DNA of 64,000 nt, taken from contig AP019755.1 of NCBI GenBank assembly GCA_006742785.1, positions 1,178,001 to 1,242,000 on the forward strand. Reading direction: 5' to 3'. Shown piece after piece: positions 1-64,000 of the stretch. This stretch comes from Nitrosomonas stercoris. Its GTDB lineage: Bacteria; Pseudomonadota; Gammaproteobacteria; Burkholderiales; Nitrosomonadaceae. The notes under the pieces are model-generated. The model did not search any database, was not told the DNA's origin, and saw nothing but the letters and a program-made list of their open reading frames with translations. Numbering within the stretch: position 1 is the first letter of the stretch; the number at the start of each line of letters is the position of its first letter. The position numbers were made by a program, and so were the translations under genes.

Positions 1-516
1 GATCGGTGCATCGACTGTAAACACGATAGCCTGATAACCTGCCGCAATAGCACGGCGTAACAGTTTTAAAGTGCGTTCGCGATTTTCCTGCCAGTACAAT
101 TGAAACCATAGCGGTTGTCCGGCAGCGCTGATAATTTCTTCCAATGTTTGACTGGCCAGGCTGCTGACACAAAATTGCCCTGCTTGAGCATTGGCTGCCA
201 TGGCAGTGGCGGATTCGCCATGTGGGTGATATAAACACTGATAAGCGAGCGGCGCCAGAATGATCGGATGCGCCAGTGTTTGCCCAAACAAGGTGGTTGT
301 TGTCTGACCGCGGCGAACATCTGCCAGTGGACGTGGCATAAGCTGAATGGCATCGAGTGCCTGGCGATTGGCTTGTAAGCTGATGTTGCTGGCACTGCCA
401 TGTTGCAGATAATGCCAGATTTCAGGCGAGAGTCGTTCTTCAGCGTAAGTTAGATAATCTGCTGCGGTTTGTATAGCTTCCGGGAGAGATGAGAGCTTAG
501 ATAATGGTGTATTCAT
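1..516 (-). CDS. FMN-dependent alpha-hydroxy acid dehydrogenase/oxidase, C-terminal part outside window
   Basis: The reverse strand is open from an ATG at 516 to the window edge, giving the first 172 residues. The sequence begins MNTPLSKLSSLPEAI and contains the family's N-terminal block (ILAPLAYQCLYHPHGESATA), the CVSSLAS segment and the WFQLYW motif, followed by AIAAGYQAIVFTVDAP. These match the first third of the FMN TIM barrel of lactate, glycolate and mandelate dehydrogenases. Such enzymes oxidise L-2-hydroxyacids to 2-oxoacids, often feeding the quinone pool. The catalytic His and Arg lie beyond the window, so the substrate cannot be told. In-frame ATGs at 528 and 531 are alternative starts; the one at 531 has a weak GGAT upstream. 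It shares orientation with piuC but is 340 bp away. Confidence 0.85.
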   Translation of the reverse strand, partial: MNTPLSKLSSLPEAIQTAADYLTYAEERLSPEIWHYLQHGSASNISLQANRQALDAIQLMPRPLADVRRGQTTTTLFGQTLAHPIILAPLAYQCLYHPHGESATAMAANAQAGQFCVSSLASQTLEEIISAAGQPLWFQLYWQENRERTLKLLRRAIAAGYQAIVFTVDAPI

Positions 517-531
517 TTTTGTTTTCATCAT

Positions 532-856
532 TGCATAAATCCGCGGGGGCACAGTAATCCAGTCAACATGGGCGGATTGGGGGTTGTATCTTTATCTTCA
601 CTCTGGATTGTTTCCTGCTGCATTTCATTTGCTGTTCTGGATCGCCACAGCCTAGCAGCTTCGCGATAACGGCGAAAAAATATTGTCTTTGCGCGTCATC
701 CTATGCTTGCATTGCGAGGAAGCACAGCCTTTAGCCGCGACTGCAAATGCAATGAAGCAGGTGGCGGGAACGTGGCAACCCAGTAGATGGGAAGCAATCC
801 AGTTGATATCAACAATGTGGCGGCTGATTGATATCAACAATGTGGCGGCTGATTTT
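532..856. other. Gene-free stretch with fragments of dispersed repeats
   Basis: About 325 bases without a convincing gene; the open frames here lack coding character and ribosome binding sites. It holds two fragments that recur in the window. Positions 783-803 match 34351-34371 at 20 of 21 bases, and 696-713 is an exact 18-base inverted match to 34566-34583. It ends in a 25-bp tandem duplication next to the piuC stop. I see no strong promoter or terminator. Confidence 0.6.
803..854. repeat. Two-copy 25-bp tandem repeat
   Basis: Two head-to-tail copies of a 25-base unit beginning TTGATATCAACAATG, at 803-827 and 828-852, without mismatches. The repeat ends 4-5 bases before the piuC stop codon at 857-859, so it lies immediately downstream of piuC on the reverse strand. 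TTGATATCAA at each unit start is itself a 10-base palindrome. Confidence 0.9.
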
Positions 857-1537
857 TCAGTTTTCTGTCCACTGGCGCAGCAGATTGTGGTAAGCGCTGG
901 TCAGGCTGACCACAGCTTCAGTTTCACCAATATCATGACGCAATTTCAGCAAAGCCATATCCATTTCATACAGCAGGCGACGTTGATTGGGGTCACGCAC
1001 CATGCTTTGAATAAACATGAAGCAGGCTACTCGTTCACCGCGTGTAACGGGCGTCACTTGGTGCATAGACGAAGAGGGATAGATTACCATGCTGCCAGCT
1101 TGTAACTTGATGCTCTGTTGACCAAAGGTATCGTTGATGACCAGGTCGCCACCGTTATAAGTTTGCGGATCGGATAAAAACAGAGTTGCAGAGATATCTG
1201 CACGAACATACCCCCCTTCTGGCAGGATACGCATGGCATTATCCACATGGAAACCATAATGGTTGGTTGCGCCGCTGTAGCGATTGAAGAAAGGCGGCAT
1301 GATTTTTTTGGGCAGAGTAGCGGTGAAGAACAAGGCGTTACGATTGAGTGCGCTCAGTACTAATTGGCGCAGTGCTGCAAGGTGCGGTGTGTTTTCTGGC
1401 AACTGCTGATTGTTCTTGACTGTAGCTGCCTGGGAGCCGGCAGTAATCAAACCGCTTACCCAGGCAGATTCAGCCAACAAGTTTTTTGCTGTTGAAAGCT
1501 CTTTTTGAGTCAGAACATCATCAATTACCAGTAGCAC
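857..1537 (-). CDS. piuC: Fe(II)/2-oxoglutarate-dependent PKHD-type hydroxylase, PiuC/YbiX family
   Basis: A 226-residue protein of the usual PiuC/YbiX length. The facial triad is visible: HVDNAMR supplies the H-x-D pair, SSSMHQVTPVTRGER supplies the distal His, and the Arg six residues later binds 2-oxoglutarate. Family members are cytoplasmic dioxygenases encoded next to catecholate siderophore receptors; their physiological substrate is not settled. Here the gene follows the Fiu-like receptor by 21 bp on the same strand, which fits an iron-starvation operon. The start at 1537 (MLLVIDDVLT) gives the expected N-terminus. The stop codon is followed at once by a 25-bp tandem repeat. Confidence 0.93.
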   Translation of the reverse strand: MLLVIDDVLTQKELSTAKNLLAESAWVSGLITAGSQAATVKNNQQLPENTPHLAALRQLVLSALNRNALFFTATLPKKIMPPFFNRYSGATNHYGFHVDNAMRILPEGGYVRADISATLFLSDPQTYNGGDLVINDTFGQQSIKLQAGSMVIYPSSSMHQVTPVTRGERVACFMFIQSMVRDPNQRRLLYEMDMALLKLRHDIGETEAVVSLTSAYHNLLRQWTEN

Positions 1538-1558
1538 TTGGCTATATTTCCAGTTAAA

Positions 1559-3727
1559 TCAGAATTTGAACTCAGCAGTCATGATCGCTCTGCGGCGTAT
1601 ACCAGGCACCACGAATCCGCCATTATCATAAACGGAATCATAGTAAGTGGTATTAAATAAATTCTGCACATTTAAACGCATGGCCCATCTGGGTTGCTCG
1701 TAGGCAACCATAGCATCCCAACGCATGTAAGCAGGTGCGGTATTGGGATGAAATTTGGTTCCGCCCGGGAGGGTAGGCAGAGCGCCTGCGCTGGTCGGAT
1801 TATAACCATAGCGTTTGCCTTTGGCTTCAACTCCACCACCGATTTTCCAGCCGTAAGGTAGTTTGTAAGTGGTCCACAGGTTAAAGGTATAAACCGGAGT
1901 GTTGCGTGAACGTTTACCTTTCAAACCAGGATTGGCACCATCGACAGGTTTACGAATTTCTGAATCCATTAGAGCCAATCCAGAAAACACTTCCCAGTTC
2001 GGAGTGATACGTCCCATTGCTTCCAGTTCAAATCCGTCTGTGCGGCGTTTCCGAGAGAGGACAGAAGCATTTGAGGATTCCAGATCGTTATTACGTTCCC
2101 ATTTTTTGTCAGCACGGTATAGCGCGGTACGCAATGCCAGATCACCGCCAAACAGTAACCATTTAGCACCTATTTCACTTACCTGACTGCGTTCTGGTGG
2201 TAGTGGCTCGGTAGAAAGCTGGTACAGATCACCAGTTGGGCTGAAGGAATCGCTGTGTGCAATATAAAAGTGTGATTGATCGGAGAAGTGATAAGACAAG
2301 GCTCCGCGTGTGCTCCATTCACCAAATTTCATGGTGAAGTCGTTGGCACCGGAGTATTCTGCTTTCATTTCGTCACGTCGCCCACCTAATGTTAATTTCA
2401 AGTTGGGAAGAAATTCAATCGTGTCCTGTGCATATATGGCATAGGTGCGAGAATCGAATTCAGCAGGTGTGCCAGTTAAATTGTATCGGTAAGCCCGATA
2501 GTCGGGAGGATTATCCGGAGTGGTTCCGCCAAAATTTTGCAGGGAATGGCGGAAATTTTCCTCGTTCAGGTATTCACCGCCAATCATGAATTCATGATTC
2601 ATATTAAGCAATGAAAAGTTGAGGTTGTAATCTGTCTGAATAGCCAGTGTTTTATAATGCTGCCCGCGCGTTTTAGGGCTGCCGTTGACAGAGGCTGCAT
2701 CAGGTGCGAGGGTCGCGTTAGGTGCTGAGGCCCAGTAACTGCGTTTGTAATCACCATGTCGCAATGAAGTGCGCCATTCGCTATCTGGTGAGAAACGATG
2801 AGTAAAGGTAGCGGTGGTGATATTGGTGGTGCTTTCGTCAAAGTTGGCATCTGTGCCCCAGTAGTATTTGCTGGGATACAGTTTGCTTGGCTTGCGTGTG
2901 TCAGTATCAAAACGAATACCGTAATCCGGCTTGTCATCGGTGGTGGTGCGGATATGGCTTACAACAAATTCGTTGGCTGTGTTCAGGCCAATCGCCGCGC
3001 TAATGGCAAAACCATCGCGATCAGTTTCAGGATGATCTTTGGCGGCTGGGTTTTTACGCCAGCTGCTTTCAAAGCGCTTCATACCGTTGAAGCGAACGGC
3101 GATGGTGTCGGTAATTTGCTTGTTGAAATCCCCGGTCATTTCATAGTAACCATACATACCAACGCTACCGGTAATTTTACCTTTATCACCAATATGGGGT
3201 GTTTTGCTGACTTGGTTGATCACACCGCCCGCCTGACCGCGTCCGAACATCATCGCCCCGGCACCACGCAGTACATCCACTTGTTCTAAATAAAAGGTTT
3301 CACGGTTGTATTGTGCGGTATCACGAATACCATCCAGATACATATCGCCATAAGTATAAAAACCGCGCAACATCATGTTGTCACCGCCTCGGCCACCTTC
3401 TGCCGCATTAAAAGTCAAGCCAGCAACGTTACGCAGAGCATCCCGTAGTGAGCTGACTTGCTGATCTTCCATGAGTTGATTGGTTACCGTTGTGATTGCC
3501 TGCGGAATATCATGCGGATCCTGCAATGTTTTGCCAACTCGGGTGGTGGTGGCGCGATAGCTGTCTTCAGCACCAACTTGCACCTCGATGGTAGGGAGCA
3601 CGGTTGTATTGCTTGCGGCTGCATTGTTATTGGGTGATTCATCCCCTTCTGCTGCGAAGGCGCCAATTGATAGTCCGCCGACCATCAAAGCAGCACCAAG
3701 CGGCAGCAATTGTTTTTGCTGTGACAT
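1559..3727 (-). CDS. fiu: TonB-dependent catecholate siderophore receptor, Fiu/PiuA type
   Basis: A 722-residue outer-membrane receptor. Residues 1-25 are a signal peptide ending GAFAA. A TonB-box-like segment (TIEVQV) follows near residue 46, then the plug domain (DIPQAITTVTNQ, RDALRNVAGLTFNA, GGDNMMLRGF, VDVLRGAGAMMFGRGQAGGVIN) and a long beta barrel ending in the aromatic-terminal strand RRRAIMTAEFKF, as expected for BAM-mediated insertion. The plug signature and adjacency to piuC point to the Fiu/PiuA group, which imports ferric monocatecholate compounds; that specificity is inferred from the family. Start at 3727 has GAAGGAAATAAC in front. Regulation by Fur is suggested by the site at 3939-3953. 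Confidence 0.92.
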   Translation of the reverse strand: MSQQKQLLPLGAALMVGGLSIGAFAAEGDESPNNNAAASNTTVLPTIEVQVGAEDSYRATTTRVGKTLQDPHDIPQAITTVTNQLMEDQQVSSLRDALRNVAGLTFNAAEGGRGGDNMMLRGFYTYGDMYLDGIRDTAQYNRETFYLEQVDVLRGAGAMMFGRGQAGGVINQVSKTPHIGDKGKITGSVGMYGYYEMTGDFNKQITDTIAVRFNGMKRFESSWRKNPAAKDHPETDRDGFAISAAIGLNTANEFVVSHIRTTTDDKPDYGIRFDTDTRKPSKLYPSKYYWGTDANFDESTTNITTATFTHRFSPDSEWRTSLRHGDYKRSYWASAPNATLAPDAASVNGSPKTRGQHYKTLAIQTDYNLNFSLLNMNHEFMIGGEYLNEENFRHSLQNFGGTTPDNPPDYRAYRYNLTGTPAEFDSRTYAIYAQDTIEFLPNLKLTLGGRRDEMKAEYSGANDFTMKFGEWSTRGALSYHFSDQSHFYIAHSDSFSPTGDLYQLSTEPLPPERSQVSEIGAKWLLFGGDLALRTALYRADKKWERNNDLESSNASVLSRKRRTDGFELEAMGRITPNWEVFSGLALMDSEIRKPVDGANPGLKGKRSRNTPVYTFNLWTTYKLPYGWKIGGGVEAKGKRYGYNPTSAGALPTLPGGTKFHPNTAPAYMRWDAMVAYEQPRWAMRLNVQNLFNTTYYDSVYDNGGFVVPGIRRRAIMTAEFKF

Positions 3728-4195
3728 GTTATTTCCTTCTTGTGAGAGTGTTGGCTAGCGATGGCTTGCCGATAGTTGATAAATAAATACAAATCATTTT
3801 TGTTGTTTTGATTGAGAAAGGGGAGATTGCTATAGCAACGATATTTATCAATCTCCGGGTAGGTGTTTGCTTTATCTTGTTATGGGTGGTTTTGCTGACG
3901 GTTTCTGATCACTAGTTTATTACGATTATTTTGATTAATGAGAATGGTTATAATTAATGTTCACGCCATTATAATCACTTTTATATTTTGTTGGAACTAT
4001 TTGTAATAAATATTTGTCGGCGCCAGCCGGAGTGATATCTAGTGTTGTTTTATAGCGGTGAAGGAGATTATGTGACATTAGTACGCATAGGCAGATACAT
4101 ATCGGAAAAAGAAGAAGGTGCTTTTGGTAGAATGATTGCAGAATCAGCAAAGGCTACTGAGTGTTTTTCTTACTTAACAAAACAGGAATCGAACG
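3728..4195. other. Divergent intergenic region between fiu and the OsmC-like gene
   Basis: About 470 A+T-rich bases between divergent genes. It holds a Fur-box-like site at 3939-3953 and presumably the promoters of both genes. Reverse-strand frames within it (for example 3935-4150) show no ribosome binding site and no family resemblance, so I do not call a gene. Confidence 0.6.
3939..3953. promoter_or_regulatory. Fur-box-like operator
   Basis: TGAGAATGGTTATAA matches the 7-1-7 Fur consensus TGATAATNATTATCA at 11 of 14 informative positions. It lies 212 bp upstream of the fiu start and 243 bp upstream of the OsmC-like gene. The neighbouring siderophore-receptor gene makes iron repression likely, but the distance to fiu is longer than usual, so the assignment is tentative. 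Confidence 0.45.
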
Positions 4196-4762
4196 ATGTC
4201 TACTACTAGGGTTAGGCAGGTTTTAAATGGGGTGGATGTGGCCCGATTGATCGCGGTAACGAATGCCATTAAGAAGAATCCAGAATTAAATAGTTGTCGC
4301 TTCCGTGCTACCAATACCTGGCTGGGCGGGGGACATTCGCGCACTAAGATTCAAGGTTTCTGGGGAGCCGGGCAAGAAGATACTTCGCGCACCGAGCCGT
4401 TTCATTTGGAAGGAGATGAACCAACTGCACTATTAGGCACCAACAACGGCCCTAATGCAGTAGAAGCAGTGTTACATAGCTTGGCTTCATGTCTGGCAGT
4501 ATGTGTTGTCTATAATGCTGCGGCGCGCGGTATTTCTATTCACAAGCTCGAATTTGACTTGGAGGGAGAGCTTGATATACAGGCTTTTCTTGGTATTTCC
4601 GAAGAAACCAGGCCAGGCTACAACCATGTACAAGTCAATTATCATATCGATAGTGATGCAACAGATGATCAGCTCGATGATTTGATTGCGCATGTGGAAA
4701 AAACATCGCCGGTGCTGGATATATTGCGCAACCCGGTACCTGTTAGCTTGAATCGGGAATAA
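4196..4762 (+). CDS. OsmC-family protein
   Basis: A 188-residue protein with the OsmC fold signature: the helix-borne Cys in LHSLASCLAVCVVYNAAARGI near residue 100 and the C-terminal HVEKTSPVLDILRNPVPV. Canonical OsmC/Ohr peroxidases reduce organic hydroperoxides with two cysteines. Here the second one, normally within a C-P motif at this place, reads TSPV, so the resolving Cys is replaced by Ser. A longer N-terminal part (RFRATNTWLGGGHSRTKIQGFWGAGQ) places it in the OsmC subgroup of unassigned function rather than Ohr. An AGGA sits eight bases before the ATG at 4196. No clear partner gene follows; it precedes a small membrane protein on the same strand. Confidence 0.88.
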   Translation: MSTTRVRQVLNGVDVARLIAVTNAIKKNPELNSCRFRATNTWLGGGHSRTKIQGFWGAGQEDTSRTEPFHLEGDEPTALLGTNNGPNAVEAVLHSLASCLAVCVVYNAAARGISIHKLEFDLEGELDIQAFLGISEETRPGYNHVQVNYHIDSDATDDQLDDLIAHVEKTSPVLDILRNPVPVSLNRE

Positions 4763-4827
4763 ATGGTACTGTTGTTAGTTAGCAGATTGCAGATGATGGT
4801 TTCACTAATTTTGGGGAGTATGTTGCA

Positions 4828-4992
4828 ATGAACCGAGAAAAACGGCTTGATCTACTCGTGATCTTGATGGCGATATCGGCGTTAGGCATGTTTGCGTTAG
4901 CAGCCGTTTATGTCTTGCCATGGCCACCAGCAATTACTGGTGTCGGATTCTTGATCGCAGCGTGGGGATTCCGGTTGTTGAAGCAATCATGA
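4828..4992 (+). CDS. Small two-helix membrane protein (paralogue 1)
   Basis: A 54-residue frame starting at ATG 4828 behind GGGGAG. The protein begins MNREKRLDLLVILMAIS, has two hydrophobic stretches (about residues 8-30 and 36-50) and a central PWPPAITGVGF turn. It is clearly paralogous to the protein at 5409-5564: both share a charged N-terminus, VILM-ISA, MF-LAA, WPPAIT-VGFL and AWGF. The two flank the guanidinium exporter gene. I do not recognise a named family; the conserved WPPAIT turn and the duplication argue that both are real genes. Confidence 0.75.
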   Translation: MNREKRLDLLVILMAISALGMFALAAVYVLPWPPAITGVGFLIAAWGFRLLKQS

Positions 4993-5033
4993 ACAGAACA
5001 TGACGAATGCCTATTTATGAATAAAAAGTAACA

Positions 5034-5354
5034 ATGAATTGGATAATTCTTGTCATTGCTGGTTTATTTGAGATTGGTTGGGCAATTGGCCTTAAATATA
5101 CCGAAGGTTTTACGCGTTTCTGGCCTGTTGTTGGCACTGTGTTGTCTATGGTGATCAGCGTTGGCTTGTTGGGAATCGCCATGAAATCACTACCAATAGG
5201 AACAGCATACGCCGTATGGGTGGGCATTGGTGCAGTGGGTACTGCCATTTTAGGCATTGTTTTTCTGGGGGAATCGGCTAATTTGTCGCGCATACTTAGC
5301 TTGGCTTTGATTGTGGCAGGCATTATTGGGCTGAAGCTGGCTACGCCTACCTGA
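5034..5354 (+). CDS. gdx: SMR-family guanidinium exporter (Gdx/SugE type)
   Basis: A 106-residue, four-helix small multidrug resistance protein. It has the conserved membrane Glu ([18 protein letters not shown], residue 13), the K-x-x-x-G-F-T signature of the SugE/Gdx branch, and [17 protein letters not shown] in helix 3. Members work as dual-topology homodimers exchanging guanidinium for protons; the SugE-type signatures favour this over the EmrE (quaternary ammonium) branch. I looked for ykkC-type guanidine riboswitches upstream and saw none. Two small paralogous membrane proteins flank the gene on the same strand. Confidence 0.93.
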
Positions 5355-5382
5355 TTGACACAATACGTAACGCAGACATAAT
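5355..5382 (+). promoter_or_regulatory. Sigma70-like promoter
   Basis: A perfect -35 TTGACA at 5355-5360, a 16-bp spacer and a -10 CATAAT at 5377-5382 predict a start near 5389. This is 20 bases upstream of the small protein gene at 5409, so that gene probably has its own promoter in addition to any read-through from gdx. The -35 overlaps the end of gdx. Confidence 0.6.
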
Positions 5383-5408
5383 TTACTGGTAACTGATACG
5401 GAGAAACT

Positions 5409-5564
5409 ATGGATAAGAAGGCACAACTTAATTTAGTGATTGTTTTAATGGTGATATCAGCTGTCGTTATGTTTTCATTGGCAGCTATACATGGCATCTG
5501 GCCACCAGCGATTACCGCTGTTGGTTTTTTGGTAACAGCATGGGGATTTAATATCCTGAAATAG
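5409..5564 (+). CDS. Small two-helix membrane protein (paralogue 2)
   Basis: A 51-residue frame starting at ATG 5409 behind CGGAGAAA. It begins MDKKAQLNLVIVLMVIS and has two hydrophobic helices separated by GIWPPAITAVGF, ending WGFNILK. It aligns along its whole length with the protein at 4828-4992, at roughly 55-60% identity by eye. It has its own good sigma70-like promoter. Function unknown; flanking of gdx by two copies suggests a partner or an ancestral tandem duplication, which is an inference. Confidence 0.75.
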   Translation: MDKKAQLNLVIVLMVISAVVMFSLAAIHGIWPPAITAVGFLVTAWGFNILK

Positions 5565-5603
5565 TATTGTCATCAAAACAGAGCTATTTTCTGGATACAT
5601 AAT

Positions 5604-6287
5604 ATGAGCGGCTTTATAAAAACTGACAAAGCCAGTGATCAATCAGCATTGTTAAAAGCAATTGAATTTATCTTGGCTGATCCGGCCGAAGTGCAGCAAT
5701 CTGCGCTGCAGATTAAGACACACTATGCTGCTCAACACGCTTCTGAACGATCTGCTACCGAAGTCAACACTGAAGTTTGCAACAAAATTATCACCAACTA
5801 CGCAAATTATTCTGCTGTCACCGGCAGTGCAACTGCTTTAGTAGGTGTGGTGCCGGGATTTGGCACGGTATTGGCTTCTTTTGGTGGAGCGACTGCAGGT
5901 GCTGCTTTATCCATGAAATATCATATTGAAATGACCATGGCTATTGCTGCAATTTACGGTAACGACGTGACACAGGCTGCTGCAAAACAGGCTTGTCTGG
6001 TAGTGGCCGGCTTAGGTGCTATTAGCGAGATGGAACAATCAGATTCTGGAACAGCTGGCCCAACTGTTTTTGCAGCAGCCATACGACAACACTTGGAAAC
6101 GCTTTCTCCTGATATGTTAAGAGAAATATTCGGCAAGGTTGGCAAAATGCTTGCCAGAAATGCCGCCAAAAAAGCATTACCGTTTGGTATTGGCGTTGCC
6201 ATGGATTTCTCATCACGTAAAAAATTAATGCGTCAGGCAGGCGTCAAGGCAAGAGATTTTTTTTCAACCACCAAATCTGTTATGTAA
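5604..6287 (+). CDS. EcsC-like protein of unknown function
   Basis: A 227-residue protein. After a polar N-terminus comes a Gly/Ala-rich hydrophobic core (SAVTGSATALVGVVPGFGTVLASFGGATAGAALS written across residues ~73-106), then MKYHIEMTMAIAAIYGND, a second hydrophobic patch, and the C-terminal pattern ALPFGIGVAMDFSSRKKLMRQAGVKARDFF. This pattern of Gly-rich helices plus an IP-x-G-like segment and a terminal amphipathic helix resembles EcsC/DUF697-type proteins; I cannot confirm the family by eye. It lies 216 bp upstream of a YaaW-family gene on the same strand, so a joint role is possible. The start ATG at 5604 lacks a strong ribosome binding site. Confidence 0.6.
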   Translation: MSGFIKTDKASDQSALLKAIEFILADPAEVQQSALQIKTHYAAQHASERSATEVNTEVCNKIITNYANYSAVTGSATALVGVVPGFGTVLASFGGATAGAALSMKYHIEMTMAIAAIYGNDVTQAAAKQACLVVAGLGAISEMEQSDSGTAGPTVFAAAIRQHLETLSPDMLREIFGKVGKMLARNAAKKALPFGIGVAMDFSSRKKLMRQAGVKARDFFSTTKSVM

Positions 6288-6503
6288 TTCTCGCTGCTTC
6301 TATCCCGCAGCTCTTAATCCATATATATCACATATAAATTTTGTAGTCTTTCTGTTTGACTGTATTGAACAGATACCCTTCACTTGGTACTGATTGTTAC
6401 TATCTAAAGATTTTTCTGCTGTAGTCGTATCAAATTCAAATCTATCAATCAGGTTGCCAGGCTCGTAATGAGCAGTTGGAGGCAAATGCTATTCTAAAAA
6501 CAT

Positions 6504-7331
6504 ATGATATATCGTGATGATGCTGATCTTGAATTCTTAAGCCAGATAAATTCTGCGGAGCTGAGTGATTTGGTGCATTGTCTGACGCATGGTCGCAATG
6601 GTGCGATTAGATGGACAGAGGAATTGACGACCAGCGAATTTTATAAGCAATACTACCCAGATCATCAAAAATATTGGCAACTGATCGCGGCGGAAATTCA
6701 GTGTTTTGGTGCCAATACGTTTGCTACTCTATTGCGTGGCGGTAAAGGAGTGCAATACAAGAAAATCTTGCGCAGCGTGTGCAAAAAAATGAAGGTGAAA
6801 TACGACAAACGCGCCAACATTGAGCAAATTGAAGAGAGTTTGTTGATGAAAGTACTGGCGGATACCTTTGAAAAGATGAGCGCGGCAGAGCTAAAAGAGT
6901 TAGCGAGAGTTTCTGGCGTTAGAGTGACCAACAAAACTACTATGCGGGCAATGGTTAGCGTATTTCGTGCTGTTTATCGCATCGGTGGGGTGGGTTCTTC
7001 GTATCAACCGACCTTCATGATTATCAATAGAGCAGCAGAAGCATTAATTGGTCGCGGGTTTATGCTTGTAGGCAATACTGCATTGACAAGAGTCATGGCC
7101 ATTCTTACTGGCCCGGTCGGTTGGGTAATTACTATTCTATGGACGGCGATCTGTATTGCTGGTGCGGCTCATCGCGTGACGGTACCGGCTGTGATTCACG
7201 TAGCCGCTTTACGTCAGAAATATCTACATGAACAGCGTATACAAGAAACAACTATTGTGGAAGCGGTGCTGGCTTGTCCACAACTGCCAGCATCGCCTGA
7301 TCCATACCTGCAAACGGATGTGACGGTTTAG
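6504..7331 (+). CDS. YaaW/UPF0174-family protein with DUF3944 N-terminus
   Basis: A 275-residue protein that starts MIYRDDADLEFLSQINSAEL, the DUF3944 pattern, and continues with DLVHCLTHGRNGAIRWTEEL and KYWQLIAAEIQCFGANTFAT. These correspond to the E. coli YaaW blocks DLDFLQ, LARLLTH, NWQLIAGELQHFGGDS and ILLDVSKRLKLKADK. The C-terminal half has hydrophobic segments (AILTGPVGWVITILWTAICI) and the conserved HRVTVPAVIHVAALRQK. Function is unknown; the family is predicted to bind or insert in membranes. The stop at 7331 faces the convergent pepN stop 40 bp away. Confidence 0.85.
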   Translation: MIYRDDADLEFLSQINSAELSDLVHCLTHGRNGAIRWTEELTTSEFYKQYYPDHQKYWQLIAAEIQCFGANTFATLLRGGKGVQYKKILRSVCKKMKVKYDKRANIEQIEESLLMKVLADTFEKMSAAELKELARVSGVRVTNKTTMRAMVSVFRAVYRIGGVGSSYQPTFMIINRAAEALIGRGFMLVGNTALTRVMAILTGPVGWVITILWTAICIAGAAHRVTVPAVIHVAALRQKYLHEQRIQETTIVEAVLACPQLPASPDPYLQTDVTV

Positions 7332-7370
7332 AGCCTGTAATCAGGAGGTTTTGTATAGGTTTCTTTAAAT

Positions 7371-9998
7371 TTAATGCAAGCTTTTGCTAACGACTTCGTA
7401 TACATCTTTGCTCAATTCTCGTTGTGTGAGCGATTCCAGAGCAGCACGCATGAGTGCAGCATGTGCGTCGGTGAATTGGTGCCAATGGGTTAATGGTGTC
7501 AGCAAGCGTGATGCCATTTGTGGGTTGCGTTGATCAATATCAGCAATTTGCTCTGCCAGAAATTGATAACCTTGGCCTGATTTGTCATGGAATTGAGCAA
7601 AATTTCGGCTGGCAAAGGCGGCGATAACCGCGCGTAATTTGTTGGGGTTGCGAGCATCGAAAGCTTCATGGCTTAAAAGTTTCCGCACTGTTTGCAGGAC
7701 ATCACCCCACGGGCGAGTGGCTTGTACCTGAAACCACATGTTGACCACCAAGGCTTCATGTTGCCATTGCTGATAAAAAGCTGCGAGTGCTTCCTGTGCC
7801 GTAGCTTCAGCATGTTCAGCGTATACCAATGCGCATAAAGCAGCATACTGATCCGTCATGTTGTTAGCCTGAGCAAACTGCTGCTGAGCAAGTTCACGAT
7901 AGCGCACCTCATCAATGTGCAACAAGTATGCCAATGCAGCATTGCGCAAGCTGCGTGCAGCCATAGCAGGAGCAGTTAAACCGTGTGTCTGATCTTGTAG
8001 CACTTGGTAGCAATTCAGCAATTCCGTTTGTAATTCAGCTGCGATTTGATCTTGCAATTGCGTTCTGGCCTGGCTGATTGCGACGGGATCCGCTTTTTCA
8101 TACAAGCTGGCCAGGTACGGGGAGTTTGGCAAGCTGAGCATGCAGGCCAGCAGAGCAGCATCCATCATTGCATGATTAGTTAGCAGTTGCTTGATAACAG
8201 CGATTAGTGCGGCTTGTTCTGCATGATTATTTGCGCCATCAATTGTTTTGCTTAACACCATGCGCATCAGGTTTTGCATGGCATCCCAGCGACAAAAACC
8301 ATCGTTATCCAGCAGAATAAGTTGCTGCAATTGCAGCAGCTGATAGTCATAAGAAATCTTGACGGGTGCGGAAAATCCGCGCAATAAAGAAGGAATCGGT
8401 GGTTCGGTGACTTGTTCAAAAACGATGGTTTGCTCATCCTGACAAATATCCAGTACTGTTTCTGTGCCTTGGTTTTGGCCGTTGATTACCAAAGGGAGCG
8501 CCGCTTGATTGTCATACAATGCGATTTTGAATGGAATATGCAATGCCTTTTTGTCGGTTTGCCCAGGTGTGGCAGGTGTATATTGACGAATTGTTAAGCT
8601 GTATTGTTGACGCGCTGCATCATAACTATCACTAATTTGCAGATGTGGCGTGCCAGCTTGTGAATACCATAAGCGGAATTGGCTTAGATCCTTGCTAGAT
8701 ACTTCCTCCATACACTGCACAAAATCATCACAAGTGACTGCTTGGCCATCAAAACGGCTGAAATACAGATCGGTTGCTTGACGGTACAATGTCGGCCCCA
8801 GGATATTGGCCAGCATGCGGACTACTTCAGCGCCTTTTTCATAAATGGTGACGGTGTAGAAGTTGGATATTTCCATGTAGGATTCTGGCCGGACCGGATG
8901 CGCCATGGGGCCAGCATCTTCCACAAACTGTACGCTGCGTATTACGTTAGCATCTTCAATGCGTTTGACGGCGCGGCTGTTCATATCAGCCGAAAATTCT
9001 GAATCGCGAAAAACCGTTAAACCTTCTTTCAAGCTCAGTTGAAACCAGTCACGGCAGGTGACGCGATTGCCTGACCAGTTATGGAAATATTCGTGGCCGA
9101 TGACTCCTTCTACGCGCCGAAAGGCCGCGTCGGTAGTGCTGGCCGGGTGGGCCAATACGCAAGAGGTGTTGAATACGTTGAGCCCTTTGTTTTCCATGGC
9201 ACCCATGTTGAAATCATCTACTGCAACGATCATGAAGCGATCCAGATCATATTCGCGTCCATAGGTTTGCTCATCCCAGCGCATGGCTTTTTTGAGAGAC
9301 TGCATGGCAAAGTGGCATTTGTCCTGATCTTTGGCTGCAGTGTAGATTTGCAGTAAAACCTGACGGCCTGATTGAGTGGTGAAATGATCTTCCAGACAGG
9401 CCAGATTGCCGGCAACCAGCGCAAACAGATAGCTGGGTTTTTTGAAAGGGTCGTGCCAATGAACGATGCGCTTACCATCTTTCACAGTATCAGAGACGCA
9501 ATTGCCATTGGAGAGCATGGTTGAAAATGCACCTTCATCAGCAATGATGACAGTTTCAAATTCGCTCATGACATCTGGGCGATCCAGATAATAGGTAATC
9601 TTGCGGAATCCTTCTGCTTCGCATTGAGTGCAATACATGCCGCTGGAACGATACAATCCTTCCAGCGCAGTATTTTTTTCAGGATAAATGCGCGTAGTGC
9701 AGTGCAGGACAAAGCGCTCAGGTACGTTGTAAATTGTCAGGTTTTGAGGAGTGGTGCGGTAATCTTTGCTAGTAAGAACGCGATCGTCAATGGCCAGTGT
9801 CAGCAATTCCAGTTGTTCGCCGTGGAGTTCTAGATGTGCTGCTTGTGAGCCTTGTGGGTTGCGAACCAGTGTGAGTTGGCTGCTCACATCAGTGTGTGCT
9901 TCGTGCAATTCGAAGGTGAGCTGTGTTTTTTCAATCAGGAATTCAGGTACGCGATAGTCGGCAAGGCGGGTAACGATTGTGGGGGCAGTAGGTGACAT
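7371..9998 (-). CDS. pepN: Aminopeptidase N (M1 family)
   Basis: An 875-residue M1 zinc aminopeptidase, the normal length for proteobacterial PepN. The substrate-binding GAMEN motif (NMGAMENKGLNVF, about residue 265), the zinc site HEYFHNW with the second Glu in LKEGLTVFRD (about residues 299-322) and the catalytic Tyr region FYTVTIYEKGAEVVRML are all present. It removes N-terminal residues from peptides in the cytoplasm. The start at 9998 (MSPTAPTIVTRLADYRVPEF) agrees with the family, in which a D-Y-x-x-P motif begins the first domain. Convergent with the YaaW-family gene; the msr fusion lies upstream on the same strand behind a terminator. Confidence 0.97.
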   Translation of the reverse strand: MSPTAPTIVTRLADYRVPEFLIEKTQLTFELHEAHTDVSSQLTLVRNPQGSQAAHLELHGEQLELLTLAIDDRVLTSKDYRTTPQNLTIYNVPERFVLHCTTRIYPEKNTALEGLYRSSGMYCTQCEAEGFRKITYYLDRPDVMSEFETVIIADEGAFSTMLSNGNCVSDTVKDGKRIVHWHDPFKKPSYLFALVAGNLACLEDHFTTQSGRQVLLQIYTAAKDQDKCHFAMQSLKKAMRWDEQTYGREYDLDRFMIVAVDDFNMGAMENKGLNVFNTSCVLAHPASTTDAAFRRVEGVIGHEYFHNWSGNRVTCRDWFQLSLKEGLTVFRDSEFSADMNSRAVKRIEDANVIRSVQFVEDAGPMAHPVRPESYMEISNFYTVTIYEKGAEVVRMLANILGPTLYRQATDLYFSRFDGQAVTCDDFVQCMEEVSSKDLSQFRLWYSQAGTPHLQISDSYDAARQQYSLTIRQYTPATPGQTDKKALHIPFKIALYDNQAALPLVINGQNQGTETVLDICQDEQTIVFEQVTEPPIPSLLRGFSAPVKISYDYQLLQLQQLILLDNDGFCRWDAMQNLMRMVLSKTIDGANNHAEQAALIAVIKQLLTNHAMMDAALLACMLSLPNSPYLASLYEKADPVAISQARTQLQDQIAAELQTELLNCYQVLQDQTHGLTAPAMAARSLRNAALAYLLHIDEVRYRELAQQQFAQANNMTDQYAALCALVYAEHAEATAQEALAAFYQQWQHEALVVNMWFQVQATRPWGDVLQTVRKLLSHEAFDARNPNKLRAVIAAFASRNFAQFHDKSGQGYQFLAEQIADIDQRNPQMASRLLTPLTHWHQFTDAHAALMRAALESLTQRELSKDVYEVVSKSLH

Positions 9999-10014
9999 GA
10001 TGAGCTATAAAAAA

Positions 10015-10054
10015 TGAAGACTTTAAATAGGTATTAACCCACTTAAAGTCTTCA
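10015..10054 (-). terminator. Intrinsic terminator of the msr fusion gene
   Basis: On the reverse strand a perfect 12-bp stem (10043-10054 with 10015-10026, loop 16 nt) is followed by a run of six T. It lies 55 bp beyond the stop of the Msr fusion and just before the pepN start, separating the two reverse-strand genes. Confidence 0.75.
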
Positions 10055-10108
10055 ATTTCAAGTGTATTAATTTTTATTAATGGGATTGATTAATGTTTTT
10101 TATGACAA

Positions 10109-11446
10109 TCAATCTGGCACAAATTTTAATATATTGCCATTAATACAATAGCGCTTGTGAGTTGGAGGTGGCCCGTCGTTAAAGACATGGCCAAGGTGAA
10201 TGCCCGAGCTGGCACTACGTACCTCAGTACGCTGCATGTAATCGGAGTTGTCAGCGTGGTAAGTAATGGAACCTTCTACTGGCTCAATAAAGCTGGGCCA
10301 ACCAGTACCACTGTTGAATTTGGTTTTGCTGAGGAACAAGGTTGCACCTGTGATGGGATCAACAAATTTGCCAGGACGTTTTTCATCCAGATTGGAGCCG
10401 GTAAAAGCACGTTCTGTCCCCTGCTCAAAGGCAATTTTTTGTTGTTCTGGAGTCAATAACTGGAACCCAAGCCATTGCCAGAATTTTTCCTTCTCGCCGT
10501 TGTAACCGGTATAGCGTGCAACTTCCTGGCCTTCCTTAAATAGCACCATAGTGGGGGAGGCGAATAGGGATTTATCCAATACCCAATCAACGGGAGGATT
10601 GGGATTCATGGTGGTGACTACAGGCATGTCTGATCGCCAGTGATCAAGAATATCGTGCTTGAATTGGGCGCAGAACTCGCAGTTTTCGGATTCGAATACC
10701 ACCAGCTGCTGTGCAAAGTTTAAATCCTTGCTATCAATCGGCTGGGTTGATTGTGTTGAAGTGGCAGCGGTTGTATGTTTTGTCCGTTCCGTTGCAGGGT
10801 ATGCTACGTTCACTCCTCCTAGACCGCAATAGCCGTCCGGATTTTTTACCAGATAATCTTGATGATATTCCTCTGCCGTGATGTAATTTTTCAACGGCAG
10901 GATTTCTGTGGTGATCTGGCCATAACCAGCTGCTGTTAGTGCTTGTTGATAAGCATCGCGCGTTGCAAGTGCCAGTGTCTTTTGTGCATCATCGTGGTAA
11001 TAAATGGCGCTACGATAATTGCTGCCAATGTCATTGCCTTGACGATCTCCTTGAGTAGGATCGTGGCTTTCCCAAAATTTGGCCAATACATTTTCTAGCG
11101 AAAGCTGTTGTGGATCGAAGGTTACCTTGACCACTTCAGCATGGTTGCGTCCGCTCGCTCTACCCATGCGTAATCTACGTTCAAAATTTAATACGTCTTC
11201 ATAACCAGCGCGCGCATTATTGCCGCCGGCATAGCCGCTTTCGGCATCAAGCACGCCGGGCAGTTCGCTCATGCGCTTTTCAGCACCCCAGAAACAGCCC
11301 ATACCTAGCACGATGGAATCTGATTGTGCATGAACGGTTGAGTTTGGATGTGCTGGGTTAGATGACACGGTTTCCTCCATGGTCGTAAAGGCGGTAATAG
11401 TGACTACCATGATTAAGATGGTAAATAAAATAGTGCTCTTTTTCAT
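10109..11446 (-). CDS. msrAB: Exported MsrA-thioredoxin-MsrB fusion (methionine sulfoxide reductase)
   Basis: A 445-residue protein with an N-terminal hydrophobic signal or anchor (residues ~6-21). MsrA follows (catalytic GCFWG, Cys51; C-terminal NPDGYCGLGG). Then comes a ~130-residue thioredoxin/glutaredoxin-like domain with CEFC (about Cys255 and Cys258) and the fold's SPTMVLF cis-Pro. MsrB comes last, with GTGWPSF, HLGHVF and the catalytic RYCING (about Cys433). MsrA reduces Met-S-sulfoxide, MsrB the R form. Neisseria PilB has the order Trx-MsrA-MsrB; here the redox module is in the middle. The MsrB part shows no zinc CxxC pairs and only one Cys, so it presumably depends on the fused thioredoxin domain. 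Likely repairs periplasmic or envelope proteins. Confidence 0.92.
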   Translation of the reverse strand: MKKSTILFTILIMVVTITAFTTMEETVSSNPAHPNSTVHAQSDSIVLGMGCFWGAEKRMSELPGVLDAESGYAGGNNARAGYEDVLNFERRLRMGRASGRNHAEVVKVTFDPQQLSLENVLAKFWESHDPTQGDRQGNDIGSNYRSAIYYHDDAQKTLALATRDAYQQALTAAGYGQITTEILPLKNYITAEEYHQDYLVKNPDGYCGLGGVNVAYPATERTKHTTAATSTQSTQPIDSKDLNFAQQLVVFESENCEFCAQFKHDILDHWRSDMPVVTTMNPNPPVDWVLDKSLFASPTMVLFKEGQEVARYTGYNGEKEKFWQWLGFQLLTPEQQKIAFEQGTERAFTGSNLDEKRPGKFVDPITGATLFLSKTKFNSGTGWPSFIEPVEGSITYHADNSDYMQRTEVRSASSGIHLGHVFNDGPPPTHKRYCINGNILKFVPD

Positions 11447-11710
11447 TGTTGAATTATGTATAGAAAAGACAAATACTTGTGTTGTTCAGACATATTTTTA
11501 ATGTTGCGAGTTCAACTCACCTCATCTATTTCTATGATAAAGTCATAAATAAATAGGCTTCTTGTCAAGAAATAAACAGAATGTTGGATATGCTGGTGAT
11601 TCTGGGGCCATTTCTTGTATTGTCGAGTTGATTAGTTGTGATAGTTTCATGGTTTTTGCACAAACGAGCGTGATTTACCAGGAAACTGGTCAATTAAACA
11701 AACAGTAATC

Positions 11711-14692
11711 ATGCAGGTTCTTTATATAGCAGGAAAGCAGTGTGACGTAGATAATGTACAACGTGTGCTGTCGCAAGCGACAGACAAGATTAAATTGTCG
11801 GTGGCGACAAGTGCACACGCTGCTTTGATGTTTTTTCCTACTAGTAGCCCAGAGCAGATCGTTGATTTCGAAGTATTGTTGATTGATTACAACTTACCAG
11901 ATATGAATGGTCTTGAGTTGGTCAGGCTATTGCGCAAAGAATCAGATCTGGACATTCCTGTGGTGCTCATGGTTGAGCAGGATATTCATACTGACATTGT
12001 TCGTGCATTGTGTCTGGAAGTAGAGGATTACCTGATCAAGAAAGAAGGGTATGTTACCGAGATTTTCACTGCATTGAAATCTGCTCATCGGCTGGCGGGG
12101 TTAGTACGTGAAAGAATTAATATCAAACGAGAAAATTTGCATCTTTCTCGTTTACTTACAGCCAGCCCGGTTGTTTTGTATAGCTTGCGTTTTATCGGGG
12201 ATTCACCTCAGCTTACCTGGGTCAGCGGAAATGTTGAGCGAGTGTTGGGTTACTCGCAACAAGAGATATTGACGCCCGGTTGGTGGGCATCTCATTTACA
12301 TCCAGATGATTGTGGAGCTGCCCTGGCACGGCAACACCTTTTGATCGCAGAAGGTAAGTTGACGCATGAGTATCGTATTTATCATCGAGATGGACGCGTT
12401 ATTTGGTTACTAGATGAATTACAGTTGGTCCAGGGGGATGCAAGACGGCCTTATGAGGCAGTTGGCATTTGTTTGGATATTAGTGAGCGTAAACAAATTG
12501 AGCTGATCCGACAAACACAGCAATCGGTATTGGATCTAATAGTTGCTAACCAGCCACTGCCAGTCATTTTGAATGATATTGCAACTCATCTGGAAATGAT
12601 CAATCCTGACATGCTGGTCTCTATTTTATTGCTGGATAAGCAAACAAAATGCCTAAAATTAGGTGCTGCGCCCAGTTTGCCAGATAGTTACAATACACTG
12701 GTTGATGGGATGGCAATTGGTGAAGGAGTAGGATCGTGTGGTACCGCTGCTTTCCGTGGTGAGACAGTGATTGTTTCTGACATTGATCATCATCCTTATT
12801 GGGAGCTTTTTATGGAGGCGACTCAAAAGGCTGATTTGCATGCGTGTTGGTCGCTGCCGTTCAAGGATGACAACAATCAGGTTTTGGGTACTTTTGCGAT
12901 TTATCATCATAAAGCCTGTAGTCCTCCGGCTGAAGATATGGCTCTGGTTCAGGAGTTTGCTGCTTTTACCGCTTTAGCGGTACAAAAAGTGTATGCAACA
13001 GAATCTTTGCGGCTTGCTGCTACAGTATTTGCGTCTGTTCGGGAAGGAGTGGTGATTACTGATCTGGAGCCACGTATTGTTGCAGTTAATCAAGCTTATA
13101 CTCGAATTACTGGCTATAGCGAAGCACAAGTATTGGGGAAAAATCCTAAAATTGTCAAATCGGGTATCCACGACAAAGCATTTTATCGGGAGCTGTGGTC
13201 AACTTTGAGAGCAACTGGACATTGGAGTGGAGAAATTTGGAATCGACGCAAGGGAGGAGAAATTTACCCGCAATGGCTAACAATTAGCGCAGTGTGTATT
13301 AGTTCATCCTCTGGTGAAAGTGAGCCATGCAATTATGTGGGTGTGTTTACTGATGTTTCACAATTGAAACAATCTGAGGCGCAATTGACACAATTAGCGC
13401 ATTACGATCCCCTAACCAACTTGCCAAATCGGCTCTTGGTACAATCCCAACTGCGCCATGCGGTTGAACACGCAAAGCGAAGCGGATTGTTGGTTAGTGT
13501 ACTTTATATTGATCTTGATCGCTTCAAGAATGTAAATGACAGTCTGGGACATCCTGTTGGAGATGAGCTGTTGATTAAGTTGGCTGAACGTATGAAGAAG
13601 CAAGTGCGTAAAGAGGATACATTGGCACGGCTGGGAGGCGATGAATTTTTACTGGTGCTGGAAGGCATCCGTGATCCGAGTGATCCTGCTTTTATTGCAC
13701 AAAATCTGATTAATTTACTTACTTCTCCGTTTATGTTGCCAAGTGGGCACGAAATTTTTATTGGTGCCAGTATTGGTATCAGTTTATTTCCAGAGGATGC
13801 ACGTAATGTGACTGAGTTGATTCAGCATGCAGATATGGCAATGTATCAGGCAAAAAAAGATGGCCGTAATACTTACCGTTATCATACTGCTGCGTTGAGT
13901 ATTGCAGCAAATGAGCGGTTAAGAGTTGAAAATCGTTTACGGCATGCACTTGCTGCAGAAGAGTTGGTGTTGCATTATCAACCATTGATTGATGCGCGTA
14001 CTAGATGTGTTGTGGGGGTGGAGGCCCTAGTACGTTGGCAGCCTCTTGGCGAAGCCATAGTCTCTCCTGGCAAATTTATTCCTGTTGCAGAAGAAACCGG
14101 TCTGATTGTACCTTTAGGAGAATGGGTGTTGCGCACAGCTTGTAAGCAGGCACGTGCCTGGATAGATGCGGGTTTGCCACGATTAGTTATGGCGGTTAAT
14201 CTTTCAGTGCGACAATTCCAATCAGAAAATCTGATTGGAATGGTGCAACGAATTTTGGAAGAAACACAGTTACCTGCAAATTGTCTGGAGCTGGAATTAA
14301 CTGAAAGTATGTTTATGGAGCAAGTGGAGCGATCAATCAAAACTTTGAATAAATTAAAGGCATTGGGTGTAAATTTGGCAATTGATGATTTTGGTACGGG
14401 TTATTCATCGTTGATTTATTTGAAGCGCTTTCCAATTGATAAACTGAAAATTGATCAGAGTTTTGTACGTGATTTGGCAGATGATCCCAATGATCGAGAA
14501 ATTGCTGCCACCATTATTGCTATGGCGCGTGGATTAAAGTTAAATGTACTGGCTGAAGGAATAGAATCGGAACAGCAATTGGATTTCTTGCGTCAGCATG
14601 ATTGCGATTATTATCAAGGCTATTTATTTCATCGTCCGGTTCCAGCAGATGAACTTGAGACGTGGTTACGTAAAAATTCTACATTGCAATGA
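11711..14692 (+). CDS. Response-regulator-like PAS/GAF diguanylate cyclase-phosphodiesterase
   Basis: A 993-residue cytoplasmic signalling protein. Order: receiver domain (about 1-125, phospho-acceptor Asp59 in LLIDYNLPDMNG), PAS/PAC (about 145-262, ending ICLDISERKQ), GAF (about 268-420), PAS (about 425-550), GGDEF (about 555-720) and EAL (about 730-985). The cyclase site reads RLGGDEF near residue 641 and has an RxxD inhibitory site (RKED) five residues before it. The phosphodiesterase motifs EALVRW, ELTES, DDFGTGYSS, KIDQSF and AEGIE are intact. Both activities therefore look possible. No transmembrane helix is seen. The cognate kinase is not adjacent; thiL follows on the same strand. Confidence 0.93.
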   Translation: MQVLYIAGKQCDVDNVQRVLSQATDKIKLSVATSAHAALMFFPTSSPEQIVDFEVLLIDYNLPDMNGLELVRLLRKESDLDIPVVLMVEQDIHTDIVRALCLEVEDYLIKKEGYVTEIFTALKSAHRLAGLVRERINIKRENLHLSRLLTASPVVLYSLRFIGDSPQLTWVSGNVERVLGYSQQEILTPGWWASHLHPDDCGAALARQHLLIAEGKLTHEYRIYHRDGRVIWLLDELQLVQGDARRPYEAVGICLDISERKQIELIRQTQQSVLDLIVANQPLPVILNDIATHLEMINPDMLVSILLLDKQTKCLKLGAAPSLPDSYNTLVDGMAIGEGVGSCGTAAFRGETVIVSDIDHHPYWELFMEATQKADLHACWSLPFKDDNNQVLGTFAIYHHKACSPPAEDMALVQEFAAFTALAVQKVYATESLRLAATVFASVREGVVITDLEPRIVAVNQAYTRITGYSEAQVLGKNPKIVKSGIHDKAFYRELWSTLRATGHWSGEIWNRRKGGEIYPQWLTISAVCISSSSGESEPCNYVGVFTDVSQLKQSEAQLTQLAHYDPLTNLPNRLLVQSQLRHAVEHAKRSGLLVSVLYIDLDRFKNVNDSLGHPVGDELLIKLAERMKKQVRKEDTLARLGGDEFLLVLEGIRDPSDPAFIAQNLINLLTSPFMLPSGHEIFIGASIGISLFPEDARNVTELIQHADMAMYQAKKDGRNTYRYHTAALSIAANERLRVENRLRHALAAEELVLHYQPLIDARTRCVVGVEALVRWQPLGEAIVSPGKFIPVAEETGLIVPLGEWVLRTACKQARAWIDAGLPRLVMAVNLSVRQFQSENLIGMVQRILEETQLPANCLELELTESMFMEQVERSIKTLNKLKALGVNLAIDDFGTGYSSLIYLKRFPIDKLKIDQSFVRDLADDPNDREIAATIIAMARGLKLNVLAEGIESEQQLDFLRQHDCDYYQGYLFHRPVPADELETWLRKNSTLQ

Positions 14693-14747
14693 GATCAGAC
14701 ATCTCTGAGAAACTGTCTATATGACTATTTCTGCAGATGAAATAGTC

Positions 14748-15731
14748 ATGAATTCCGAGTTTGACATCATCAATCGCTATTTTCTGCGTTCTGCGCATAA
14801 TGCCTCGCTAGGGATTGGAGATGATGCTGCGTTGATCAGCTGTCAACCCGACACAGATTTGGCGATTTCCGTTGATACGTTGGTTGCGAGCCACCATTTT
14901 TTCCCTGATGTTGAACCTCGTTCGCTAGGCCATAAAGTATTAGCAGTGAATCTTTCTGATATGGCTGCAATGGGTGCAACTCCGCGTTGGGTCACTCTTT
15001 CTTTGACACTACCCAAAATAATTGCACATGATAATGCCTGGCTGGCTGCTTTTTCCAGTGGCTTTTTTGCCTTGGCTGATCAACATCAGGTTGAACTTGT
15101 TGGTGGTGATACCACGCAAGGTCCATTGAGTATCAGTGTGCAAATTATGGGTGAGGTTGAACGAGAGAAGGCACTGCGTCGTAGTGGTGCTAAATTAGGA
15201 GATGATATCTGGGTATCCGGTTTCGTGGGAGAAGCTGCACTGGCACTGCGCTATTTACAACAAAAAACAATGTTGACAGCAGAAGCAGCAGCTTCCTGTT
15301 TGCCCGCGTTACATACTCCAATACCACGTGTTTCCTTGGGGCGGGCGTTGATAAACGTAGCGCATAGTGCAATTGATGTTTCAGATGGTTTGGTGGCAGA
15401 TCTTGAACATATCCTGCAAGGCTCACAGGTTGCAGCAACAATTGAGCTGGATCACATTCCCTGTTCCTCTAGATTAAAGGATAAATTGAGTGAAGGAGGT
15501 GCTGATTATCAATTGGCCATTGACTGTTTATTGGCCGGTGGAGATGATTACGAACTGTGTTTTACGGTACCTGAAAATAAGCGTATTGTTGTTACACAAC
15601 TGGCACAGCAAGTTGGTGTCAGACTCTCTCGTATCGGAAAAATTGTACCAGGAGAGGGATTAACAGTGCTGAATAATAATAGAGATCCACTAATTTTTAA
15701 CAAGAAAGGCTATGATCACTTCCTTGACTGA
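14748..15731 (+). CDS. thiL: Thiamine-monophosphate kinase
   Basis: ThiL phosphorylates thiamine monophosphate to the diphosphate cofactor. Family marks are MNSEFDIINRYF at the start, SLGIGDDAALI (Mg-ATP site), AVNLSDMAAMGATPRW, LVGGDTTQGPLSISVQ, AIDVSDGLVADLEHI and LLAGGDDYELCFT. I place the start at the ATG of 14748, because ThiL normally begins a few residues before the E-F-D motif; an in-frame ATG at 14721 adds nine residues. Neither has a strong ribosome binding site. The end overlaps pgpA by 20 bp, giving a likely thiL-pgpA-pncC operon. Confidence 0.95.
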   Translation: MNSEFDIINRYFLRSAHNASLGIGDDAALISCQPDTDLAISVDTLVASHHFFPDVEPRSLGHKVLAVNLSDMAAMGATPRWVTLSLTLPKIIAHDNAWLAAFSSGFFALADQHQVELVGGDTTQGPLSISVQIMGEVEREKALRRSGAKLGDDIWVSGFVGEAALALRYLQQKTMLTAEAAASCLPALHTPIPRVSLGRALINVAHSAIDVSDGLVADLEHILQGSQVAATIELDHIPCSSRLKDKLSEGGADYQLAIDCLLAGGDDYELCFTVPENKRIVVTQLAQQVGVRLSRIGKIVPGEGLTVLNNNRDPLIFNKKGYDHFLD

Positions 15732-16254
15732 TGACTATTCACCACGACGCCAAATACCACGCAAGCCGGATATTACCTTTGTTCATATCCGGTTTTCACA
15801 TTTTATTGCCATGGGAGCAGGAGTTGGCCTGATTCGCTGGGCACCCGGCACTTTTGGCACGCTGGCAGCTATACCGCTTTATCAATTGCTGGATTCACTG
15901 TTTGATCCTGTTGCGTTGTTATTGATTCTGGATGTTTTTTTTATTTCGGGAATCTGGGCATGCGGTGTCACCGGACGAGCGCTCGATTCGCCTGATCACT
16001 CCGGTATGGTATGGGATGAAATCGTCGCCTTTATGCTGGTGCTGTGTTTCACACCGACTCATTGGACCTGGCTGCTGGCCGCTTTCTTGCTATTTCGCTT
16101 TTTTGATATTGTTAAGCCGGCCCCCATTGGTTATCTGGATAAGAAACTTAAAGGAGGTTTGGGGGTGATGTTGGATGATCTATTAGCTGCGTTTTATACA
16201 TTGCTTTGTCTGGCAGGGTGGAAATCAATCGTCATGTTTGAAAGTTATTTTTGA
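15712..16254 (+). CDS. pgpA: Phosphatidylglycerophosphatase A
   Basis: A 180-residue integral membrane lipid phosphatase that converts phosphatidylglycerophosphate to phosphatidylglycerol. Conserved PgpA features include GLIRWAPGTFGTLAAIP, DHSGMVWDEIVAFML with the metal-binding D/E residues, and RFFDIVKPAPIGYLDKK followed by LGVMLDDLLAA. Four hydrophobic segments are visible. It overlaps the end of thiL by 20 bp and the start of pncC by 4 bp (TTGA), so the three are translationally coupled. Confidence 0.96.
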   Translation: MITSLTDDYSPRRQIPRKPDITFVHIRFSHFIAMGAGVGLIRWAPGTFGTLAAIPLYQLLDSLFDPVALLLILDVFFISGIWACGVTGRALDSPDHSGMVWDEIVAFMLVLCFTPTHWTWLLAAFLLFRFFDIVKPAPIGYLDKKLKGGLGVMLDDLLAAFYTLLCLAGWKSIVMFESYF

Positions 16255-16793
16255 ATACACCACAAGTTGTTACAAGCGATAGTGCGCTACTAAAGCTCGC
16301 GCAGCAAGTCGGAAGCGTGCTCTCAGCGCATGGATTAAAGCTGACTTCTGCAGAATCTTGTACGGGAGGATGGATTGGTCAAGTTATGACAGCCGTTCCC
16401 GGTAGCTCAGCTTGGTATGATCGTGGTTTTATCACCTATAGCAATTTGTCCAAGCGCCAGATGTTATGTGTGCAAGCACAAACACTGCTTCAGTTCGGTG
16501 CTGTTTCTGAACAAACTGCACGAGAAATGGCGCAAGGTGCACACAGTATGAGCCAGGCGCAAATTGCAGTGTCTGTTACCGGTATTGCAGGGCCGACAGG
16601 TGGCTCTGTTGAAAAACCAGTAGGTACGGTTTGTTTTGCTTGGGTGCTTGAAAGTGGCGCCATGTTGGCTAGTAATAGCAAGACTTGTTATTTTCATGGT
16701 GACCGTGAGGCAATTCGACGTCAAACTGTTGTGACTGCACTGCAAGGAGTGCTGGAATTGTTGGAAAATTCTATGCCGACTGGCTATGCCTAA
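16251..16793 (+). CDS. pncC: Nicotinamide-nucleotide amidohydrolase (CinA C-terminal family)
   Basis: A 180-residue protein of the CinA C-terminal family, which deamidates NMN to nicotinate mononucleotide in NAD salvage. The active-site helix TSAESCTGGWIGQVMTAVPGSS and the VSVTGIAGPTGG and KPVGTVCFAW motifs are present. The start codon is TTG at 16251, overlapping the pgpA TGA; no better ATG or GTG lies near the conserved N-terminus. No N-terminal molybdopterin-like CinA domain is encoded. It ends the thiL operon. Confidence 0.94.
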   Translation: MNTPQVVTSDSALLKLAQQVGSVLSAHGLKLTSAESCTGGWIGQVMTAVPGSSAWYDRGFITYSNLSKRQMLCVQAQTLLQFGAVSEQTAREMAQGAHSMSQAQIAVSVTGIAGPTGGSVEKPVGTVCFAWVLESGAMLASNSKTCYFHGDREAIRRQTVVTALQGVLELLENSMPTGYA

Positions 16794-16971
16794 GATTGAA
16801 ATTTTTCTTTTCTTGATAGGCTTTGAGAAATTCCCGAGACTGTTTACTGTATTGTTTTTCCGAATTAAAAACCAGCTTGGAATGCCTATTGATTACGCAT
16901 AAATACTACGCTTTCGTTGATGGTTTGCAGAGATTTCCTGATTTTTGGTATGAGTACTCTGTTAAAATTGC

Positions 16972-17266
16972 TGCGGAAAGTTAGCTAGACAATCGCTGCC
17001 TGGTAACAGGGAGAGGAAAGTCCGGGCTCTACAGAGCAGGATACCGGTTAACAGCCGGCCGCCGTGAGGTGAGGAACAGGGCCACAGAGACGAGCGTATT
17101 AAGTTACGGTGAAACGCGGCAACCTCTATCCGGAGCAAGATCAAATAGGCAGATGATGACGCTGCTCGCCGAGTCTGCGGGTAGATCGCTTGAACATTTA
17201 GGTAACTAAGTGTCTAGAGGAATGATTGTCCACGACAGAACCCGGCTTATCGGTTAGCTTTCCGCA
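16972..17266 (+). ncRNA. rnpB: RNase P RNA, bacterial class A
   Basis: About 295 bases. The conserved 5' core GAGGAAAGTCCGGGCTC and the 3' core ACAGAACCCGGCTTATCGG are both present, as are the GGTGAGGAACAGGGCCACAG and GGTAACAGGGAG segments. P1 is closed by the 5' TGCGGAAAG (16972-16980) pairing with CTTTCCGCA (17258-17266). It is the catalytic RNA that matures tRNA 5' ends. The 3' strand of P1 overlaps the end of the convergent tilS gene. A TAAAAT at 16963-16968 may be its -10 element; the -35 is weak. Confidence 0.95.
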
Positions 17267-18651
17267 TACTGATCTATAGTAACTGTTGATGGCGTGTGCC
17301 AGGTCACGACTAAACCAGTTTGTCCTGCTGAAGCTTGAAAGTGGCAATCAATGCCTATCCCGGCTACCCAGACGAGCTGTTCACCACAAAAAAGCAGAGG
17401 TAACGAATAACGTTCCCAGGCAGGAACGCCCACTTCCTGTAGAATTTTCTTCAGGCTACGACGAGGTCTTCCACAATCTGGCTGGAAGCGTTCGCCTCCT
17501 GATCGTATACGAATGGTAACGGTTTGTTGGGCCAGCTTGATTGTATCAATGCCGATGTTGTCTTGCTGTACAAATCTAAGTGTGCCTTGCAATACTGGAA
17601 TTATTAGGCTTGATTCACCTTGCCAGATGATGGGAGCTACTTCGTTTTGTGGTGAGAGTGAGTGATCTGCAGGTAGAAATTCAATCAATCCACGATGATA
17701 ACGGATGTCTAGTGTGTCAACGGTAAACCGAAAGTGATTATCGATTGGTATGGTGTACAACTGTCGCAGAATTTCTTCCAAAGTGGTTGCGTTGGGTAGT
17801 CGTATCTTGTGTTGCGTTAGGAGATAACGTAATAAATTCTTGGCGCGAATAGAATCAAGCTGTCGTAGTTTTTGTAAACTGATTTTTCCCGATATTACAG
17901 TATGCTCAGCATCTATTCTTGCTAGTTCATCCAGTAAATAATTGGCTTCGCCCAAGTGTTGTATCGATCGAAATAATGTTTTGCGATAGGCCGGATAACG
18001 GGTTTCCAATCGAGGCAGAATACCATGCCTTAAAAAATTGCGATCATAAGTTGTATCCAGATTACTTTCATCAGTGACCCAAGACAAGTTGTGTAATTGT
18101 GCGTATTCCACAATGTCTGAACGTGGTGTATCAAGCAATGGCCTAAATAGTTTGGTTGCTTTGCCTGATCCCAGTGATCTGATGATTGGCATGGCGCTTA
18201 ATCCTTTTACCCCGGCTCCACGTAATAGTTGCAACATCAGGGTTTCAACCTGATCATCCTGATGCTGCGCCAGCAAAATATAATCTGCCTGAATTTGCTT
18301 GAAGATTTGATAGCGAGCTTTTCTGGCGACTGCTTCGAGGCTTTGCTGCGGTTGCTTATTGATGTTTAATCGATGAATTGATAAGGGAACCGCTACTTTA
18401 TCGCAAAGCGTTTGACAGAACATGCTCCACTGATATGAGTGAGTGCTAATGCCATGATCAACATGAACAGCTGATAGATTGATTGGAATAGATTTAGAGA
18501 ATTCAATGAGCAGGTGTAGCAGCACAACAGAATCTACTCCTCCGCTTAATGCAACAGCAAGATGATCGCCAGGCTGGATATGTATATTGAGATGACGGAA
18601 AAAACGTTGGGTGATGTTATTAATCGAGCTGGCTGGTTTTGAATTTCCCAT
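17254..18651 (-). CDS. tilS: tRNA(Ile)-lysidine synthase
   Basis: A 465-residue ATP-dependent enzyme that converts C34 of the AUA-reading tRNA-Ile to lysidine. The PP-loop [17 protein letters not shown] (about residues 33-50), [27 protein letters not shown] and the TilS C-terminal substrate domain ([20 protein letters not shown]) are present. I use ATG 18651 (MGNSKPAS); an upstream in-frame TTG at 18669 would extend the overlap with accA. The last codons are antisense to the 3' end of rnpB. Order accA-tilS is conserved in many betaproteobacteria. Confidence 0.95.
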
Positions 18652-19588
18652 ACCCCAATAATCGATCAAGCCGTTTTTGTAATAGTGTTTCTAGTGGCAC
18701 ATCCTGAAGTTTCCGGAGTGATTCTTGCAATGTTTGTCGAACTGATTGCATAGTGGTGGGGTAATCCCGATGTGCTCCTCCGATCGGTTCAGGAATAATA
18801 GCATCGATCAGTTCCATTTCTTTGAGGCGGTCAGCTGTGATACCCAATATTTCTGCAGCATCGGATGCTTTATCTGCGCTTTTCCATAAAATAGATGCGC
18901 ATCCTTCTGGAGAAATGACTGAATAAGTTGAATATTGTAACATCAAGCTGGTGTCGCCAACGGCAATTGCTAGTGCCCCTCCTGAACCCCCTTCTCCAAT
19001 AATTATACAAATAATGGGTACCTTTAGGCTGGCCATGACAGAGAGATTTTTACCAATTGCTTCTGATTGGCCGCGTTCTTCAGCATCTATGCCTGGGTAG
19101 GCACCAGGAGTATCAATGAATGTGACGAGCGGAATTGAAAATTTCTCTGCCAGGCGCATGAGTCGGAGTGCTTTCCGATATCCCTCCGGTTTGGGCATAC
19201 CAAAGTTGCGATAAATTTTCTCCTTGGTATCACGTCCTTTCTGATGTCCAATCGCCATAATGGTCTGACCGTAAAAACGAGCCAATCCACCCACGATAGC
19301 TTGGTCATCCGCAAAATTTCTATCTCCATGCAGCTCTTCAAAATCTGTAAATAGATGTTGAACGTAGTCGAGCGTATAAGGGCGCTGTGGATGTCGTGCT
19401 ACTTGTGCGATTTGCCAGGGAGTCAGTTTTGCATAAACACTTTTGGTTAATCCTTGGCTTTTTGCTTGCAGGCGATCAATTTCAGCTGAGATATCCAAGG
19501 CAGAGTTATCTTGAGTGAAGCGTAATTGCTCTATTTTAGCCTCAAATTCTTCGATACCTTTTTCAAAATCTAGGAAGACGTTTTTCAT
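18620..19588 (-). CDS. accA: Acetyl-CoA carboxylase carboxyltransferase subunit alpha
   Basis: A 322-residue AccA of standard length. With AccD it transfers the carboxyl group from carboxybiotin to acetyl-CoA, giving malonyl-CoA. It starts [20 protein letters not shown] and carries [52 protein letters not shown] and [15 protein letters not shown], all diagnostic. Its 3' end overlaps tilS by about 32 bp, so the pair is co-transcribed. Confidence 0.98.
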
Positions 19589-19684
19589 GCGGATGGATGA
19601 GTTGAGAGAAGCAGGATAGCAGAAGATTGGTTGCGCACTATAAGTAATATTGGATAGTAATAACGTAATTAGAGTTAAAGATAC

Positions 19685-19894
19685 TTACTGTTTGGCTATT
19701 TCGAATCCAGCTTTTTCTATTGCTTGGTTAAAAATATTAATTTCTGGAAGATTATCATGCTGAATAGTGGCTTGTCCGTTCTCGAGAGAAACTTCAACAG
19801 CGTGTACACCTGGAATTTTTTCCAATACTGTCTTAACACTGTTAACACAACCGCCACATGTCATTCCCTTAATATGAACAATTGTTGTTGGCAT
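19685..19894 (-). CDS. copZ: Heavy-metal-associated domain protein, CopZ-like copper chaperone
   Basis: A 69-residue single HMA domain with the metal site MTCGGC (Cys13 and Cys16) and the beta-alpha-beta pattern VKTVLEKIPGVHAVEVSLENGQATIQH. Such proteins carry Cu(I) to P-type ATPases. No copper ATPase or CueR gene is adjacent; it stands between accA and a Bax-inhibitor-1 gene on the same strand. A Met-x-Cys site with Gly-Gly between the cysteines is compatible with copper or mercury, so the metal is inferred. Confidence 0.85.
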   Translation of the reverse strand: MPTTIVHIKGMTCGGCVNSVKTVLEKIPGVHAVEVSLENGQATIQHDNLPEINIFNQAIEKAGFEIAKQ

Positions 19895-19970
19895 AGTGGT
19901 TTTTGTTTGGTTTGTTAAATAAATATCGATGACTGGTGAGGATATTTCACCAGTCTATTTATTATTTACT

Positions 19971-20672
19971 TCAGTCTCTTTCACCCAAGAAGGCGAGTAA
20001 TAGCTGTAGTAGACTGATAAACAGATTATAGATGCTGATATAAATACTTAATGTTGCCATAACATAGTTGGTTTCTCCACCATTTACAATGCGGCTGACA
20101 TCAAACAGGATAAACCCTGAAAAAACGAGTACAGCTGCTGCGGAAATTGCAAGTGACATAGCTGGTATGGCTAAAAATAAATTAGCAACTGCAGCTAAAA
20201 TAACTAATATCAACCCAGCAAATAAAAAGTTACGCATGAATCCGAAATCTTTGCGCGTTACTGTAGCGATACCTGCCAGAGTGAAGAAAATAACACCGGT
20301 TCCTGTAGCAGCCAGCCCAATTAATTGTGTGCCGTTATTGAACTGCAAAGCATATTGAAGTAAAGGACCTAACCACCATCCGGCAACAAAGGTAAATGAA
20401 AGGAGAAGCACAATGCCCCATATACTATTGCGTGTAGCTGTTACCGCAAACATCAAACCTATCATCAAGGCCAGCATAAGTAGCGAACCCATAATAGGTG
20501 ATTGGGCCAAAAATGAAAAATTGGTGTTGGCGCCAACAATCGAGCCTGCCACAGTCGGGATCATGGTTAGCGCAAGCATTAAATAGGTGTTTCTTAATAC
20601 CGAATTGCGTATTTTTAGATTAGATGTTTCTAATATGGAAGTTGTACTATTATTAGGAGAGTCAAATTGCAT
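19971..20672 (-). CDS. Bax inhibitor-1/YccA family membrane protein
   Basis: A protein of about 233 residues with seven hydrophobic segments and the family marks RNTYLMLALTMIPTVAG, SIWGIVLLLSFTFVAGWWLGP, GFILFDVSRIVNGG and SIYISIYNLFISLLQLL. It belongs to the YccA/YbhL group, whose E. coli member modulates FtsH; others act as pH-sensitive Ca leak channels. The ATG at 20672 (MQFDSPNN) has GAGG nine bases upstream; the open frame continues to 20753 but that part lacks family similarity. Confidence 0.92.
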   Translation of the reverse strand: MQFDSPNNSTTSILETSNLKIRNSVLRNTYLMLALTMIPTVAGSIVGANTNFSFLAQSPIMGSLLMLALMIGLMFAVTATRNSIWGIVLLLSFTFVAGWWLGPLLQYALQFNNGTQLIGLAATGTGVIFFTLAGIATVTRKDFGFMRNFLFAGLILVILAAVANLFLAIPAMSLAISAAAVLVFSGFILFDVSRIVNGGETNYVMATLSIYISIYNLFISLLQLLLAFLGERD

Positions 20673-20938
20673 CTTCATTTTCCTCTTAAGTAAGGTAAGT
20701 AATTTTAGGATGTCAAACTGAACAAGACTACCTTGATGAAATAAAAGTTTCAATTCTATTTGTCTATTCTAAAATAAATCCATTTTATAATAAGGGTCGA
20801 GGTGAGCTTTTTTGATGTATCAGAGTGTTACTTTGCGCACAATAACAGCAATATATTAAAAATATATTAAGGGGGCGAAAGAAATTTATACAATAAGAGC
20901 CCGTTTACGATCTCATCATTATTCCTTACGATACGTGG

Positions 20939-21304
20939 ATGAAGAGAACAAAATATGCCAGTGATATTAGCAAAGAGAAGTTTGCCGAGATAGAGCCGCT
21001 ATTGCGTAGCGTGAGGCGCAGCACCAAACCCACGACAATAGATTTGTATGAAGTATTTTGTGCTGTGCTGTATCTGCTGCGTACTGGTTGCCAGTGGAGA
21101 TTTTTGCCCGGAGAGTTTCCCAAATGGCAGAGTGTATATGCCTATTGGCGCAAATGGAATGAGCCTGACCAGCACGGCGTGAGCGTGCTGGAGCAGGCAT
21201 TAAAAAAATCAGGTTGGCGCGGCCCGAGAGAAACTGGGGCGCAACGCTTGCAGCACGTTCTTGATTGTGGACGCGCAAAGCGTGAAGAATACAGACACGG
21301 CTGA
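20939..21304 (+). CDS. IS427-like transposase, N-terminal frame (orfA)
   Basis: A 121-residue frame starting MKRTKYASDISKEKF, with the DUF4096-type N-terminal region (IDLYEVFCAVLYLLRTGCQWRFLP, PKWQSVYAYWRKW). It overlaps orfB by 44 bases. orfB lies in the +1 frame relative to orfA, so a complete transposase needs a +1 (or -2) ribosomal frameshift in the overlap, as proposed for members of this group. The second copy in the window has the same arrangement. Confidence 0.9.
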   Translation: MKRTKYASDISKEKFAEIEPLLRSVRRSTKPTTIDLYEVFCAVLYLLRTGCQWRFLPGEFPKWQSVYAYWRKWNEPDQHGVSVLEQALKKSGWRGPRETGAQRLQHVLDCGRAKREEYRHG

Positions 21305-21737
21305 CCAGAAAGGCTATGACGCCGGCAAGAAGGTGTCGGGCATCAAGCGCCATATCGCTGTTGATACCTTGGGGTTGCCGCACGCCATTGCAGTGACGAC
21401 AGCGGAAGTGACTGACCGTAACGGTGCATTGCAGGCCTTGAAGCGTTGCAGATCGAGTTTAGGGCAAGTACAAGGTTTGCTGTGTGACGGTGGCTATACT
21501 GGAGCACCATTTGCCGAAAGTGTGCAAGAAATTCTGGGCAAACCTGTCACCGTGCAGATCGCCAAACGCAGCAAACTGCATACCTTCAAGGTTATGCCCA
21601 GGCGCTGGATAGTGGAACGTAGTTTCGCCTGGCTGGAAAAGTGCCGAAGATTATGGAAAAACTGCGAACGTAAACTTGATACCAGCTTGCAGCTCATTCA
21701 TTTGGCTTTCTTGGCACTATTACTCAGAAGATCGTAA
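21261..21737 (+). CDS. IS427-like transposase, catalytic frame (orfB)
   Basis: A 158-residue frame bearing the DDE core: VDAQSVKNTD, HIAVDTLGLPHAI, GLLCDGGYTGAPF (second Asp) and RWIVERSFAWLEKCRRL (YREK-type Glu region). The first codon is TTG, and the start is probably not used independently; the product is likely expressed as a frameshift fusion with orfA. No stop interrupts the core, so the element may be active. Confidence 0.9.
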   Translation: MIVDAQSVKNTDTADQKGYDAGKKVSGIKRHIAVDTLGLPHAIAVTTAEVTDRNGALQALKRCRSSLGQVQGLLCDGGYTGAPFAESVQEILGKPVTVQIAKRSKLHTFKVMPRRWIVERSFAWLEKCRRLWKNCERKLDTSLQLIHLAFLALLLRRS

Positions 21738-22028
21738 ACAGGCTCTAAGAAGTTTAAAAAATAATTTCCATGGTTATGGTGTGGTGATTTTTGTCATAAG
21801 AATCATATGTTTTCTTTCTTGTGCTGAGAACAACTGAGTGCTAAGATTGGCCCAAAATTTGTTGCCCGCCTTGTTCTCCATCCTGCTGTTAATTAACTTA
21901 GGTGCTGTTGGTAATGGCTTGAGGATGAGTTTGAATTGGGTGCGCGCACGGACAGATCATTATTAAAGTTTGCAAATCAAGTTGTTTCAAATTAATTTAA
22001 TTTGGTAATTATGTGGGGGGGTAAGTAT

Positions 22029-22871
22029 ATGAAGGGTAGTAAATTGATGGCGTTGCTATCAAGTTTTGTAGTTCTTTTTTCTTATTCTGGGTTGGCGTTA
22101 AGTAAATACAATTTACCGGAACCACAGACACCAATTGCTCAGCAAATATATGACCAACATATATGGATATTATGGATTTGTTTGGTGATTTTTATTGGTG
22201 TTTTTGGTGTCATGGGGTATTCCATTGTTAAACATCGTAAATCACTTGGTTATAAAGCTGCTAATTTTCATGAGAGTATGGTTGTTGAGGTAATCTGGAC
22301 AATAATCCCAGTAATCATCCTTGTGGCAATATCATGGCCTGCAACAAAAACTATTATCGAGATGAAAGATACAAGTGAAGCAGACATTACTATCAAGGCT
22401 ACAGGATACCAATGGATGTGGGGTTATGACTATATTCAAGGAGAGGGGGAGGGGATTGGCTTTATTAGTCAATTGGCGACGCCTCAAGATCAAATTCGTG
22501 ACCAAGCGCCAAAAGGGAATGACTACTTGTTGGAAGTTGATAATAATGTAGTAGTTCCTGTTGGGAAAAAAATAAGATTACTCATGACAGCGGATGATGT
22601 TATTCATGCGTGGTGGGTACCTGCTCTTGGTGTAAAACAGGATGCGATTCCTGGGTTTCTTCGTGATGCATGGTTTAAAGCTGAAAAACCTGGAATCTTT
22701 CGTGGGCAGTGTGCTGAGTTATGTGGTAAAGAACATGGATTTATGCCGATAGTTGTGGAGGTGATGGAGCAGGAGAAATACAGCCAATGGGTGGCAGAGA
22801 AACAAAAAACAGCTGCCGCAACAAAAGTATTGAATACGGCTCTTGCTGAAAATGAGGCAAGTAAGAACTGA
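22029..22871 (+). CDS. coxB: Cytochrome c oxidase subunit II
   Basis: A 280-residue subunit. The signal sequence MKGSKLMALLSSFVVLFSYSG is followed by two transmembrane helices (about residues 48-70 and 89-108, VEVIWTIIPVIILVAISW). The periplasmic cupredoxin domain carries the CuA ligands: His in DDVIHAWWVPALG and CAELCGKEHGFM. The aromatic YQWMWGYDY electron-entry patch is present. It accepts electrons from cytochrome c. I chose ATG 22029 because of the preceding GGGGGG and the signal peptide; an in-frame start at 22002 exists. First gene of the aa3 oxidase cluster. Confidence 0.97.
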   Translation: MKGSKLMALLSSFVVLFSYSGLALSKYNLPEPQTPIAQQIYDQHIWILWICLVIFIGVFGVMGYSIVKHRKSLGYKAANFHESMVVEVIWTIIPVIILVAISWPATKTIIEMKDTSEADITIKATGYQWMWGYDYIQGEGEGIGFISQLATPQDQIRDQAPKGNDYLLEVDNNVVVPVGKKIRLLMTADDVIHAWWVPALGVKQDAIPGFLRDAWFKAEKPGIFRGQCAELCGKEHGFMPIVVEVMEQEKYSQWVAEKQKTAAATKVLNTALAENEASKN

Positions 22872-22931
22872 TATATCACACATATACAGTTAAAGTATGG
22901 ATGAATTGGTTTCAGATGAAAGGAGAAGATA

Positions 22932-24509
22932 ATGGCGGTAATACAAGACGTACCTGGTCATACACATGACCATCCAACCGGTATCATGCGTTGGTTAACC
23001 ACAACCAACCATAAAGATATCGGAACGCTTTATTTGTGTTTTAGTTTAACAATGTTGTTTATTGGTGGTTTTTTGGCTATGGGTATTCGGGCAGAGTTAT
23101 TTATGCCTGGTATTCAGATTTTAGAGCCGGAGTTGTTTAATTCCTTTACAACATTGCATGGTTTGATTATGGTGTTTGCTGCCGTAATGCCGGCTTGGGT
23201 AGGATTTGCAAACTGGCAAGTACCATTAATGATCGGTGCTTCGGACATGGCATTTGCTCGTCTAAATAACTGGAGCTTCTGGCTATTACCAATCGCCGCA
23301 TTATTGTTGGTGACTTCATTTTTTGTGCCAGGAGGTGCGGCAGCAGGTGGTTGGACATTTTATCCACCTCTGTCTACACAAGGCGGTATTGGTACAGATA
23401 TGATGTTATTTGCGATCCATATTTTTGGAATTTCTTCAATCATGGGTTCTATTAATATCATTACAACCATTTTGAATATGCGTGCACCAGGCTTAACCCT
23501 GATGAAAATGCCAATGTTCCTTTGGGGGTGGTTGATTACTGCTTATCTGCTGGTGCTGGTTATGCCGGTGTTAGCAGGTGCTGTTACCATGGTGATTTTC
23601 GATCGAAATTTTGGAACAAGTTTTTTTAATGCTGCTGGTGGCGGTGATCCTATTATGTTCCAGCATATCTTCTGGTTCTTCGGGCATCCAGAAGTCTATA
23701 TCATGATCTTGCCTGCATTCGGTGTAATTTCAGAAATTATTCCAACCTTCTCACGTAAACCATTGTTTGGTTATACATCAATGGTATATGCAATTGCTGC
23801 AATTGCATTGTTATCCTGCTTTGTATGGGCACACCACATGTTTACCGTTGGTATGCCAGTAACAGGTCAATTGTTCTTCATGTATGCAACCATGCTAATT
23901 GCCGTGCCAACAGGTGTTAAGGTCTTTAACTGGACAGCCACCATGTGGCGAGGTTCGATGACCTTTGAAACACCAATGTTGTTTGCAATTGGATTTATCG
24001 TCCTGTTTGTGATCGGTGGTTTTAGTGGTGTTGTATGTGCTGTAGTGCCAATTGATGTGCAAGTACAAGATACCTATTATGTTATTGCACATTTCCATTA
24101 CGTATTGGTTTCTGGGGCTTTGTTTGCGTTATTTGCAGGTGCGTACTACTGGCTGCCAAAATGGACGGGTCGTATGTATGATGAGAAATTAGGCAAATGG
24201 CATTTTTGGCTGTCAATGATTTTCTTTAACGTCGCATTCTTTGTACAGCATTTCTTAGGATTAGCTGGTATGCCACGTAGAATCCCTGATTATGCGCTTC
24301 AATTTGCTGATTTCAATATGATTTCCAGTATCGGTGCATTTGGATTTGGGCTTTCTCAACTGTTGTTTGTATACATTGTCGTCAAATGTGTACGCAGCGG
24401 AGAAAAAGCTGCAGATAAAACATGGGAAGGCGCAACTACTTTAGAGTGGACGCACTTACCTTCACCTGCTCCTTATCACAGTTTTGAAACTCCTCCTGTT
24501 GTTAAGTAA
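22932..24509 (+). CDS. coxA: Cytochrome c oxidase subunit I
   Basis: A 525-residue, twelve-helix catalytic subunit. Heme and copper ligands are visible: TTLHGLIM (low-spin heme His), HPEVYI (CuB His plus the cross-linked Tyr), FVWAHHMFTVG (two CuB His) and VIAHFHYVLVSG (high-spin and low-spin heme His). The Glu in FGHPEVY and the downstream Tyr assign it to the type A family. AAGG at 22920-22924 and GGAGAAGAT precede the ATG. It reduces oxygen with haem a, a3 and CuB and pumps protons. Confidence 0.98.
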   Translation: MAVIQDVPGHTHDHPTGIMRWLTTTNHKDIGTLYLCFSLTMLFIGGFLAMGIRAELFMPGIQILEPELFNSFTTLHGLIMVFAAVMPAWVGFANWQVPLMIGASDMAFARLNNWSFWLLPIAALLLVTSFFVPGGAAAGGWTFYPPLSTQGGIGTDMMLFAIHIFGISSIMGSINIITTILNMRAPGLTLMKMPMFLWGWLITAYLLVLVMPVLAGAVTMVIFDRNFGTSFFNAAGGGDPIMFQHIFWFFGHPEVYIMILPAFGVISEIIPTFSRKPLFGYTSMVYAIAAIALLSCFVWAHHMFTVGMPVTGQLFFMYATMLIAVPTGVKVFNWTATMWRGSMTFETPMLFAIGFIVLFVIGGFSGVVCAVVPIDVQVQDTYYVIAHFHYVLVSGALFALFAGAYYWLPKWTGRMYDEKLGKWHFWLSMIFFNVAFFVQHFLGLAGMPRRIPDYALQFADFNMISSIGAFGFGLSQLLFVYIVVKCVRSGEKAADKTWEGATTLEWTHLPSPAPYHSFETPPVVK

Positions 24510-24523
24510 AACAGGTACAGATA

Positions 24524-24631
24524 ATGACTGAAGATAAGGATACGGAATTAAATTGCAGAAAATTACGAACTGCATTAATTCTGACTATCATGGCAGCAGC
24601 GGTTTTTATAGCAACACTTATATTTAAGTAG
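24524..24631 (+). CDS. Small single-helix cytochrome oxidase-associated protein
   Basis: A 35-residue frame between coxA and ctaG: MTEDKDTELNCRKLRTALI followed by a hydrophobic helix ending TLIFK. It starts 15 bases after the coxA stop and ends 2 bases before the ctaG start. Betaproteobacterial cox clusters often encode a short protein here (annotated as cytochrome oxidase small assembly protein), so I accept it as a gene. The position and single helix are seen; the assembly role is inferred from context. Confidence 0.7.
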   Translation: MTEDKDTELNCRKLRTALILTIMAAAVFIATLIFK

Positions 24632-24633
24632 AT

Positions 24634-25167
24634 ATGAAACAAGACGTAACTAAAACGAGCAATATAGAGATATTAAAAAAGTTATTAATTTTTAGTGTAA
24701 TTATGTTTTGTTTTGGTTACGCACTTGTTCCTATATACAAGAAATTTTGTGAAGTAACAGGTATATATGAACTGCAGCGCCCGGATACGATATCCAAAAA
24801 TATCGAGGTGGATAACACAAGACTGATTAATTTGCAGTTGGATGCAAATGTTCGTAGTGGACTTTCTTGGAAATTCAGATCGTTGGAACCTCATATTCGA
24901 TTGCATCCAGGCAAGCTTACGGAAGTCATGTATGAAATCAGCAATGAATCTGATGAACTGCAGCTTGGACAAGCTATTCCGAGTTATAGCCCTAAGAATT
25001 TTGAAAGATATTTGAAAAAAATTGAATGTTTCTGTTTTTCGCAACAAGAACTACAAGGCAAGGAAACCAAACAGTTACCGGTTAGATTTTTGATAGATCC
25101 TGAAATTCCAGATGATATCCATACTGTTACGATCTCGTATACTTTTTTTAATGTTAAAGATAATTAA
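24634..25167 (+). CDS. ctaG: Cytochrome c oxidase assembly protein CtaG/Cox11
   Basis: A 177-residue protein with an N-terminal transmembrane helix (about residues 15-32) and an exported Ig-like domain. The copper-binding CFCFSQQ motif and VPIYKKFCEVTG are the Cox11 hallmarks. It delivers Cu(I) to the CuB site of subunit I. It begins 2 bp after the small protein gene, so these are translated from one message. Confidence 0.96.
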   Translation: MKQDVTKTSNIEILKKLLIFSVIMFCFGYALVPIYKKFCEVTGIYELQRPDTISKNIEVDNTRLINLQLDANVRSGLSWKFRSLEPHIRLHPGKLTEVMYEISNESDELQLGQAIPSYSPKNFERYLKKIECFCFSQQELQGKETKQLPVRFLIDPEIPDDIHTVTISYTFFNVKDN

Positions 25168-25321
25168 AAGGTAGATGGATCATAAGTATTCAAAATGCTT
25201 TCTATTCTGATCGGTATCATTTCACAAATTTGTAGTTCATAGGTGGTAAATGAATGTATTTGGAATCAGTTGCTGATATAGGCTTGTAACGGTTAAGTTT
25301 AATAACAAGGAGGAAGATTAC

Positions 25322-26161
25322 ATGAGTCAAGGGTATTATGTGCCGGCCCCATCCAAGTGGCCGATCATAGGGGCAACAGCTCTGTTTTTAATGGCTTTTG
25401 GAGTGGTTGGTTCTGTAAATAGGTTGCCTGTAGGGCATTGGGTCTTAATTATAGGATTAACGGTACTTGCTTATCTGATTTATGGTTGGGTTAGAGAAGT
25501 TGCTTTAGAGAGTGAAGCGGGTAAATATAAAGCGAAGGAGGATAAATCATTTAGATGGAGTATGGCGTGGTTTATTTTCTCTGAAGTAATGTTTTTCGCA
25601 TCATTCTTTGCCGCATTATATTATATGCGTGTTCTTTCAGTACCTTGGTTAGCTGGACCAGAACAAGAATTACTTTGGCCAGATTTTGCTGGAGGATGGC
25701 CAACTGCGGGTCCCGGATTTGATGAAAAATTCACTCCTATGGCAGCATGGGGAATTCCTGCTTTTAATACAACTCTGTTATTACTCTCGGGCGTGACTAT
25801 TACTTTTGCACACTGGGCTCTGAAGAAGAATGATCGTGGCGCATTAAAGTTGTGGTTATTTGTCACTATCTTGTTGGGACTTACCTTTTTAGGTTGTCAG
25901 ATGTATGAGTACGGCCATGCATATTCTGAAATGAATCTTAAAATGACCAGTGGTGCATATGGATCAATTTTCTATATACTGACGGGTTTCCATGGATTTC
26001 ATGTATCTGTTGGTACCATTATGCTGATCTCGATATTCTTTAGAATATTGAATGGCCATTTTACTCCGGATCAACATTTTGGTTTTGAAGGTGTAGCGTG
26101 GTACTGGCATTTTGTTGACGTTGTCTGGCTAATTTTGTTTATTTTTGTTTATTTAGTGTAA
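25322..26161 (+). CDS. ctaE: Cytochrome c oxidase subunit III
   Basis: A 279-residue, seven-helix subunit III. Recognisable blocks are SEVMFFASFFAALYY, NTTLLLLSGVTITFAHWAL, GFHGFHVSVGT and the C-terminal EGVAWYWHFVDVVWLILF. AAGGAGGAAGATTAC gives a strong ribosome binding site for the ATG at 25322. It stabilises the subunit I proton path. A 154-bp gap separates it from ctaG; no intervening gene is seen there. Confidence 0.97.
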   Translation: MSQGYYVPAPSKWPIIGATALFLMAFGVVGSVNRLPVGHWVLIIGLTVLAYLIYGWVREVALESEAGKYKAKEDKSFRWSMAWFIFSEVMFFASFFAALYYMRVLSVPWLAGPEQELLWPDFAGGWPTAGPGFDEKFTPMAAWGIPAFNTTLLLLSGVTITFAHWALKKNDRGALKLWLFVTILLGLTFLGCQMYEYGHAYSEMNLKMTSGAYGSIFYILTGFHGFHVSVGTIMLISIFFRILNGHFTPDQHFGFEGVAWYWHFVDVVWLILFIFVYLV

Positions 26162-26185
26162 ATAGCAGCAACAATAAGTAATAAA

Positions 26186-26225
26186 AATAAATTCGGCTCT
26201 TTTTAATTAAAGAGTCGAATTTATT
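26186..26225 (+). terminator. Hairpin terminator after ctaE
   Basis: Arms 26186-26202 and 26209-26225 pair over 17 bp with one G-U wobble and a 6-base loop; AACTTTTTAT follows. Placed directly after ctaE and before the SURF1 gene, it could terminate or attenuate transcription between the structural subunits and the later assembly genes. Confidence 0.65.
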
Positions 26226-26253
26226 AACTTTTTATAGTTGTGTATACAAGGCT

Positions 26254-26973
26254 ATGCCTGGTTTTTTACAACAATTTAGACCTTCATTGTGGTCAACAAT
26301 CGTCACACTTCTGGCAATCTTGCTGTTTTTAAAATTGGGTTTCTGGCAGCTATCCAGAGCAGAAGAAAAAGATAATCGTTTTTCACTTTTGGAGCGCTAC
26401 GCTCAACAGCCACCAGTTACAATTCCATCATCATTAGTGAAACTGGATGATTATTTGTATCGTCGGATCGAGGTTGATGGATATTTTGTGCCAGAACAAA
26501 GCATTTTTCTTGATAATAAAATTTATCAAGGTGTTGCAGGTTATCATGTACTCACACCATTACGGTTAGTTGATAGTTCTGTTTATATAGTAGTTAATCG
26601 GGGATGGGTTGCAGGTGGTAACGATCGTTCGATTTTGCCTGATATTTATACGCCGAATGAGTTGATTCATTTGGTAGGAATTGTGGTTTCACCATCAATT
26701 AAGGCTTTATCACTATCGGATAATAACGTTGCCGGTAAAGTTTGGCAAAATTTTGATCTTGGTCGTTATCGTGATATGACTAATTTTGCTTTGCAACCTC
26801 TGCTGCTGTTGCAACAAAATAATGTAGTGGATGATAACTTGATCCGAGAATGGGAAACACCTGACTCTGGATCTGCAAGAAACACTGGTTACGCTTTTCA
26901 GTGGTTCTCATTTGCAGTATTAGCTTTTATTCTCTATCTTGTACTAAATGTCAAACGAAAAAATAACGGGTAG
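26254..26973 (+). CDS. SURF1-family cytochrome oxidase assembly protein
   Basis: A 239-residue protein with terminal transmembrane helices (about residues 12-30 and 213-232) and the SURF1 marks LGFWQLSRAEEK, YRRIEVDGYF, YHVLTPLRLVDSSVYIVVNRGWV and the C-terminal GYAFQWFSFAVLAFILY. Shy1/SURF1 proteins assist haem a insertion into subunit I. The 3' end overlaps the next gene by 26 bp. Confidence 0.94.
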   Translation: MPGFLQQFRPSLWSTIVTLLAILLFLKLGFWQLSRAEEKDNRFSLLERYAQQPPVTIPSSLVKLDDYLYRRIEVDGYFVPEQSIFLDNKIYQGVAGYHVLTPLRLVDSSVYIVVNRGWVAGGNDRSILPDIYTPNELIHLVGIVVSPSIKALSLSDNNVAGKVWQNFDLGRYRDMTNFALQPLLLLQQNNVVDDNLIREWETPDSGSARNTGYAFQWFSFAVLAFILYLVLNVKRKNNG

Positions 26974-27538
26974 TCGACTCAAGCTGATTTTGATAATACT
27001 GGTGATATTATCTCCAATTATAATTTCATCTTTTTTGCATCGATGGAATTTTCATCCCGGTAGTACCGTGAACTATGGTGAATTACTGGAACTGAAGCCG
27101 ATACAAGGCGTTGCTACAAATATTGAAGACAATACGATTTTTCGTAATCGGCAGTTAAGAGATGCATGGAATTTACTGATTATTGATTCAGGAAAATGTG
27201 ATGGATATTGTCAAGAAAAACTTTATATAATCAGACAGGTACGTTTGGCGCAACATGTAAATAAAGATGTGATCCAACGAATATGGCTAATTAATGACAA
27301 TATCGAACCTGATTCTGATATTCGTGATAAATATGAGGGAACCAAGCTAATTTTTGCCCAAGGAAAAGAGTTGTTGGATGAATTTCCCTTTGGACCTGAA
27401 ACTAGTCAGCAGGATTATATTTACCTAATTGATCCTATCGGGAATTTGATGATGCGATATCCTAGAAACCCGGATCCTAAAAAAATGATTAGTGACTTAA
27501 AAAGATTATTAAAGCTTTCACATCCAACTGACCATTGA
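26948..27538 (+). CDS. Membrane-anchored thioredoxin-fold-like protein of cox cluster
   Basis: A 196-residue protein with one N-terminal transmembrane helix (about residues 11-28) and a periplasmic domain. The segment NLLIIDSGKCDGYCQEKLY has a C-x-x-x-C pair like that of SCO copper chaperones, and DYIYLIDPIGNLMMRYPRNPDPKKMISDLKRLL resembles the C-terminal part of a SCO/thioredoxin fold. The usual SCO His near the end is not obvious. Such a protein occurs at this position in betaproteobacterial cox clusters. A role in CuA-site or thiol handling is inferred. Confidence 0.75.
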   Translation: MSNEKITGSRLKLILIILVILSPIIISSFLHRWNFHPGSTVNYGELLELKPIQGVATNIEDNTIFRNRQLRDAWNLLIIDSGKCDGYCQEKLYIIRQVRLAQHVNKDVIQRIWLINDNIEPDSDIRDKYEGTKLIFAQGKELLDEFPFGPETSQQDYIYLIDPIGNLMMRYPRNPDPKKMISDLKRLLKLSHPTDH

Positions 27539-27650
27539 TTGGGATGTTGTTCCCATAATGGAAAAATATTTTAGAGATGTGAACAAACAATAAAATGGTA
27601 CATAGGTCTGATAGATCTTTAAGAAAAAACAGTTTTATGAGGAGTGAGTA

Positions 27651-28547
27651 ATGTCAGCAAGTCCATTAGTTTGGCAACAGGCAACCACACGAATTCAACA
27701 ATTTTATCGACTTACCAAGCCACGAGTCGTTTCCTTAATTGTTTTTACTGCTGTTATTGGCATGTTTCTATCTGTTCCAGGTGCAGTGCCTCTGGATAAA
27801 TTGATCCTGGCGACAATTGGCATTGCGCTTGTTGCTGGTGCCGCTGCAGCACTTAATTGCCTAGTTGAATACAAATATGATTCAGTGATGGCTCGAACAA
27901 AGGGTAGGCCTCTTCCACTAGGCAAGGTCAGTGTTCCTGAAACATTGTTTTTTTTAATGATTGTGGGCGGAACAGGACTTTTTACCCTCCATCATTGGAT
28001 TAATCCCTTAACCATGTGGCTAACCTTAGGTACTTTTGTAGGCTATGCAATCATATATACGGTTATTCTTAAGCCACTGACACCACAAAATATTGTTATT
28101 GGTGGCGCATCTGGCGCAATGCCACCCGTTTTAGGGTGGGCTGCAATCACCGGTGAAGTATCCGCAGATGCCTTGCTGTTGTTTCTCATCATTTTCGCTT
28201 GGACGCCTCCTCATTTTTGGGCTTTGGCGCTTTATCGAAAATCAGATTATGCGAAAATTGGCATGCCTATGTTGCCGGTGACGCATGGAGAAGAATTTAC
28301 TCGTCTGCATGTATTGCTTTATACAATTATTCTTTGTATCACGACAATCATGCCGTATCTCACCCAAATGAGCGGATTAATCTATCTCGGTAGTGTAATT
28401 ATTCTGGATGCAATATTTTTGTACTATGCTATTCGGATTTACTTGCATTATACGGATCAAATTGCTAGAGAAGCTTTCCGCTATTCTATTCTCTACTTGA
28501 CATTATTATTTGCTGCACTGTTAGTAGACCACTATTTTTATTTTTGA
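27651..28547 (+). CDS. ctaB: Protohaem IX farnesyltransferase (haem O synthase)
   Basis: A 298-residue UbiA-family prenyltransferase with nine hydrophobic segments. The polyprenyl-diphosphate motif appears as [21 protein letters not shown] and the second Asp-rich block as [26 protein letters not shown]. It farnesylates haem b to haem o. GAGGAGTGAGTA precedes the ATG at 27651. No haem A synthase (ctaA) gene accompanies it here. Confidence 0.97.
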
Positions 28548-28572
28548 GCGATAGGGATTAACTATTCATAAG

Positions 28573-28613
28573 CAATAACACTGGCCAAGAAAATATCTTT
28601 ATCAGTGTTATTG
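28573..28613. terminator. Terminator between convergent ctaB and glcD
   Basis: An uninterrupted 11-bp inverted repeat (28573-28583 and 28603-28613, CAATAACACTG) with a 19-base spacer, followed on the plus strand by TTTAAATATTT. It lies in the 75-bp gap between the convergent ctaB and glcD genes and could serve both. Confidence 0.65.
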
Positions 28614-28622
28614 TTTAAATAT

Positions 28623-29990
28623 TTAAGGGAATAATTTTCCAGGATTCAAAATATTGTTAGGATCAAATGTCAATTTGATCTGCTTCATTAGAGTTAATGT
28701 CACATCATCCAATTCTTTAGTGATATAAGGGCGCTTTTCGGAGCCAATACCATGCTCACCTGACAGCGTACCGTTGAGGTCAATCACCAGATCAAAAATC
28801 TGATCCAAACATTCATAGGCACGTTCACTTTCTCCCGGTTTATCTGGATCAACTAGTAAATTAACGTGAATATTTCCATTGCCTGCATGACCGAAATTGA
28901 CATTAGGTATCTGGTATCGCTCACACAGTGTGGTTAATCCAGCTAGCAATTGCGGAATTTTATCAACGGGTACCACAATATCTTCATTAATTTTTTTGGG
29001 CGCAATATCGCGTAATAAGGGAGACAATGCCTTCCTTGCCTTCCATAGCTCTGTTGTATTTTGAACTGGCGCTGCTGTGAGCAGACCGTCATTTTGACAA
29101 GCAGCAAGCAGTTTATCGGTTGCTGCTGTAATCTCGTGTTCCGTGCCATCTACTTCGATCATCAGCATAGCGCCAGTGTCATGCTGCAACATGGTTGGAT
29201 TTCTGGAACGAATAAGATCAAGCGAGCCTGAATCCAAAAATTCAAGTGCACTTGGTCCTTGTGGTTCTCGCATGATAGTGGTGATGGCTTGTGCGCAACT
29301 ATCAATATCGCGATAATGGGCGACCAATCCGCCTTTGGCCGCAGGCAATGGTGTCAATTTAAGTGTTGCTTCGGTGATAACTGCAAGTGTGCCTTCTGAA
29401 CCAACCAGCAGCCGAGTCAAATCATAGCCTACGACCCCTTTCGTCGTGTAACAGCCTGTTTTAATAACGTTTCCTTGTCCTGTGACGGCAATTAATCCTA
29501 AGACGTGATCACGAGTAGTGCCGTACTTGACTGCATGTGGCCCGCCAGCACCAGCAGCGAGATTGCCACCAATACTTGAAAATGCAGCGCTGGAAGGATC
29601 GGGCGGCCAGAAAAAGCCATGAGGTTTGCTGGCAACTTGCACAGCTTCATTCAGTACGCCAGGTTGAGCAACTAGCACTCGATTAGCTGCATCAACTGCG
29701 ATGATTTGTATCATTCGTTCCAGTGAAAGTGCAGTTCCCCCTTGTTCTGCCAGACTACCTCCAGCAGTGCCTGTGCCACGTCCACGGGGAGTAATTGGGA
29801 TCTTAAATTTATTGCACAGTAAGATTACTTGGGCGACTTCGTCAGTGGTTAAGGGGAAAATGACGCAATCAGGAGGGAAATATTTTTTACTGTTATCGTA
29901 AGCATAGGCATAGCAATCAACAGGATCGAGATAAAGACGATCTGCTGGAATGAAATGCTGTAGTTGCTGAATAAATTCGGTGGGCAACAT
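28623..29990 (-). CDS. glcD: FAD-linked oxidase, GlcD-type glycolate/lactate dehydrogenase subunit
   Basis: A 455-residue flavoprotein of the vanillyl-alcohol-oxidase fold. The FAD-binding PCMH domain is visible (PITPRGRGTGTAGGSL, GFFWPPDPSSAAFSSIGGNLA, GYDLTRLLVGSEGTLAVITEATL), and the C-terminal half ends with NFGHAGNGNIHVNLL and LSGEHGIGSEKRPYI, which bind the substrate carboxylate and metal. Closest in layout to GlcD or D-lactate dehydrogenase. No glcE is next to it; a glcF-like gene is found 22 kb away at 51943. In a Calvin-cycle autotroph, glycolate oxidation would be a sensible role, but this is inference. Confidence 0.9.
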   Translation of the reverse strand: MLPTEFIQQLQHFIPADRLYLDPVDCYAYAYDNSKKYFPPDCVIFPLTTDEVAQVILLCNKFKIPITPRGRGTGTAGGSLAEQGGTALSLERMIQIIAVDAANRVLVAQPGVLNEAVQVASKPHGFFWPPDPSSAAFSSIGGNLAAGAGGPHAVKYGTTRDHVLGLIAVTGQGNVIKTGCYTTKGVVGYDLTRLLVGSEGTLAVITEATLKLTPLPAAKGGLVAHYRDIDSCAQAITTIMREPQGPSALEFLDSGSLDLIRSRNPTMLQHDTGAMLMIEVDGTEHEITAATDKLLAACQNDGLLTAAPVQNTTELWKARKALSPLLRDIAPKKINEDIVVPVDKIPQLLAGLTTLCERYQIPNVNFGHAGNGNIHVNLLVDPDKPGESERAYECLDQIFDLVIDLNGTLSGEHGIGSEKRPYITKELDDVTLTLMKQIKLTFDPNNILNPGKLFP

Positions 29991-30105
29991 TGATAAGTGC
30001 CGATAAAGATTCTTCAGTGAGATATTAAATGATGCTTGGAAGAGCCAAAATGTTTGTGATGTTTTTTCCTGAATTAATTATTTCACCAATGTTTTTAGAG
30101 ATGCC

Positions 30106-30693
30106 TTAATCAAGATATTCAAATACCTTCACCACCTTGCGAACGCTTTCTGTGGTGCTGGCAATACGCGTAGCTGCATCTCCTTCTTTGCGGCTAACCA
30201 GGCCAAGTAAATATACAACACCGTTTTCAGTGATAACTTTTACATGGTTCACTTGGAACACCTTGTTGTTTACAAACCGAGCTTTTACTTTGGAAGTAAT
30301 CAAAGTGTCATTGCTGCGTGAAGCCAAGGAACTTTTCGGAGCGATAATAACTTCGTTGGCAATGTTTTGTACATTTTCAATGCTCATTGCCAATTTTGCT
30401 ACTTCTACTTTAGTAGCTTCGTCTGGTACTTCACCAGTTAATAGAACATTGCGATTAAAGCTGATCACGTTGATGTGAACTTTATCCCCTAATTGTTCAC
30501 CGATTCTTCGACTGGTTTTGAGTTCGATGCTCTCATCTTCAATATAGGTTCCGCTGCTACGTCGATCCTCTACCATTAATGCTCCTGCGCCAGCCCCAAC
30601 CCCTACCCCCGTTAAAACTATCGGTGCACAGCCTGGCAAAATAAGAAACAGGATGGATATCCATAATGCCGATTTGATAAATGTGTTTCGCAT
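30106..30693 (-). CDS. dolP: BON-domain outer-membrane lipoprotein, DolP/YraP-like
   Basis: A 195-residue protein when started at ATG 30693 (MRNTFIKSALWIS). The signal peptide ends in the lipobox ILPGC (Cys22). Two BON domains follow: about residues 60-115 (ETKTSRRIGEQL-like ELKTSRRIGEQLGDKVHIN, LLTGEVPDEATK) and about 130-190 (LITSKVKARFV, VVYLLGLVSRKEGD). DolP supports outer-membrane integrity at sites of cell division. The open frame extends upstream to 30807 but that part precedes the signal peptide and is not convincing. Confidence 0.9.
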   Translation of the reverse strand: MRNTFIKSALWISILFLILPGCAPIVLTGVGVGAGAGALMVEDRRSSGTYIEDESIELKTSRRIGEQLGDKVHINVISFNRNVLLTGEVPDEATKVEVAKLAMSIENVQNIANEVIIAPKSSLASRSNDTLITSKVKARFVNNKVFQVNHVKVITENGVVYLLGLVSRKEGDAATRIASTTESVRKVVKVFEYLD

Positions 30694-30870
30694 AATAGTT
30701 TTTTTAAATATAAATAGATTTAATTTTTGACCAAGAGTAGAAATCAAATGCAAGTGACTGAGCTTGCAGTAAAATAACATAATAAGATTGAGCATATAGC
30801 TTAACATTACTTTTACCTGTAATTCGGAATGAATTATTACTATTTTTCTTTAATTTCGTGAGAGTTACAA

Positions 30871-31236
30871 ATGATAGTCAGAACCATATTGGTTGTAGAT
30901 GATTCACCAACTGATCGTCATATTATTTCCAGTATACTGATCCAAAACGGCTATCAGGTGGATATAGCAGAAAGTGGTGAGGAGGGAGTGGCCAAAATTA
31001 AGGAGATCAATCCGGATTTAATCCTGATGGATGTGGTCATGCCAGGTATGAATGGCTATCAGGCGACTCGACTCATCGCACGCGACAGTGCTACAGCGCA
31101 TATTCCAGTTATTTTATGCACTACCAAAGATCAGCCAACTGATAAGATTTGGGGATTACGTCAAGGTGCACAGGACTATATTACTAAACCAGTAGTGGCT
31201 GCGGAGTTGCTGCAAAAGATTGCTAACCTGAATTAG
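30871..31236 (+). CDS. pilH: CheY-like response regulator, PilH type
   Basis: A 121-residue single receiver domain: acidic pair in LVVDDSPTDRH, phospho-acceptor Asp in LILMDVVMPGMNGYQ (about residue 54), Thr in ILCTTKDQ and the Lys in DYITKPV. DSPTDRH and WGLRQGAQDYITKPV are typical of PilH, which tunes type IV pilus motility. It is followed 31 bp later by a CheW-domain gene. The usual pilG, pilJ and chpA genes are not here, so other chemosensory roles remain possible. Confidence 0.88.
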   Translation: MIVRTILVVDDSPTDRHIISSILIQNGYQVDIAESGEEGVAKIKEINPDLILMDVVMPGMNGYQATRLIARDSATAHIPVILCTTKDQPTDKIWGLRQGAQDYITKPVVAAELLQKIANLN

Positions 31237-31267
31237 CTACTATATAGAATCAATTGATTGAGTTCAT

Positions 31268-31774
31268 TTGTATGCTGGTTGGGGTTATTCATTGGTGTTA
31301 ACGGCACAATCTGGTCAAAATATTCAAAAAACATCATCCACGATTCCTGTATTGGGTATCACAGTGAATGAAGAGCGTTGGCTGATTCCGATGCGAGATA
31401 TCAAAGAAATATTACTCGTTCCTTCCATCACACCAGTATTTTTAACCCAACCCTGGTTTTTGGGAGTGGTAAATATACGAGGTATTATTTATGGCGTATC
31501 AGATTTAAATGCTTATCTGAACAAAGAACCAGTAAATATTAACGTGAAAACAAGGATATTTTTGCTTGCTTCCTATTTAGGAACAGGCTATGCCTTGTTA
31601 GCAGAAAATATGCTGGGTATTCGAGATTTAACTGAATTTACACTACAGTCAGATAGTAAAGATCAGCAACCGGTTGTTGCTGCTCAGTATCAGGATCGGC
31701 AAAACAGATACTGGCGTATGCTGAATTTACCAGCATTGATGCAACTTGATTCTTTTCTTGACGTAAGCCGCTAA
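31268..31774 (+). CDS. pilI: CheW-domain protein, PilI type
   Basis: A protein of up to 168 residues with a CheW fold: PVLGITVNEERWLIPMRDIKEIL, PWFLGVVNIRGIIYGVSDLNAYL, and YALLAENMLGIRDL. PilI adaptors couple the PilJ receptor to the ChpA kinase in twitching motility. The frame opens with TTG at 31268; in-frame TTG (31292) and GTG (31295) behind TTGGGG are better start candidates. It presumably forms an operon with the preceding receiver gene. argB follows in the same direction. Confidence 0.85.
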   Translation: MYAGWGYSLVLTAQSGQNIQKTSSTIPVLGITVNEERWLIPMRDIKEILLVPSITPVFLTQPWFLGVVNIRGIIYGVSDLNAYLNKEPVNINVKTRIFLLASYLGTGYALLAENMLGIRDLTEFTLQSDSKDQQPVVAAQYQDRQNRYWRMLNLPALMQLDSFLDVSR

Positions 31775-32707
<933 letters not shown>

Positions 32708-32903
32708 AATAACCTAAATTTTACTTGTTCGCTTGACAGAGATATTGCTGGTTATTTTTCGTAGTACTGTCATATTTACCTATATGATAGCTAAATCTTT
32801 GCTGATACAGCCTATAAATGCATAGCTGCAGAAAACTTATCATGCCTGGACAAATATCAGGTGGGAATCACAAGTCTGCAGAATCTATTAACGAGGAAAT
32901 ATA

Positions 32904-34175
32904 ATGAAACAAGAAACAATTGCTATTCACGGCGGCTTTGCTGGTGATCCACAAACTCACTCAGTTGCAGTACCAATCTATCAAACCACCAGCTATTACT
33001 TCGATGATACTCAACATGGCGCCGATCTGTTTGATCTGAAAGTAGAAGGCAATATTTACACCCGCATCATGAATCCAACCACTGCTGTGTTGGAGGAAAG
33101 AGTAGCTTTGCTAGAAGGAGGTGTGGGTGCACTGGCATTTGCTTCCGGCATGGCTGCGATTACCGCTAGTGTACAAACCTTGGCCAAAGCAGGCGATAAC
33201 ATTATTTCTACTAGCCAAGTATATGGCGGCACTTATAATTTCTTTTGCCATACGCTACCTAATCAAGGCATTGAAGTACGCATGGTAGATGCACGTAATC
33301 CAGCGGCATTTGAAGAAGCAATTGATGACAATACCAAATTGGTATTTTGTGAATCAATTGGTAATCCAGCCGGCAATATCGTGGATATTGCTGCGCTAGC
33401 GGAAGCAGCGCACTCAAAAGGTGTGCCGCTTGTAGTGGATAATACTGTGGCTTCTCCGGCGCTATGTCGTCCTTTTGAGCATGGTGCTGATATTATCGTA
33501 CATGCGTTAACCAAATATCTGGGTGGACATGGCACCAGTATTGGGGGAATCATCGTGGATTCCGGTAAATTTCCCTGGAAAGACAGTCCGCGTTTTCCGC
33601 AATTTAATAACCCAGATCCCAGTTATCATGGTGTGGTTTATGTTGATGCTTTTGGCCCGGCAGCCTTTATTGGTCGTGCCCGTGTGGTGCCACTACGTAA
33701 CATGGGTGGTGCCATTTCACCATTTAACTCTTTTTTAATTCTGCAAGGCATTGAAACGCTACCGCTACGCATGGAACGACACTGCTTCAATGCTTTGGAA
33801 ATCGCGCGCTACCTGCAAAAGCATCCAAAGGTTGGCTGGGTTAACTTCGCAGGGCTAGAAGATAGTCGTGATTATGCTCTAGCACAAAAATATATGGATG
33901 GCGGTATTCCATCCTCCATCCTGAGCTTTGGTATCAAAGGTGGGCGTGAAGCCTGTGCCCGCTTCATGGATAAGCTGGGACTAATCAAACGCTTGGTCAA
34001 TATTGGTGATGCAAAAACGTTGGCTTGTCACCCTGCTACCACCACCCATCGCCAGCTCAATGACGAAGAACTAGCCAAAGCTGGTGTTAGCGCCGATCTG
34101 GTCAGATTGTGTATTGGCATCGAACATATTGACGACCTAATCGCTGATATAGAACAAGCTTTCAAGGAAGTGTAA
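32904..34175 (+). CDS. metY: O-acetylhomoserine sulfhydrylase
   Basis: A 423-residue PLP enzyme of the Cys/Met-metabolism family. YTRIMNPTTAVLEERVALLEGG, FASGMAAITA, VVDNTVASPALCRPFEHGADI, the Schiff-base Lys in HALTKYLGGHG, and the C-terminal TLACHPATTTHRQL define it. The length and long insertion (SPRFPQFNNPDPSYHGVVY) match MetY, which makes homocysteine from O-acetylhomoserine and sulfide. CGAGGAAATATA precedes the ATG. I saw no SAM riboswitch in the 196-bp leader. Confidence 0.95.
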   Translation: MKQETIAIHGGFAGDPQTHSVAVPIYQTTSYYFDDTQHGADLFDLKVEGNIYTRIMNPTTAVLEERVALLEGGVGALAFASGMAAITASVQTLAKAGDNIISTSQVYGGTYNFFCHTLPNQGIEVRMVDARNPAAFEEAIDDNTKLVFCESIGNPAGNIVDIAALAEAAHSKGVPLVVDNTVASPALCRPFEHGADIIVHALTKYLGGHGTSIGGIIVDSGKFPWKDSPRFPQFNNPDPSYHGVVYVDAFGPAAFIGRARVVPLRNMGGAISPFNSFLILQGIETLPLRMERHCFNALEIARYLQKHPKVGWVNFAGLEDSRDYALAQKYMDGGIPSSILSFGIKGGREACARFMDKLGLIKRLVNIGDAKTLACHPATTTHRQLNDEELAKAGVSADLVRLCIGIEHIDDLIADIEQAFKEV

Positions 34176-34636
34176 GGTACATATTGCTCGATAAGCCCAG
34201 TTTCAACCTCATAACGAAGAAACTGGATGGATGACCAGACGCTACGATACTCTTTGTTACCCCATTACTAGATTGCTTCAACTCGTTGGGTTTTGCAATG
34301 ACGCTGAAGAAACTGCCGCTGCAACAACGAAGCACGTCTTTGCGGCCACCGTAGGTGGGAAGCAATCCAGTACAACCGTTCAACGGAGGCAAGCAGTTAT
34401 CTTTTCAGCCCGCTGACGTCGCTGCTGGATTACCACGTCGCGTTGCTCCTCGTAATGACAACGAAAAAATTACCACTATTCCGGATCACCACAATCTCAT
34501 CAGGATTCGCGACGAGGCTGAAGAAGCTGATACCACAACAGTAAAATACGTCTATTCCAGATGAGAATGCAAGCATAGGATGATGGCATAAAACGGTCTT
34601 TGCGAAACGGCGTAGCCGGTGAGGCAATTCAGTATA
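34176..34636. repeat. Repeat-rich non-coding region
   Basis: About 460 bases without a gene. It contains several degenerate copies of a short element related to GGATTACCACGTCGCGTTGC/CTCCTCGTAATGAC (34431-34461), a type of dispersed repeat common in bacteria. Two diverged direct copies of a ~45-base block start at 34299 (GACGCTGAAGAAACTGCC) and 34513 (GAGGCTGAAGAAGCTGAT). Two pieces recur at 696-803. An IS630-type element is inserted at its right end. Confidence 0.7.
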
Positions 34637-35669
34637 GAGCGTTTTTCTTTTAATTAGAATTACTGGAATTCCCCTGTACGTTAAAATAAGAAAGGATAGG
34701 AGGTGAGAGATGCCGAAAGCTTATTCAGAGGATTTGCGCTGGCGGGTAGTGGCGGACACAGAAAAGGGTCTGAGTATCAGAGCCGTGGCCGATAAATATT
34801 CAGTCAGCCCCTCATTTGTATCGAAGATAACCTGCCTGTGGAGACGGGAAGGGAGCGTTTCCCCGCGCAAGATTGGAGGTTACCGGCGTCATGCGTTGAG
34901 CGCCCATGCTGCAGAGGTCAAGGGCAAGCTTCTGGAGGATAAGGACATAACGCTTGCGCAGCTGTGCGATTGGATTGAAGAGACTTTGGGGGTTCGTGTC
35001 CACGTTTCCTCGGTTGACCGATTTATCCGCTCGCTGGGATACAGTTATAAAAAAAACACTGAAGGCCAGCGAACAAGAGCGTGCTGACGTGGCGGCGGCA
35101 AGGCTCATTTGGCGAGACTGGCAAAAGACCTGCGATCCCGCTCGCCTGATCTTTCTCGATGAAACGGGAGCAAGCACGGACATGACGAGGCAGTATGGCC
35201 GCTGTCCTGTGGGAGAGCGATGCTATGACCATGCTCCCGGCAGTCACAAAACCATGACTTTCGTTGCCGGATTGCATCTTGACGGTTTGCTTGCGCCGTG
35301 GTGTCTGGATGCGCCCATGAATGGCGCAGCTTTCCTGGTTTATGTGGAAACCCAGCTCTGCCCTGCACTCAAGCCAGGTGATATCGTCATCTGCGACAAC
35401 CTGAGCAGCCACAAGGTTGCCGGTGTCTGGGAGATGATCAAGGACAAAGAAAGGTGCAGAAATCCTTTATCTGCCGCCTTATTCTCCCGACCTCAACTCC
35501 ATTGAACAGGTCTTCTCCAAAATCAAAACCCTCCTGCGTAAAGCCGCCGAACGATCCTTTGATGCTCTCTGGACCGCTATCGGCAGCATCATTGAAACCA
35601 TCCGGCCCCAGGAATGCCGTAACTACTTCACCAACTCCGGCTATGTATCTAACTAAACGAGAAATGCTC
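34637..35669 (+). mobile_element. IS630-family insertion sequence
   Basis: A 1033-bp element between TA dinucleotides (34635-34636 and 35670-35671), the expected target duplication. The left end GAGCGTTTTTCTTTTAATTA and the right end (reverse complement GAGCATTTCTCGTTTAGTTA) match at 15 of 20 positions. It carries one transposase gene broken into three frames. It is inserted in repeat-rich non-coding DNA after metY. Confidence 0.88.
34710..35656 (+). pseudogene. IS630-family transposase, frameshifted
   Basis: Frame 1 (34710-35087) holds the N-terminal helix-turn-helix (MPKAYSEDLRWRVV, GLSIRAVADKYSVSPSFVSK, SVDRFIRSLGYSYKK). At an A8 tract near 35049-35056 the reading passes to the +1 frame, which continues KASEQERADVAAARLIW, LIFLDETGAS (first Asp) and ICDNLSSHKV (second Asp). 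Near 35450 a second +1 shift is needed to reach [16 protein letters not shown] (the catalytic Glu) and the end at 35656. A shift on an A tract is known in this family and may be programmed; the second one probably inactivates the gene. Confidence 0.85.
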
Positions 35670-35825
35670 TAATCGTGACAATGAAGGAAGTTAGTTATCT
35701 TTTATTCCCCAATGAATGTTGTCACTGGATCGACGCATCCTTGTGATATTTGGATGATCGTGTGCTGTACACCGTGCCTCAAATAAGCGTGCAAGCGCAG
35801 GATAAGGGGTAATAGTGAGCAAGGT

Positions 35826-37001
35826 TTATGCAGTAGTTGTTTTAGCAGGTCTTCTAGGACGTGGTGTGGTGAGGCCTTTTAGCACGATGTAGAGCGCGAA
35901 TAAAAAGGCAAGGCTCCATGCAAGCGCTGCGATTGCCAGTAGTAGTTCTCGATTGCCACTGAAATCAGCCGCCATGCGGGTGATGGCGGCAAGAGTCATA
36001 TAGCTTGTCATTGTAACAATGAGTGTGATGCGCGAAGGATATTGTTTGATATGCAATAGAGTAACGCGCACGATGACATTGGTGGCCAGCGTGCCTAATG
36101 CTCCGACGGTGATGGCATGTGCTGCGGTGCTGAAATAGAGTCCCCCTTCCCACTTGCTCCATCCAAGTAAAATAAGTCCTAATGCTAGCCAACCGTAACC
36201 CAGACCGAGGCAGAGTAAATCTGGCCGTGCTCGACAGTGCCATAATTGCCAGCGTGATAAGCGAATACCAGCGATTAAACCGCTGCTGATCAGTAATAAT
36301 CCAGAAAGAGAAGCGGCGATTGGGGCAAGGAGGTAAGCGGCAGTAATAATTAGGATGAGGCTGCCTTCCAATCTGGGTTGCACGCGCGCAGTTAATTCTT
36401 TGCCTTGGCGATAAAATTCTCCGGCGGCAGCAGGTGCCAGCATGCGTCCGCCAATGAACAGCATTAACAAGGCAAATAGCTGCACACTTTCGTCAATCAA
36501 GTAACGATGCAGTAGATGCGCATCAAATTGCCCGGCAAGAATAATGATGACAGTGAGTGCACAAATTAGGCCGATCAGAGGAACGAGGGAGCGATTGCGC
36601 CATTTTTTGGCTGCCCATAATCGAGGTAGCAGGCGTTGTGCGAGTAATAGAACAAACAGTGCGTTACAGAGGAGCATTAGCCAAGAAAATGGTGCGATAA
36701 GATCCGCGATCCTGGCCAGTAACCAGAAGCCGACAAACCAGATTAAGCGTCGTGCAGGCATGGGGCCTAATAAGTAGCCTGCGATTAATGCGGGCGCCAA
36801 ACCAAACAGCATTTCAAAGGCATGGCCGGTTGGCATTAGCAGAATCGTCGGCCCGTAACCATACCGAGCCGAAATAGTCAACGGAATGACCAAGATAGCA
36901 TGTAGACAAGCTGCGGTGAAAAACCATTGGTGTGCGTAGGCTTTGTCTGTGCTTGCTAATAAGCGTGAGAACCAGGAAGTGGTGGGCGTACTATTATTCA
37001 T
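35826..37001 (-). CDS. nnrS: NnrS-family haem-copper membrane protein
   Basis: A protein of about 391 residues with around twelve hydrophobic helices. Family marks are PTGHAFEMLFGLAPALIAGYLL, the FIGGRMLAPAAAGEFYR block (usually G-R-x-x-P-x-F-T), and YFSTAAHAITVGALGTLATNVIVRVTLLH, followed by LAAITR. NnrS proteins are linked to nitric oxide stress and denitrification, which would suit a nitrite-producing organism. I use ATG 37001 (MNNSTPTTSW); a TTG at 37037 is also in frame. Confidence 0.92.
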   Translation of the reverse strand: MNNSTPTTSWFSRLLASTDKAYAHQWFFTAACLHAILVIPLTISARYGYGPTILLMPTGHAFEMLFGLAPALIAGYLLGPMPARRLIWFVGFWLLARIADLIAPFSWLMLLCNALFVLLLAQRLLPRLWAAKKWRNRSLVPLIGLICALTVIIILAGQFDAHLLHRYLIDESVQLFALLMLFIGGRMLAPAAAGEFYRQGKELTARVQPRLEGSLILIITAAYLLAPIAASLSGLLLISSGLIAGIRLSRWQLWHCRARPDLLCLGLGYGWLALGLILLGWSKWEGGLYFSTAAHAITVGALGTLATNVIVRVTLLHIKQYPSRITLIVTMTSYMTLAAITRMAADFSGNRELLLAIAALAWSLAFLFALYIVLKGLTTPRPRRPAKTTTA

Positions 37002-37075
37002 GCCTGTGTGAGTTGAAAACGGCTCATCAACCGGCAATGTATTTTGCCCGGCTGTGAGGATAAAAGCAGCGCGTT

Positions 37076-38002
37076 TTAATCGTTATGCGTGCGTGCCTGG
37101 GTAATACGGCTGCCAGGAGGCACGCTGCGTGTTAACCAAACATTACCTCCAATAGTGGAGCCTTTGCCAATGGTGATACGCCCCAGAATAGTGGCACCTG
37201 CATAAATTACCACGTCATCTTCCACGATGGGATGGCGATCGATGCCTTTAACCAGTGAGCCATCTTCGTCCACCTGAAAGCTCTTGGCGCCGAGTGTCAC
37301 GGCCTGATATAGCCGTACATGGTTGCCAATAATCGTAGTTTCGCCAATGACAACACCGGTACCATGATCAATAAAAAAACTTTCGCCAATTTTTGCGCCG
37401 GGATGGATTTCAATACCAGTTTGTGAATGGGCGATTTCAGAAATCATACGAGCAATGAGCGGAGTACCTAATTGGTATAGTTCGTGCGCCATGCGGTGCC
37501 AAGTAATGGCAGCGACACCAGGATAGCATACCAGCACTTCATCAATACCACGGGCGGCAGGGTCACCTTCATAAGCAGCCAGCACATCGTTGTCTAGCAG
37601 GCGGCGGATGACAGGTAATTGCTTGGCGAATGCGCGTGTAATTTCAACCGCTTGAGCGTAGCTCTTTTGATCGAGTTTTTCAGTGCCAGCATTAAAGTGC
37701 AATTCATGCTGAATTTGTACCAGCAAAGCGCGTAAGGTTGAATTCAAGATATGGCCAACGTAATGATCAACCCCTTCTACTGCCAAGTCAGAGGGCCCAA
37801 GACGGTTGGGAAACAGTGCGGTGCGTAACCCTTCGATGATGCTAGCGAGTACTTTACGCGAGGGAAGCCGGGGCGGCCTGATATGACCTTGCCGATTAAT
37901 TAGTGCAGTAGTACGTACATCGCGTAATTCAGCCACAATGTCGTTGATTTGCAAATGAGTACTTTTTAACAGTAAATCACCTGCGCCATTAATATTGGTC
38001 AC
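37076..38002 (-). CDS. epsC: Serine O-acetyltransferase, EpsC/SrpH type
   Basis: A 308-residue acetyltransferase with an N-terminal helical domain and a C-terminal left-handed beta helix of hexapeptide repeats (TGIEIHPGAKIGESFFIDHGTGVVIGET, VTLGAKSFQ, HPIVEDDVVIYAGATILGRITIG). It acetylates serine for cysteine synthesis. The GTG at 38002 has GGGAGG four bases upstream and gives the normal N-terminus; the open frame continues to 38230 without family similarity. It is divergent from glk. Confidence 0.94.
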   Translation of the reverse strand: MTNINGAGDLLLKSTHLQINDIVAELRDVRTTALINRQGHIRPPRLPSRKVLASIIEGLRTALFPNRLGPSDLAVEGVDHYVGHILNSTLRALLVQIQHELHFNAGTEKLDQKSYAQAVEITRAFAKQLPVIRRLLDNDVLAAYEGDPAARGIDEVLVCYPGVAAITWHRMAHELYQLGTPLIARMISEIAHSQTGIEIHPGAKIGESFFIDHGTGVVIGETTIIGNHVRLYQAVTLGAKSFQVDEDGSLVKGIDRHPIVEDDVVIYAGATILGRITIGKGSTIGGNVWLTRSVPPGSRITQARTHND

Positions 38003-38286
38003 AATACCTCCCGGTTTATTATTATGAGTGTGTTGAAAAGTGAGCGATTGGGTAAAGCATAAAATCAGCTTGGCTGGTTGTATTTTATTGATTGGTTTGC
38101 TTTGTGCTATGTATTTATTGCCTGCTGTGCCTGTGTTAATTGTGCAGGCAACACGGGTGCACCATTGTACCCACCCAAGGTGATTTTTAGCTGATATTTC
38201 CAGTTTTTGGCGTAGTATCGTCACGATCACATATTTTAATGGAGCGATTATTCTCGGAGCTCGCTCAATCAGGAGGAAAAAAGTTG

Positions 38287-39270
38287 ATGGAACAAGCGTT
38301 GTTATATGGCGATATTGGTGGCACTAAAACTTTGTTGTGTTCCGCCGTGGTTAAAAATGGCGTGATTGAGCCGCGGCACGAGCTACGTTATGACAGCCGC
38401 CAATATGCTAGCTTTGATGCCATCCTAAAAGACTTTTTACAGCAATCCGGTTGTCAGCCATTTGCTATGTGTCTAGCAGTGGCAGGCCCGGTAGTTGATC
38501 AACAAGTGCATTTGACTAATTTACCGTGGGTGATGCGTGCAGATACATTGGCTCAGGAATTTGCTATCCCGGCAGTAAAAATCGTGAATGATTTTGAGGG
38601 GATGGCTGCCTCAATTGAAATTCTTCCGCCGGAAGATCTGGTTATGCTACAAGCAGGCAGTCCCTCCATAAATGCCATGCGAGTGGTATTGGGTGCAGGC
38701 ACTGGCATGGGAGTTGCCTGGTTGATTAAACAGGGACAACATTACACACCGTTGGCGACTGAGGCGGGTCATGTTGATTTTGCGCCGACGAGTGAGTTGC
38801 AAATTGAATTGCTACGGTATTTGATGAAAAAATATCAGCGCGTTTCAATTGAACGTCTGCTTTCCGGCCGCGGATTGACTCATATATTCAATTTTCTGCA
38901 GAGCACTGCAGCAACCAATGCGCATCAGCGATTAGGTATGCTAGAGGGCGATCAAGGAGCAACCATTACGCAGCTGACTTTTAAACAACAAGATCCACTT
39001 GCGCAACGGGCATTGGATATATTTGCTGAAATTTATGGTGCGTATGCTGGTGATCTGGCATTGGCTGGCTTGTGCCGAGGCGGAGTGTATCTGGCGGGAG
39101 GAATTGCACCGCGGATTGTTCAGGTGCTGCAGCAACCCGGGTTTACCCAATCTTTTGGTAATAAGGGGCGTTATAGCGAACTGGTACGTGAAATTCCGGT
39201 ATATGTGGTCATGAATGCAAAAGCTGGTTTGCTGGGTGCAGGCTTGTTGGCGCAGCGTATGTTGCACTAA
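38287..39270 (+). CDS. glk: Glucokinase (Glk/ROK-like ASKHA kinase)
   Basis: A 327-residue sugar kinase. LLYGDIGGTKTLLCS binds ATP phosphates, AVAGPVVDQQVHLTNLPWVM and KIVNDFEGMAASIE hold the sugar-binding Asn-Asp, VVLGAGTGMGVAWL is the second phosphate loop, and VYLAGGIAPRIV closes the adenosine site. These are proteobacterial Glk motifs; it makes glucose 6-phosphate. The ATG at 38287 has AGGAGG upstream; the frame is open from 38239. pgl, which acts two steps later in the oxidative pentose phosphate route, lies 2 kb downstream on the other strand. Confidence 0.95.
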   Translation: MEQALLYGDIGGTKTLLCSAVVKNGVIEPRHELRYDSRQYASFDAILKDFLQQSGCQPFAMCLAVAGPVVDQQVHLTNLPWVMRADTLAQEFAIPAVKIVNDFEGMAASIEILPPEDLVMLQAGSPSINAMRVVLGAGTGMGVAWLIKQGQHYTPLATEAGHVDFAPTSELQIELLRYLMKKYQRVSIERLLSGRGLTHIFNFLQSTAATNAHQRLGMLEGDQGATITQLTFKQQDPLAQRALDIFAEIYGAYAGDLALAGLCRGGVYLAGGIAPRIVQVLQQPGFTQSFGNKGRYSELVREIPVYVVMNAKAGLLGAGLLAQRMLH

Positions 39271-39875
39271 AATTTGACTTGAAACCAAACAACTGGAGAT
39301 AACGCACATGGGTGGATATGAGGCACTGGTTGCAACGTTGGCGTTAACTATGGGCAGTGCTTGGGCCAGTGGCATCAATTTGTACGCAGCCTTATTAGTG
39401 CTGGGTATTAGTGGCGCAACGGGCAACGTCACCTTGCCGCAGGAACTGGCGATATTGGAAAATCCGCTGGTGATTGGGGCGGCCGGCGTGATGTATTTTG
39501 TGCAGTTTTTTGCTGACAAAATACCAGGTATCGATAGCATTTCAGATGCCGCGCAGACATTTGTGCGCATACCAGCAGGTGCTATGTTGGCGGCGGGCGC
39601 GGTGGGAGATGTTTCGCCTGCGCTGGAAATTGCCGCAGGTATATTGGGTGGTGGAACAGCTGCAACCAGCCATGCCACCAAAACGGGAACACGCCTGGCA
39701 ATTAACACCTCGCCAGAACCTGTCAGCAACTGGACTGCTTCCGTCAGTGAAGACGTAATGGTGTTTGGCGGTTTATGGGCAGCCCTGAATCACCCGATCC
39801 TGTTCTTAGTCTTGTTTATTATCTTTATTGGCTTAGAACCTGTTCAAAATCTTTTTTTTGGTAGATACTCTCTGG

Positions 39876-40253
39876 ATGAGAAAATACTATCCTAGCGACA
39901 TTAGTCGAGAACAATTTGAGCAGGTTCGCCTGTTGTTGGAGGGTGCGAGGAAGAAGACACGTCCGCGCACCGTGGATCTGTACGAGGTGTTTTGTGCGGT
40001 GCTATATTTGCTCAAGAGTGGCTGCCAGTGGCGTCTGTTGCCGGACAGTTTTCCGAAGTGGCGCACAGTGCACTCGTACTGGGCCATCTGGAGTGAGCCA
40101 GATGCGGAGGGAGTGAGCCTGCTGGAGCGGGCGTTAAAAAAAATCCGTTGGCGCGGTTCGTACCAGACAGGGGCGCAGCGCTTGCAGCACGTTCTTGATC
40201 GTGGACGCGCAGAGCGTGAAAAACACGGACACGGCGGGCCAGAAGGGTTATGA
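39876..40253 (+). CDS. IS427-like transposase, N-terminal frame (orfA)
   Basis: A 125-residue frame from ATG 39876 (MRKYYPSDISREQFEQ) with VDLYEVFCAVLYLLKSGCQWRLLP and PKWRTVHSYWAIW. It overlaps the catalytic frame by 59 bases in the +1 relation, as in copy A. The overlap is the presumed frameshift window. The open frame extends upstream to 39858 but that is element-end sequence. Confidence 0.9.
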   Translation: MRKYYPSDISREQFEQVRLLLEGARKKTRPRTVDLYEVFCAVLYLLKSGCQWRLLPDSFPKWRTVHSYWAIWSEPDAEGVSLLERALKKIRWRGSYQTGAQRLQHVLDRGRAEREKHGHGGPEGL

Positions 40254-40671
40254 CGCTGGCAAGAAGATCTCTGGTATCAAGCGTCACATCGCAGTTGATA
40301 CCCAGGGCTTGCCGCATGCCATTGCGGTGACGACGGCAGAAGTGACTGACCGCAAAGGGGCGTTGCAAGCCCTGGAGCACTGCAGACCAAGCTTGGGAAA
40401 AGTACAAAGTCTGCTGTGCGATAGCGGCTATACCGGAGAACCATTTGCTGAAGGCGTGCGAGAAATTCTAGGAAAACTGGTTACGGTGCAGATTGCCAAG
40501 CGCAGTGAATTGCATACCTTCGCCGTTATCCCCAAGCGTTGGGTGGTGGAGCGCAGCTTTGCCTGGCTGGAGAAGAATCGACGGTTGTGGAAAAACTGCG
40601 AGCGTAAACTCAATACCAGCTTGCAATTCATTCAGCTGGCATTCCTGGCTCTTTTGCTTAAAAGATTTTGA
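40195..40671 (+). CDS. IS427-like transposase, catalytic frame (orfB)
   Basis: A 158-residue frame with the DDE core: VDAQSVKNTD, HIAVDTQGLPHAI, SLLCDSGYTGEPF, RWVVERSFAWLEKNRRL. Same length as in copy A, with no internal stops. Expected to be made as a frameshift fusion with orfA. Intact catalytic motifs and perfect-looking ends suggest that the element may still move. Confidence 0.9.
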   Translation: MIVDAQSVKNTDTAGQKGYDAGKKISGIKRHIAVDTQGLPHAIAVTTAEVTDRKGALQALEHCRPSLGKVQSLLCDSGYTGEPFAEGVREILGKLVTVQIAKRSELHTFAVIPKRWVVERSFAWLEKNRRLWKNCERKLNTSLQFIQLAFLALLLKRF

Positions 40672-40878
40672 ACAGGCTCTTAGCAATCTGGTTGCTACCA
40701 AAATTATGGAGATTAATTAAAGGATTGCTGGTGAAAACCGGCCAGTTTTTGAGAATAGTGCGCTCCGAGCCTTCTGTTGCTATTTCAGCATCTACTACGG
40801 AAAGTGATGCTGATCAAGAATAAAAATGGTTAACTTGCAGTGTGATTTGCAAGGAAGTTGTTTATGTGGTGACAGAAG

Positions 40879-41241
40879 TCAATTTCCCGTATCCGTGATT
40901 TCACCCCGAAAAATAAAATACGCTGCACCTAGGATACATAAACCTGCCCAAAGATAGTCGAGTTTAAGTGGCTCTTTCATGTAGAACAGGCTAAAGGGCA
41001 CAAACACAGACAGCGTGATAATTTCTTGCAGAATTTTGAGTTGGCCAAGCGACAATACGTTGAAGCCAATTCTGTTTGCTGGCACCTGTACCATATATTC
41101 AAAGAAGGCAATTCCCCAGCTTATGAGTGCTGCTAATATCCATGGTTTGGAACTCAAGTCTCGCAAATGCGCGTACCAAGCAAATGTCATAAACACATTG
41201 CTGATCAATAACAACCCAATGGTGATTCCAATTTCGCGCAT
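40879..41241 (-). CDS. DUF486 family membrane protein
   Basis: A 120-residue protein with four hydrophobic helices and the DUF486 marks NVFMTFAWYAHLR, SWGIAFFEYMVQVPANRIG, LKILQEIITLSVFVPFSLFYMKEPL and GAAYFIFRG. The fold resembles drug/metabolite transporters; no substrate is known. The ATG at 41241 removes the overlap with pgl and gives the family's normal start; the frame is open to 41283. It is the last gene of the minus-strand sugar operon region. Confidence 0.87.
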   Translation of the reverse strand: MREIGITIGLLLISNVFMTFAWYAHLRDLSSKPWILAALISWGIAFFEYMVQVPANRIGFNVLSLGQLKILQEIITLSVFVPFSLFYMKEPLKLDYLWAGLCILGAAYFIFRGEITDTGN

Positions 41242-41260
41242 AGTGAAACTTAATCGTTTG

Positions 41261-41947
41261 CTAATCCGTTTCAAATAATTCAATCGATTTGGATTGCATC
41301 AATCGAACAAAGGGGATAGCTGGATCAGGTGCTTGGATCAGCTGATCAACCAATCGTCTTTTCTCCTGGCCTGTTATCACCACGATGATGCGTTGGCTGT
41401 TGAGCAGTGTTGGTAGGCTCAGGCTAATGCGTGGCGAAGGAGCAGCAGGTGGGGTGGCAGCTTGGCAGAGGTTGGTTGAGGTGGTGTCGATAGTCATACC
41501 GGGAAATAAGGAGGCAATGTGACCATCGGCTCCCATCCCAAGAATAACTAAGCTGAGTGGTAGCGGTAAGGCAGATAGCTGAGTGTTGAGTTCAGCGATT
41601 GCTTCATCTGGCTGAGCATGTTTGGTTTTGAGTGGGATGAAGCGCGGGGCAGGTTGCAGGTGTTGCAAGAAGTATTCACGTACCAATCGTGCATTGGATT
41701 GATCGCTGGTTGGCTCTACCCAGCGTTCATCACTGAGGGTAACAAACAGCTGTTGCCAAGGGAGTGCCATTTTTGCTAACTGGGGTAGATAGACGGTGGG
41801 AGTGCGTCCACCGGGTATGACCAAACTGGCATGACCATGTTGTTCTATGGTGTCACGCAGAGTGGCAGCAACAGATTGTGCCAGTTCGGCAGATAATGAG
41901 GCTAGATCCTTGAAAGGATGACGTTTTATCAAGTAGTCAGTGGACAT
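41261..41947 (-). CDS. pgl: 6-phosphogluconolactonase
   Basis: A 228-residue lactonase of the DevB/SOL type. HASLVIPGGRTPTVYLPQL, LFVTLSDERWVEPTSDQSNARLVREYF and SLVILGMGADGHIASLFPG are diagnostic. It hydrolyses 6-phosphogluconolactone in the oxidative pentose phosphate pathway. It overlaps the upstream HAD gene by 19 bp, so it is co-transcribed with the sugar-nucleotide genes; glk is nearby on the other strand. Confidence 0.95.
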   Translation of the reverse strand: MSTDYLIKRHPFKDLASLSAELAQSVAATLRDTIEQHGHASLVIPGGRTPTVYLPQLAKMALPWQQLFVTLSDERWVEPTSDQSNARLVREYFLQHLQPAPRFIPLKTKHAQPDEAIAELNTQLSALPLPLSLVILGMGADGHIASLFPGMTIDTTSTNLCQAATPPAAPSPRISLSLPTLLNSQRIIVVITGQEKRRLVDQLIQAPDPAIPFVRLMQSKSIELFETD

Positions 41948-42585
41948 AGGTCAGCAACAATTTCAACAGATTCGGGAAAAGGATTGTCGTCGCCCGGGCG
42001 AACGCGCCCGAGAAACACAACATTGTTTTGGTGCGCACTTTCGTAATCAGCCATGGCATCACCAATCATGAGTACCCGTTGTGGATCAAGCGCATGAGTG
42101 GAGAGAATATCGGCCACCAGTTCCTCTTTCAAGCGCGGAGAGCCATGTACTGACGTGAAGTAGCGTGTCAAATTGCGGCGTTCAACAATAGTGTGCAGTT
42201 CGTTTTCCGGGGTGCCAGAAGCAACAAACAGTGGGATTTGGTTGACCATTTTATCCAGTAAAGCTTCCACGCCTGCCACAGATTGACTGGCAATGACAGC
42301 TTGCATGACTAATTCAGAAAATTGCTGAGCAAGTGCTTGTTCTTCTGCTTGAGTGAGCGGTGGGCCATTGAGCAAGTTTTCCTGGTAATAATGGAATTTC
42401 AGGTAGCGCGACATGCCGCCATTGGCGCGGTGATAGTCAACTACTGCAGTAGTCACTGCTTCGCCATGATGACGATATAAGTCAGCAAAGGCTTGGGTTT
42501 TGATGTCGCCCGATTCGACGATGACACCGTCAAAATCGAAGATGATGGCGTGCCAGTAATCCAATGGACGGCTGGTAATATTCAT
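41929..42585 (-). CDS. HAD-superfamily hydrolase (phosphatase)
   Basis: A 218-residue HAD phosphatase. Motif I is IIFDFDGVIVES, motif II lies in LFVASGTPENEL, the motif III Lys is in SPRLKEELVADIL, and motif IV is RVLMIGDAMADYESA. The helical cap (residues ~25-100) marks subclass I. Within this operon it may remove the phosphate from a phosphorylated sugar acid before CMP activation, as KdsC does in the Kdo pathway (inference). Three bases separate it from the epimerase gene. Confidence 0.88.
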   Translation of the reverse strand: MNITSRPLDYWHAIIFDFDGVIVESGDIKTQAFADLYRHHGEAVTTAVVDYHRANGGMSRYLKFHYYQENLLNGPPLTQAEEQALAQQFSELVMQAVIASQSVAGVEALLDKMVNQIPLFVASGTPENELHTIVERRNLTRYFTSVHGSPRLKEELVADILSTHALDPQRVLMIGDAMADYESAHQNNVVFLGRVRPGDDNPFPESVEIVADLCPLTT

Positions 42586-42588
42586 ATG

Positions 42589-43530
42589 CTATTTCTGCTT
42601 ATCTGTGGCAGATGCTGGGGAAGTTTCTGCTGTGTCGGTAAGTTGTTGGTGAATTTCCTGCATACAATCCAGCAAGCCTTGCCCGAGATCCACATGCTCA
42701 TTTGATACTAGTTTACGTCCCACACGTGGCTGAAATGCGTAGGGGGTAATTTGGTAATGGTGTCCTGGTTTATCTGCATCAAAATGTAAGGCGACTTCCC
42801 ATGGCATCATTTCCGAGATCATGGTCATGATGTCACGGATACGTAGCTTTTCCTGGCCGGTCAAAATCAGGTGACGATTGGCAAATTCCGGCGCAAGTAT
42901 TTGTACACTCATGCGTGCCGCATCTTCAACGTGGATGTATTCACGGATGGCTTCACCGCTGCCATGATAGGTAATGGAGTGGTCGTGCAGGGCTTCGTGC
43001 AGCATGCGATAGATGCTGTTGTGTTGATCCGAGCGGCGGCCATAGAGTGAGCCGTAGCGCAAAATGGTGTATTCCAGCCCATAGCGTTCGTGGTAGGTTT
43101 CAGTAAAGCGTTCTGCTGCTTGTTTGCTGGCGCGGTAGAAAGAGCCGGATTCGGAATAGACGTAGATGCTGCTGGCAAAAATGAAACGACGCACATTGGC
43201 CAGGCGTGCAGCTTCCAGTGCATGGATGTTGCCGATAACGTTGAGGTTGGCAGTAGCCAGTGGCTTGTTGGTGGCTTCATCGATATCGGCGATGGCGGCA
43301 AAGTTGTAGACGATCGTTGCTCCTTGCAGGGCACTGGATACCTGATTGATATCCATCAGATCACCAATGATCATTTCTTGCTCCGGGCGCTGGAACGAGG
43401 AGGGGCGCCGGTCAAACAGGCGTACCTGATACCCTGCATTGGACAGTGCATCAGCAACATGGCTACCCAAAAATCCGCCAGCACCGAGTACAACTGCAGT
43501 CTGGCCTGGTTGAATGGTGTGGTTATTCAT
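42589..43530 (-). CDS. NAD-dependent epimerase/dehydratase (extended SDR)
   Basis: A 313-residue extended short-chain dehydrogenase. The Rossmann motif is AVVLGAGGFLGSHVADAL; DLMD, FNFAAIADI and the catalytic pair (S in FIFASSIYVYSES and Y-x-x-x-K in YRASKQAAE) are present. It probably acts on a nucleotide-linked or free sugar in the surface-polysaccharide pathway encoded by its neighbours. It overlaps the dehydrogenase gene by 8 bp. Specific substrate unknown. Confidence 0.9.
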   Translation of the reverse strand: MNNHTIQPGQTAVVLGAGGFLGSHVADALSNAGYQVRLFDRRPSSFQRPEQEMIIGDLMDINQVSSALQGATIVYNFAAIADIDEATNKPLATANLNVIGNIHALEAARLANVRRFIFASSIYVYSESGSFYRASKQAAERFTETYHERYGLEYTILRYGSLYGRRSDQHNSIYRMLHEALHDHSITYHGSGEAIREYIHVEDAARMSVQILAPEFANRHLILTGQEKLRIRDIMTMISEMMPWEVALHFDADKPGHHYQITPYAFQPRVGRKLVSNEHVDLGQGLLDCMQEIHQQLTDTAETSPASATDKQK

Positions 43531-44458
43531 GAATTAATCCTGCTGCCACCATATCTTGCCACAGGTTTTCAGCGGCTTCAATCTCCATTCGCTGGCGTGT
43601 TTCTCGTGCTAATGAGCCAATGTGGGAAGTCAGTATCGCTTGTTTGCATTCGCGTAAGGGACCTTGGTAGGGTTCTTGCTCAAAGCTATCGAGCGCAGCT
43701 GCTTCAATATGGCCTGAGTTAAGTGCTGTACAGAGTGCAGCTTCATCAACCAATCCGCCGCGGGCAGCATTGATAAAGATAGTGCCTGGTTGCATGCGAG
43801 CGATAGCAGTTGCATCAATTAAATGGTGCACATCAGATGAGTAGGGTAGATGCAGTGTTACGATGTCTGCTTGTTCAAGCAGCGAGTTGAGTGATACGAG
43901 TTCAACATCCTCTGGATTTTGCTGCAGATGTGGATCGTGTGCGACAACTTTGGCGCCAAATGCCTGGCATAGTTTGGCGACGCGTTTGCCGATCTGTCCC
44001 AAACCAACGATGCCGACGGTGCGAGCTGCCAGCAAACGTCCTTGTGTGCGTGGCCATTCGCCTGCACGTACGGAGCGATCGGTATGGTGAATCTGGCGCA
44101 GACTGTCTAACATCAAACCCATTGTGAGTTCTGCCACTGCTTGTGCGGGTGCCTCGGGCGTGTTGGAGACTCTAATATTTCTTTGTTGAGCAGCTTGCAG
44201 ATCAACACTATCCATGCCAGTACCGCAGCGAGCGATGACTTTTAGCGCTTTAGCAGTTGTTAATACGCGCTGGGTCAGTGGTTCAACACCGGCTAGCAGC
44301 GCGATAGTATCGGCGCCGAGTAGCTCAATAATTTCCTCTTCAGTGAGGCGACGATGGTGAGGATTACCGGTAACGGTGAAACCTTGTGCACGCAGGCGTT
44401 GTATGGCGGGGTTATGGTCAAAATCGAACGAGGAAGTGGAAACGACAATCTTGCTCAT
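43523..44458 (-). CDS. D-2-hydroxyacid dehydrogenase (phosphoglycerate dehydrogenase-like)
   Basis: A 311-residue NAD-dependent dehydrogenase. ARCGTGMDSVDLQAAQ, RTVGIVGLGQIGKRVAKLCQAFG, the catalytic Arg in FINAARGGLVDEAAL, the Glu in DSFEQEP and the His in ILTSHIGSL are the family residues. It lacks the C-terminal ACT domain of SerA. Start at ATG 44458 overlaps the aldolase stop as ATGA. In this operon it might interconvert a 2-oxo and 2-hydroxy sugar acid; substrate not known. Confidence 0.9.
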   Translation of the reverse strand: MSKIVVSTSSFDFDHNPAIQRLRAQGFTVTGNPHHRRLTEEEIIELLGADTIALLAGVEPLTQRVLTTAKALKVIARCGTGMDSVDLQAAQQRNIRVSNTPEAPAQAVAELTMGLMLDSLRQIHHTDRSVRAGEWPRTQGRLLAARTVGIVGLGQIGKRVAKLCQAFGAKVVAHDPHLQQNPEDVELVSLNSLLEQADIVTLHLPYSSDVHHLIDATAIARMQPGTIFINAARGGLVDEAALCTALNSGHIEAAALDSFEQEPYQGPLRECKQAILTSHIGSLARETRQRMEIEAAENLWQDMVAAGLIHE

Positions 44459-45216
44459 AATGATGTTCTGATTTGATTTAAATGAGTACGACACAGAGAG
44501 TCCAGCATACGGATATCCAAGCTGTATCCCAGGAATGAGAATCCTTGCTTGATGCGTTGTTGCAGTGCAATAGCATCAGGTTCAACCACATGAATGCCAC
44601 CTGCTTTGTGATGGCGGATACCCGCTTGTAACACTTGTTGAATGGCGGTTTGTACATCTGGATGATCCAGTTCCCCTGGTCGATCCATTGAACCAGATAA
44701 ATCGTAGGGGCCAATGATGTACGCGTCGATGCCTGGGGTAGCAAGTATGGCGTCGATATTTTCAATAGCTTGAATGTGTTCAATCATGGCGATGACAACG
44801 GCGTTATCGCGTAGCCATTGTCGATATTCCTGAAAACTTGCACCATAACCTTGCGCACGTGCTAACCCTACTCCGCGTGTGCCTTCAGGAGGGTAATACA
44901 CCGCAGCAACGGCAGCATGTGCGTCTTCAGCTGTTTTGATCATCGGCACCATGATGCCGGTAGCGCCAGCATCCATTACTCGTTTGATTTGTTCAGAATC
45001 GTTGGCAGTTAAGCGCACGATGGCAGGACATTGCTGGCCATCCAATACTTGAATGAGGGCTTGGACTTCGTTTAATTCTAATACGCTGTGTTCAGTATCT
45101 AGCACTAGCCAATCGAAACCGGCTTTAGCCATGATTTCGGCAATTGAGGGGTGCCCCAGCGTGATCCACGAACCAATGGTTAGTGCTTGCTGAGCGAGAC
45201 GAGCTTTCAAGGACAT
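44455..45216 (-). CDS. HpcH/HpaI-family aldolase
   Basis: A 253-residue class II pyruvate aldolase. GSWITLGHPSIAEIMAKAGFDWLVLDTEH, the catalytic base region (VLDTEHS), PAIVRLTANDSEQIKRVMDAGATGIMVPMI, PPEGTRGVGLARAQGYG, the metal Glu in VIAMIEHIQAIENID and GPYDLSGSMDRPGELDHP (metal Asp) are present. Relatives reversibly join pyruvate to an aldehyde, giving 4-hydroxy-2-oxo acids such as 2-keto-3-deoxyrhamnonate. Placed directly after a KdsB-like gene, it could provide the 3-deoxy-2-ulosonate that is then CMP-activated (inference). Confidence 0.92.
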   Translation of the reverse strand: MSLKARLAQQALTIGSWITLGHPSIAEIMAKAGFDWLVLDTEHSVLELNEVQALIQVLDGQQCPAIVRLTANDSEQIKRVMDAGATGIMVPMIKTAEDAHAAVAAVYYPPEGTRGVGLARAQGYGASFQEYRQWLRDNAVVIAMIEHIQAIENIDAILATPGIDAYIIGPYDLSGSMDRPGELDHPDVQTAIQQVLQAGIRHHKAGGIHVVEPDAIALQQRIKQGFSFLGYSLDIRMLDSLCRTHLNQIRTSL

Positions 45217-45234
45217 AACTATTCCTGTCAGTTT

Positions 45235-45984
45235 TTAATAGTCGCTTAATAATGGATCATTGGCCATCAATTGTGCAACCCGTGCCAGATCTGCTTCGGT
45301 ATCAACTGCTTGCGTGTCATATTCGGTTGCGACCATTTTTACGTGGTGACCATGTTCCAGTAGACGCAACATATCAATGGATTCGAGTTTTTCCAGTGGG
45401 GTTGGTGGCAGTTGAGTATATTCAGCCAGGCAAGCACGTGTGAACGGAATGATGCACACCTGTTTGTAAGCAGCTGTTGCATCAAAGCCAGCAGTAGCCA
45501 GGGTTGGGATCGGCTGGCGTGTCATGTATAACGCATTGTTTTGTTGATCCATCACTACTTTGATGGTATTTGGACTGCGGAAATCTGCCTCATTATCAAT
45601 GCGCTTTACAAGATTGACACATTCTAGTTGCGGATCGTGATGAAAGGGCGCAATGGCAGTGTCAACCATAGCGGGATGCGTCATGGGTTCATCACCTTGC
45701 ACCATGACGATTAGATCAGCTTCAACGTGCGTAGCTGCCTCTGCAATACGATCGCTGGCACGTTCGTGACTATCTGCTGTCATGATGACGGACGCGCCAA
45801 AAGCAGTAGCGGCTTGCCGGATCTCCTCATCACAAGTGGCAATGTAGGTTGCATCAAGCGCTGTGCTCATTGCTACACGCTGATAGACATGTTCTAGCAT
45901 AGTGCGGCCCAGCAGCGGTGCTAATGGTTTACCTGGAAAACGTGAGGAACCCATGCGAGCTGGAATAATGGCGATGGTTTTCAT
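45235..45984 (-). CDS. CMP-ulosonate (KdsB-like) cytidylyltransferase
   Basis: A 249-residue nucleotidyltransferase of the KdsB family. AIIPARMGSSRFPGKPLAPLLGRTM binds CTP; MTADSHERASDRIAEA, VMVQGDEPM and the C-terminal PLEKLESIDMLRLLEHGH and VDTEADLARV correspond to KdsB blocks. KdsB activates Kdo as CMP-Kdo for lipopolysaccharide. Here the gene starts an operon with an aldolase, two oxidoreductases and a phosphatase rather than lpxK, so a Kdo-like acidic sugar may be the substrate. It could also be the only kdsB of the genome; that cannot be judged from this window. Confidence 0.88.
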   Translation of the reverse strand: MKTIAIIPARMGSSRFPGKPLAPLLGRTMLEHVYQRVAMSTALDATYIATCDEEIRQAATAFGASVIMTADSHERASDRIAEAATHVEADLIVMVQGDEPMTHPAMVDTAIAPFHHDPQLECVNLVKRIDNEADFRSPNTIKVVMDQQNNALYMTRQPIPTLATAGFDATAAYKQVCIIPFTRACLAEYTQLPPTPLEKLESIDMLRLLEHGHHVKMVATEYDTQAVDTEADLARVAQLMANDPLLSDY

Positions 45985-46415
45985 GGTTGTCGGAAATTAT
46001 GGGATGGCAGTGCAAACAGATTATTCTTAATTTTGGAGAGAATACAGTTGTTTTTTGTAGTTAGGTTTTGTCAGTTTATGCATTATCACTATGTATAATG
46101 CTTTACTTTTGCAAATCTATAGGAGATACATCCTTGTTAATTTGCATAATAACACAGGCATACGAGCCCTATTCATCCTCATCATGAATTGACTAAAACT
46201 AGTAAGAACCTGTTCACGATCTCCCACTGAAGGACGCATTGCAGCGTTAAAATCGAACTCAGAATGCTCACATACTTCGAGTATGCTCCGTTTTCTCGTT
46301 CAATTTTGCCTTGCACTACCTCTCTTGATCAAGATCGTGAATAGGTTCTAAGAGTTACTTAGCTACACTATTTTTGTAGTTTGAATAAATAATGAATCAT
46401 TTATAAGGATTGATT
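45985..46415. other. Divergent intergenic region with a MITE
   Basis: About 430 A+T-rich bases between the kdsB-like gene and the O-antigen-ligase-like gene. A 143-bp MITE occupies 46206-46348. A TATAAT at 46095-46100 (plus strand) could be a -10 element, but no well-spaced -35 is seen. No gene is visible. Confidence 0.6.
46206..46348. mobile_element. MITE related to the IS427-like elements
   Basis: A 143-bp non-coding element. The ends GAACCTGTTCACGATCT and (reversed right end) GAACCTATTCACGATCT match at 16 of 17 positions. They closely resemble the ends of both IS copies in this window. TAA flanks both sides (46203-46205, 46349-46351). The inside is one long imperfect hairpin centred near ATACTTCGAGTAT. 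It has the size, ends and duplication of a non-autonomous element moved by an IS427-type transposase. Confidence 0.9.
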
Positions 46416-47693
46416 GTGCGCGACTGGATTAGATTAAATTGGCGTGAGTTACTGGTGCGTATCGCTTTAATATTTTTTTGCTTTTCGTTGTGGCCGAAAG
46501 GATTGGTGTATTGGGGCATAGGTTTGCTTGTTCTAGCTTGGATAGTGGATAACGGTTTATCCCGATTTGCCGAGTTGCTAAAAGAACCGCTGATACAGGG
46601 AGTGTTGGTTTTTTGTGGTGCGTGGGTGATTGGATTGCTATGGGGCGATTTTCCTATAGATTTTTCAGGAAAATGGAGGAAATATTTTATTTTATTGACG
46701 ATTATTCCATTTTTTTCACTGCTGAATAAAGAGCGTTTGCTGTGGGCAGCGGGTGCGTTGATTAGTAGCTATTTAGGGATGGTGGCACTAGGTGGATATC
46801 AGTGCTTAGTTCAAGAAGAACAGGGCGTTCCTTGGCTTGGTATGTCTTATTTGGGTTATTCAGCTGTTCTAGGGCTTGGCGTGTTAGTAGCCGTTTATGG
46901 AGGATGGATTGCTTCATCAAGAGCGCAGCGAGCTGTGGCAATTTTGTTATGGGTGTTTGCTTTGGCGTTACTGTTTTTGCAGTTTAATGAAAGAGCAAGA
47001 GGAGTCTTGCTTGCCACATTGGTGACGTTGCTGCTGATATTTTGTTGGTATTACCGCATAAAGGGCAGATTATTATTGGGGAGTGTAGCTACAATTGCTG
47101 TTGTGACAACATTATTTGCGGCAACCAGTGATGTTTTTCATGAGAGATTGGAGGATGTTAGCTCAGATTTGCAATTATCTCAGCAAGGTAATTATCACAC
47201 TAGTGTCGGTTACCGATTAGCTATGTGGGATGTGGGGTTGCATGGTATTGCTGAGCGTCCATTGCTGGGCTATGGTACTGGTATGGCCAAGCAATATTTT
47301 GAAGACAGTATTGTGACCTATAAACAGGGGATTTATAAAGAGTTACCCAAATTTATGGAAACTAAGCATTTTCATAATGAGTTAATTGAAATTGCCATGC
47401 ATTTGGGGTTATTGGGAGTAGCTGCTTTTATATTTTTATTATGGTCTTGGTTTAGAACATTCAAACAGCATCAAATGGGGTTATTGGGCAGTACAATAAT
47501 ATGCTTTGTCTTTTTATGTGGCATGACAGATACTTTCTTGCTGTACAGTAGAATTCCGCCATTTTTGTTGATAATGACAGTTGTTGCTATTAGTTGGCAG
47601 CGTTATCAAGGAAATCTGACATTTGTCAGTAGAGGATCTGCGCCGATAGGTAGCACCCATAAAAATACTGATGTATTGTTTGATACGCCATGA
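46416..47693 (+). CDS. O-antigen ligase-like membrane protein (Wzy/WaaL family)
   Basis: A 425-residue protein with about ten to twelve hydrophobic helices and one large periplasmic loop (about residues 235-320) containing GYRLAMWDVGLHGIAERPLLGYGTG and KHFHNELIEIAMHLG. The R..W...L..I...P..G.G pattern and the H-N-E motif are typical of the Wzy_C domain of O-antigen ligases and polymerases. It transfers or polymerises lipid-linked glycans. GTG 46416 has AAGGA six bases upstream. It is divergent from the sugar-nucleotide operon and overlaps the next gene by 4 bp. Confidence 0.9.
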   Translation: MRDWIRLNWRELLVRIALIFFCFSLWPKGLVYWGIGLLVLAWIVDNGLSRFAELLKEPLIQGVLVFCGAWVIGLLWGDFPIDFSGKWRKYFILLTIIPFFSLLNKERLLWAAGALISSYLGMVALGGYQCLVQEEQGVPWLGMSYLGYSAVLGLGVLVAVYGGWIASSRAQRAVAILLWVFALALLFLQFNERARGVLLATLVTLLLIFCWYYRIKGRLLLGSVATIAVVTTLFAATSDVFHERLEDVSSDLQLSQQGNYHTSVGYRLAMWDVGLHGIAERPLLGYGTGMAKQYFEDSIVTYKQGIYKELPKFMETKHFHNELIEIAMHLGLLGVAAFIFLLWSWFRTFKQHQMGLLGSTIICFVFLCGMTDTFLLYSRIPPFLLIMTVVAISWQRYQGNLTFVSRGSAPIGSTHKNTDVLFDTP

Positions 47694-48367
47694 CACAACT
47701 ACCAACAATTGATCGCTCAGAAGAGATTATTAACCCGGCAATTGAGCAGTATCTTTATACCTTAACACAGCAGTCTGATCATCCTGTGCTTGAGGAGATG
47801 GAGGCATTGGCTCGAGAGAAGAATTTTCCGATTGTCGGCAGGCTGGTCGGCATTTCGCTGGAAATTTACGCAAAAATGATCGGTGCGCGTAGAGTGTTTG
47901 AATTTGGTAGTGGATATGGCTATTCCGCTTACTGGTTTGGCAAGGCGGTGGGAGCAGATGGAGAGGTCGTTTGTACCGATCATGATCCGCTCAATGTGGA
48001 ACGCGCTCAATGTTATCTGACGGCTGCCGGATTATGGGAGCGAATGCGATTTTACGCAGATACTGCACAAACTGTCTTCCGGCAGGCAACCGGAATGTTT
48101 GATATTTGCTATAACGATGCCAATAAGAGTGATTACCCAGATATTTGGTTAATGGCCCGGGAGCGGATTCGCCCTGGCGGCTTGTATATTGCTGACAATG
48201 TATTGTGGCATGGTCGCGTGGTGACGGAAAAAGAAGATGACACTAAACCAAAGCGAACGCGAGCGATCAAAGAGCATAATTGGTTGATTTGTAAGGATCC
48301 GGAGTTTGATGCTTTCATCAACCCGACGCGTGACGGTGTTATCGTCGCACGCAGAAAAATGGCATAA
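47690..48367 (+). CDS. SAM-dependent O-methyltransferase family 3
   Basis: A 225-residue methyltransferase of the caffeoyl-CoA/catechol type. Motif I is RVFEFGSGYGYSAYWF, then VVCTDHDPLNVERA (ribose-binding acid) and DICYNDANKSDYP, LIRPGGLYIADNVLWHGRV-like metal-binding ADNVLWHG. The substrate is unknown. Its ATG overlaps the stop of the ligase-like gene (ATGA), so it could modify a surface glycan or lipid; small-molecule catechols are the alternative. Confidence 0.9.
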   Translation: MTQLPTIDRSEEIINPAIEQYLYTLTQQSDHPVLEEMEALAREKNFPIVGRLVGISLEIYAKMIGARRVFEFGSGYGYSAYWFGKAVGADGEVVCTDHDPLNVERAQCYLTAAGLWERMRFYADTAQTVFRQATGMFDICYNDANKSDYPDIWLMARERIRPGGLYIADNVLWHGRVVTEKEDDTKPKRTRAIKEHNWLICKDPEFDAFINPTRDGVIVARRKMA

Positions 48368-48417
48368 TACGATTTTGAGTTATTTATCTTTCTATTTGAG
48401 TAGTAAGGAGAATTTAC

Positions 48418-48675
48418 ATGCAGATTCATGTCTACGACACTTATGTTAAATCCAAGCGCGGGCACACCATGCATTTTGATGTATTTACTGATGTAAGAGA
48501 TGATAAAAAGGCAGTTGAATTTGCCAAGGAATGGCTAACCTCAATTGGAGAGGAAGGCGCAACCGTGACCAGCGAAGAGTGTCGTTTCTGTCATAGCCAA
48601 AAGGCACCAGATGAAGTAATTGAGGAGATTAAAGAGAAGGGATACTACATCTACAAGATGGAAGGATGTGATTAA
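48418..48675 (+). CDS. DUF2024 family protein
   Basis: An 85-residue protein starting MQIHVYDTYVKSKRGHTMHFDVFTD, the DUF2024 signature, and ending ECRFCHSQKAPDEVIEEIKEKGYYIYKMEGC. The C-x-x-C-H pair in CRFCHS and a C-terminal Cys could bind metal or act in redox chemistry (inference). AAGGAGAATTTAC precedes the ATG. No function is established for the family. Confidence 0.88.
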   Translation: MQIHVYDTYVKSKRGHTMHFDVFTDVRDDKKAVEFAKEWLTSIGEEGATVTSEECRFCHSQKAPDEVIEEIKEKGYYIYKMEGCD

Positions 48676-48747
48676 TTGAGTTGAAGTGATGGGCAGGGTG
48701 ATGGCGTAACGTTGTTGCTGTAACAAACAATTACGGAGTTTCGTGTA

Positions 48748-49269
48748 ATGAATCATTTTTTTGCAAAGCTGTTGGTATTACTGGCTACTTTTTTTCTTGT
48801 AAACACTGCAGTACATGCTGCTGACCCGGAGTCAGTTGGGGAGTTTGGTGATTGGACCGCTTATGTTTACATGGAAGAGGGCAATAAGGTTTGTTATATG
48901 CTAAGTAAACCCATTAAAGAAGAGGGTAATTACACGAAACGGGGAAATGTTTATGCACTGATTACGCATCGTCCTGCTGAAAAAAGCAAAAATGTATTCA
49001 GTTTTGTTGCTGGCTATCCATTTAAAGCGGATAGCGAAGTTGCTGTGAATATTGGTGCGCAACGTTTTAAATTGTTTACACAAAACGAGACTGCTTGGGC
49101 ACCTGATTCAGCCACAGATAATAAGCTGGTAGCAGCGGTACGTGGTGGTAATCAAATGGTAGTTAATGGGACTTCTGCACAAGGAACAGCGACAACCGAT
49201 ACTTTTAGTTTGAAAGGATCCAGTGCTGCGTACGCTGAAATTTCTAAAGAGTGTGGAATAATAAAGTAA
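48748..49269 (+). CDS. Exported IalB-like (invasion-associated locus B) protein
   Basis: A 173-residue protein with a signal peptide (MNHFFAKLLVLLATFFLVNTAVHA, cut after about residue 24). The mature part reads GEFGDWTAYVYMEEGNKVCYMLSKP, ALITHRPAEKSKNVFSFVAGYPF, IGAQRFKLFTQNETAWAPDS and FSLKGSSAAYAEISKECG, matching the IalB family, including the Cys pair. Despite the name, members occur in many non-pathogens; the periplasmic role is unknown. The next gene starts 6 bp later. Confidence 0.85.
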   Translation: MNHFFAKLLVLLATFFLVNTAVHAADPESVGEFGDWTAYVYMEEGNKVCYMLSKPIKEEGNYTKRGNVYALITHRPAEKSKNVFSFVAGYPFKADSEVAVNIGAQRFKLFTQNETAWAPDSATDNKLVAAVRGGNQMVVNGTSAQGTATTDTFSLKGSSAAYAEISKECGIIK

Positions 49270-49275
49270 AAAGAT

Positions 49276-49617
49276 ATGAGCGATAAGATAACAATCTATC
49301 AGAAACCAACTTGTAGTAAATGCCGAGCAGCATTAACTATTCTCAAAGAAAGCGACAATGAATTCGATAGTATCAACTATTATGAAGATAAATTAACTGT
49401 TGACCAATTGCGTGAGATTGTTCAGAAATTAGGTATTCCAGCGAAAGGGCTGCTGCGTGCTGATGAGCCGCTTGCCAAAGGTTCTGAATCAGCGAGTGAT
49501 GAAGAATTGTTACGGTTGATGGCTGAGAATCCTGATTTAATTCAGCGCCCGATTGTGATTCGAGGAGAGAAGGCAGTATTAGGGCGCCCACCTGAAAATA
49601 TCAAAGAGCTTCTGTAG
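49276..49617 (+). CDS. ArsC/Spx-family thioredoxin-fold protein (arsenate reductase-like)
   Basis: A 113-residue protein with IYQKPTCSKCRAALTIL (Cys14-x-x-Cys17), YEDKLTVDQLREIVQKLG, LMAENPDLIQRPIVIRGEKAVLGRPPENI. The R-P-I/V-V motif fits the ArsC family. A classical glutaredoxin-dependent ArsC has a single active Cys in C-x-x-S-R; the C-S-K-C pair here is closer to ArsC-like proteins with a CxxC. Arsenate reduction is possible but not shown; no ars operon is adjacent. A bidirectional terminator follows. Confidence 0.85.
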   Translation: MSDKITIYQKPTCSKCRAALTILKESDNEFDSINYYEDKLTVDQLREIVQKLGIPAKGLLRADEPLAKGSESASDEELLRLMAENPDLIQRPIVIRGEKAVLGRPPENIKELL

Positions 49618-49625
49618 CGAGAATT

Positions 49626-49675
49626 AGAAAATCTCTGAAAAACCTACTCGTGCTGATGTTTTTCAGAGATTTTCT
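49626..49675. terminator. Bidirectional terminator with perfect 18-bp stem
   Basis: Arms 49626-49643 and 49658-49675 are exact inverted copies over 18 bases, with a 14-base loop. It sits in the 75-bp gap between the ArsC-like gene (plus) and rplS (minus). The arms begin and end with A/T runs, giving U-rich tails in both directions. Confidence 0.8.
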
Positions 49676-49692
49676 AGTCTTAACATTGCTGC

Positions 49693-50139
49693 TTATTCTT
49701 CTGCCGCTTCTACTTTTTGTTCCGCTTCTGTCGCGCTATTATTTTCAGTAACTTTGCTTTCTTGTTGTTGCTGGATTTTACTGCGTGTTATTAATTTTTC
49801 GCGGATTCTCGCTGCTTTACCAGTTCTATCTCTCAGATAATAAAGCTTAGCGCGGCGTACTGCTCCGCGTCGTTTGACTTCCATGCTTGCGATAAGAGGA
49901 GAATAAGTTTGAAAAGTACGTTCGATTGCTTCTCCACTTGATATTCTTCTAACGATAAAGGAAGAGTTAAGCCCTCGATTGCGTTTGGCGATCACAACCC
50001 CTTCAAAAGCCTGAATACGCTTACGGTTGCCTTCCACCACATTGACATTGACGACAAGCGTATCGCCCGGCGAAAAATCAGGAATGGTTTTCCCCAGCCT
50101 TTCTATTTCTTCGCGCTCCAGTTGCTCAATTAAATTCAT
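49693..50139 (-). CDS. rplS: 50S ribosomal protein L19
   Basis: A 148-residue L19. [74 protein letters not shown] and [25 protein letters not shown] are conserved. The last ~30 residues ([20 protein letters not shown] and on) are a low-complexity acidic tail beyond the usual length. It overlaps trmD by 4 bp (ATGA) and is the last gene of the rpsP operon. Confidence 0.98.
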
Positions 50140-50954
50140 TTTGTTACTCCTATTCCTTTGGTTGTATCTGTTTCCTGCTGATTAATTGCTAAATGTTGTA
50201 ATTGCTTGAACTCTTCCAATAATTCTTTTTCTTTGTCAGGTAATCCTGCCGGGTATTTTTTTGTCAGCAAATCGGGTCTTTTTAACCAGGTTCTACCAAT
50301 TGATTGTTGTTGGCGCCAACGTTCTATTCTTGCATGGTTACCGGATAATAATACTTCAGGTACCGTTTTTCCTTTGTAATTATCGGGGCGGGTATAATGC
50401 GGGTATTCTAGCAAATGTGCAACATGAGAATCTTGATTGGCTGATTGCATATCGCCTAATGCACCTGGTAATTGTCTGATGACGGCATCTATTAGCACCA
50501 TGGCCGCTAATTCTCCGCCAGAAATCACATAGTCACCCAATGAAATTTCTTCATCTACTTGCTCTTCTATCAATCTTTCGTCAATCCCTTCGTAACGACC
50601 ACAAAGTAATATCATGCTATCCAGCTGAGAGAGTTGTAGAATTTTTTCGTGATCCAGACATTGGCCTTGTGGAGAAAGATAAATAACGTGAGTTTGCTTA
50701 ATGCCTGTATCAGTTTGCCGAGTTTTCGCGTCCGTAATCGCTTGATCTAGTGGTTGCGCCATCATCACCATACCCGGTCCACCACCATAAGGCGCATCGT
50801 CTACCGTTCGGTAGTGATTGGTGGCGTAATTACGTGGGTTCCAAGTATGAAGATGATACAGTTTGTTTCTATTGGCTTTGCCAGTTATTCCAAATTTTGT
50901 AATAGCACAGAACATTTCTGGTAACAGGGTGATTACATCAAATTCTAGTGCCAT
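50136..50954 (-). CDS. trmD: tRNA (guanine-N1)-methyltransferase
   Basis: A 272-residue SPOUT methyltransferase that makes m1G37. [87 protein letters not shown] form the trefoil-knot SAM site. The C-terminal domain follows ([29 protein letters not shown]). It overlaps rplS by 4 bp and follows rimM by 10 bp. Confidence 0.98.
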
Positions 50955-50964
50955 GGTACAAAAT

Positions 50965-51474
50965 TTAATAATCTAATTCCCAATCTACGACGATTTGCCG
51001 TAATTCTAAGTCGACCTGTTTAATAACTTGTTGTTCTAAAAACGGAATCAATGTTTCTTTGCCATTTGAGAGTTGCACTTGCATCACGTCATTTGCGCCA
51101 GTGTTAAACAGGTTGATTACGGATCCAAGTGGTTCTTTACGCATATTAATAACATTGGATCCAATTAAATCTGTCCAGTAATATCCATCTTCTCCGTTTT
51201 TTGAAAGCTCAGGAAGCTGATCGCGTGGTATAGCGATCAATAGTCCTTTCAATTCAGCAGCAGCAGTACGATCCTGATATTCATCCAATGCGGTAATCAA
51301 TCCATTCTTATGGATAGAAGATGCCGTCGGATGCACAATTTGCCAGTCTTTTTTATTATGGCTCAGCCACCATTTGGGATATTGCATGAGCCCATTAATG
51401 CATTCAGTGAAGGGAAAAACTTTAACTTGCCCGCGAATACCATGCGGACCAGTGATCTTGCCCAATATGACCAT
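50965..51474 (-). CDS. rimM: Ribosome maturation factor RimM
   Basis: A 169-residue 16S processing factor that binds S19. The N-terminal beta-barrel begins [24 protein letters not shown], and the PRC-barrel part reads [14 protein letters not shown] and [17 protein letters not shown], ending [28 protein letters not shown] start at ATG 51474, which gives the family length; the open frame to a TTG at 51537 would overlap rpsP by 35 bp. Confidence 0.95.
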
Positions 51475-51502
51475 CTGCTCTACATTTGTAGACAGTTCGG
51501 TT

Positions 51503-51769
51503 TTATGCTGATGTTTGAGTAGCTTGCTGCTTACCAAATTGTTTAACGAGTCTGGAAACAGTGCTGGATAGTTGTGCTCCTTTGGATTGCCAATGATTCA
51601 AGCGATCCATCTGGATGCGTAAGCTTTCTTCACCGCCCGTTGCGCGGGGATTGTAAAATCCCACACGTTCTATAAATTTCCCATCCCGATTACGGCGTGA
51701 ATCAGCAACGACCATATTGTAAAAAGGACGCTTTTTAGCGCCGCCTCGCGCCAGCCTGATAATTACCAT
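51503..51769 (-). CDS. rpsP: 30S ribosomal protein S16
   Basis: An 88-residue S16 starting [25 protein letters not shown] and continuing [16 protein letters not shown] and the [21 protein letters not shown] helix. First gene of the rpsP-rimM-trmD-rplS operon, the standard bacterial order. Promoter presumably lies in the A+T-rich 51780-51900 gap shared with the divergent glcF. Confidence 0.98.
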
Positions 51770-51942
51770 ATTGCCCCTTGATATAGAGTAGTTGGTTTAT
51801 TAATTAAAACTGCTAATTTTATTGTAATTTTCATATACTTAGCAAGTAATAAATTAAATTGAGCTATTGTAACTTAAAGTGGAGTTCGTCACGATTGAGA
51901 CAATCCCTAAGATTAGGAGGTTATTTTAGATGAAGATAGGCT

Positions 51943-53250
51943 GTGAGCAAGATAGATATAGAAATGGTAGCAAGTTCAGAAGATCAAAATAATAATTCTT
52001 TGATAGAAGAATTATTAACTGAGGCTGATCGCTGTGTGGCTTGTGGATTGTGTTTGCCACATTGTCCAACCTATCACTTAACCTATTCCGAAGCAGATTC
52101 CCCACGAGGACGCATCGCGCTGATGAGCGGAGTGGCGAGTAAACGTATCCCTTTAAATAAGAAATTTATTCAGCATATGGATCGTTGCCTGACTTGTCGC
52201 GCATGTGAAAGTGTGTGCCCGAGCCAGGTAGCGTATGGGCGTTTAATTGATGATGCGCGTACATTGATTCATAAGCAGGGATTTTCCGTGCCACAGGGAG
52301 CCTTTAGTAAAAATAGTAAATTAAGAAATTTTGTTGAGCGAGAATTATTCGCCAAACCAGCGCGATTGGATAAGTTGCGGCCAATGTTACGTTTGCTAAT
52401 TGGAAGTGGTTTGCTGGCGTGGTTGTTGCGTAGAAATAAACTGAGAAAAAACATCTTGTTTCAATCGCTACCATTTCTAACCATGCGTAATTTACCGGGG
52501 CAAGTATGGCATCGTGTATATCCTGCCAAGGCGGCTTTGCGAGGCGAAGTAGCGTTGTTTCTTGGTTGTGTAGCCAGAATGATTGATACGGAAACATTGC
52601 TTTCCACAATATATGTGCTGAATCGATTGGGTTACAAGGTGCATATACCTAATACGCAAACCTGTTGTGGCGCGTTGCATCAACATAGTGGCCAGATGGA
52701 TATGGCTTTGAAGTTGGCGCAACAAAATATACATGCTTTTTCTGGATTGAATATTCAGGCAGTCATCCATACCGCCTCTGGCTGCGGCGTGCAGTTAACG
52801 GAATATGCGTCGCGTTTTGGAGTTGAGCTACCTGTACCAACTATAGACATTAATCAATTTCTTGCTGCGCAAGATTGGAGTGAAATCACCTTTGCGCCAT
52901 TGCCAAAGAAAGTGGCTGTTCATGAACCTTGTACATTACGTAATACGCTCGGTGCTGCAGAGTATTTATATACTGTATTGCAACATATCCCGAAAATCGA
53001 AGTAGTGGCATTGCCTGGCAACAATCGCTGCTGTGGTGCTGCGGGTACTTATTTTCTTGATCAACCTGAATTTGCTACAGTCTTGCGTGATGAAAAAATG
53101 CAGGCCTGGGAACAAACTGCTGCTGATTATTTGGTCACTGCAAATATTGGTTGCGCCTTGCATATTGCCAATGGTGTGGCAGAAAAGGGAAGAAAGATAG
53201 AGGTTTTGCATCCGGTGACATTGCTTGCGCGGCAAATGCGTATAAAATGA
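51943..53250 (+). CDS. glcF: Glycolate oxidase iron-sulfur subunit GlcF
   Basis: A 435-residue protein with two [4Fe-4S] motifs, CVACGLCLPHCPTY (about residues 31-44) and CLTCRACESVCPS (about 83-95), and two CCG domains (CCGALHQHSG and CCGAAGTYF). This is the GlcF/LldE-type layout that passes electrons from a flavoprotein to quinone. glcD is 22 kb away and no glcE is seen. The start is uncertain: GTG 51943 is used, ATG 51964 is in frame, and a strong AGGAGG at 51914-51919 is instead spaced for an out-of-frame ATG at 51930. Confidence 0.93.
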   Translation: MSKIDIEMVASSEDQNNNSLIEELLTEADRCVACGLCLPHCPTYHLTYSEADSPRGRIALMSGVASKRIPLNKKFIQHMDRCLTCRACESVCPSQVAYGRLIDDARTLIHKQGFSVPQGAFSKNSKLRNFVERELFAKPARLDKLRPMLRLLIGSGLLAWLLRRNKLRKNILFQSLPFLTMRNLPGQVWHRVYPAKAALRGEVALFLGCVARMIDTETLLSTIYVLNRLGYKVHIPNTQTCCGALHQHSGQMDMALKLAQQNIHAFSGLNIQAVIHTASGCGVQLTEYASRFGVELPVPTIDINQFLAAQDWSEITFAPLPKKVAVHEPCTLRNTLGAAEYLYTVLQHIPKIEVVALPGNNRCCGAAGTYFLDQPEFATVLRDEKMQAWEQTAADYLVTANIGCALHIANGVAEKGRKIEVLHPVTLLARQMRIK

Positions 53251-53299
53251 AGGATGAATTGTGTTATATGCTACAAATAAAAAGTAATAGAGGGATTCT

Positions 53300-53926
53300 A
53301 TGCTGAATATTGACAAACTGATCATTGGTTTTGATAACGCTGTACGTACGTTGTTTGCTCCAGCGACGACTTTGCGTCCCGTGCCAGGGAAAGATCTGCT
53401 TGAAAATGAGATGAGTGAGAGTGAAAGACGCAAATCTGCAGCGCTAATGCGAGTGAATCACGTGGGAGAGGTATGTGCGCAAGCGCTTTATCAAGGCCAA
53501 GCATTGACGGCGCGCAATGAACAGGTGCGTGGGGCTTTGGATCAAGCAGCACGTGAAGAAACAGAGCATCTTGCTTGGACAGAGCGTCGTATTGCAGAAT
53601 TAGGCGGGCACAAAAGTTTCTTGAATCCGTTGTGGTATAGCGGATCATTTGCACTGGGCTTAGTGGCGGGCGCGCTGGGAGATAAATGGAATCTAGGTTT
53701 TTTGGCAGAAACCGAGCGCCAGGTCGAGGCACATCTGGCTGATCATTTGAATCGTTTACCGCAGCAGGATGATCGCAGTCGAGCCATTGTGTCACAGATG
53801 AAAATCGATGAAGCATGCCATGCTACTATGGCTGTTTCGTATGGTGGAGCGCCATTGCCTACTCCAATCAAGGCTGCCATGAAATTTAGCTCCAAAATCA
53901 TGACACACACAGCCTATTGGGTGTAA
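53300..53926 (+). CDS. coq7: 3-demethoxyubiquinol 3-hydroxylase
   Basis: A 208-residue di-iron hydroxylase of the Coq7 family. Metal ligands are in [22 protein letters not shown] (E..), [16 protein letters not shown] (E-x-x-H), and the second half [14 protein letters not shown] and [16 protein letters not shown] (E-x-x-H). It carries out the C6 hydroxylation step in ubiquinone synthesis. AGAGGGATTCT lies before the ATG. It follows glcF by 49 bp and may be co-transcribed. Confidence 0.97.
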
Positions 53927-53959
53927 ATGCAGTAAATTTTTATAGAGGTTGCAAACATA

Positions 53960-54520
53960 ATGCAGGCTGTCAATCTAACCGATCATTTTCTGATTGCTAT
54001 GCCAAGCTTGGAGGATTCATTTTTTTCCAAAACATTAACTTATGTTTGTGAGCACAATGAACAAGGTGCGTTGGGATTAGTGGTGAATCGTCCCACTGGG
54101 CTATCGGTGGAAAAGCTGTTGACCCAGCTCGGGATGTCTCCCAAGGATTCCGCAGCTGCGGATTTGCCAGTGTTGTTAGGTGGGCCGGTGCAAGTTGATA
54201 ATGGCTTTGTGTTGCATGAACCAGTCGGTACGTGGAAATTCACCTTGTCGTCAAATACTACAATTGGATTAACTGCTTCCATTGATGTATTGCAAGCAGT
54301 GGCTGATTGCCAAGGACCTGAGAAAATACTGGTCACGCTGGGTTATTCTGGTTGGGTGGCTGGGCAACTAGAGCAGGAATTAGCACAAAATGCGTGGCTA
54401 ACAGTGCCAGCTCAATCGGATATATTGTTCGACCTTTCTTTTGAAGAACGCCTGCCTGCTGCCATGGCGTTATTGGGTATTGATTATTTGAATTTGTCGA
54501 ATGAGGTTGGCCATGCCTGA
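53960..54520 (+). CDS. algH: UPF0301 protein YqgE/AlgH
   Basis: A 186-residue protein with the YqgE fold marks [59 protein letters not shown] and [18 protein letters not shown] with NAWLTVPA. Function is not established; it commonly precedes ruvX and pyrimidine genes, as here. AGAGGTTGCAAACATA stands before the ATG. It overlaps ruvX by 8 bp. Confidence 0.96.
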
Positions 54521-55001
54521 TGCAGCTGAAAAGAGTGGATTGGGTACAGCTGATAAGGCGGTTTTTTCTTCGGGAACAGTGCTTGCCTTCGATTTTGGCA
54601 TGCGTCGTGTAGGCGTGGCGATTGGCGAATATGAATTACGATTGGCACACCCTTTGATAACCATTGATCAAGCAGTTAATAAACATCGCTTCAAGAAAAT
54701 TGCGGAGCTGATCGAGGCATGGCGGCCAGTTCTATTGGTAGTGGGTTTGTCCGTGCATGCGGATGGCACCGAGCATGAAATAACCCAGTCGTGCCGTCGT
54801 TTTGCCAAACGATTAAAGGAGCGATTTCATCTTCCAGTAATTATGGAAGATGAGCGCTATACCACAGTGATGGCTAGCTTAATATTGGAAGAAATGGGTA
54901 TTACAGGTAGAAAGCAACGTCCGATGTTGGATCAGCTGGCAGCACAGTGTATTCTTCAAACTTTTTTTGATTCGTCCCCACATGCAACTTCCGGATGCTG
55001 A
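54513..55001 (+). CDS. ruvX: RuvX/YqgF-family nuclease (putative Holliday junction resolvase, pre-16S processing)
   Basis: A 162-residue RNase H-like nuclease. [15 protein letters not shown] supplies the first Asp, [18 protein letters not shown] the central acid, and [14 protein letters not shown] plus [18 protein letters not shown] the final acids. E. coli YqgF matures the 16S rRNA 5' end. ATG 54513 has GAGG six bases upstream; an in-frame ATG at 54501 exists. It overlaps algH and pyrR. Confidence 0.94.
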
Positions 55002-55485
55002 ACAGTTACTAGCACTGCTGATCAAAAAGATACAGCCAGACGTCACGAATGACACTGCTGTTGTGGGTATTCATACTGGCGGCGTATGGTTGGCGGAACG
55101 CATTCATCGAATACTAAAAATCAAGCAACCGGTGGGGGTGCTGGATATTTCTTTTTATCGTGACGATTACAGCAAAATTGGCCTGCATCCGCGCGTGAAA
55201 CCTTCCCAGCTTTCCTTTGAAGTTGAGAATAGTCATATTATTTTAGTGGATGATGTACTGTATACAGGCAGAACTATTCGCGCAGCAATCAATGAATTAT
55301 TTGATTATGGTCGTCCCACTAGCATCCATTTGGCTGTTTTAGTCGATCGAGGGGAGCGAGAATTACCTATTGCTGCACGCTATACTGGCACTGAGTTGGC
55401 CTTGCCAAAAAATAGCATGCTTGAACTGGTGCAAATGGATGATGGCAGACTGCAATTGGAATTGCGACATATCGTAACCAATTAA
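54982..55485 (+). CDS. pyrR: PyrR-family regulator/uracil phosphoribosyltransferase
   Basis: A 167-residue type I phosphoribosyltransferase. The PRPP loop is VILVDDVLYTGRTIRAAINELFDYGRP (shown here in part: IILVDDVLYTGRT), with AVVGIHTGGVWLAERI, LDISFYRDDYSKIG and AVLVDRGERELPI. In Gram-positives PyrR attenuates pyr operons; in proteobacteria it is found beside pyrB, as here, with a less clear regulatory role. Start ATG 54982 lies inside ruvX (20-bp overlap). Confidence 0.95.
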   Translation: MQLPDAEQLLALLIKKIQPDVTNDTAVVGIHTGGVWLAERIHRILKIKQPVGVLDISFYRDDYSKIGLHPRVKPSQLSFEVENSHIILVDDVLYTGRTIRAAINELFDYGRPTSIHLAVLVDRGERELPIAARYTGTELALPKNSMLELVQMDDGRLQLELRHIVTN

Positions 55486-55621
55486 GGAGCTTTTAAAAAT
55501 TGATGCCTTCTGCGCTAAAAACGATCTGAAGTGTTTGTAATATGGATATTTTTAAGCACGCTTAATGTAAATATGTTGATGTGTTGAGTTATTTTATTAT
55601 TGCTTTTTGGGGTTTGTTGTT

Positions 55622-56575
55622 GTGATAGGTATCAATCCCCAATTGGATCGCAACGGTGATTTGCGGCATCTGCTAACCACCGAGGGACTACCTATTACAA
55701 TTTTGCAGCGTATTCTGGATACGGCCGAATCGTTTGCTGGTGTCACCGAGCGCGAAGTGAAAAAAATCCCTCTATTGCGCGGCAAATCGATATTTAATCT
55801 CTTTTTTGAGCCGAGCACCCGCACGCGTACTACTTTTGAAATTGCAGCGAAACGGCTATCAGCAGATGTCATTAATCTTAATGTGGCAGTTTCATCGCAA
55901 ACTAAGGGCGAAACGTTACTGGATACGGTTAATAACTTATCCGCCATGCATGCTGATATGTTTGTAGTGCGTCATAGTCAAAGCGGTGCAGCACATTTGA
56001 TTGCCCAACATGTTGGCCCGGACATTCACGTCATAAACGCTGGAGATGGGTGGCATGCTCATCCGACACAAGCGTTGCTGGATATGTTTACTATCCGTCG
56101 TTACAAACAGGATTTTCGAGCATTGCGCGTTGCTATTATTGGCGATATTTTGCATTCTCGAGTGGCACGTTCGCAGATTCACGCGTTAGCAACGTTAGGT
56201 GTACCTGAAATTCGTGTGATTGCGCCTAAAACTTTGTTGCCAGCCAAAATTGAGCGATTAGGAGTGCATGTTTATCACAATATGGCGCAGGGTTTGAAAG
56301 ATATTGACGTGTTGATGATGTTGCGTTTACAGCATGAACGTATGGAATCGGCCCATTTGCCGAGCACTGAAGAATATTTTAAATATTATGGCTTGACACC
56401 AGAGAGACTGGCATTGGCTAAATCAGATGCAATTGTGATGCATCCAGGCCCAATGAATCGTGGCGTAGAAATTGATTCGGAAGTTGCTGATGGTGCCCAA
56501 TCTGTTATTTTGCCTCAAGTAAGTTTTGGTATTGCTGTGCGTATGGCAGTCATGTCGATGCTTACTAAGAATTAA
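55622..56575 (+). CDS. pyrB: Aspartate carbamoyltransferase catalytic subunit
   Basis: A 317-residue ATCase catalytic chain. The carbamoyl-phosphate motif [70 protein letters not shown] and [12 protein letters not shown] are all present. It condenses carbamoyl phosphate with aspartate. I start at GTG 55622 (GGGG nine bases upstream). No pyrI is present; the following pyrC' gene, 11 bp away, fits the dodecameric PyrB-PyrC' class of ATCase. Confidence 0.96.
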
Positions 56576-56586
56576 GATCTGTTTTT

Positions 56587-57861
56587 ATGCGTGTTTGTAT
56601 CCGAAATGGCCGTTTGATTGATCCTGATAGTGGATTAGATCGTGTTGGGGATCTTTACCTGACGAAAGGGAAAATTGCATCAATTGATGTGCAGCCAGAT
56701 GGGTTTTATGCAGAGCAAGAAATTGATGCAAATGGCTTGATTGTATGCCCTGGCCTGGTTGATTTATCTGCGCGTTTGCGCGAACCAGGGCTTGAATATA
56801 TGGCAACTTTGGAATCAGAGCTGGAGGCGGCTGTGGCAGGAGGGATTACCAGTCTTGCTTGTCCGCCAGATACTGATCCACCATTGGATGAACCCGGCTT
56901 AGTAGAAATGCTTAAATATCGTGCGCATAATCTTGAGCGGACACATGTTTATCCAATAGGGGCATTGACTCAAGGATTGAAGGGCGAGCGTTTGACAGAG
57001 ATGGTTGAATTGCATGATGCTGGATGCATAGCGTTTAGCCAAGCGGATGCTCCCATTGCTAATTTGCATGTGTTATTGCGTGCAATGCAATATGCGGCTA
57101 CTTTTGGTTTTAAAGTTTGGTTGCATCCGCAGGATGTGTATTTAGCCAATCATGGCGTGGCACATGATGGAGAAATTGCTACTCGCCTGGGTTTGCCGGC
57201 CATTCCAGTGTGTGCGGAAACGATCGCATTAACGGATATTTTATCCTTGATGAGAGAGACGGGAGCAAGTGTGCATGTGTGCCGTATTTCCAGTGCAGAA
57301 GGAGTAGCGTTAGTACGTGCGGCAAAACAACAAGGATTGCCACTGACCTGTGATGTGGCTGTTCATCATGTGCATTTAATTGATATGGATATCGGCTTTT
57401 TTGATACGAACTGTCATCTTATTCCGCCGCTTAGAGGATTAGCAGATAGAAACGCGTTACGGGCAGGCTTAATGGATGGAACGATTGATGCAATTTGTTC
57501 TGACCATGCGCCAGTAGATGAGGATGCTAAGTTGTTGCCATTTGCGCAGGCGGAAGCTGGTGCAACTGGATTGGAGCTGTTGCTACCCTTGACGTTAAAA
57601 TGGGCGACAGAGAGCAAAGTATCGTTAGCGGATGCACTTGCAAAAGTTGTATCTTATCCAGCGCGTATCTTGGGTATCGAAGCAGGATGTCTTGCTATCG
57701 ATGCCCCAGCTGATGTCTGTATCTTTGACCCAGAAGCCTATTGGGTTGTTAGCGATACTACGTTGAAAAGCCAGGGTAAAAATACGCCATTTCTTGGATT
57801 GGAATTAGATGGTTGCGCCCAATTTACTCTTATTAATGGTCGTGTTGTGTATAGCAGATGA
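56587..57861 (+). CDS. pyrC': Inactive dihydroorotase-like ATCase subunit PyrC'
   Basis: A 424-residue amidohydrolase of the type I dihydroorotase branch. The block that is D-x-H-x-H-x-R-E-P-G in active enzymes reads DLSARLREPG at residues 59-68, so both metal-binding histidines (61 and 63) are Ser and Arg. The later KVWLHPQ, VHVCRISS and CSDHAPVDED segments are kept. This matches the non-catalytic PyrC' of Pseudomonas, which scaffolds PyrB. It is 11 bp from pyrB. An active dihydroorotase must be encoded elsewhere. Confidence 0.92.
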   Translation: MRVCIRNGRLIDPDSGLDRVGDLYLTKGKIASIDVQPDGFYAEQEIDANGLIVCPGLVDLSARLREPGLEYMATLESELEAAVAGGITSLACPPDTDPPLDEPGLVEMLKYRAHNLERTHVYPIGALTQGLKGERLTEMVELHDAGCIAFSQADAPIANLHVLLRAMQYAATFGFKVWLHPQDVYLANHGVAHDGEIATRLGLPAIPVCAETIALTDILSLMRETGASVHVCRISSAEGVALVRAAKQQGLPLTCDVAVHHVHLIDMDIGFFDTNCHLIPPLRGLADRNALRAGLMDGTIDAICSDHAPVDEDAKLLPFAQAEAGATGLELLLPLTLKWATESKVSLADALAKVVSYPARILGIEAGCLAIDAPADVCIFDPEAYWVVSDTTLKSQGKNTPFLGLELDGCAQFTLINGRVVYSR

Positions 57862-57951
57862 TGTCTACTATATCGATTATGTCATTTCGTTCAGAAATGG
57901 TTGAGCATTAGGGTTGCTGTGTTAATAATAAATTACAAGTAGATCATTGAT

Positions 57952-60057
57952 ATGAAAAACCCGTTACTTGATTTCTCTACGCTGCCCCACTATGCGGAGA
58001 TTAAGAATGAACATGTTACGGCAGCGATAGATGAGCTGTTGCGTGATTGTCGCGCAGTGATGAATAAGGTCAAAAGCACGACTGAAACGCCCAATTGGCA
58101 GGATTTTATGCAGCCTATGATAGATGTGAACGAGCGCTTGTCGCGTGCGTGGGGGCAAGTGGCACATCTAAATGCTGTAATGAATAATCCAGAGCTGCGT
58201 GAAATTTACACGGCTAATTTGCCCAGAGTGACGCAATACTATACCGAGTTATCACAAGATCCAGTATTGTTTGAGAAACTCAAGCAACTGCACGCAGCTC
58301 CTGAATTTGAAAAACTGGACCGGGCTCGCAAGCAAGTGATCGATAATCAATTGCGCGATTTTCGGTTGGGTGGCGCTGAATTACCAGCCAATGACAAAAA
58401 GCGCTTTATGCAAATTCAAGAAGAGTTGTCGATGTTGAGTGCTAAGTTCAGCGATAACTTGCTCGACGCTACCAATGCATTTTCCTTGTTGGTGGAAAAT
58501 CAGGAAGAGTTAGCTGGTATTCCTGAAGATGTTCTGCATGTAGCAAAAGAGGAGGCTGCTAAGGATGCTGCAATAACAGTACCAGGCTGGAAATTTACTC
58601 TGCATATTCCCTCTTATTTGCCAGTGATGAAATACGCGGATAATCGTACTTTGCGCGAGAACATGTACCGCGCTTACGCAACGCGTGCCAGTGAGCTGGA
58701 GATAATTTCTGGGCAAGTTGCAGATCGTAATAACATGCCTTTGATTGAACAAATTTTGCGTTTGCGTCAGGAAGAAGCAAAATTGCTGGGCTACGATTGT
58801 TATGCGCAAGTGTCGCTTGCATCCAAGATGGCAGAAACACCGCAACAGGTACTAGATTTTTTAAATGAATTGGCTGACAAGGCGAGGCCTTACGCGGAAA
58901 AAGATCTGGTTGAATTGCGGCAGTTTGCGATGGAAAAATTGGGTTTGCCGCAGCTGGAAGCATGGGATATTGCTTATGCTAGCGAGAAATTGCGCATTGA
59001 GCGTTACGCTTTTTCTGATCAAGAAGTCAAACAATATTTTCCAGAAGATAAAGTATTGTCTGGGATGTTTGGGTTAGTCGAAACTCTTTATGGTATTCGT
59101 GTTCACGAAGCGGGACCTGACCGCAATGTTCAGCGCTGGCATCAAGACGTAAGATTTTTTGATATTGTAGATAGTCAAGGTGATTTGTTAGGGCAATTTT
59201 ATCTGGATCTTTATGCACGCTCAGGCAAGCGTGGGGGGGCTTGGATGGATGATGCTATTACACGCCGACGAATTGATGTACCAGAAATTGGCCGCGCGGA
59301 AATTCAAACGCCGGTTGCTTATCTTACTTGCAACTTTTCTGCCCCGGTGACGATCGACGGCAATTTGCAACCAGCATTGTTTACGCATGATGAGGTGATG
59401 ACTTTATTTCATGAATTTGGTCATGGCTTGCATCATTTGTTGACGCAAATAGAAGAGTTAGGGGTATCTGGTATTAACGGTGTTGAGTGGGATGCTGTCG
59501 AATTGCCGAGTCAGTTCATGGAGAATTTCTGTTGGGAGTGGAGTGTGCTGCGGGATATGACTGCCCATGTAGAAACCGGAGAAGCATTGCCGCGCACTTT
59601 GTTTGACAAAATGCTTGCTGCCAAAAATTTTCAAAGTGGTTTGCAGACTTTACGTCAGCTGGAATTTGCTTTGTTTGATATGCATTTGCATACTGATTTT
59701 GATCCACTGGGCGATGAAACTGTACTGCAGTGTCTGGAGAAAATTCGCCAACAAGTAGCAGTGATTATTCCGCCGGATTTCAATCGTTTTCCAAATAGTT
59801 TTGGCCATATCTTCGCTGGTGGATATGCAGCTGGGTATTACAGTTACAAATGGGCTGAAGTACTGTCAGCAGATGCTTATAGCTTGTTTGAGGAAAATGG
59901 ATCTGATGCGGTTGTGAATGCTAAAACAGGCGAACACTTTTGGCATGAAATCCTTGCAACAGGGGGAAGTCGCCCTGCGCTTGAATCCTTTATTGCTTTT
60001 CGCGGCCGCAAACCAGAGATTGATGCATTGTTGCGTCATAATGGAATGGCGGCCTAG
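57952..60057 (+). CDS. prlC: Oligopeptidase A (M3 metallopeptidase)
   Basis: A 701-residue zinc peptidase of the thimet family, the usual PrlC length. The metal site is FHEFGHGLHHLL with the third ligand Glu in GVEWDAVELPSQFMENF. N-terminal MKNPLLDFSTLPHYAEIKNEHV and C-terminal FAGGYAAGYYSYKWAEVLSADAYSLF are diagnostic. It degrades cytoplasmic peptides, including cleaved signal peptides. It lies between the pyr genes and carAB on the same strand. Confidence 0.98.
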   Translation: MKNPLLDFSTLPHYAEIKNEHVTAAIDELLRDCRAVMNKVKSTTETPNWQDFMQPMIDVNERLSRAWGQVAHLNAVMNNPELREIYTANLPRVTQYYTELSQDPVLFEKLKQLHAAPEFEKLDRARKQVIDNQLRDFRLGGAELPANDKKRFMQIQEELSMLSAKFSDNLLDATNAFSLLVENQEELAGIPEDVLHVAKEEAAKDAAITVPGWKFTLHIPSYLPVMKYADNRTLRENMYRAYATRASELEIISGQVADRNNMPLIEQILRLRQEEAKLLGYDCYAQVSLASKMAETPQQVLDFLNELADKARPYAEKDLVELRQFAMEKLGLPQLEAWDIAYASEKLRIERYAFSDQEVKQYFPEDKVLSGMFGLVETLYGIRVHEAGPDRNVQRWHQDVRFFDIVDSQGDLLGQFYLDLYARSGKRGGAWMDDAITRRRIDVPEIGRAEIQTPVAYLTCNFSAPVTIDGNLQPALFTHDEVMTLFHEFGHGLHHLLTQIEELGVSGINGVEWDAVELPSQFMENFCWEWSVLRDMTAHVETGEALPRTLFDKMLAAKNFQSGLQTLRQLEFALFDMHLHTDFDPLGDETVLQCLEKIRQQVAVIIPPDFNRFPNSFGHIFAGGYAAGYYSYKWAEVLSADAYSLFEENGSDAVVNAKTGEHFWHEILATGGSRPALESFIAFRGRKPEIDALLRHNGMAA

Positions 60058-60137
60058 TGCTCAATGCGTTATTTGAAAATAGAGATAATATTAGTAATGT
60101 TTTCTATTAAATAGTGTGATTGTAAATTTAAACACTT

Positions 60138-60166
60138 TTGGAAAAGTGATTGTACTCACGTATAAT
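60138..60166 (+). promoter_or_regulatory. Sigma70-like promoter of carAB
   Basis: -35 TTGGAA (60138-60143), 17-bp spacer, -10 TATAAT (60161-60166, perfect). The predicted start is about 60172-60174, 76-78 bases before the carA GTG. Confidence 0.65.
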
Positions 60167-60173
60167 TGGTTGC

Positions 60174-60204
60174 AGCGGCCTGATGGAGTTTCAAGCCGCT
60201 TTTT
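60174..60204 (+). terminator. Hairpin with T-run at the 5' end of the carAB leader
   Basis: AGCGGC (60174-60179) can pair with GCCGCT (60195-60200), followed by T at 60200-60204. It lies directly after the predicted transcription start of carAB and before carA, so it could be a weak attenuator rather than a terminator of prlC. The stem is only 6 bp with a 15-base loop; function is inferred. Confidence 0.45.
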
Positions 60205-60249
60205 ACTGTCTATCTATATAAATATTACAAAATAACATTGGGGAGTTTT

Positions 60250-61374
60250 GTGTCTGACCGTCCACGTGCTGTTCTTGTTTTGGCTGATGGTACTGTTTTT
60301 CACGGAGACTCTATTGGTGCTGAAGGCTTAGCTGTTGGAGAGGTAATCTTCAACACGGCGATGACAGGTTATCAAGAAATCTTAACGGACCCCTCTTATA
60401 GCAGTCAGCTTGTAACACTGACTTATCCTAGTATTGGCAACACCGGTGTGAACAGTGAAGATACTGAGTCAACACAGAGCGCTAAAGTAGTTCATGCTGC
60501 TGGTTTAATCATTCGGAATTTATCACTTGTCACGAGTAATTGGCGTTGTCAGCAATCGTTACCTGATTTTCTTAAGCAACACAACACCCTAGCAATTTCT
60601 GGAGTTGATACACGCAAACTCACACGCATTCTGAGAAAAAAGGGAGTGTTGGCCGGTTGTATTATGGCTGGTCGTATTGACGAAGCGGAAGCTTTGCAGC
60701 AGGCACAAACATTTCCTGGGTTGATTGGTATGGATTTGGTGCGCACAGTCAGCTGCCATCAATCTTGGGGGTTTAATGGAAGCCAGCAAAATTCAGAGCT
60801 AGATCAACGGGTAGCTGTGCTGGATCTTGGTGTAAGAAAATCCACTTTGAATAAACTAGCTGCATTGGGATGTCGTGTAACTGTTTATCCAGCGCAGACT
60901 AACGCTGAAAAAATTCTTGCTGCGCAGCCTGATGGGATTGTACTTTCTAGTGGACCAGGCGATCCGCAGGCTTGTAATTACGCTATTGAAACAGTACGTG
61001 CCTTATTGACGAGCGATATTCCGGTATTAGGGATCCATCTGGGTTATCAGCTGATTGCTTTGGCTGCTGGTGCTAAGACGATCAAGATGAAAGTCGGGCA
61101 TTATGGCGCTAATCATCCCGTACTGGAATTAGATAGTGGTCAAGTGATCATCACTAGTCAAAATCACGGGTTTGTAGTAGATGTAGATTCCTTACCAGCT
61201 AATGCACGCATCACGCATCGTTCTTTATTTGACAATGGTTTACAAGGGTTTGAGTTGACGGATTATCCTGTTTTTTGTTTTCAGGGACAAGCTGAAACCA
61301 GAGTAACCTCCCAAACTACCGATTATTTGTTAAGTCGTTTTATTAACCGAATGACAGTAAACAAGCAAGTCTAG
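60250..61374 (+). CDS. carA: Carbamoyl-phosphate synthase small subunit with degenerate glutaminase site
   Basis: A 374-residue CarA with a complete N-terminal domain (AVLVLADGTVFHGDSIG, TGYQEILTDPSY, ISGVDTRKLTRILRKKG). The class I amidotransferase domain follows, but its nucleophile elbow reads GIHLGYQ instead of GICLGHQ (His263 replaces the catalytic Cys), and FQGHPEAS is FQGQAETR (Gln347 replaces the triad His; Glu349 is kept). Glutamine hydrolysis should therefore be lost, leaving a structural subunit for an ammonia-fed CarB. The remaining blocks (LSSGPGDP, AKTIKMK, SQNHGF) are normal and the frame is unbroken. Start is GTG 60250 with GGGGAG upstream; TTG 60238 is in frame. Confidence 0.95.
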   Translation: MSDRPRAVLVLADGTVFHGDSIGAEGLAVGEVIFNTAMTGYQEILTDPSYSSQLVTLTYPSIGNTGVNSEDTESTQSAKVVHAAGLIIRNLSLVTSNWRCQQSLPDFLKQHNTLAISGVDTRKLTRILRKKGVLAGCIMAGRIDEAEALQQAQTFPGLIGMDLVRTVSCHQSWGFNGSQQNSELDQRVAVLDLGVRKSTLNKLAALGCRVTVYPAQTNAEKILAAQPDGIVLSSGPGDPQACNYAIETVRALLTSDIPVLGIHLGYQLIALAAGAKTIKMKVGHYGANHPVLELDSGQVIITSQNHGFVVDVDSLPANARITHRSLFDNGLQGFELTDYPVFCFQGQAETRVTSQTTDYLLSRFINRMTVNKQV

Positions 61375-61409
61375 CTATCATCGAAAATATTCTTAAATGC
61401 CTAATCTAA

Positions 61410-64000
61410 ATGCCTAAGCGTACCGATCTGAAGTCTATCCTTATCATAGGTGCTGGGCCGATTGTTATCGGTCAGGCATGTGAATTTGATTATTCTGGTG
61501 TGCAGGCCTGTCGGGCGTTACGAGAAGAAGGTTATCGTGTCATTCTGGTTAATTCCAATCCCGCAACGATTATGACAGATCCGGAATTGACTGATGCAAC
61601 CTATATAGAGCCGATTACTTGGCAAGTGGTAGAAAAAGTCATTGAAAAAGAGCGGCCAGACGCATTACTACCAACAATGGGAGGACAAACTGCTCTTAAT
61701 TGTGCGTTGGATTTAGTGCGGCATGGTGTGTTGGAGAAATACGGTGTAGTCATGTTAGGCGCTTCACGTGAAGCAATTGATATGGCGGAAGATCGTGAGA
61801 AATTCAAACAAGCCATGACCCGTATTGGGTTGCAATCCGCGCGTTCTGCGATGGCACATAGTATGGAAGAGGCTTTTCGAGCGCAGGCTGTGATTGGCTA
61901 TCCAGTCATTATTCGACCTTCTTTTACATTGGGAGGAAGTGGTGGAGGGATTGCCTATAACCGTGAAGAGTTTGTAGAAATTTGTGAGCGTGGTTTGGAA
62001 GCTTCACCAACACGTGAGCTGCTGATTGAAGAATCGGTGATCGGCTGGAAGGAGTTTGAGATGGAAGTTATCCGTGATAAGAAGGATAACTGCATCATTG
62101 TCTGCTCCATTGAAAATGTCGATCCGATGGGGGTGCATACGGGTGATTCTATTACAGTAGCGCCGGCTCAAACCTTAACAGACAAAGAATATCAGCGTAT
62201 GTGCGCTGCTTCTATTGCGATATTGCGCGAGATTGGGGTGGAAGCAGGTGGGTCTAATGTCCAGTTTGCGATCAATCCTGACAATGGCGATATGTTGGTG
62301 ATTGAAATGAACCCGCGGGTATCACGTTCCTCTGCGTTAGCTTCAAAGGCCACTGGTTTTCCTATCGCCAAAATTTCAGCCAAATTAGCTGTCGGATATA
62401 CCTTGGATGAATTGGATAACGATATAGTGGGTGGGGTGATCCCAGCTGCGTTTGAACCTACTATTGATTATATCGTCACCAAAATACCACGTTTTGCGTT
62501 TGAAAAATTCCCACGAGCAAATGATCGCTTAACGACGCAGATGAAATCTGTGGGTGAGGTGATGGCGATTGGCCGCACTTTCCAGGAGTCTTTGCAAAAA
62601 GCGTTACGAGGATTGGAAATTGGTGTCAATGGATTAGACGAAAAAACGACAGATATAGAAACAATTAAAGCAGAATTGGGGCATCCAGGACCAGAACGAT
62701 TATGGTATGTAGCAGATGCTTTTCGTTGTCATATTTCCTTTGATGAAATTCATGCGCTCACTCGTATTGATCCTTGGTTTTTGGCGCAAATTGAAGATTT
62801 GGTACGGCAGGAGCGAGTACTTACAGGTAAAAAATTATCTGTATTAACACGGGGTGAGCTGTATCAGTTAAAGCGTAATGGTTTTTCAGATCGACGTTTG
62901 GCTACTTTGCTTGCTATTGATCAAGGTGAGGTGCGTGCTAGACGTCATCAGTTGGATCTACGTCCGGTTTATAAACGGGTTGACACTTGTGCTGCGGAAT
63001 TTGCCACACAAACAGTTTACATGTATTCAACCTATGAAGAAGAATGTGAATCTGATCCAACTGACAGAAAAAAAATTATAGTGCTGGGCGGCGGACCAAA
63101 TCGTATTGGCCAGGGGATTGAATTTGATTATTGTTGCGTACATGCAGCATTAGCGCTGCATGAAGATCAGTACGAAACCATTATGATTAACTGTAATCCT
63201 GAAACTGTTTCGACGGATTATGATATTTCGGATCGTTTGTATTTTGAGCCATTGACGCTAGAGGACGTACTTGAAATTGTCGCTGTAGAGAAACCGTTTG
63301 GTGTTATCGTGCAGTATGGTGGTCAGACTCCATTGAAGCTGGCACAAGAATTAGTAGAAAATGGCGTACCAATTATCGGTACCAGTTCAGATATGATTGA
63401 TTGTGCTGAAGATCGTGAACGCTTTCAGGTTATGCTGCAAACACTTGGTCTCAAGCAACCACCTAATTTTACTGCTCGTACCCCGGAAGAAGCACTGGCG
63501 GCAGCCGATGATATTGGTTATCCGCTAGTTGTGCGGCCAAGTTATGTATTAGGTGGCCGAGCCATGGAGATTGTCCATGAAGCGCTTGATCTGGAGCGCT
63601 ATATGCGGGAGGCAGTCAAAGTGTCAAATGATTCACCAGTATTATTGGATCATTATCTCAGTAATGCAATTGAGGTCGATGTCGATGCGGTGTTTGATGG
63701 AGAAAATATCCTGATTGGTGGCATTATGGAGCATATTGAACAGGCAGGTGTACATTCTGGTGATTCCGCTTGTTCGTTGCCCCCTTTTAGTCTCTCCAAT
63801 GCTTTACAGCAAGAATTACGACGACAAACCGAGGCGATGGCACGAGCGCTGAATGTTAGGGGGTTAATGAATGTTCAGTTTGCTATTCAAGATAATGTGG
63901 TTTATGTGTTGGAAGTGAATCCTCGGGCATCACGTACGGTGCCTTTTGTTTCCAAAGCAACAGGTTTGCCGTTGGCCAAGATTGCTGCGCGTTGTATGGC
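61410..64000 (+). CDS. carB: Carbamoyl-phosphate synthase large subunit, 3' end outside window
   Basis: The frame from ATG 61410 runs without a stop to the window edge: 863 codons of an expected ~1070. [42 protein letters not shown], the first ATP-grasp ([34 protein letters not shown]) and, after the oligomerisation region, the second half ([53 protein letters not shown]) are intact. It uses ATP, bicarbonate and ammonia to make carbamoyl phosphate for pyrimidines and arginine. It starts 35 bp after carA. The C-terminal allosteric domain is not in view. Confidence 0.97.

Follow-up and report, generated by a model that had tools for sequence, protein, structure and literature searches.

A carbamoyl-phosphate synthetase small subunit of Nitrosomonas stercoris that lacks the glutaminase Cys and His, and its predicted dependence on free ammonia

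Results

The stretch of DNA analysed here (the window) consists of 64,000 nucleotides of contig AP019755.1 of the Nitrosomonas stercoris assembly GCA_006742785.1, and it includes the small-subunit gene and part of the large-subunit gene of a carbamoyl-phosphate synthetase (CPS). The genes pyrR, pyrB and pyrC are located upstream of carA, carB adjoins carA downstream, and argB lies elsewhere in the window. The genes considered in this study are the following:

31811..32707, + strand: argB, acetylglutamate kinase, which belongs to the arginine pathway and is the source of a weak carbamate kinase match
54967..55485, + strand: pyrR, pyr regulator / uracil phosphoribosyltransferase
55607..56575, + strand: pyrB, aspartate carbamoyltransferase, a consumer of carbamoyl phosphate
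56587..57861, + strand: pyrC, dihydroorotase
60250..61374, + strand: carA, carbamoyl-phosphate synthetase small subunit, GTG start, 374 aa
61410..64000, + strand: carB, large subunit, 1065 aa; it leaves the window and the whole gene is G000:C1:1239410-1242604

The carA reading frame (60250-61374, + strand) is uninterrupted across its 374 codons, and the translation contains the two GATase motifs in the forms PVLGIHLGYQL and CFQGQAETRVTS. The product scored 415.1 bits against the small-subunit family TIGR01368, for which the cut-off is 307.35, and its PF00988 domain was also over the cut-off. Together with the complete carB, these results agreed with a preliminary description of this DNA, according to which the carA frame, the N-terminal domain and carB look intact. 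A profile search of the genome returned a single PF00988 match and therefore no second carA was found; the preliminary description had named such a copy as evidence that would overturn its reading. A structure model of CarA generated from 57 sequences had a mean pLDDT of 87.3; an earlier model from 15 sequences was poor (mean pLDDT 67.1) and was set aside. The top Foldseek match of the model used was E. coli CarA (1cs0_B, TM 0.92 by query length), followed by human CPS1 (TM up to 0.86). The PDB also contains 1m6v, a G359F small-subunit mutant.

Alignment with E. coli K-12 CarA showed that the Cys-His-Glu triad is incomplete: the place of Cys269 is taken by His and that of His353 by Gln, while Glu355 is retained as Glu349. 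The codons to which the preliminary description had assigned the two replacements, CAT and CAA, proved to be exact. The altered features of CarA are listed below, where G009 is the closest genome.

60760..60813, + strand: interdomain linker, counted as 18 residues here and in G009 but as 26 in 81 genus rows
60835..60837, + strand: K202R (Arg196), within the genus common only to G009
60949..60951, + strand: N240S (Ser234), Asn in all other rows, G009 included
61036..61038, + strand: CAT, His263 in place of the catalytic Cys269 (alignment with E. coli K-12 CarA)
61288..61290, + strand: CAA, Gln347 in place of the catalytic His353 (alignment with E. coli K-12 CarA)
61288..61311, + strand: loop QAETRVTS versus HPEASPGP (H353-P360), with 7 of 8 residues replaced, G359T and P360S among them, and only Glu355 kept

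According to a published account of the E. coli enzyme, Cys269 and His353 are essential for glutamine hydrolysis (PMC6245113). H361 is altered as well with respect to E. coli, and since this position is variable among ordinary CarA proteins its change carries little meaning here. The Gly293 place is occupied by Ala, as it is in 82 of 84 genus rows. K202 and N240 are presumably residues of the glutamine pocket. Gln273, Asn311, Gly313, Phe314, Gly241 and Glu355, all of which we take to be part of the glutamine site, were retained in the alignment. Their retention speaks for a re-engineered glutaminase, in which His263 or some other residue would act as a new nucleophile and glutamine would still be used. 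Nonetheless, the protein has lost Cys269 and His353 along with K202, N240 and the greater part of the loop that follows H353, and we know of no class I amidotransferase with a His nucleophile; a glutaminase of this kind seems very unlikely.

The catalytic residues were then compared across relatives. A carA match at E <= 1e-30 was obtained in 84 of the 85 genus genomes searched, the one without such a match being G032. The Cys269 place is occupied by Cys in all 82 other Nitrosomonas genomes with a CarA that reaches it; these 82 readable proteins all retain His353 and Glu355, and after GICLG their motif continues with H, L or Q. Among named genome records, Cys, His and Glu were present in 80 of 80 loci, these being the best 80 of at least 600 matches and including at least two Nitrosomonas loci already counted in the genus set. 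In a sample of the phylum, 126 of 130 genomes matched carA. The loci read were 89 of the 125 besides that of N. stercoris itself, namely the 29 best-scoring and 60 others, mostly the lowest-scoring, and the three residues were retained in all 89, one of which (G067) belongs to the genus. Cys269 and His353 were thus conserved in all other rows having a residue there. The loss noted in the preliminary description is real in this genome, but the comparison with relatives did not make it a trait of Nitrosomonas; it is evidently confined to one lineage.

Other observations were made in the course of this comparison. Seven other Nitrosomonas CarA proteins (L026, L028, L039, L047, L031, L035 and L071) have GICLGLQ or GICLGQQ for GICLGHQ, with an intact triad. 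Genome G043 has two carA pieces about 1.47 Mb apart (L084 and L087), and L084 is partly unreadable at its second motif. No carA match at E <= 1e-30 was obtained for G095, G111 and G193, three same-class genomes that are rated 100% complete.

The extent of the change was estimated by counting departures from conserved positions, defined as those with at least 95% conservation in the genus after dropping eight partial rows. N. stercoris CarA departs at 29 such positions and none of the 78 other full-length rows at more than 9; the GATase domain accounts for 21 of the 29 (among 99 sites) and the N-domain for 8 (among 91). A change carried by one genome only is also what a sequencing or assembly error could leave behind, an objection that the preliminary description had raised against itself. 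The 29 changed positions exclude chance or a base-calling slip; all of them are in frame, 12 conserved CarB sites are changed too, R265C among them, and a separate genome, G009, has K202R and the short linker as well. The probability that we assign to such an error is almost negligible.

Branch lengths were fitted on a CarB tree of 15 Nitrosomonas. The branch leading to the N. stercoris genome measured 0.116 for CarB, 0.258 for the CarA N-domain and 0.507 for the GATase domain. The second-longest GATase branch, 0.313, belongs to a taxon with 0.213 for CarB. In comparisons with three relatives the dN/dS of the GATase domain was about 0.12-0.19, approximately twice the value among those relatives, and these figures are rough because dS was above 1. 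CarA therefore evolves fast, yet its dN/dS is well below 1. Part of the change may reflect a speed-up of the whole lineage, since the CarA N-domain is also accelerated and CarB has 12 departures. Considering the open frame, the confident model and the low dN/dS, CarA has to all appearances been preserved as a protein while its active site was destroyed.

G009 provided information about timing. Its contig (L085) ends at CarA residue 243, ahead of the catalytic residues, and over these 243 residues the two proteins are 77% identical. They have in common K202R, a linker shortened by eight residues and four other rare residues, while G009 retains N240 as well as F193, C51 and H61 (the last three in the numbering of the N. 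stercoris protein). Because K202R, the short linker and the rare residues are shared, some of the CarA changes must, as far as this alignment goes, predate the split from G009. No carB match was found in the incomplete (80%) assembly of G009, and the same query finds carB in both the N. stercoris genome (G000) and G041.

The preliminary description had also considered that carB looks intact, and the gene is in fact complete, codes for 1065 aa and is present in single copy, as the sole CPSase_L_D3 match in the genome. CarB is 86.5-89.4% identical to that of six clade relatives, to which CarA is 68.5-70.3% identical; for a seventh relative, G010, the values are 85.1% for CarB and 64.2% for CarA. 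Full-length CarB proteins were obtained from 89 of the 96 loci searched, that of N. stercoris included. The N. stercoris protein retains those catalytic and gate residues that were checked. It departs at 12 of 519 conserved positions, compared to 0-7 in the 14 other Nitrosomonas. These departures are not enriched in residues 1-400 (7 of 12, p 0.37); six of the 12 fall within 265-355 (p 0.002), an interval picked after looking. One of them is the following:

62202..62204, + strand: CarB codon 265, Cys (R265C), equivalent to E. coli R265; Arg in 88 of 88 other CarB proteins

R265 of CarB, like P360 and H361 of CarA, is a residue that we take to line the ammonia tunnel. Kim and Raushel reportedly described in 2004 mutants at P360, H361 and CarB R265, of which the triple mutant (P360A/H361A/R265A) is said to perforate the tunnel.

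One CarA and one CarB match were found in the genome and hence no second CPS. Carbamate kinase, considered as an alternative source of carbamoyl phosphate, was discarded: its sole match, 22.4 bits against a cut-off of 358.25, lies inside argB. With a single CPS, no carbamate kinase over its cut-off and the consumers present, carbamoyl phosphate should therefore come from CarAB. The genome also has glnA, so that glutamine can be made, a point that counts against ammonia as the donor.

The search was extended to other class I glutaminases. Only three class I glutaminase domains (PF00117) were found in the genome, those of PyrG, CarA and GuaA. PyrG, with motifs GICLGMQ and FHPE, and GuaA, with GICYGMQ and FHPE, both keep Cys and His. 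HisH (TIGR01855) had no match in the genome, and the same profile matched 14 of 14 control genomes, 13 of them over the cut-off. The TrpG/PabA profile (TIGR00566) matched only CarA and GuaA, below the cut-off, and again 14 of 14 control genomes matched. The synthase halves are present: HisF is complete (365.8 bits, cut-off 294.55) and so is TrpE (554.7 bits, cut-off 517.7). HisFH is represented by HisF and TrpEG by TrpE, with HisH and TrpG not found. The two intervals examined next to these genes are:

G000:C1 about 1,585,261-1,585,482 (L329:18961-19182): 222 bp gap between hisB and hisA, without hisH
G000:C1 about 2,059,884-2,060,859 (L326:9884-10859): 976 bp downstream of trpE with no ORF of 100 aa and, by eye, the look of a decayed transposon

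The histidine genes are arranged as hisC-hisB-[222 bp]-hisA-hisF-hisI-hisE at about 1.583-1.587 Mb and hisG-hisD at about 2.006-2.008 Mb, and each of the eight scored over its own cut-off. In E. coli hisH is located between hisB and hisA, whereas N. stercoris has the 222 bp in that place; a search of the gap for a hisH remnant, with the E. coli query only, found nothing better than chance. The trpE gene is at about 2.058 Mb, after rpe and gph (both named by eye). trpG, trpD and trpC are absent next to it, and the search for a trpG remnant there gave nothing better than chance. In G032, of the same genus, trpG, trpD and trpC are consecutive, and no trpE was seen in what was read of it. None of trpD, trpC, trpA and trpB of N. 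stercoris appeared in the 1,280,353 of 2,320,919 bases (55%) of contig 1 that were examined. This genome may therefore have a broken tryptophan pathway, in which case the loss of TrpG is uninformative.

Within the same 55% of contig 1, neither a histidinol-phosphate phosphatase nor HisZ was identified, and the phosphatase part of E. coli HisB had a weak match elsewhere only. GlmS, PurF, PurL and NadE had no match and GltB and GltD weak matches only, in a scope, this 55%, that says little about them. An ORF of 2531 residues with the look of a type I polyketide synthase by eye (L323:4844-12439) was observed near ORFs that resemble IS transposases.

As three synthases at once are without a recognisable working partner, another glutaminase could be imagined to serve CarB, and HisF and TrpE, in trans. 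The search for class I (PF00117) proteins yielded only PyrG and GuaA besides CarA, both of them on one chain with the synthase that they serve, and within the scope of this one fold we regard the explanation as extremely unlikely. Genome erosion is a different possibility, which partly overlaps with the use of ammonia: with pyrimidines, arginine, histidine or tryptophan supplied from outside, glutaminases would decay under relaxed selection and CarAB would be on its way out, so that the donor would hardly matter. In its favor, the genome, with 2.38 Mb, is among the smaller ones of the genus; trpG, trpD and trpC are missing beside trpE where the 976 bp resemble a decayed transposon; the CarA N-domain evolves mildly faster than expected from CarB; and CarB is altered at more conserved sites than its counterparts in the 14 other Nitrosomonas. 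However, a dying enzyme would be expected to lose CarB too, and CarB is complete, close to that of its six clade relatives and in possession of the catalytic residues that were checked; moreover, pyrR, pyrB, pyrC, argB and the eight his genes are present and over their cut-offs. Erosion on its way to the loss of CarAB is thus rather improbable.

Discussion

The explanation that we favor, and consider highly probable from the sequence evidence, is that CarAB of N. stercoris is ammonia-driven, with a CarA that is dead as a glutaminase, structurally retained and perhaps part of a broader abandonment of glutaminases. CarAB would make carbamoyl phosphate from bicarbonate, ATP and free ammonia, and the ammonia would enter the carboxyphosphate site of CarB from solution instead of coming from glutamine split in CarA. 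With the glutaminase site lost, the donor left is ammonia, unless a glutaminase that escaped recognition helps. We infer that CarAB has no activity with glutamine and that ammonia is the donor in vivo. CarA would have been retained because CarB needs it for structure, tunnel or regulation. The preliminary description had predicted an ammonia-dependent CPS, and its prediction now has the backing expected of a strong inference: Cys and His are lost, the rest of CarA appears intact, CarB is complete and there is no second carA.

The change in CarA would belong to a wider abandonment of separable class I glutaminases, HisH and TrpG/PabA, while HisF and TrpE remain. The absence of HisH and TrpG from the genome makes the ammonia reading more credible. 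Ammonium is presumably high inside Nitrosomonas, and the plentiful ammonia available to an ammonia oxidiser would make the loss of glutaminases tolerable. The preliminary description had invoked abundant ammonia as permitting the loss; the missing HisH and TrpG/PabA support this view, but the loss of the CarA residues concerns one lineage and is not found genus-wide. In its fullest form, which has about an even chance of being correct, the proposal is that this Nitrosomonas lineage dropped the separable class I glutaminases as a group, kept the dead CarA and reopened the tunnel mouth (loop H353-P360 and CarB R265C) to cytoplasmic ammonia. Histidine, carbamoyl phosphate and possibly anthranilate/aminobenzoate would then be made from free ammonia, with the fused PyrG and GuaA still on glutamine.

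Published work on other organisms points in both directions. E. coli CPS can use ammonia, but as described in one article this occurs at very high, likely physiologically irrelevant concentrations (PMC6245113), which counts against the proposal. External ammonia is stated to support normal activity of E. coli variants whose tunnel is blocked or perforated (PMC4655335). Minimal medium with ammonia supports growth of a C. glutamicum mutant from which hisH was deleted, a fact that its authors, citing unpublished observations, credit to an ammonia-using HisF; the same source counts against such use in reporting that loss of hisH makes E. coli and Salmonella auxotrophic even with ammonia in the medium (PMC3896937). 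The C. glutamicum mutant resembles N. stercoris in that the synthase half suffices there in ammonia medium. It is however a laboratory deletion in a species whose wild-type hisH is functional, whereas in N. stercoris hisH is naturally absent, there is no TrpG and the CarA site is dead.

By family score, two-domain fold, carA-carB order and single copy, N. stercoris CarA is like the CarA of bacterial CPS II (TIGR01368; E. coli). It is unlike it in Cys269, His353, seven of the eight residues of H353-P360, K202 and N240. The TIGR01368 family is named glutamine-hydrolysing, and the N. stercoris member is without the triad; judging by the alignment, it is a CarA by descent that fails the triad by which a glutamine-hydrolysing CarA is defined.

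The preliminary description had proposed a bacterial parallel of CPS I, which holds for the predicted function but not for the architecture: carA and carB are separate genes here, with no fusion of the subunits. N. stercoris CarAB is like vertebrate CPS I in the lost nucleophile, in the GATase fold kept and in the conserved large half, and it has additionally lost His353. In human CPS1 the Cys is replaced by Ser, hence glutamine is unusable and ammonia is taken from the environment, according to the 2015 CPS1 structure paper, which adds that all CPS types but CPS1 take glutamine as endogenous ammonia source (PMC4655335). Ammonia is the known donor in CPS I and the presumed one in N. stercoris. 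The N. stercoris enzyme would work like a CPS I, yet it would not be one.

The tunnels differ as well. CPS1 closes the old tunnel with Gln318 at Gly293, as reported with its structure (PMC4655335). N. stercoris has Ala at that place and is instead changed at G359, P360 and CarB R265. These are positions altered in the E. coli tunnel mutants G359F (1m6v) and, reportedly, P360A/H361A/R265A; those mutants were made in the laboratory and keep the triad, which N. stercoris has lost.

In the available portions of the open-licence PMC literature, no report was found of a bacterial CarA without the triad or of a joint loss of CarA, HisH and TrpG function. Enzymes are usually held to channel ammonia out of glutamine because free ammonia is scarce and reactive. 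If the proposal is true, N. stercoris would offer a natural test of this idea, in which abundant ammonia makes the glutaminases of CPS, HisFH and perhaps anthranilate synthase dispensable, and its CarA would reveal what CarB still needs from the small subunit once glutamine hydrolysis is gone.
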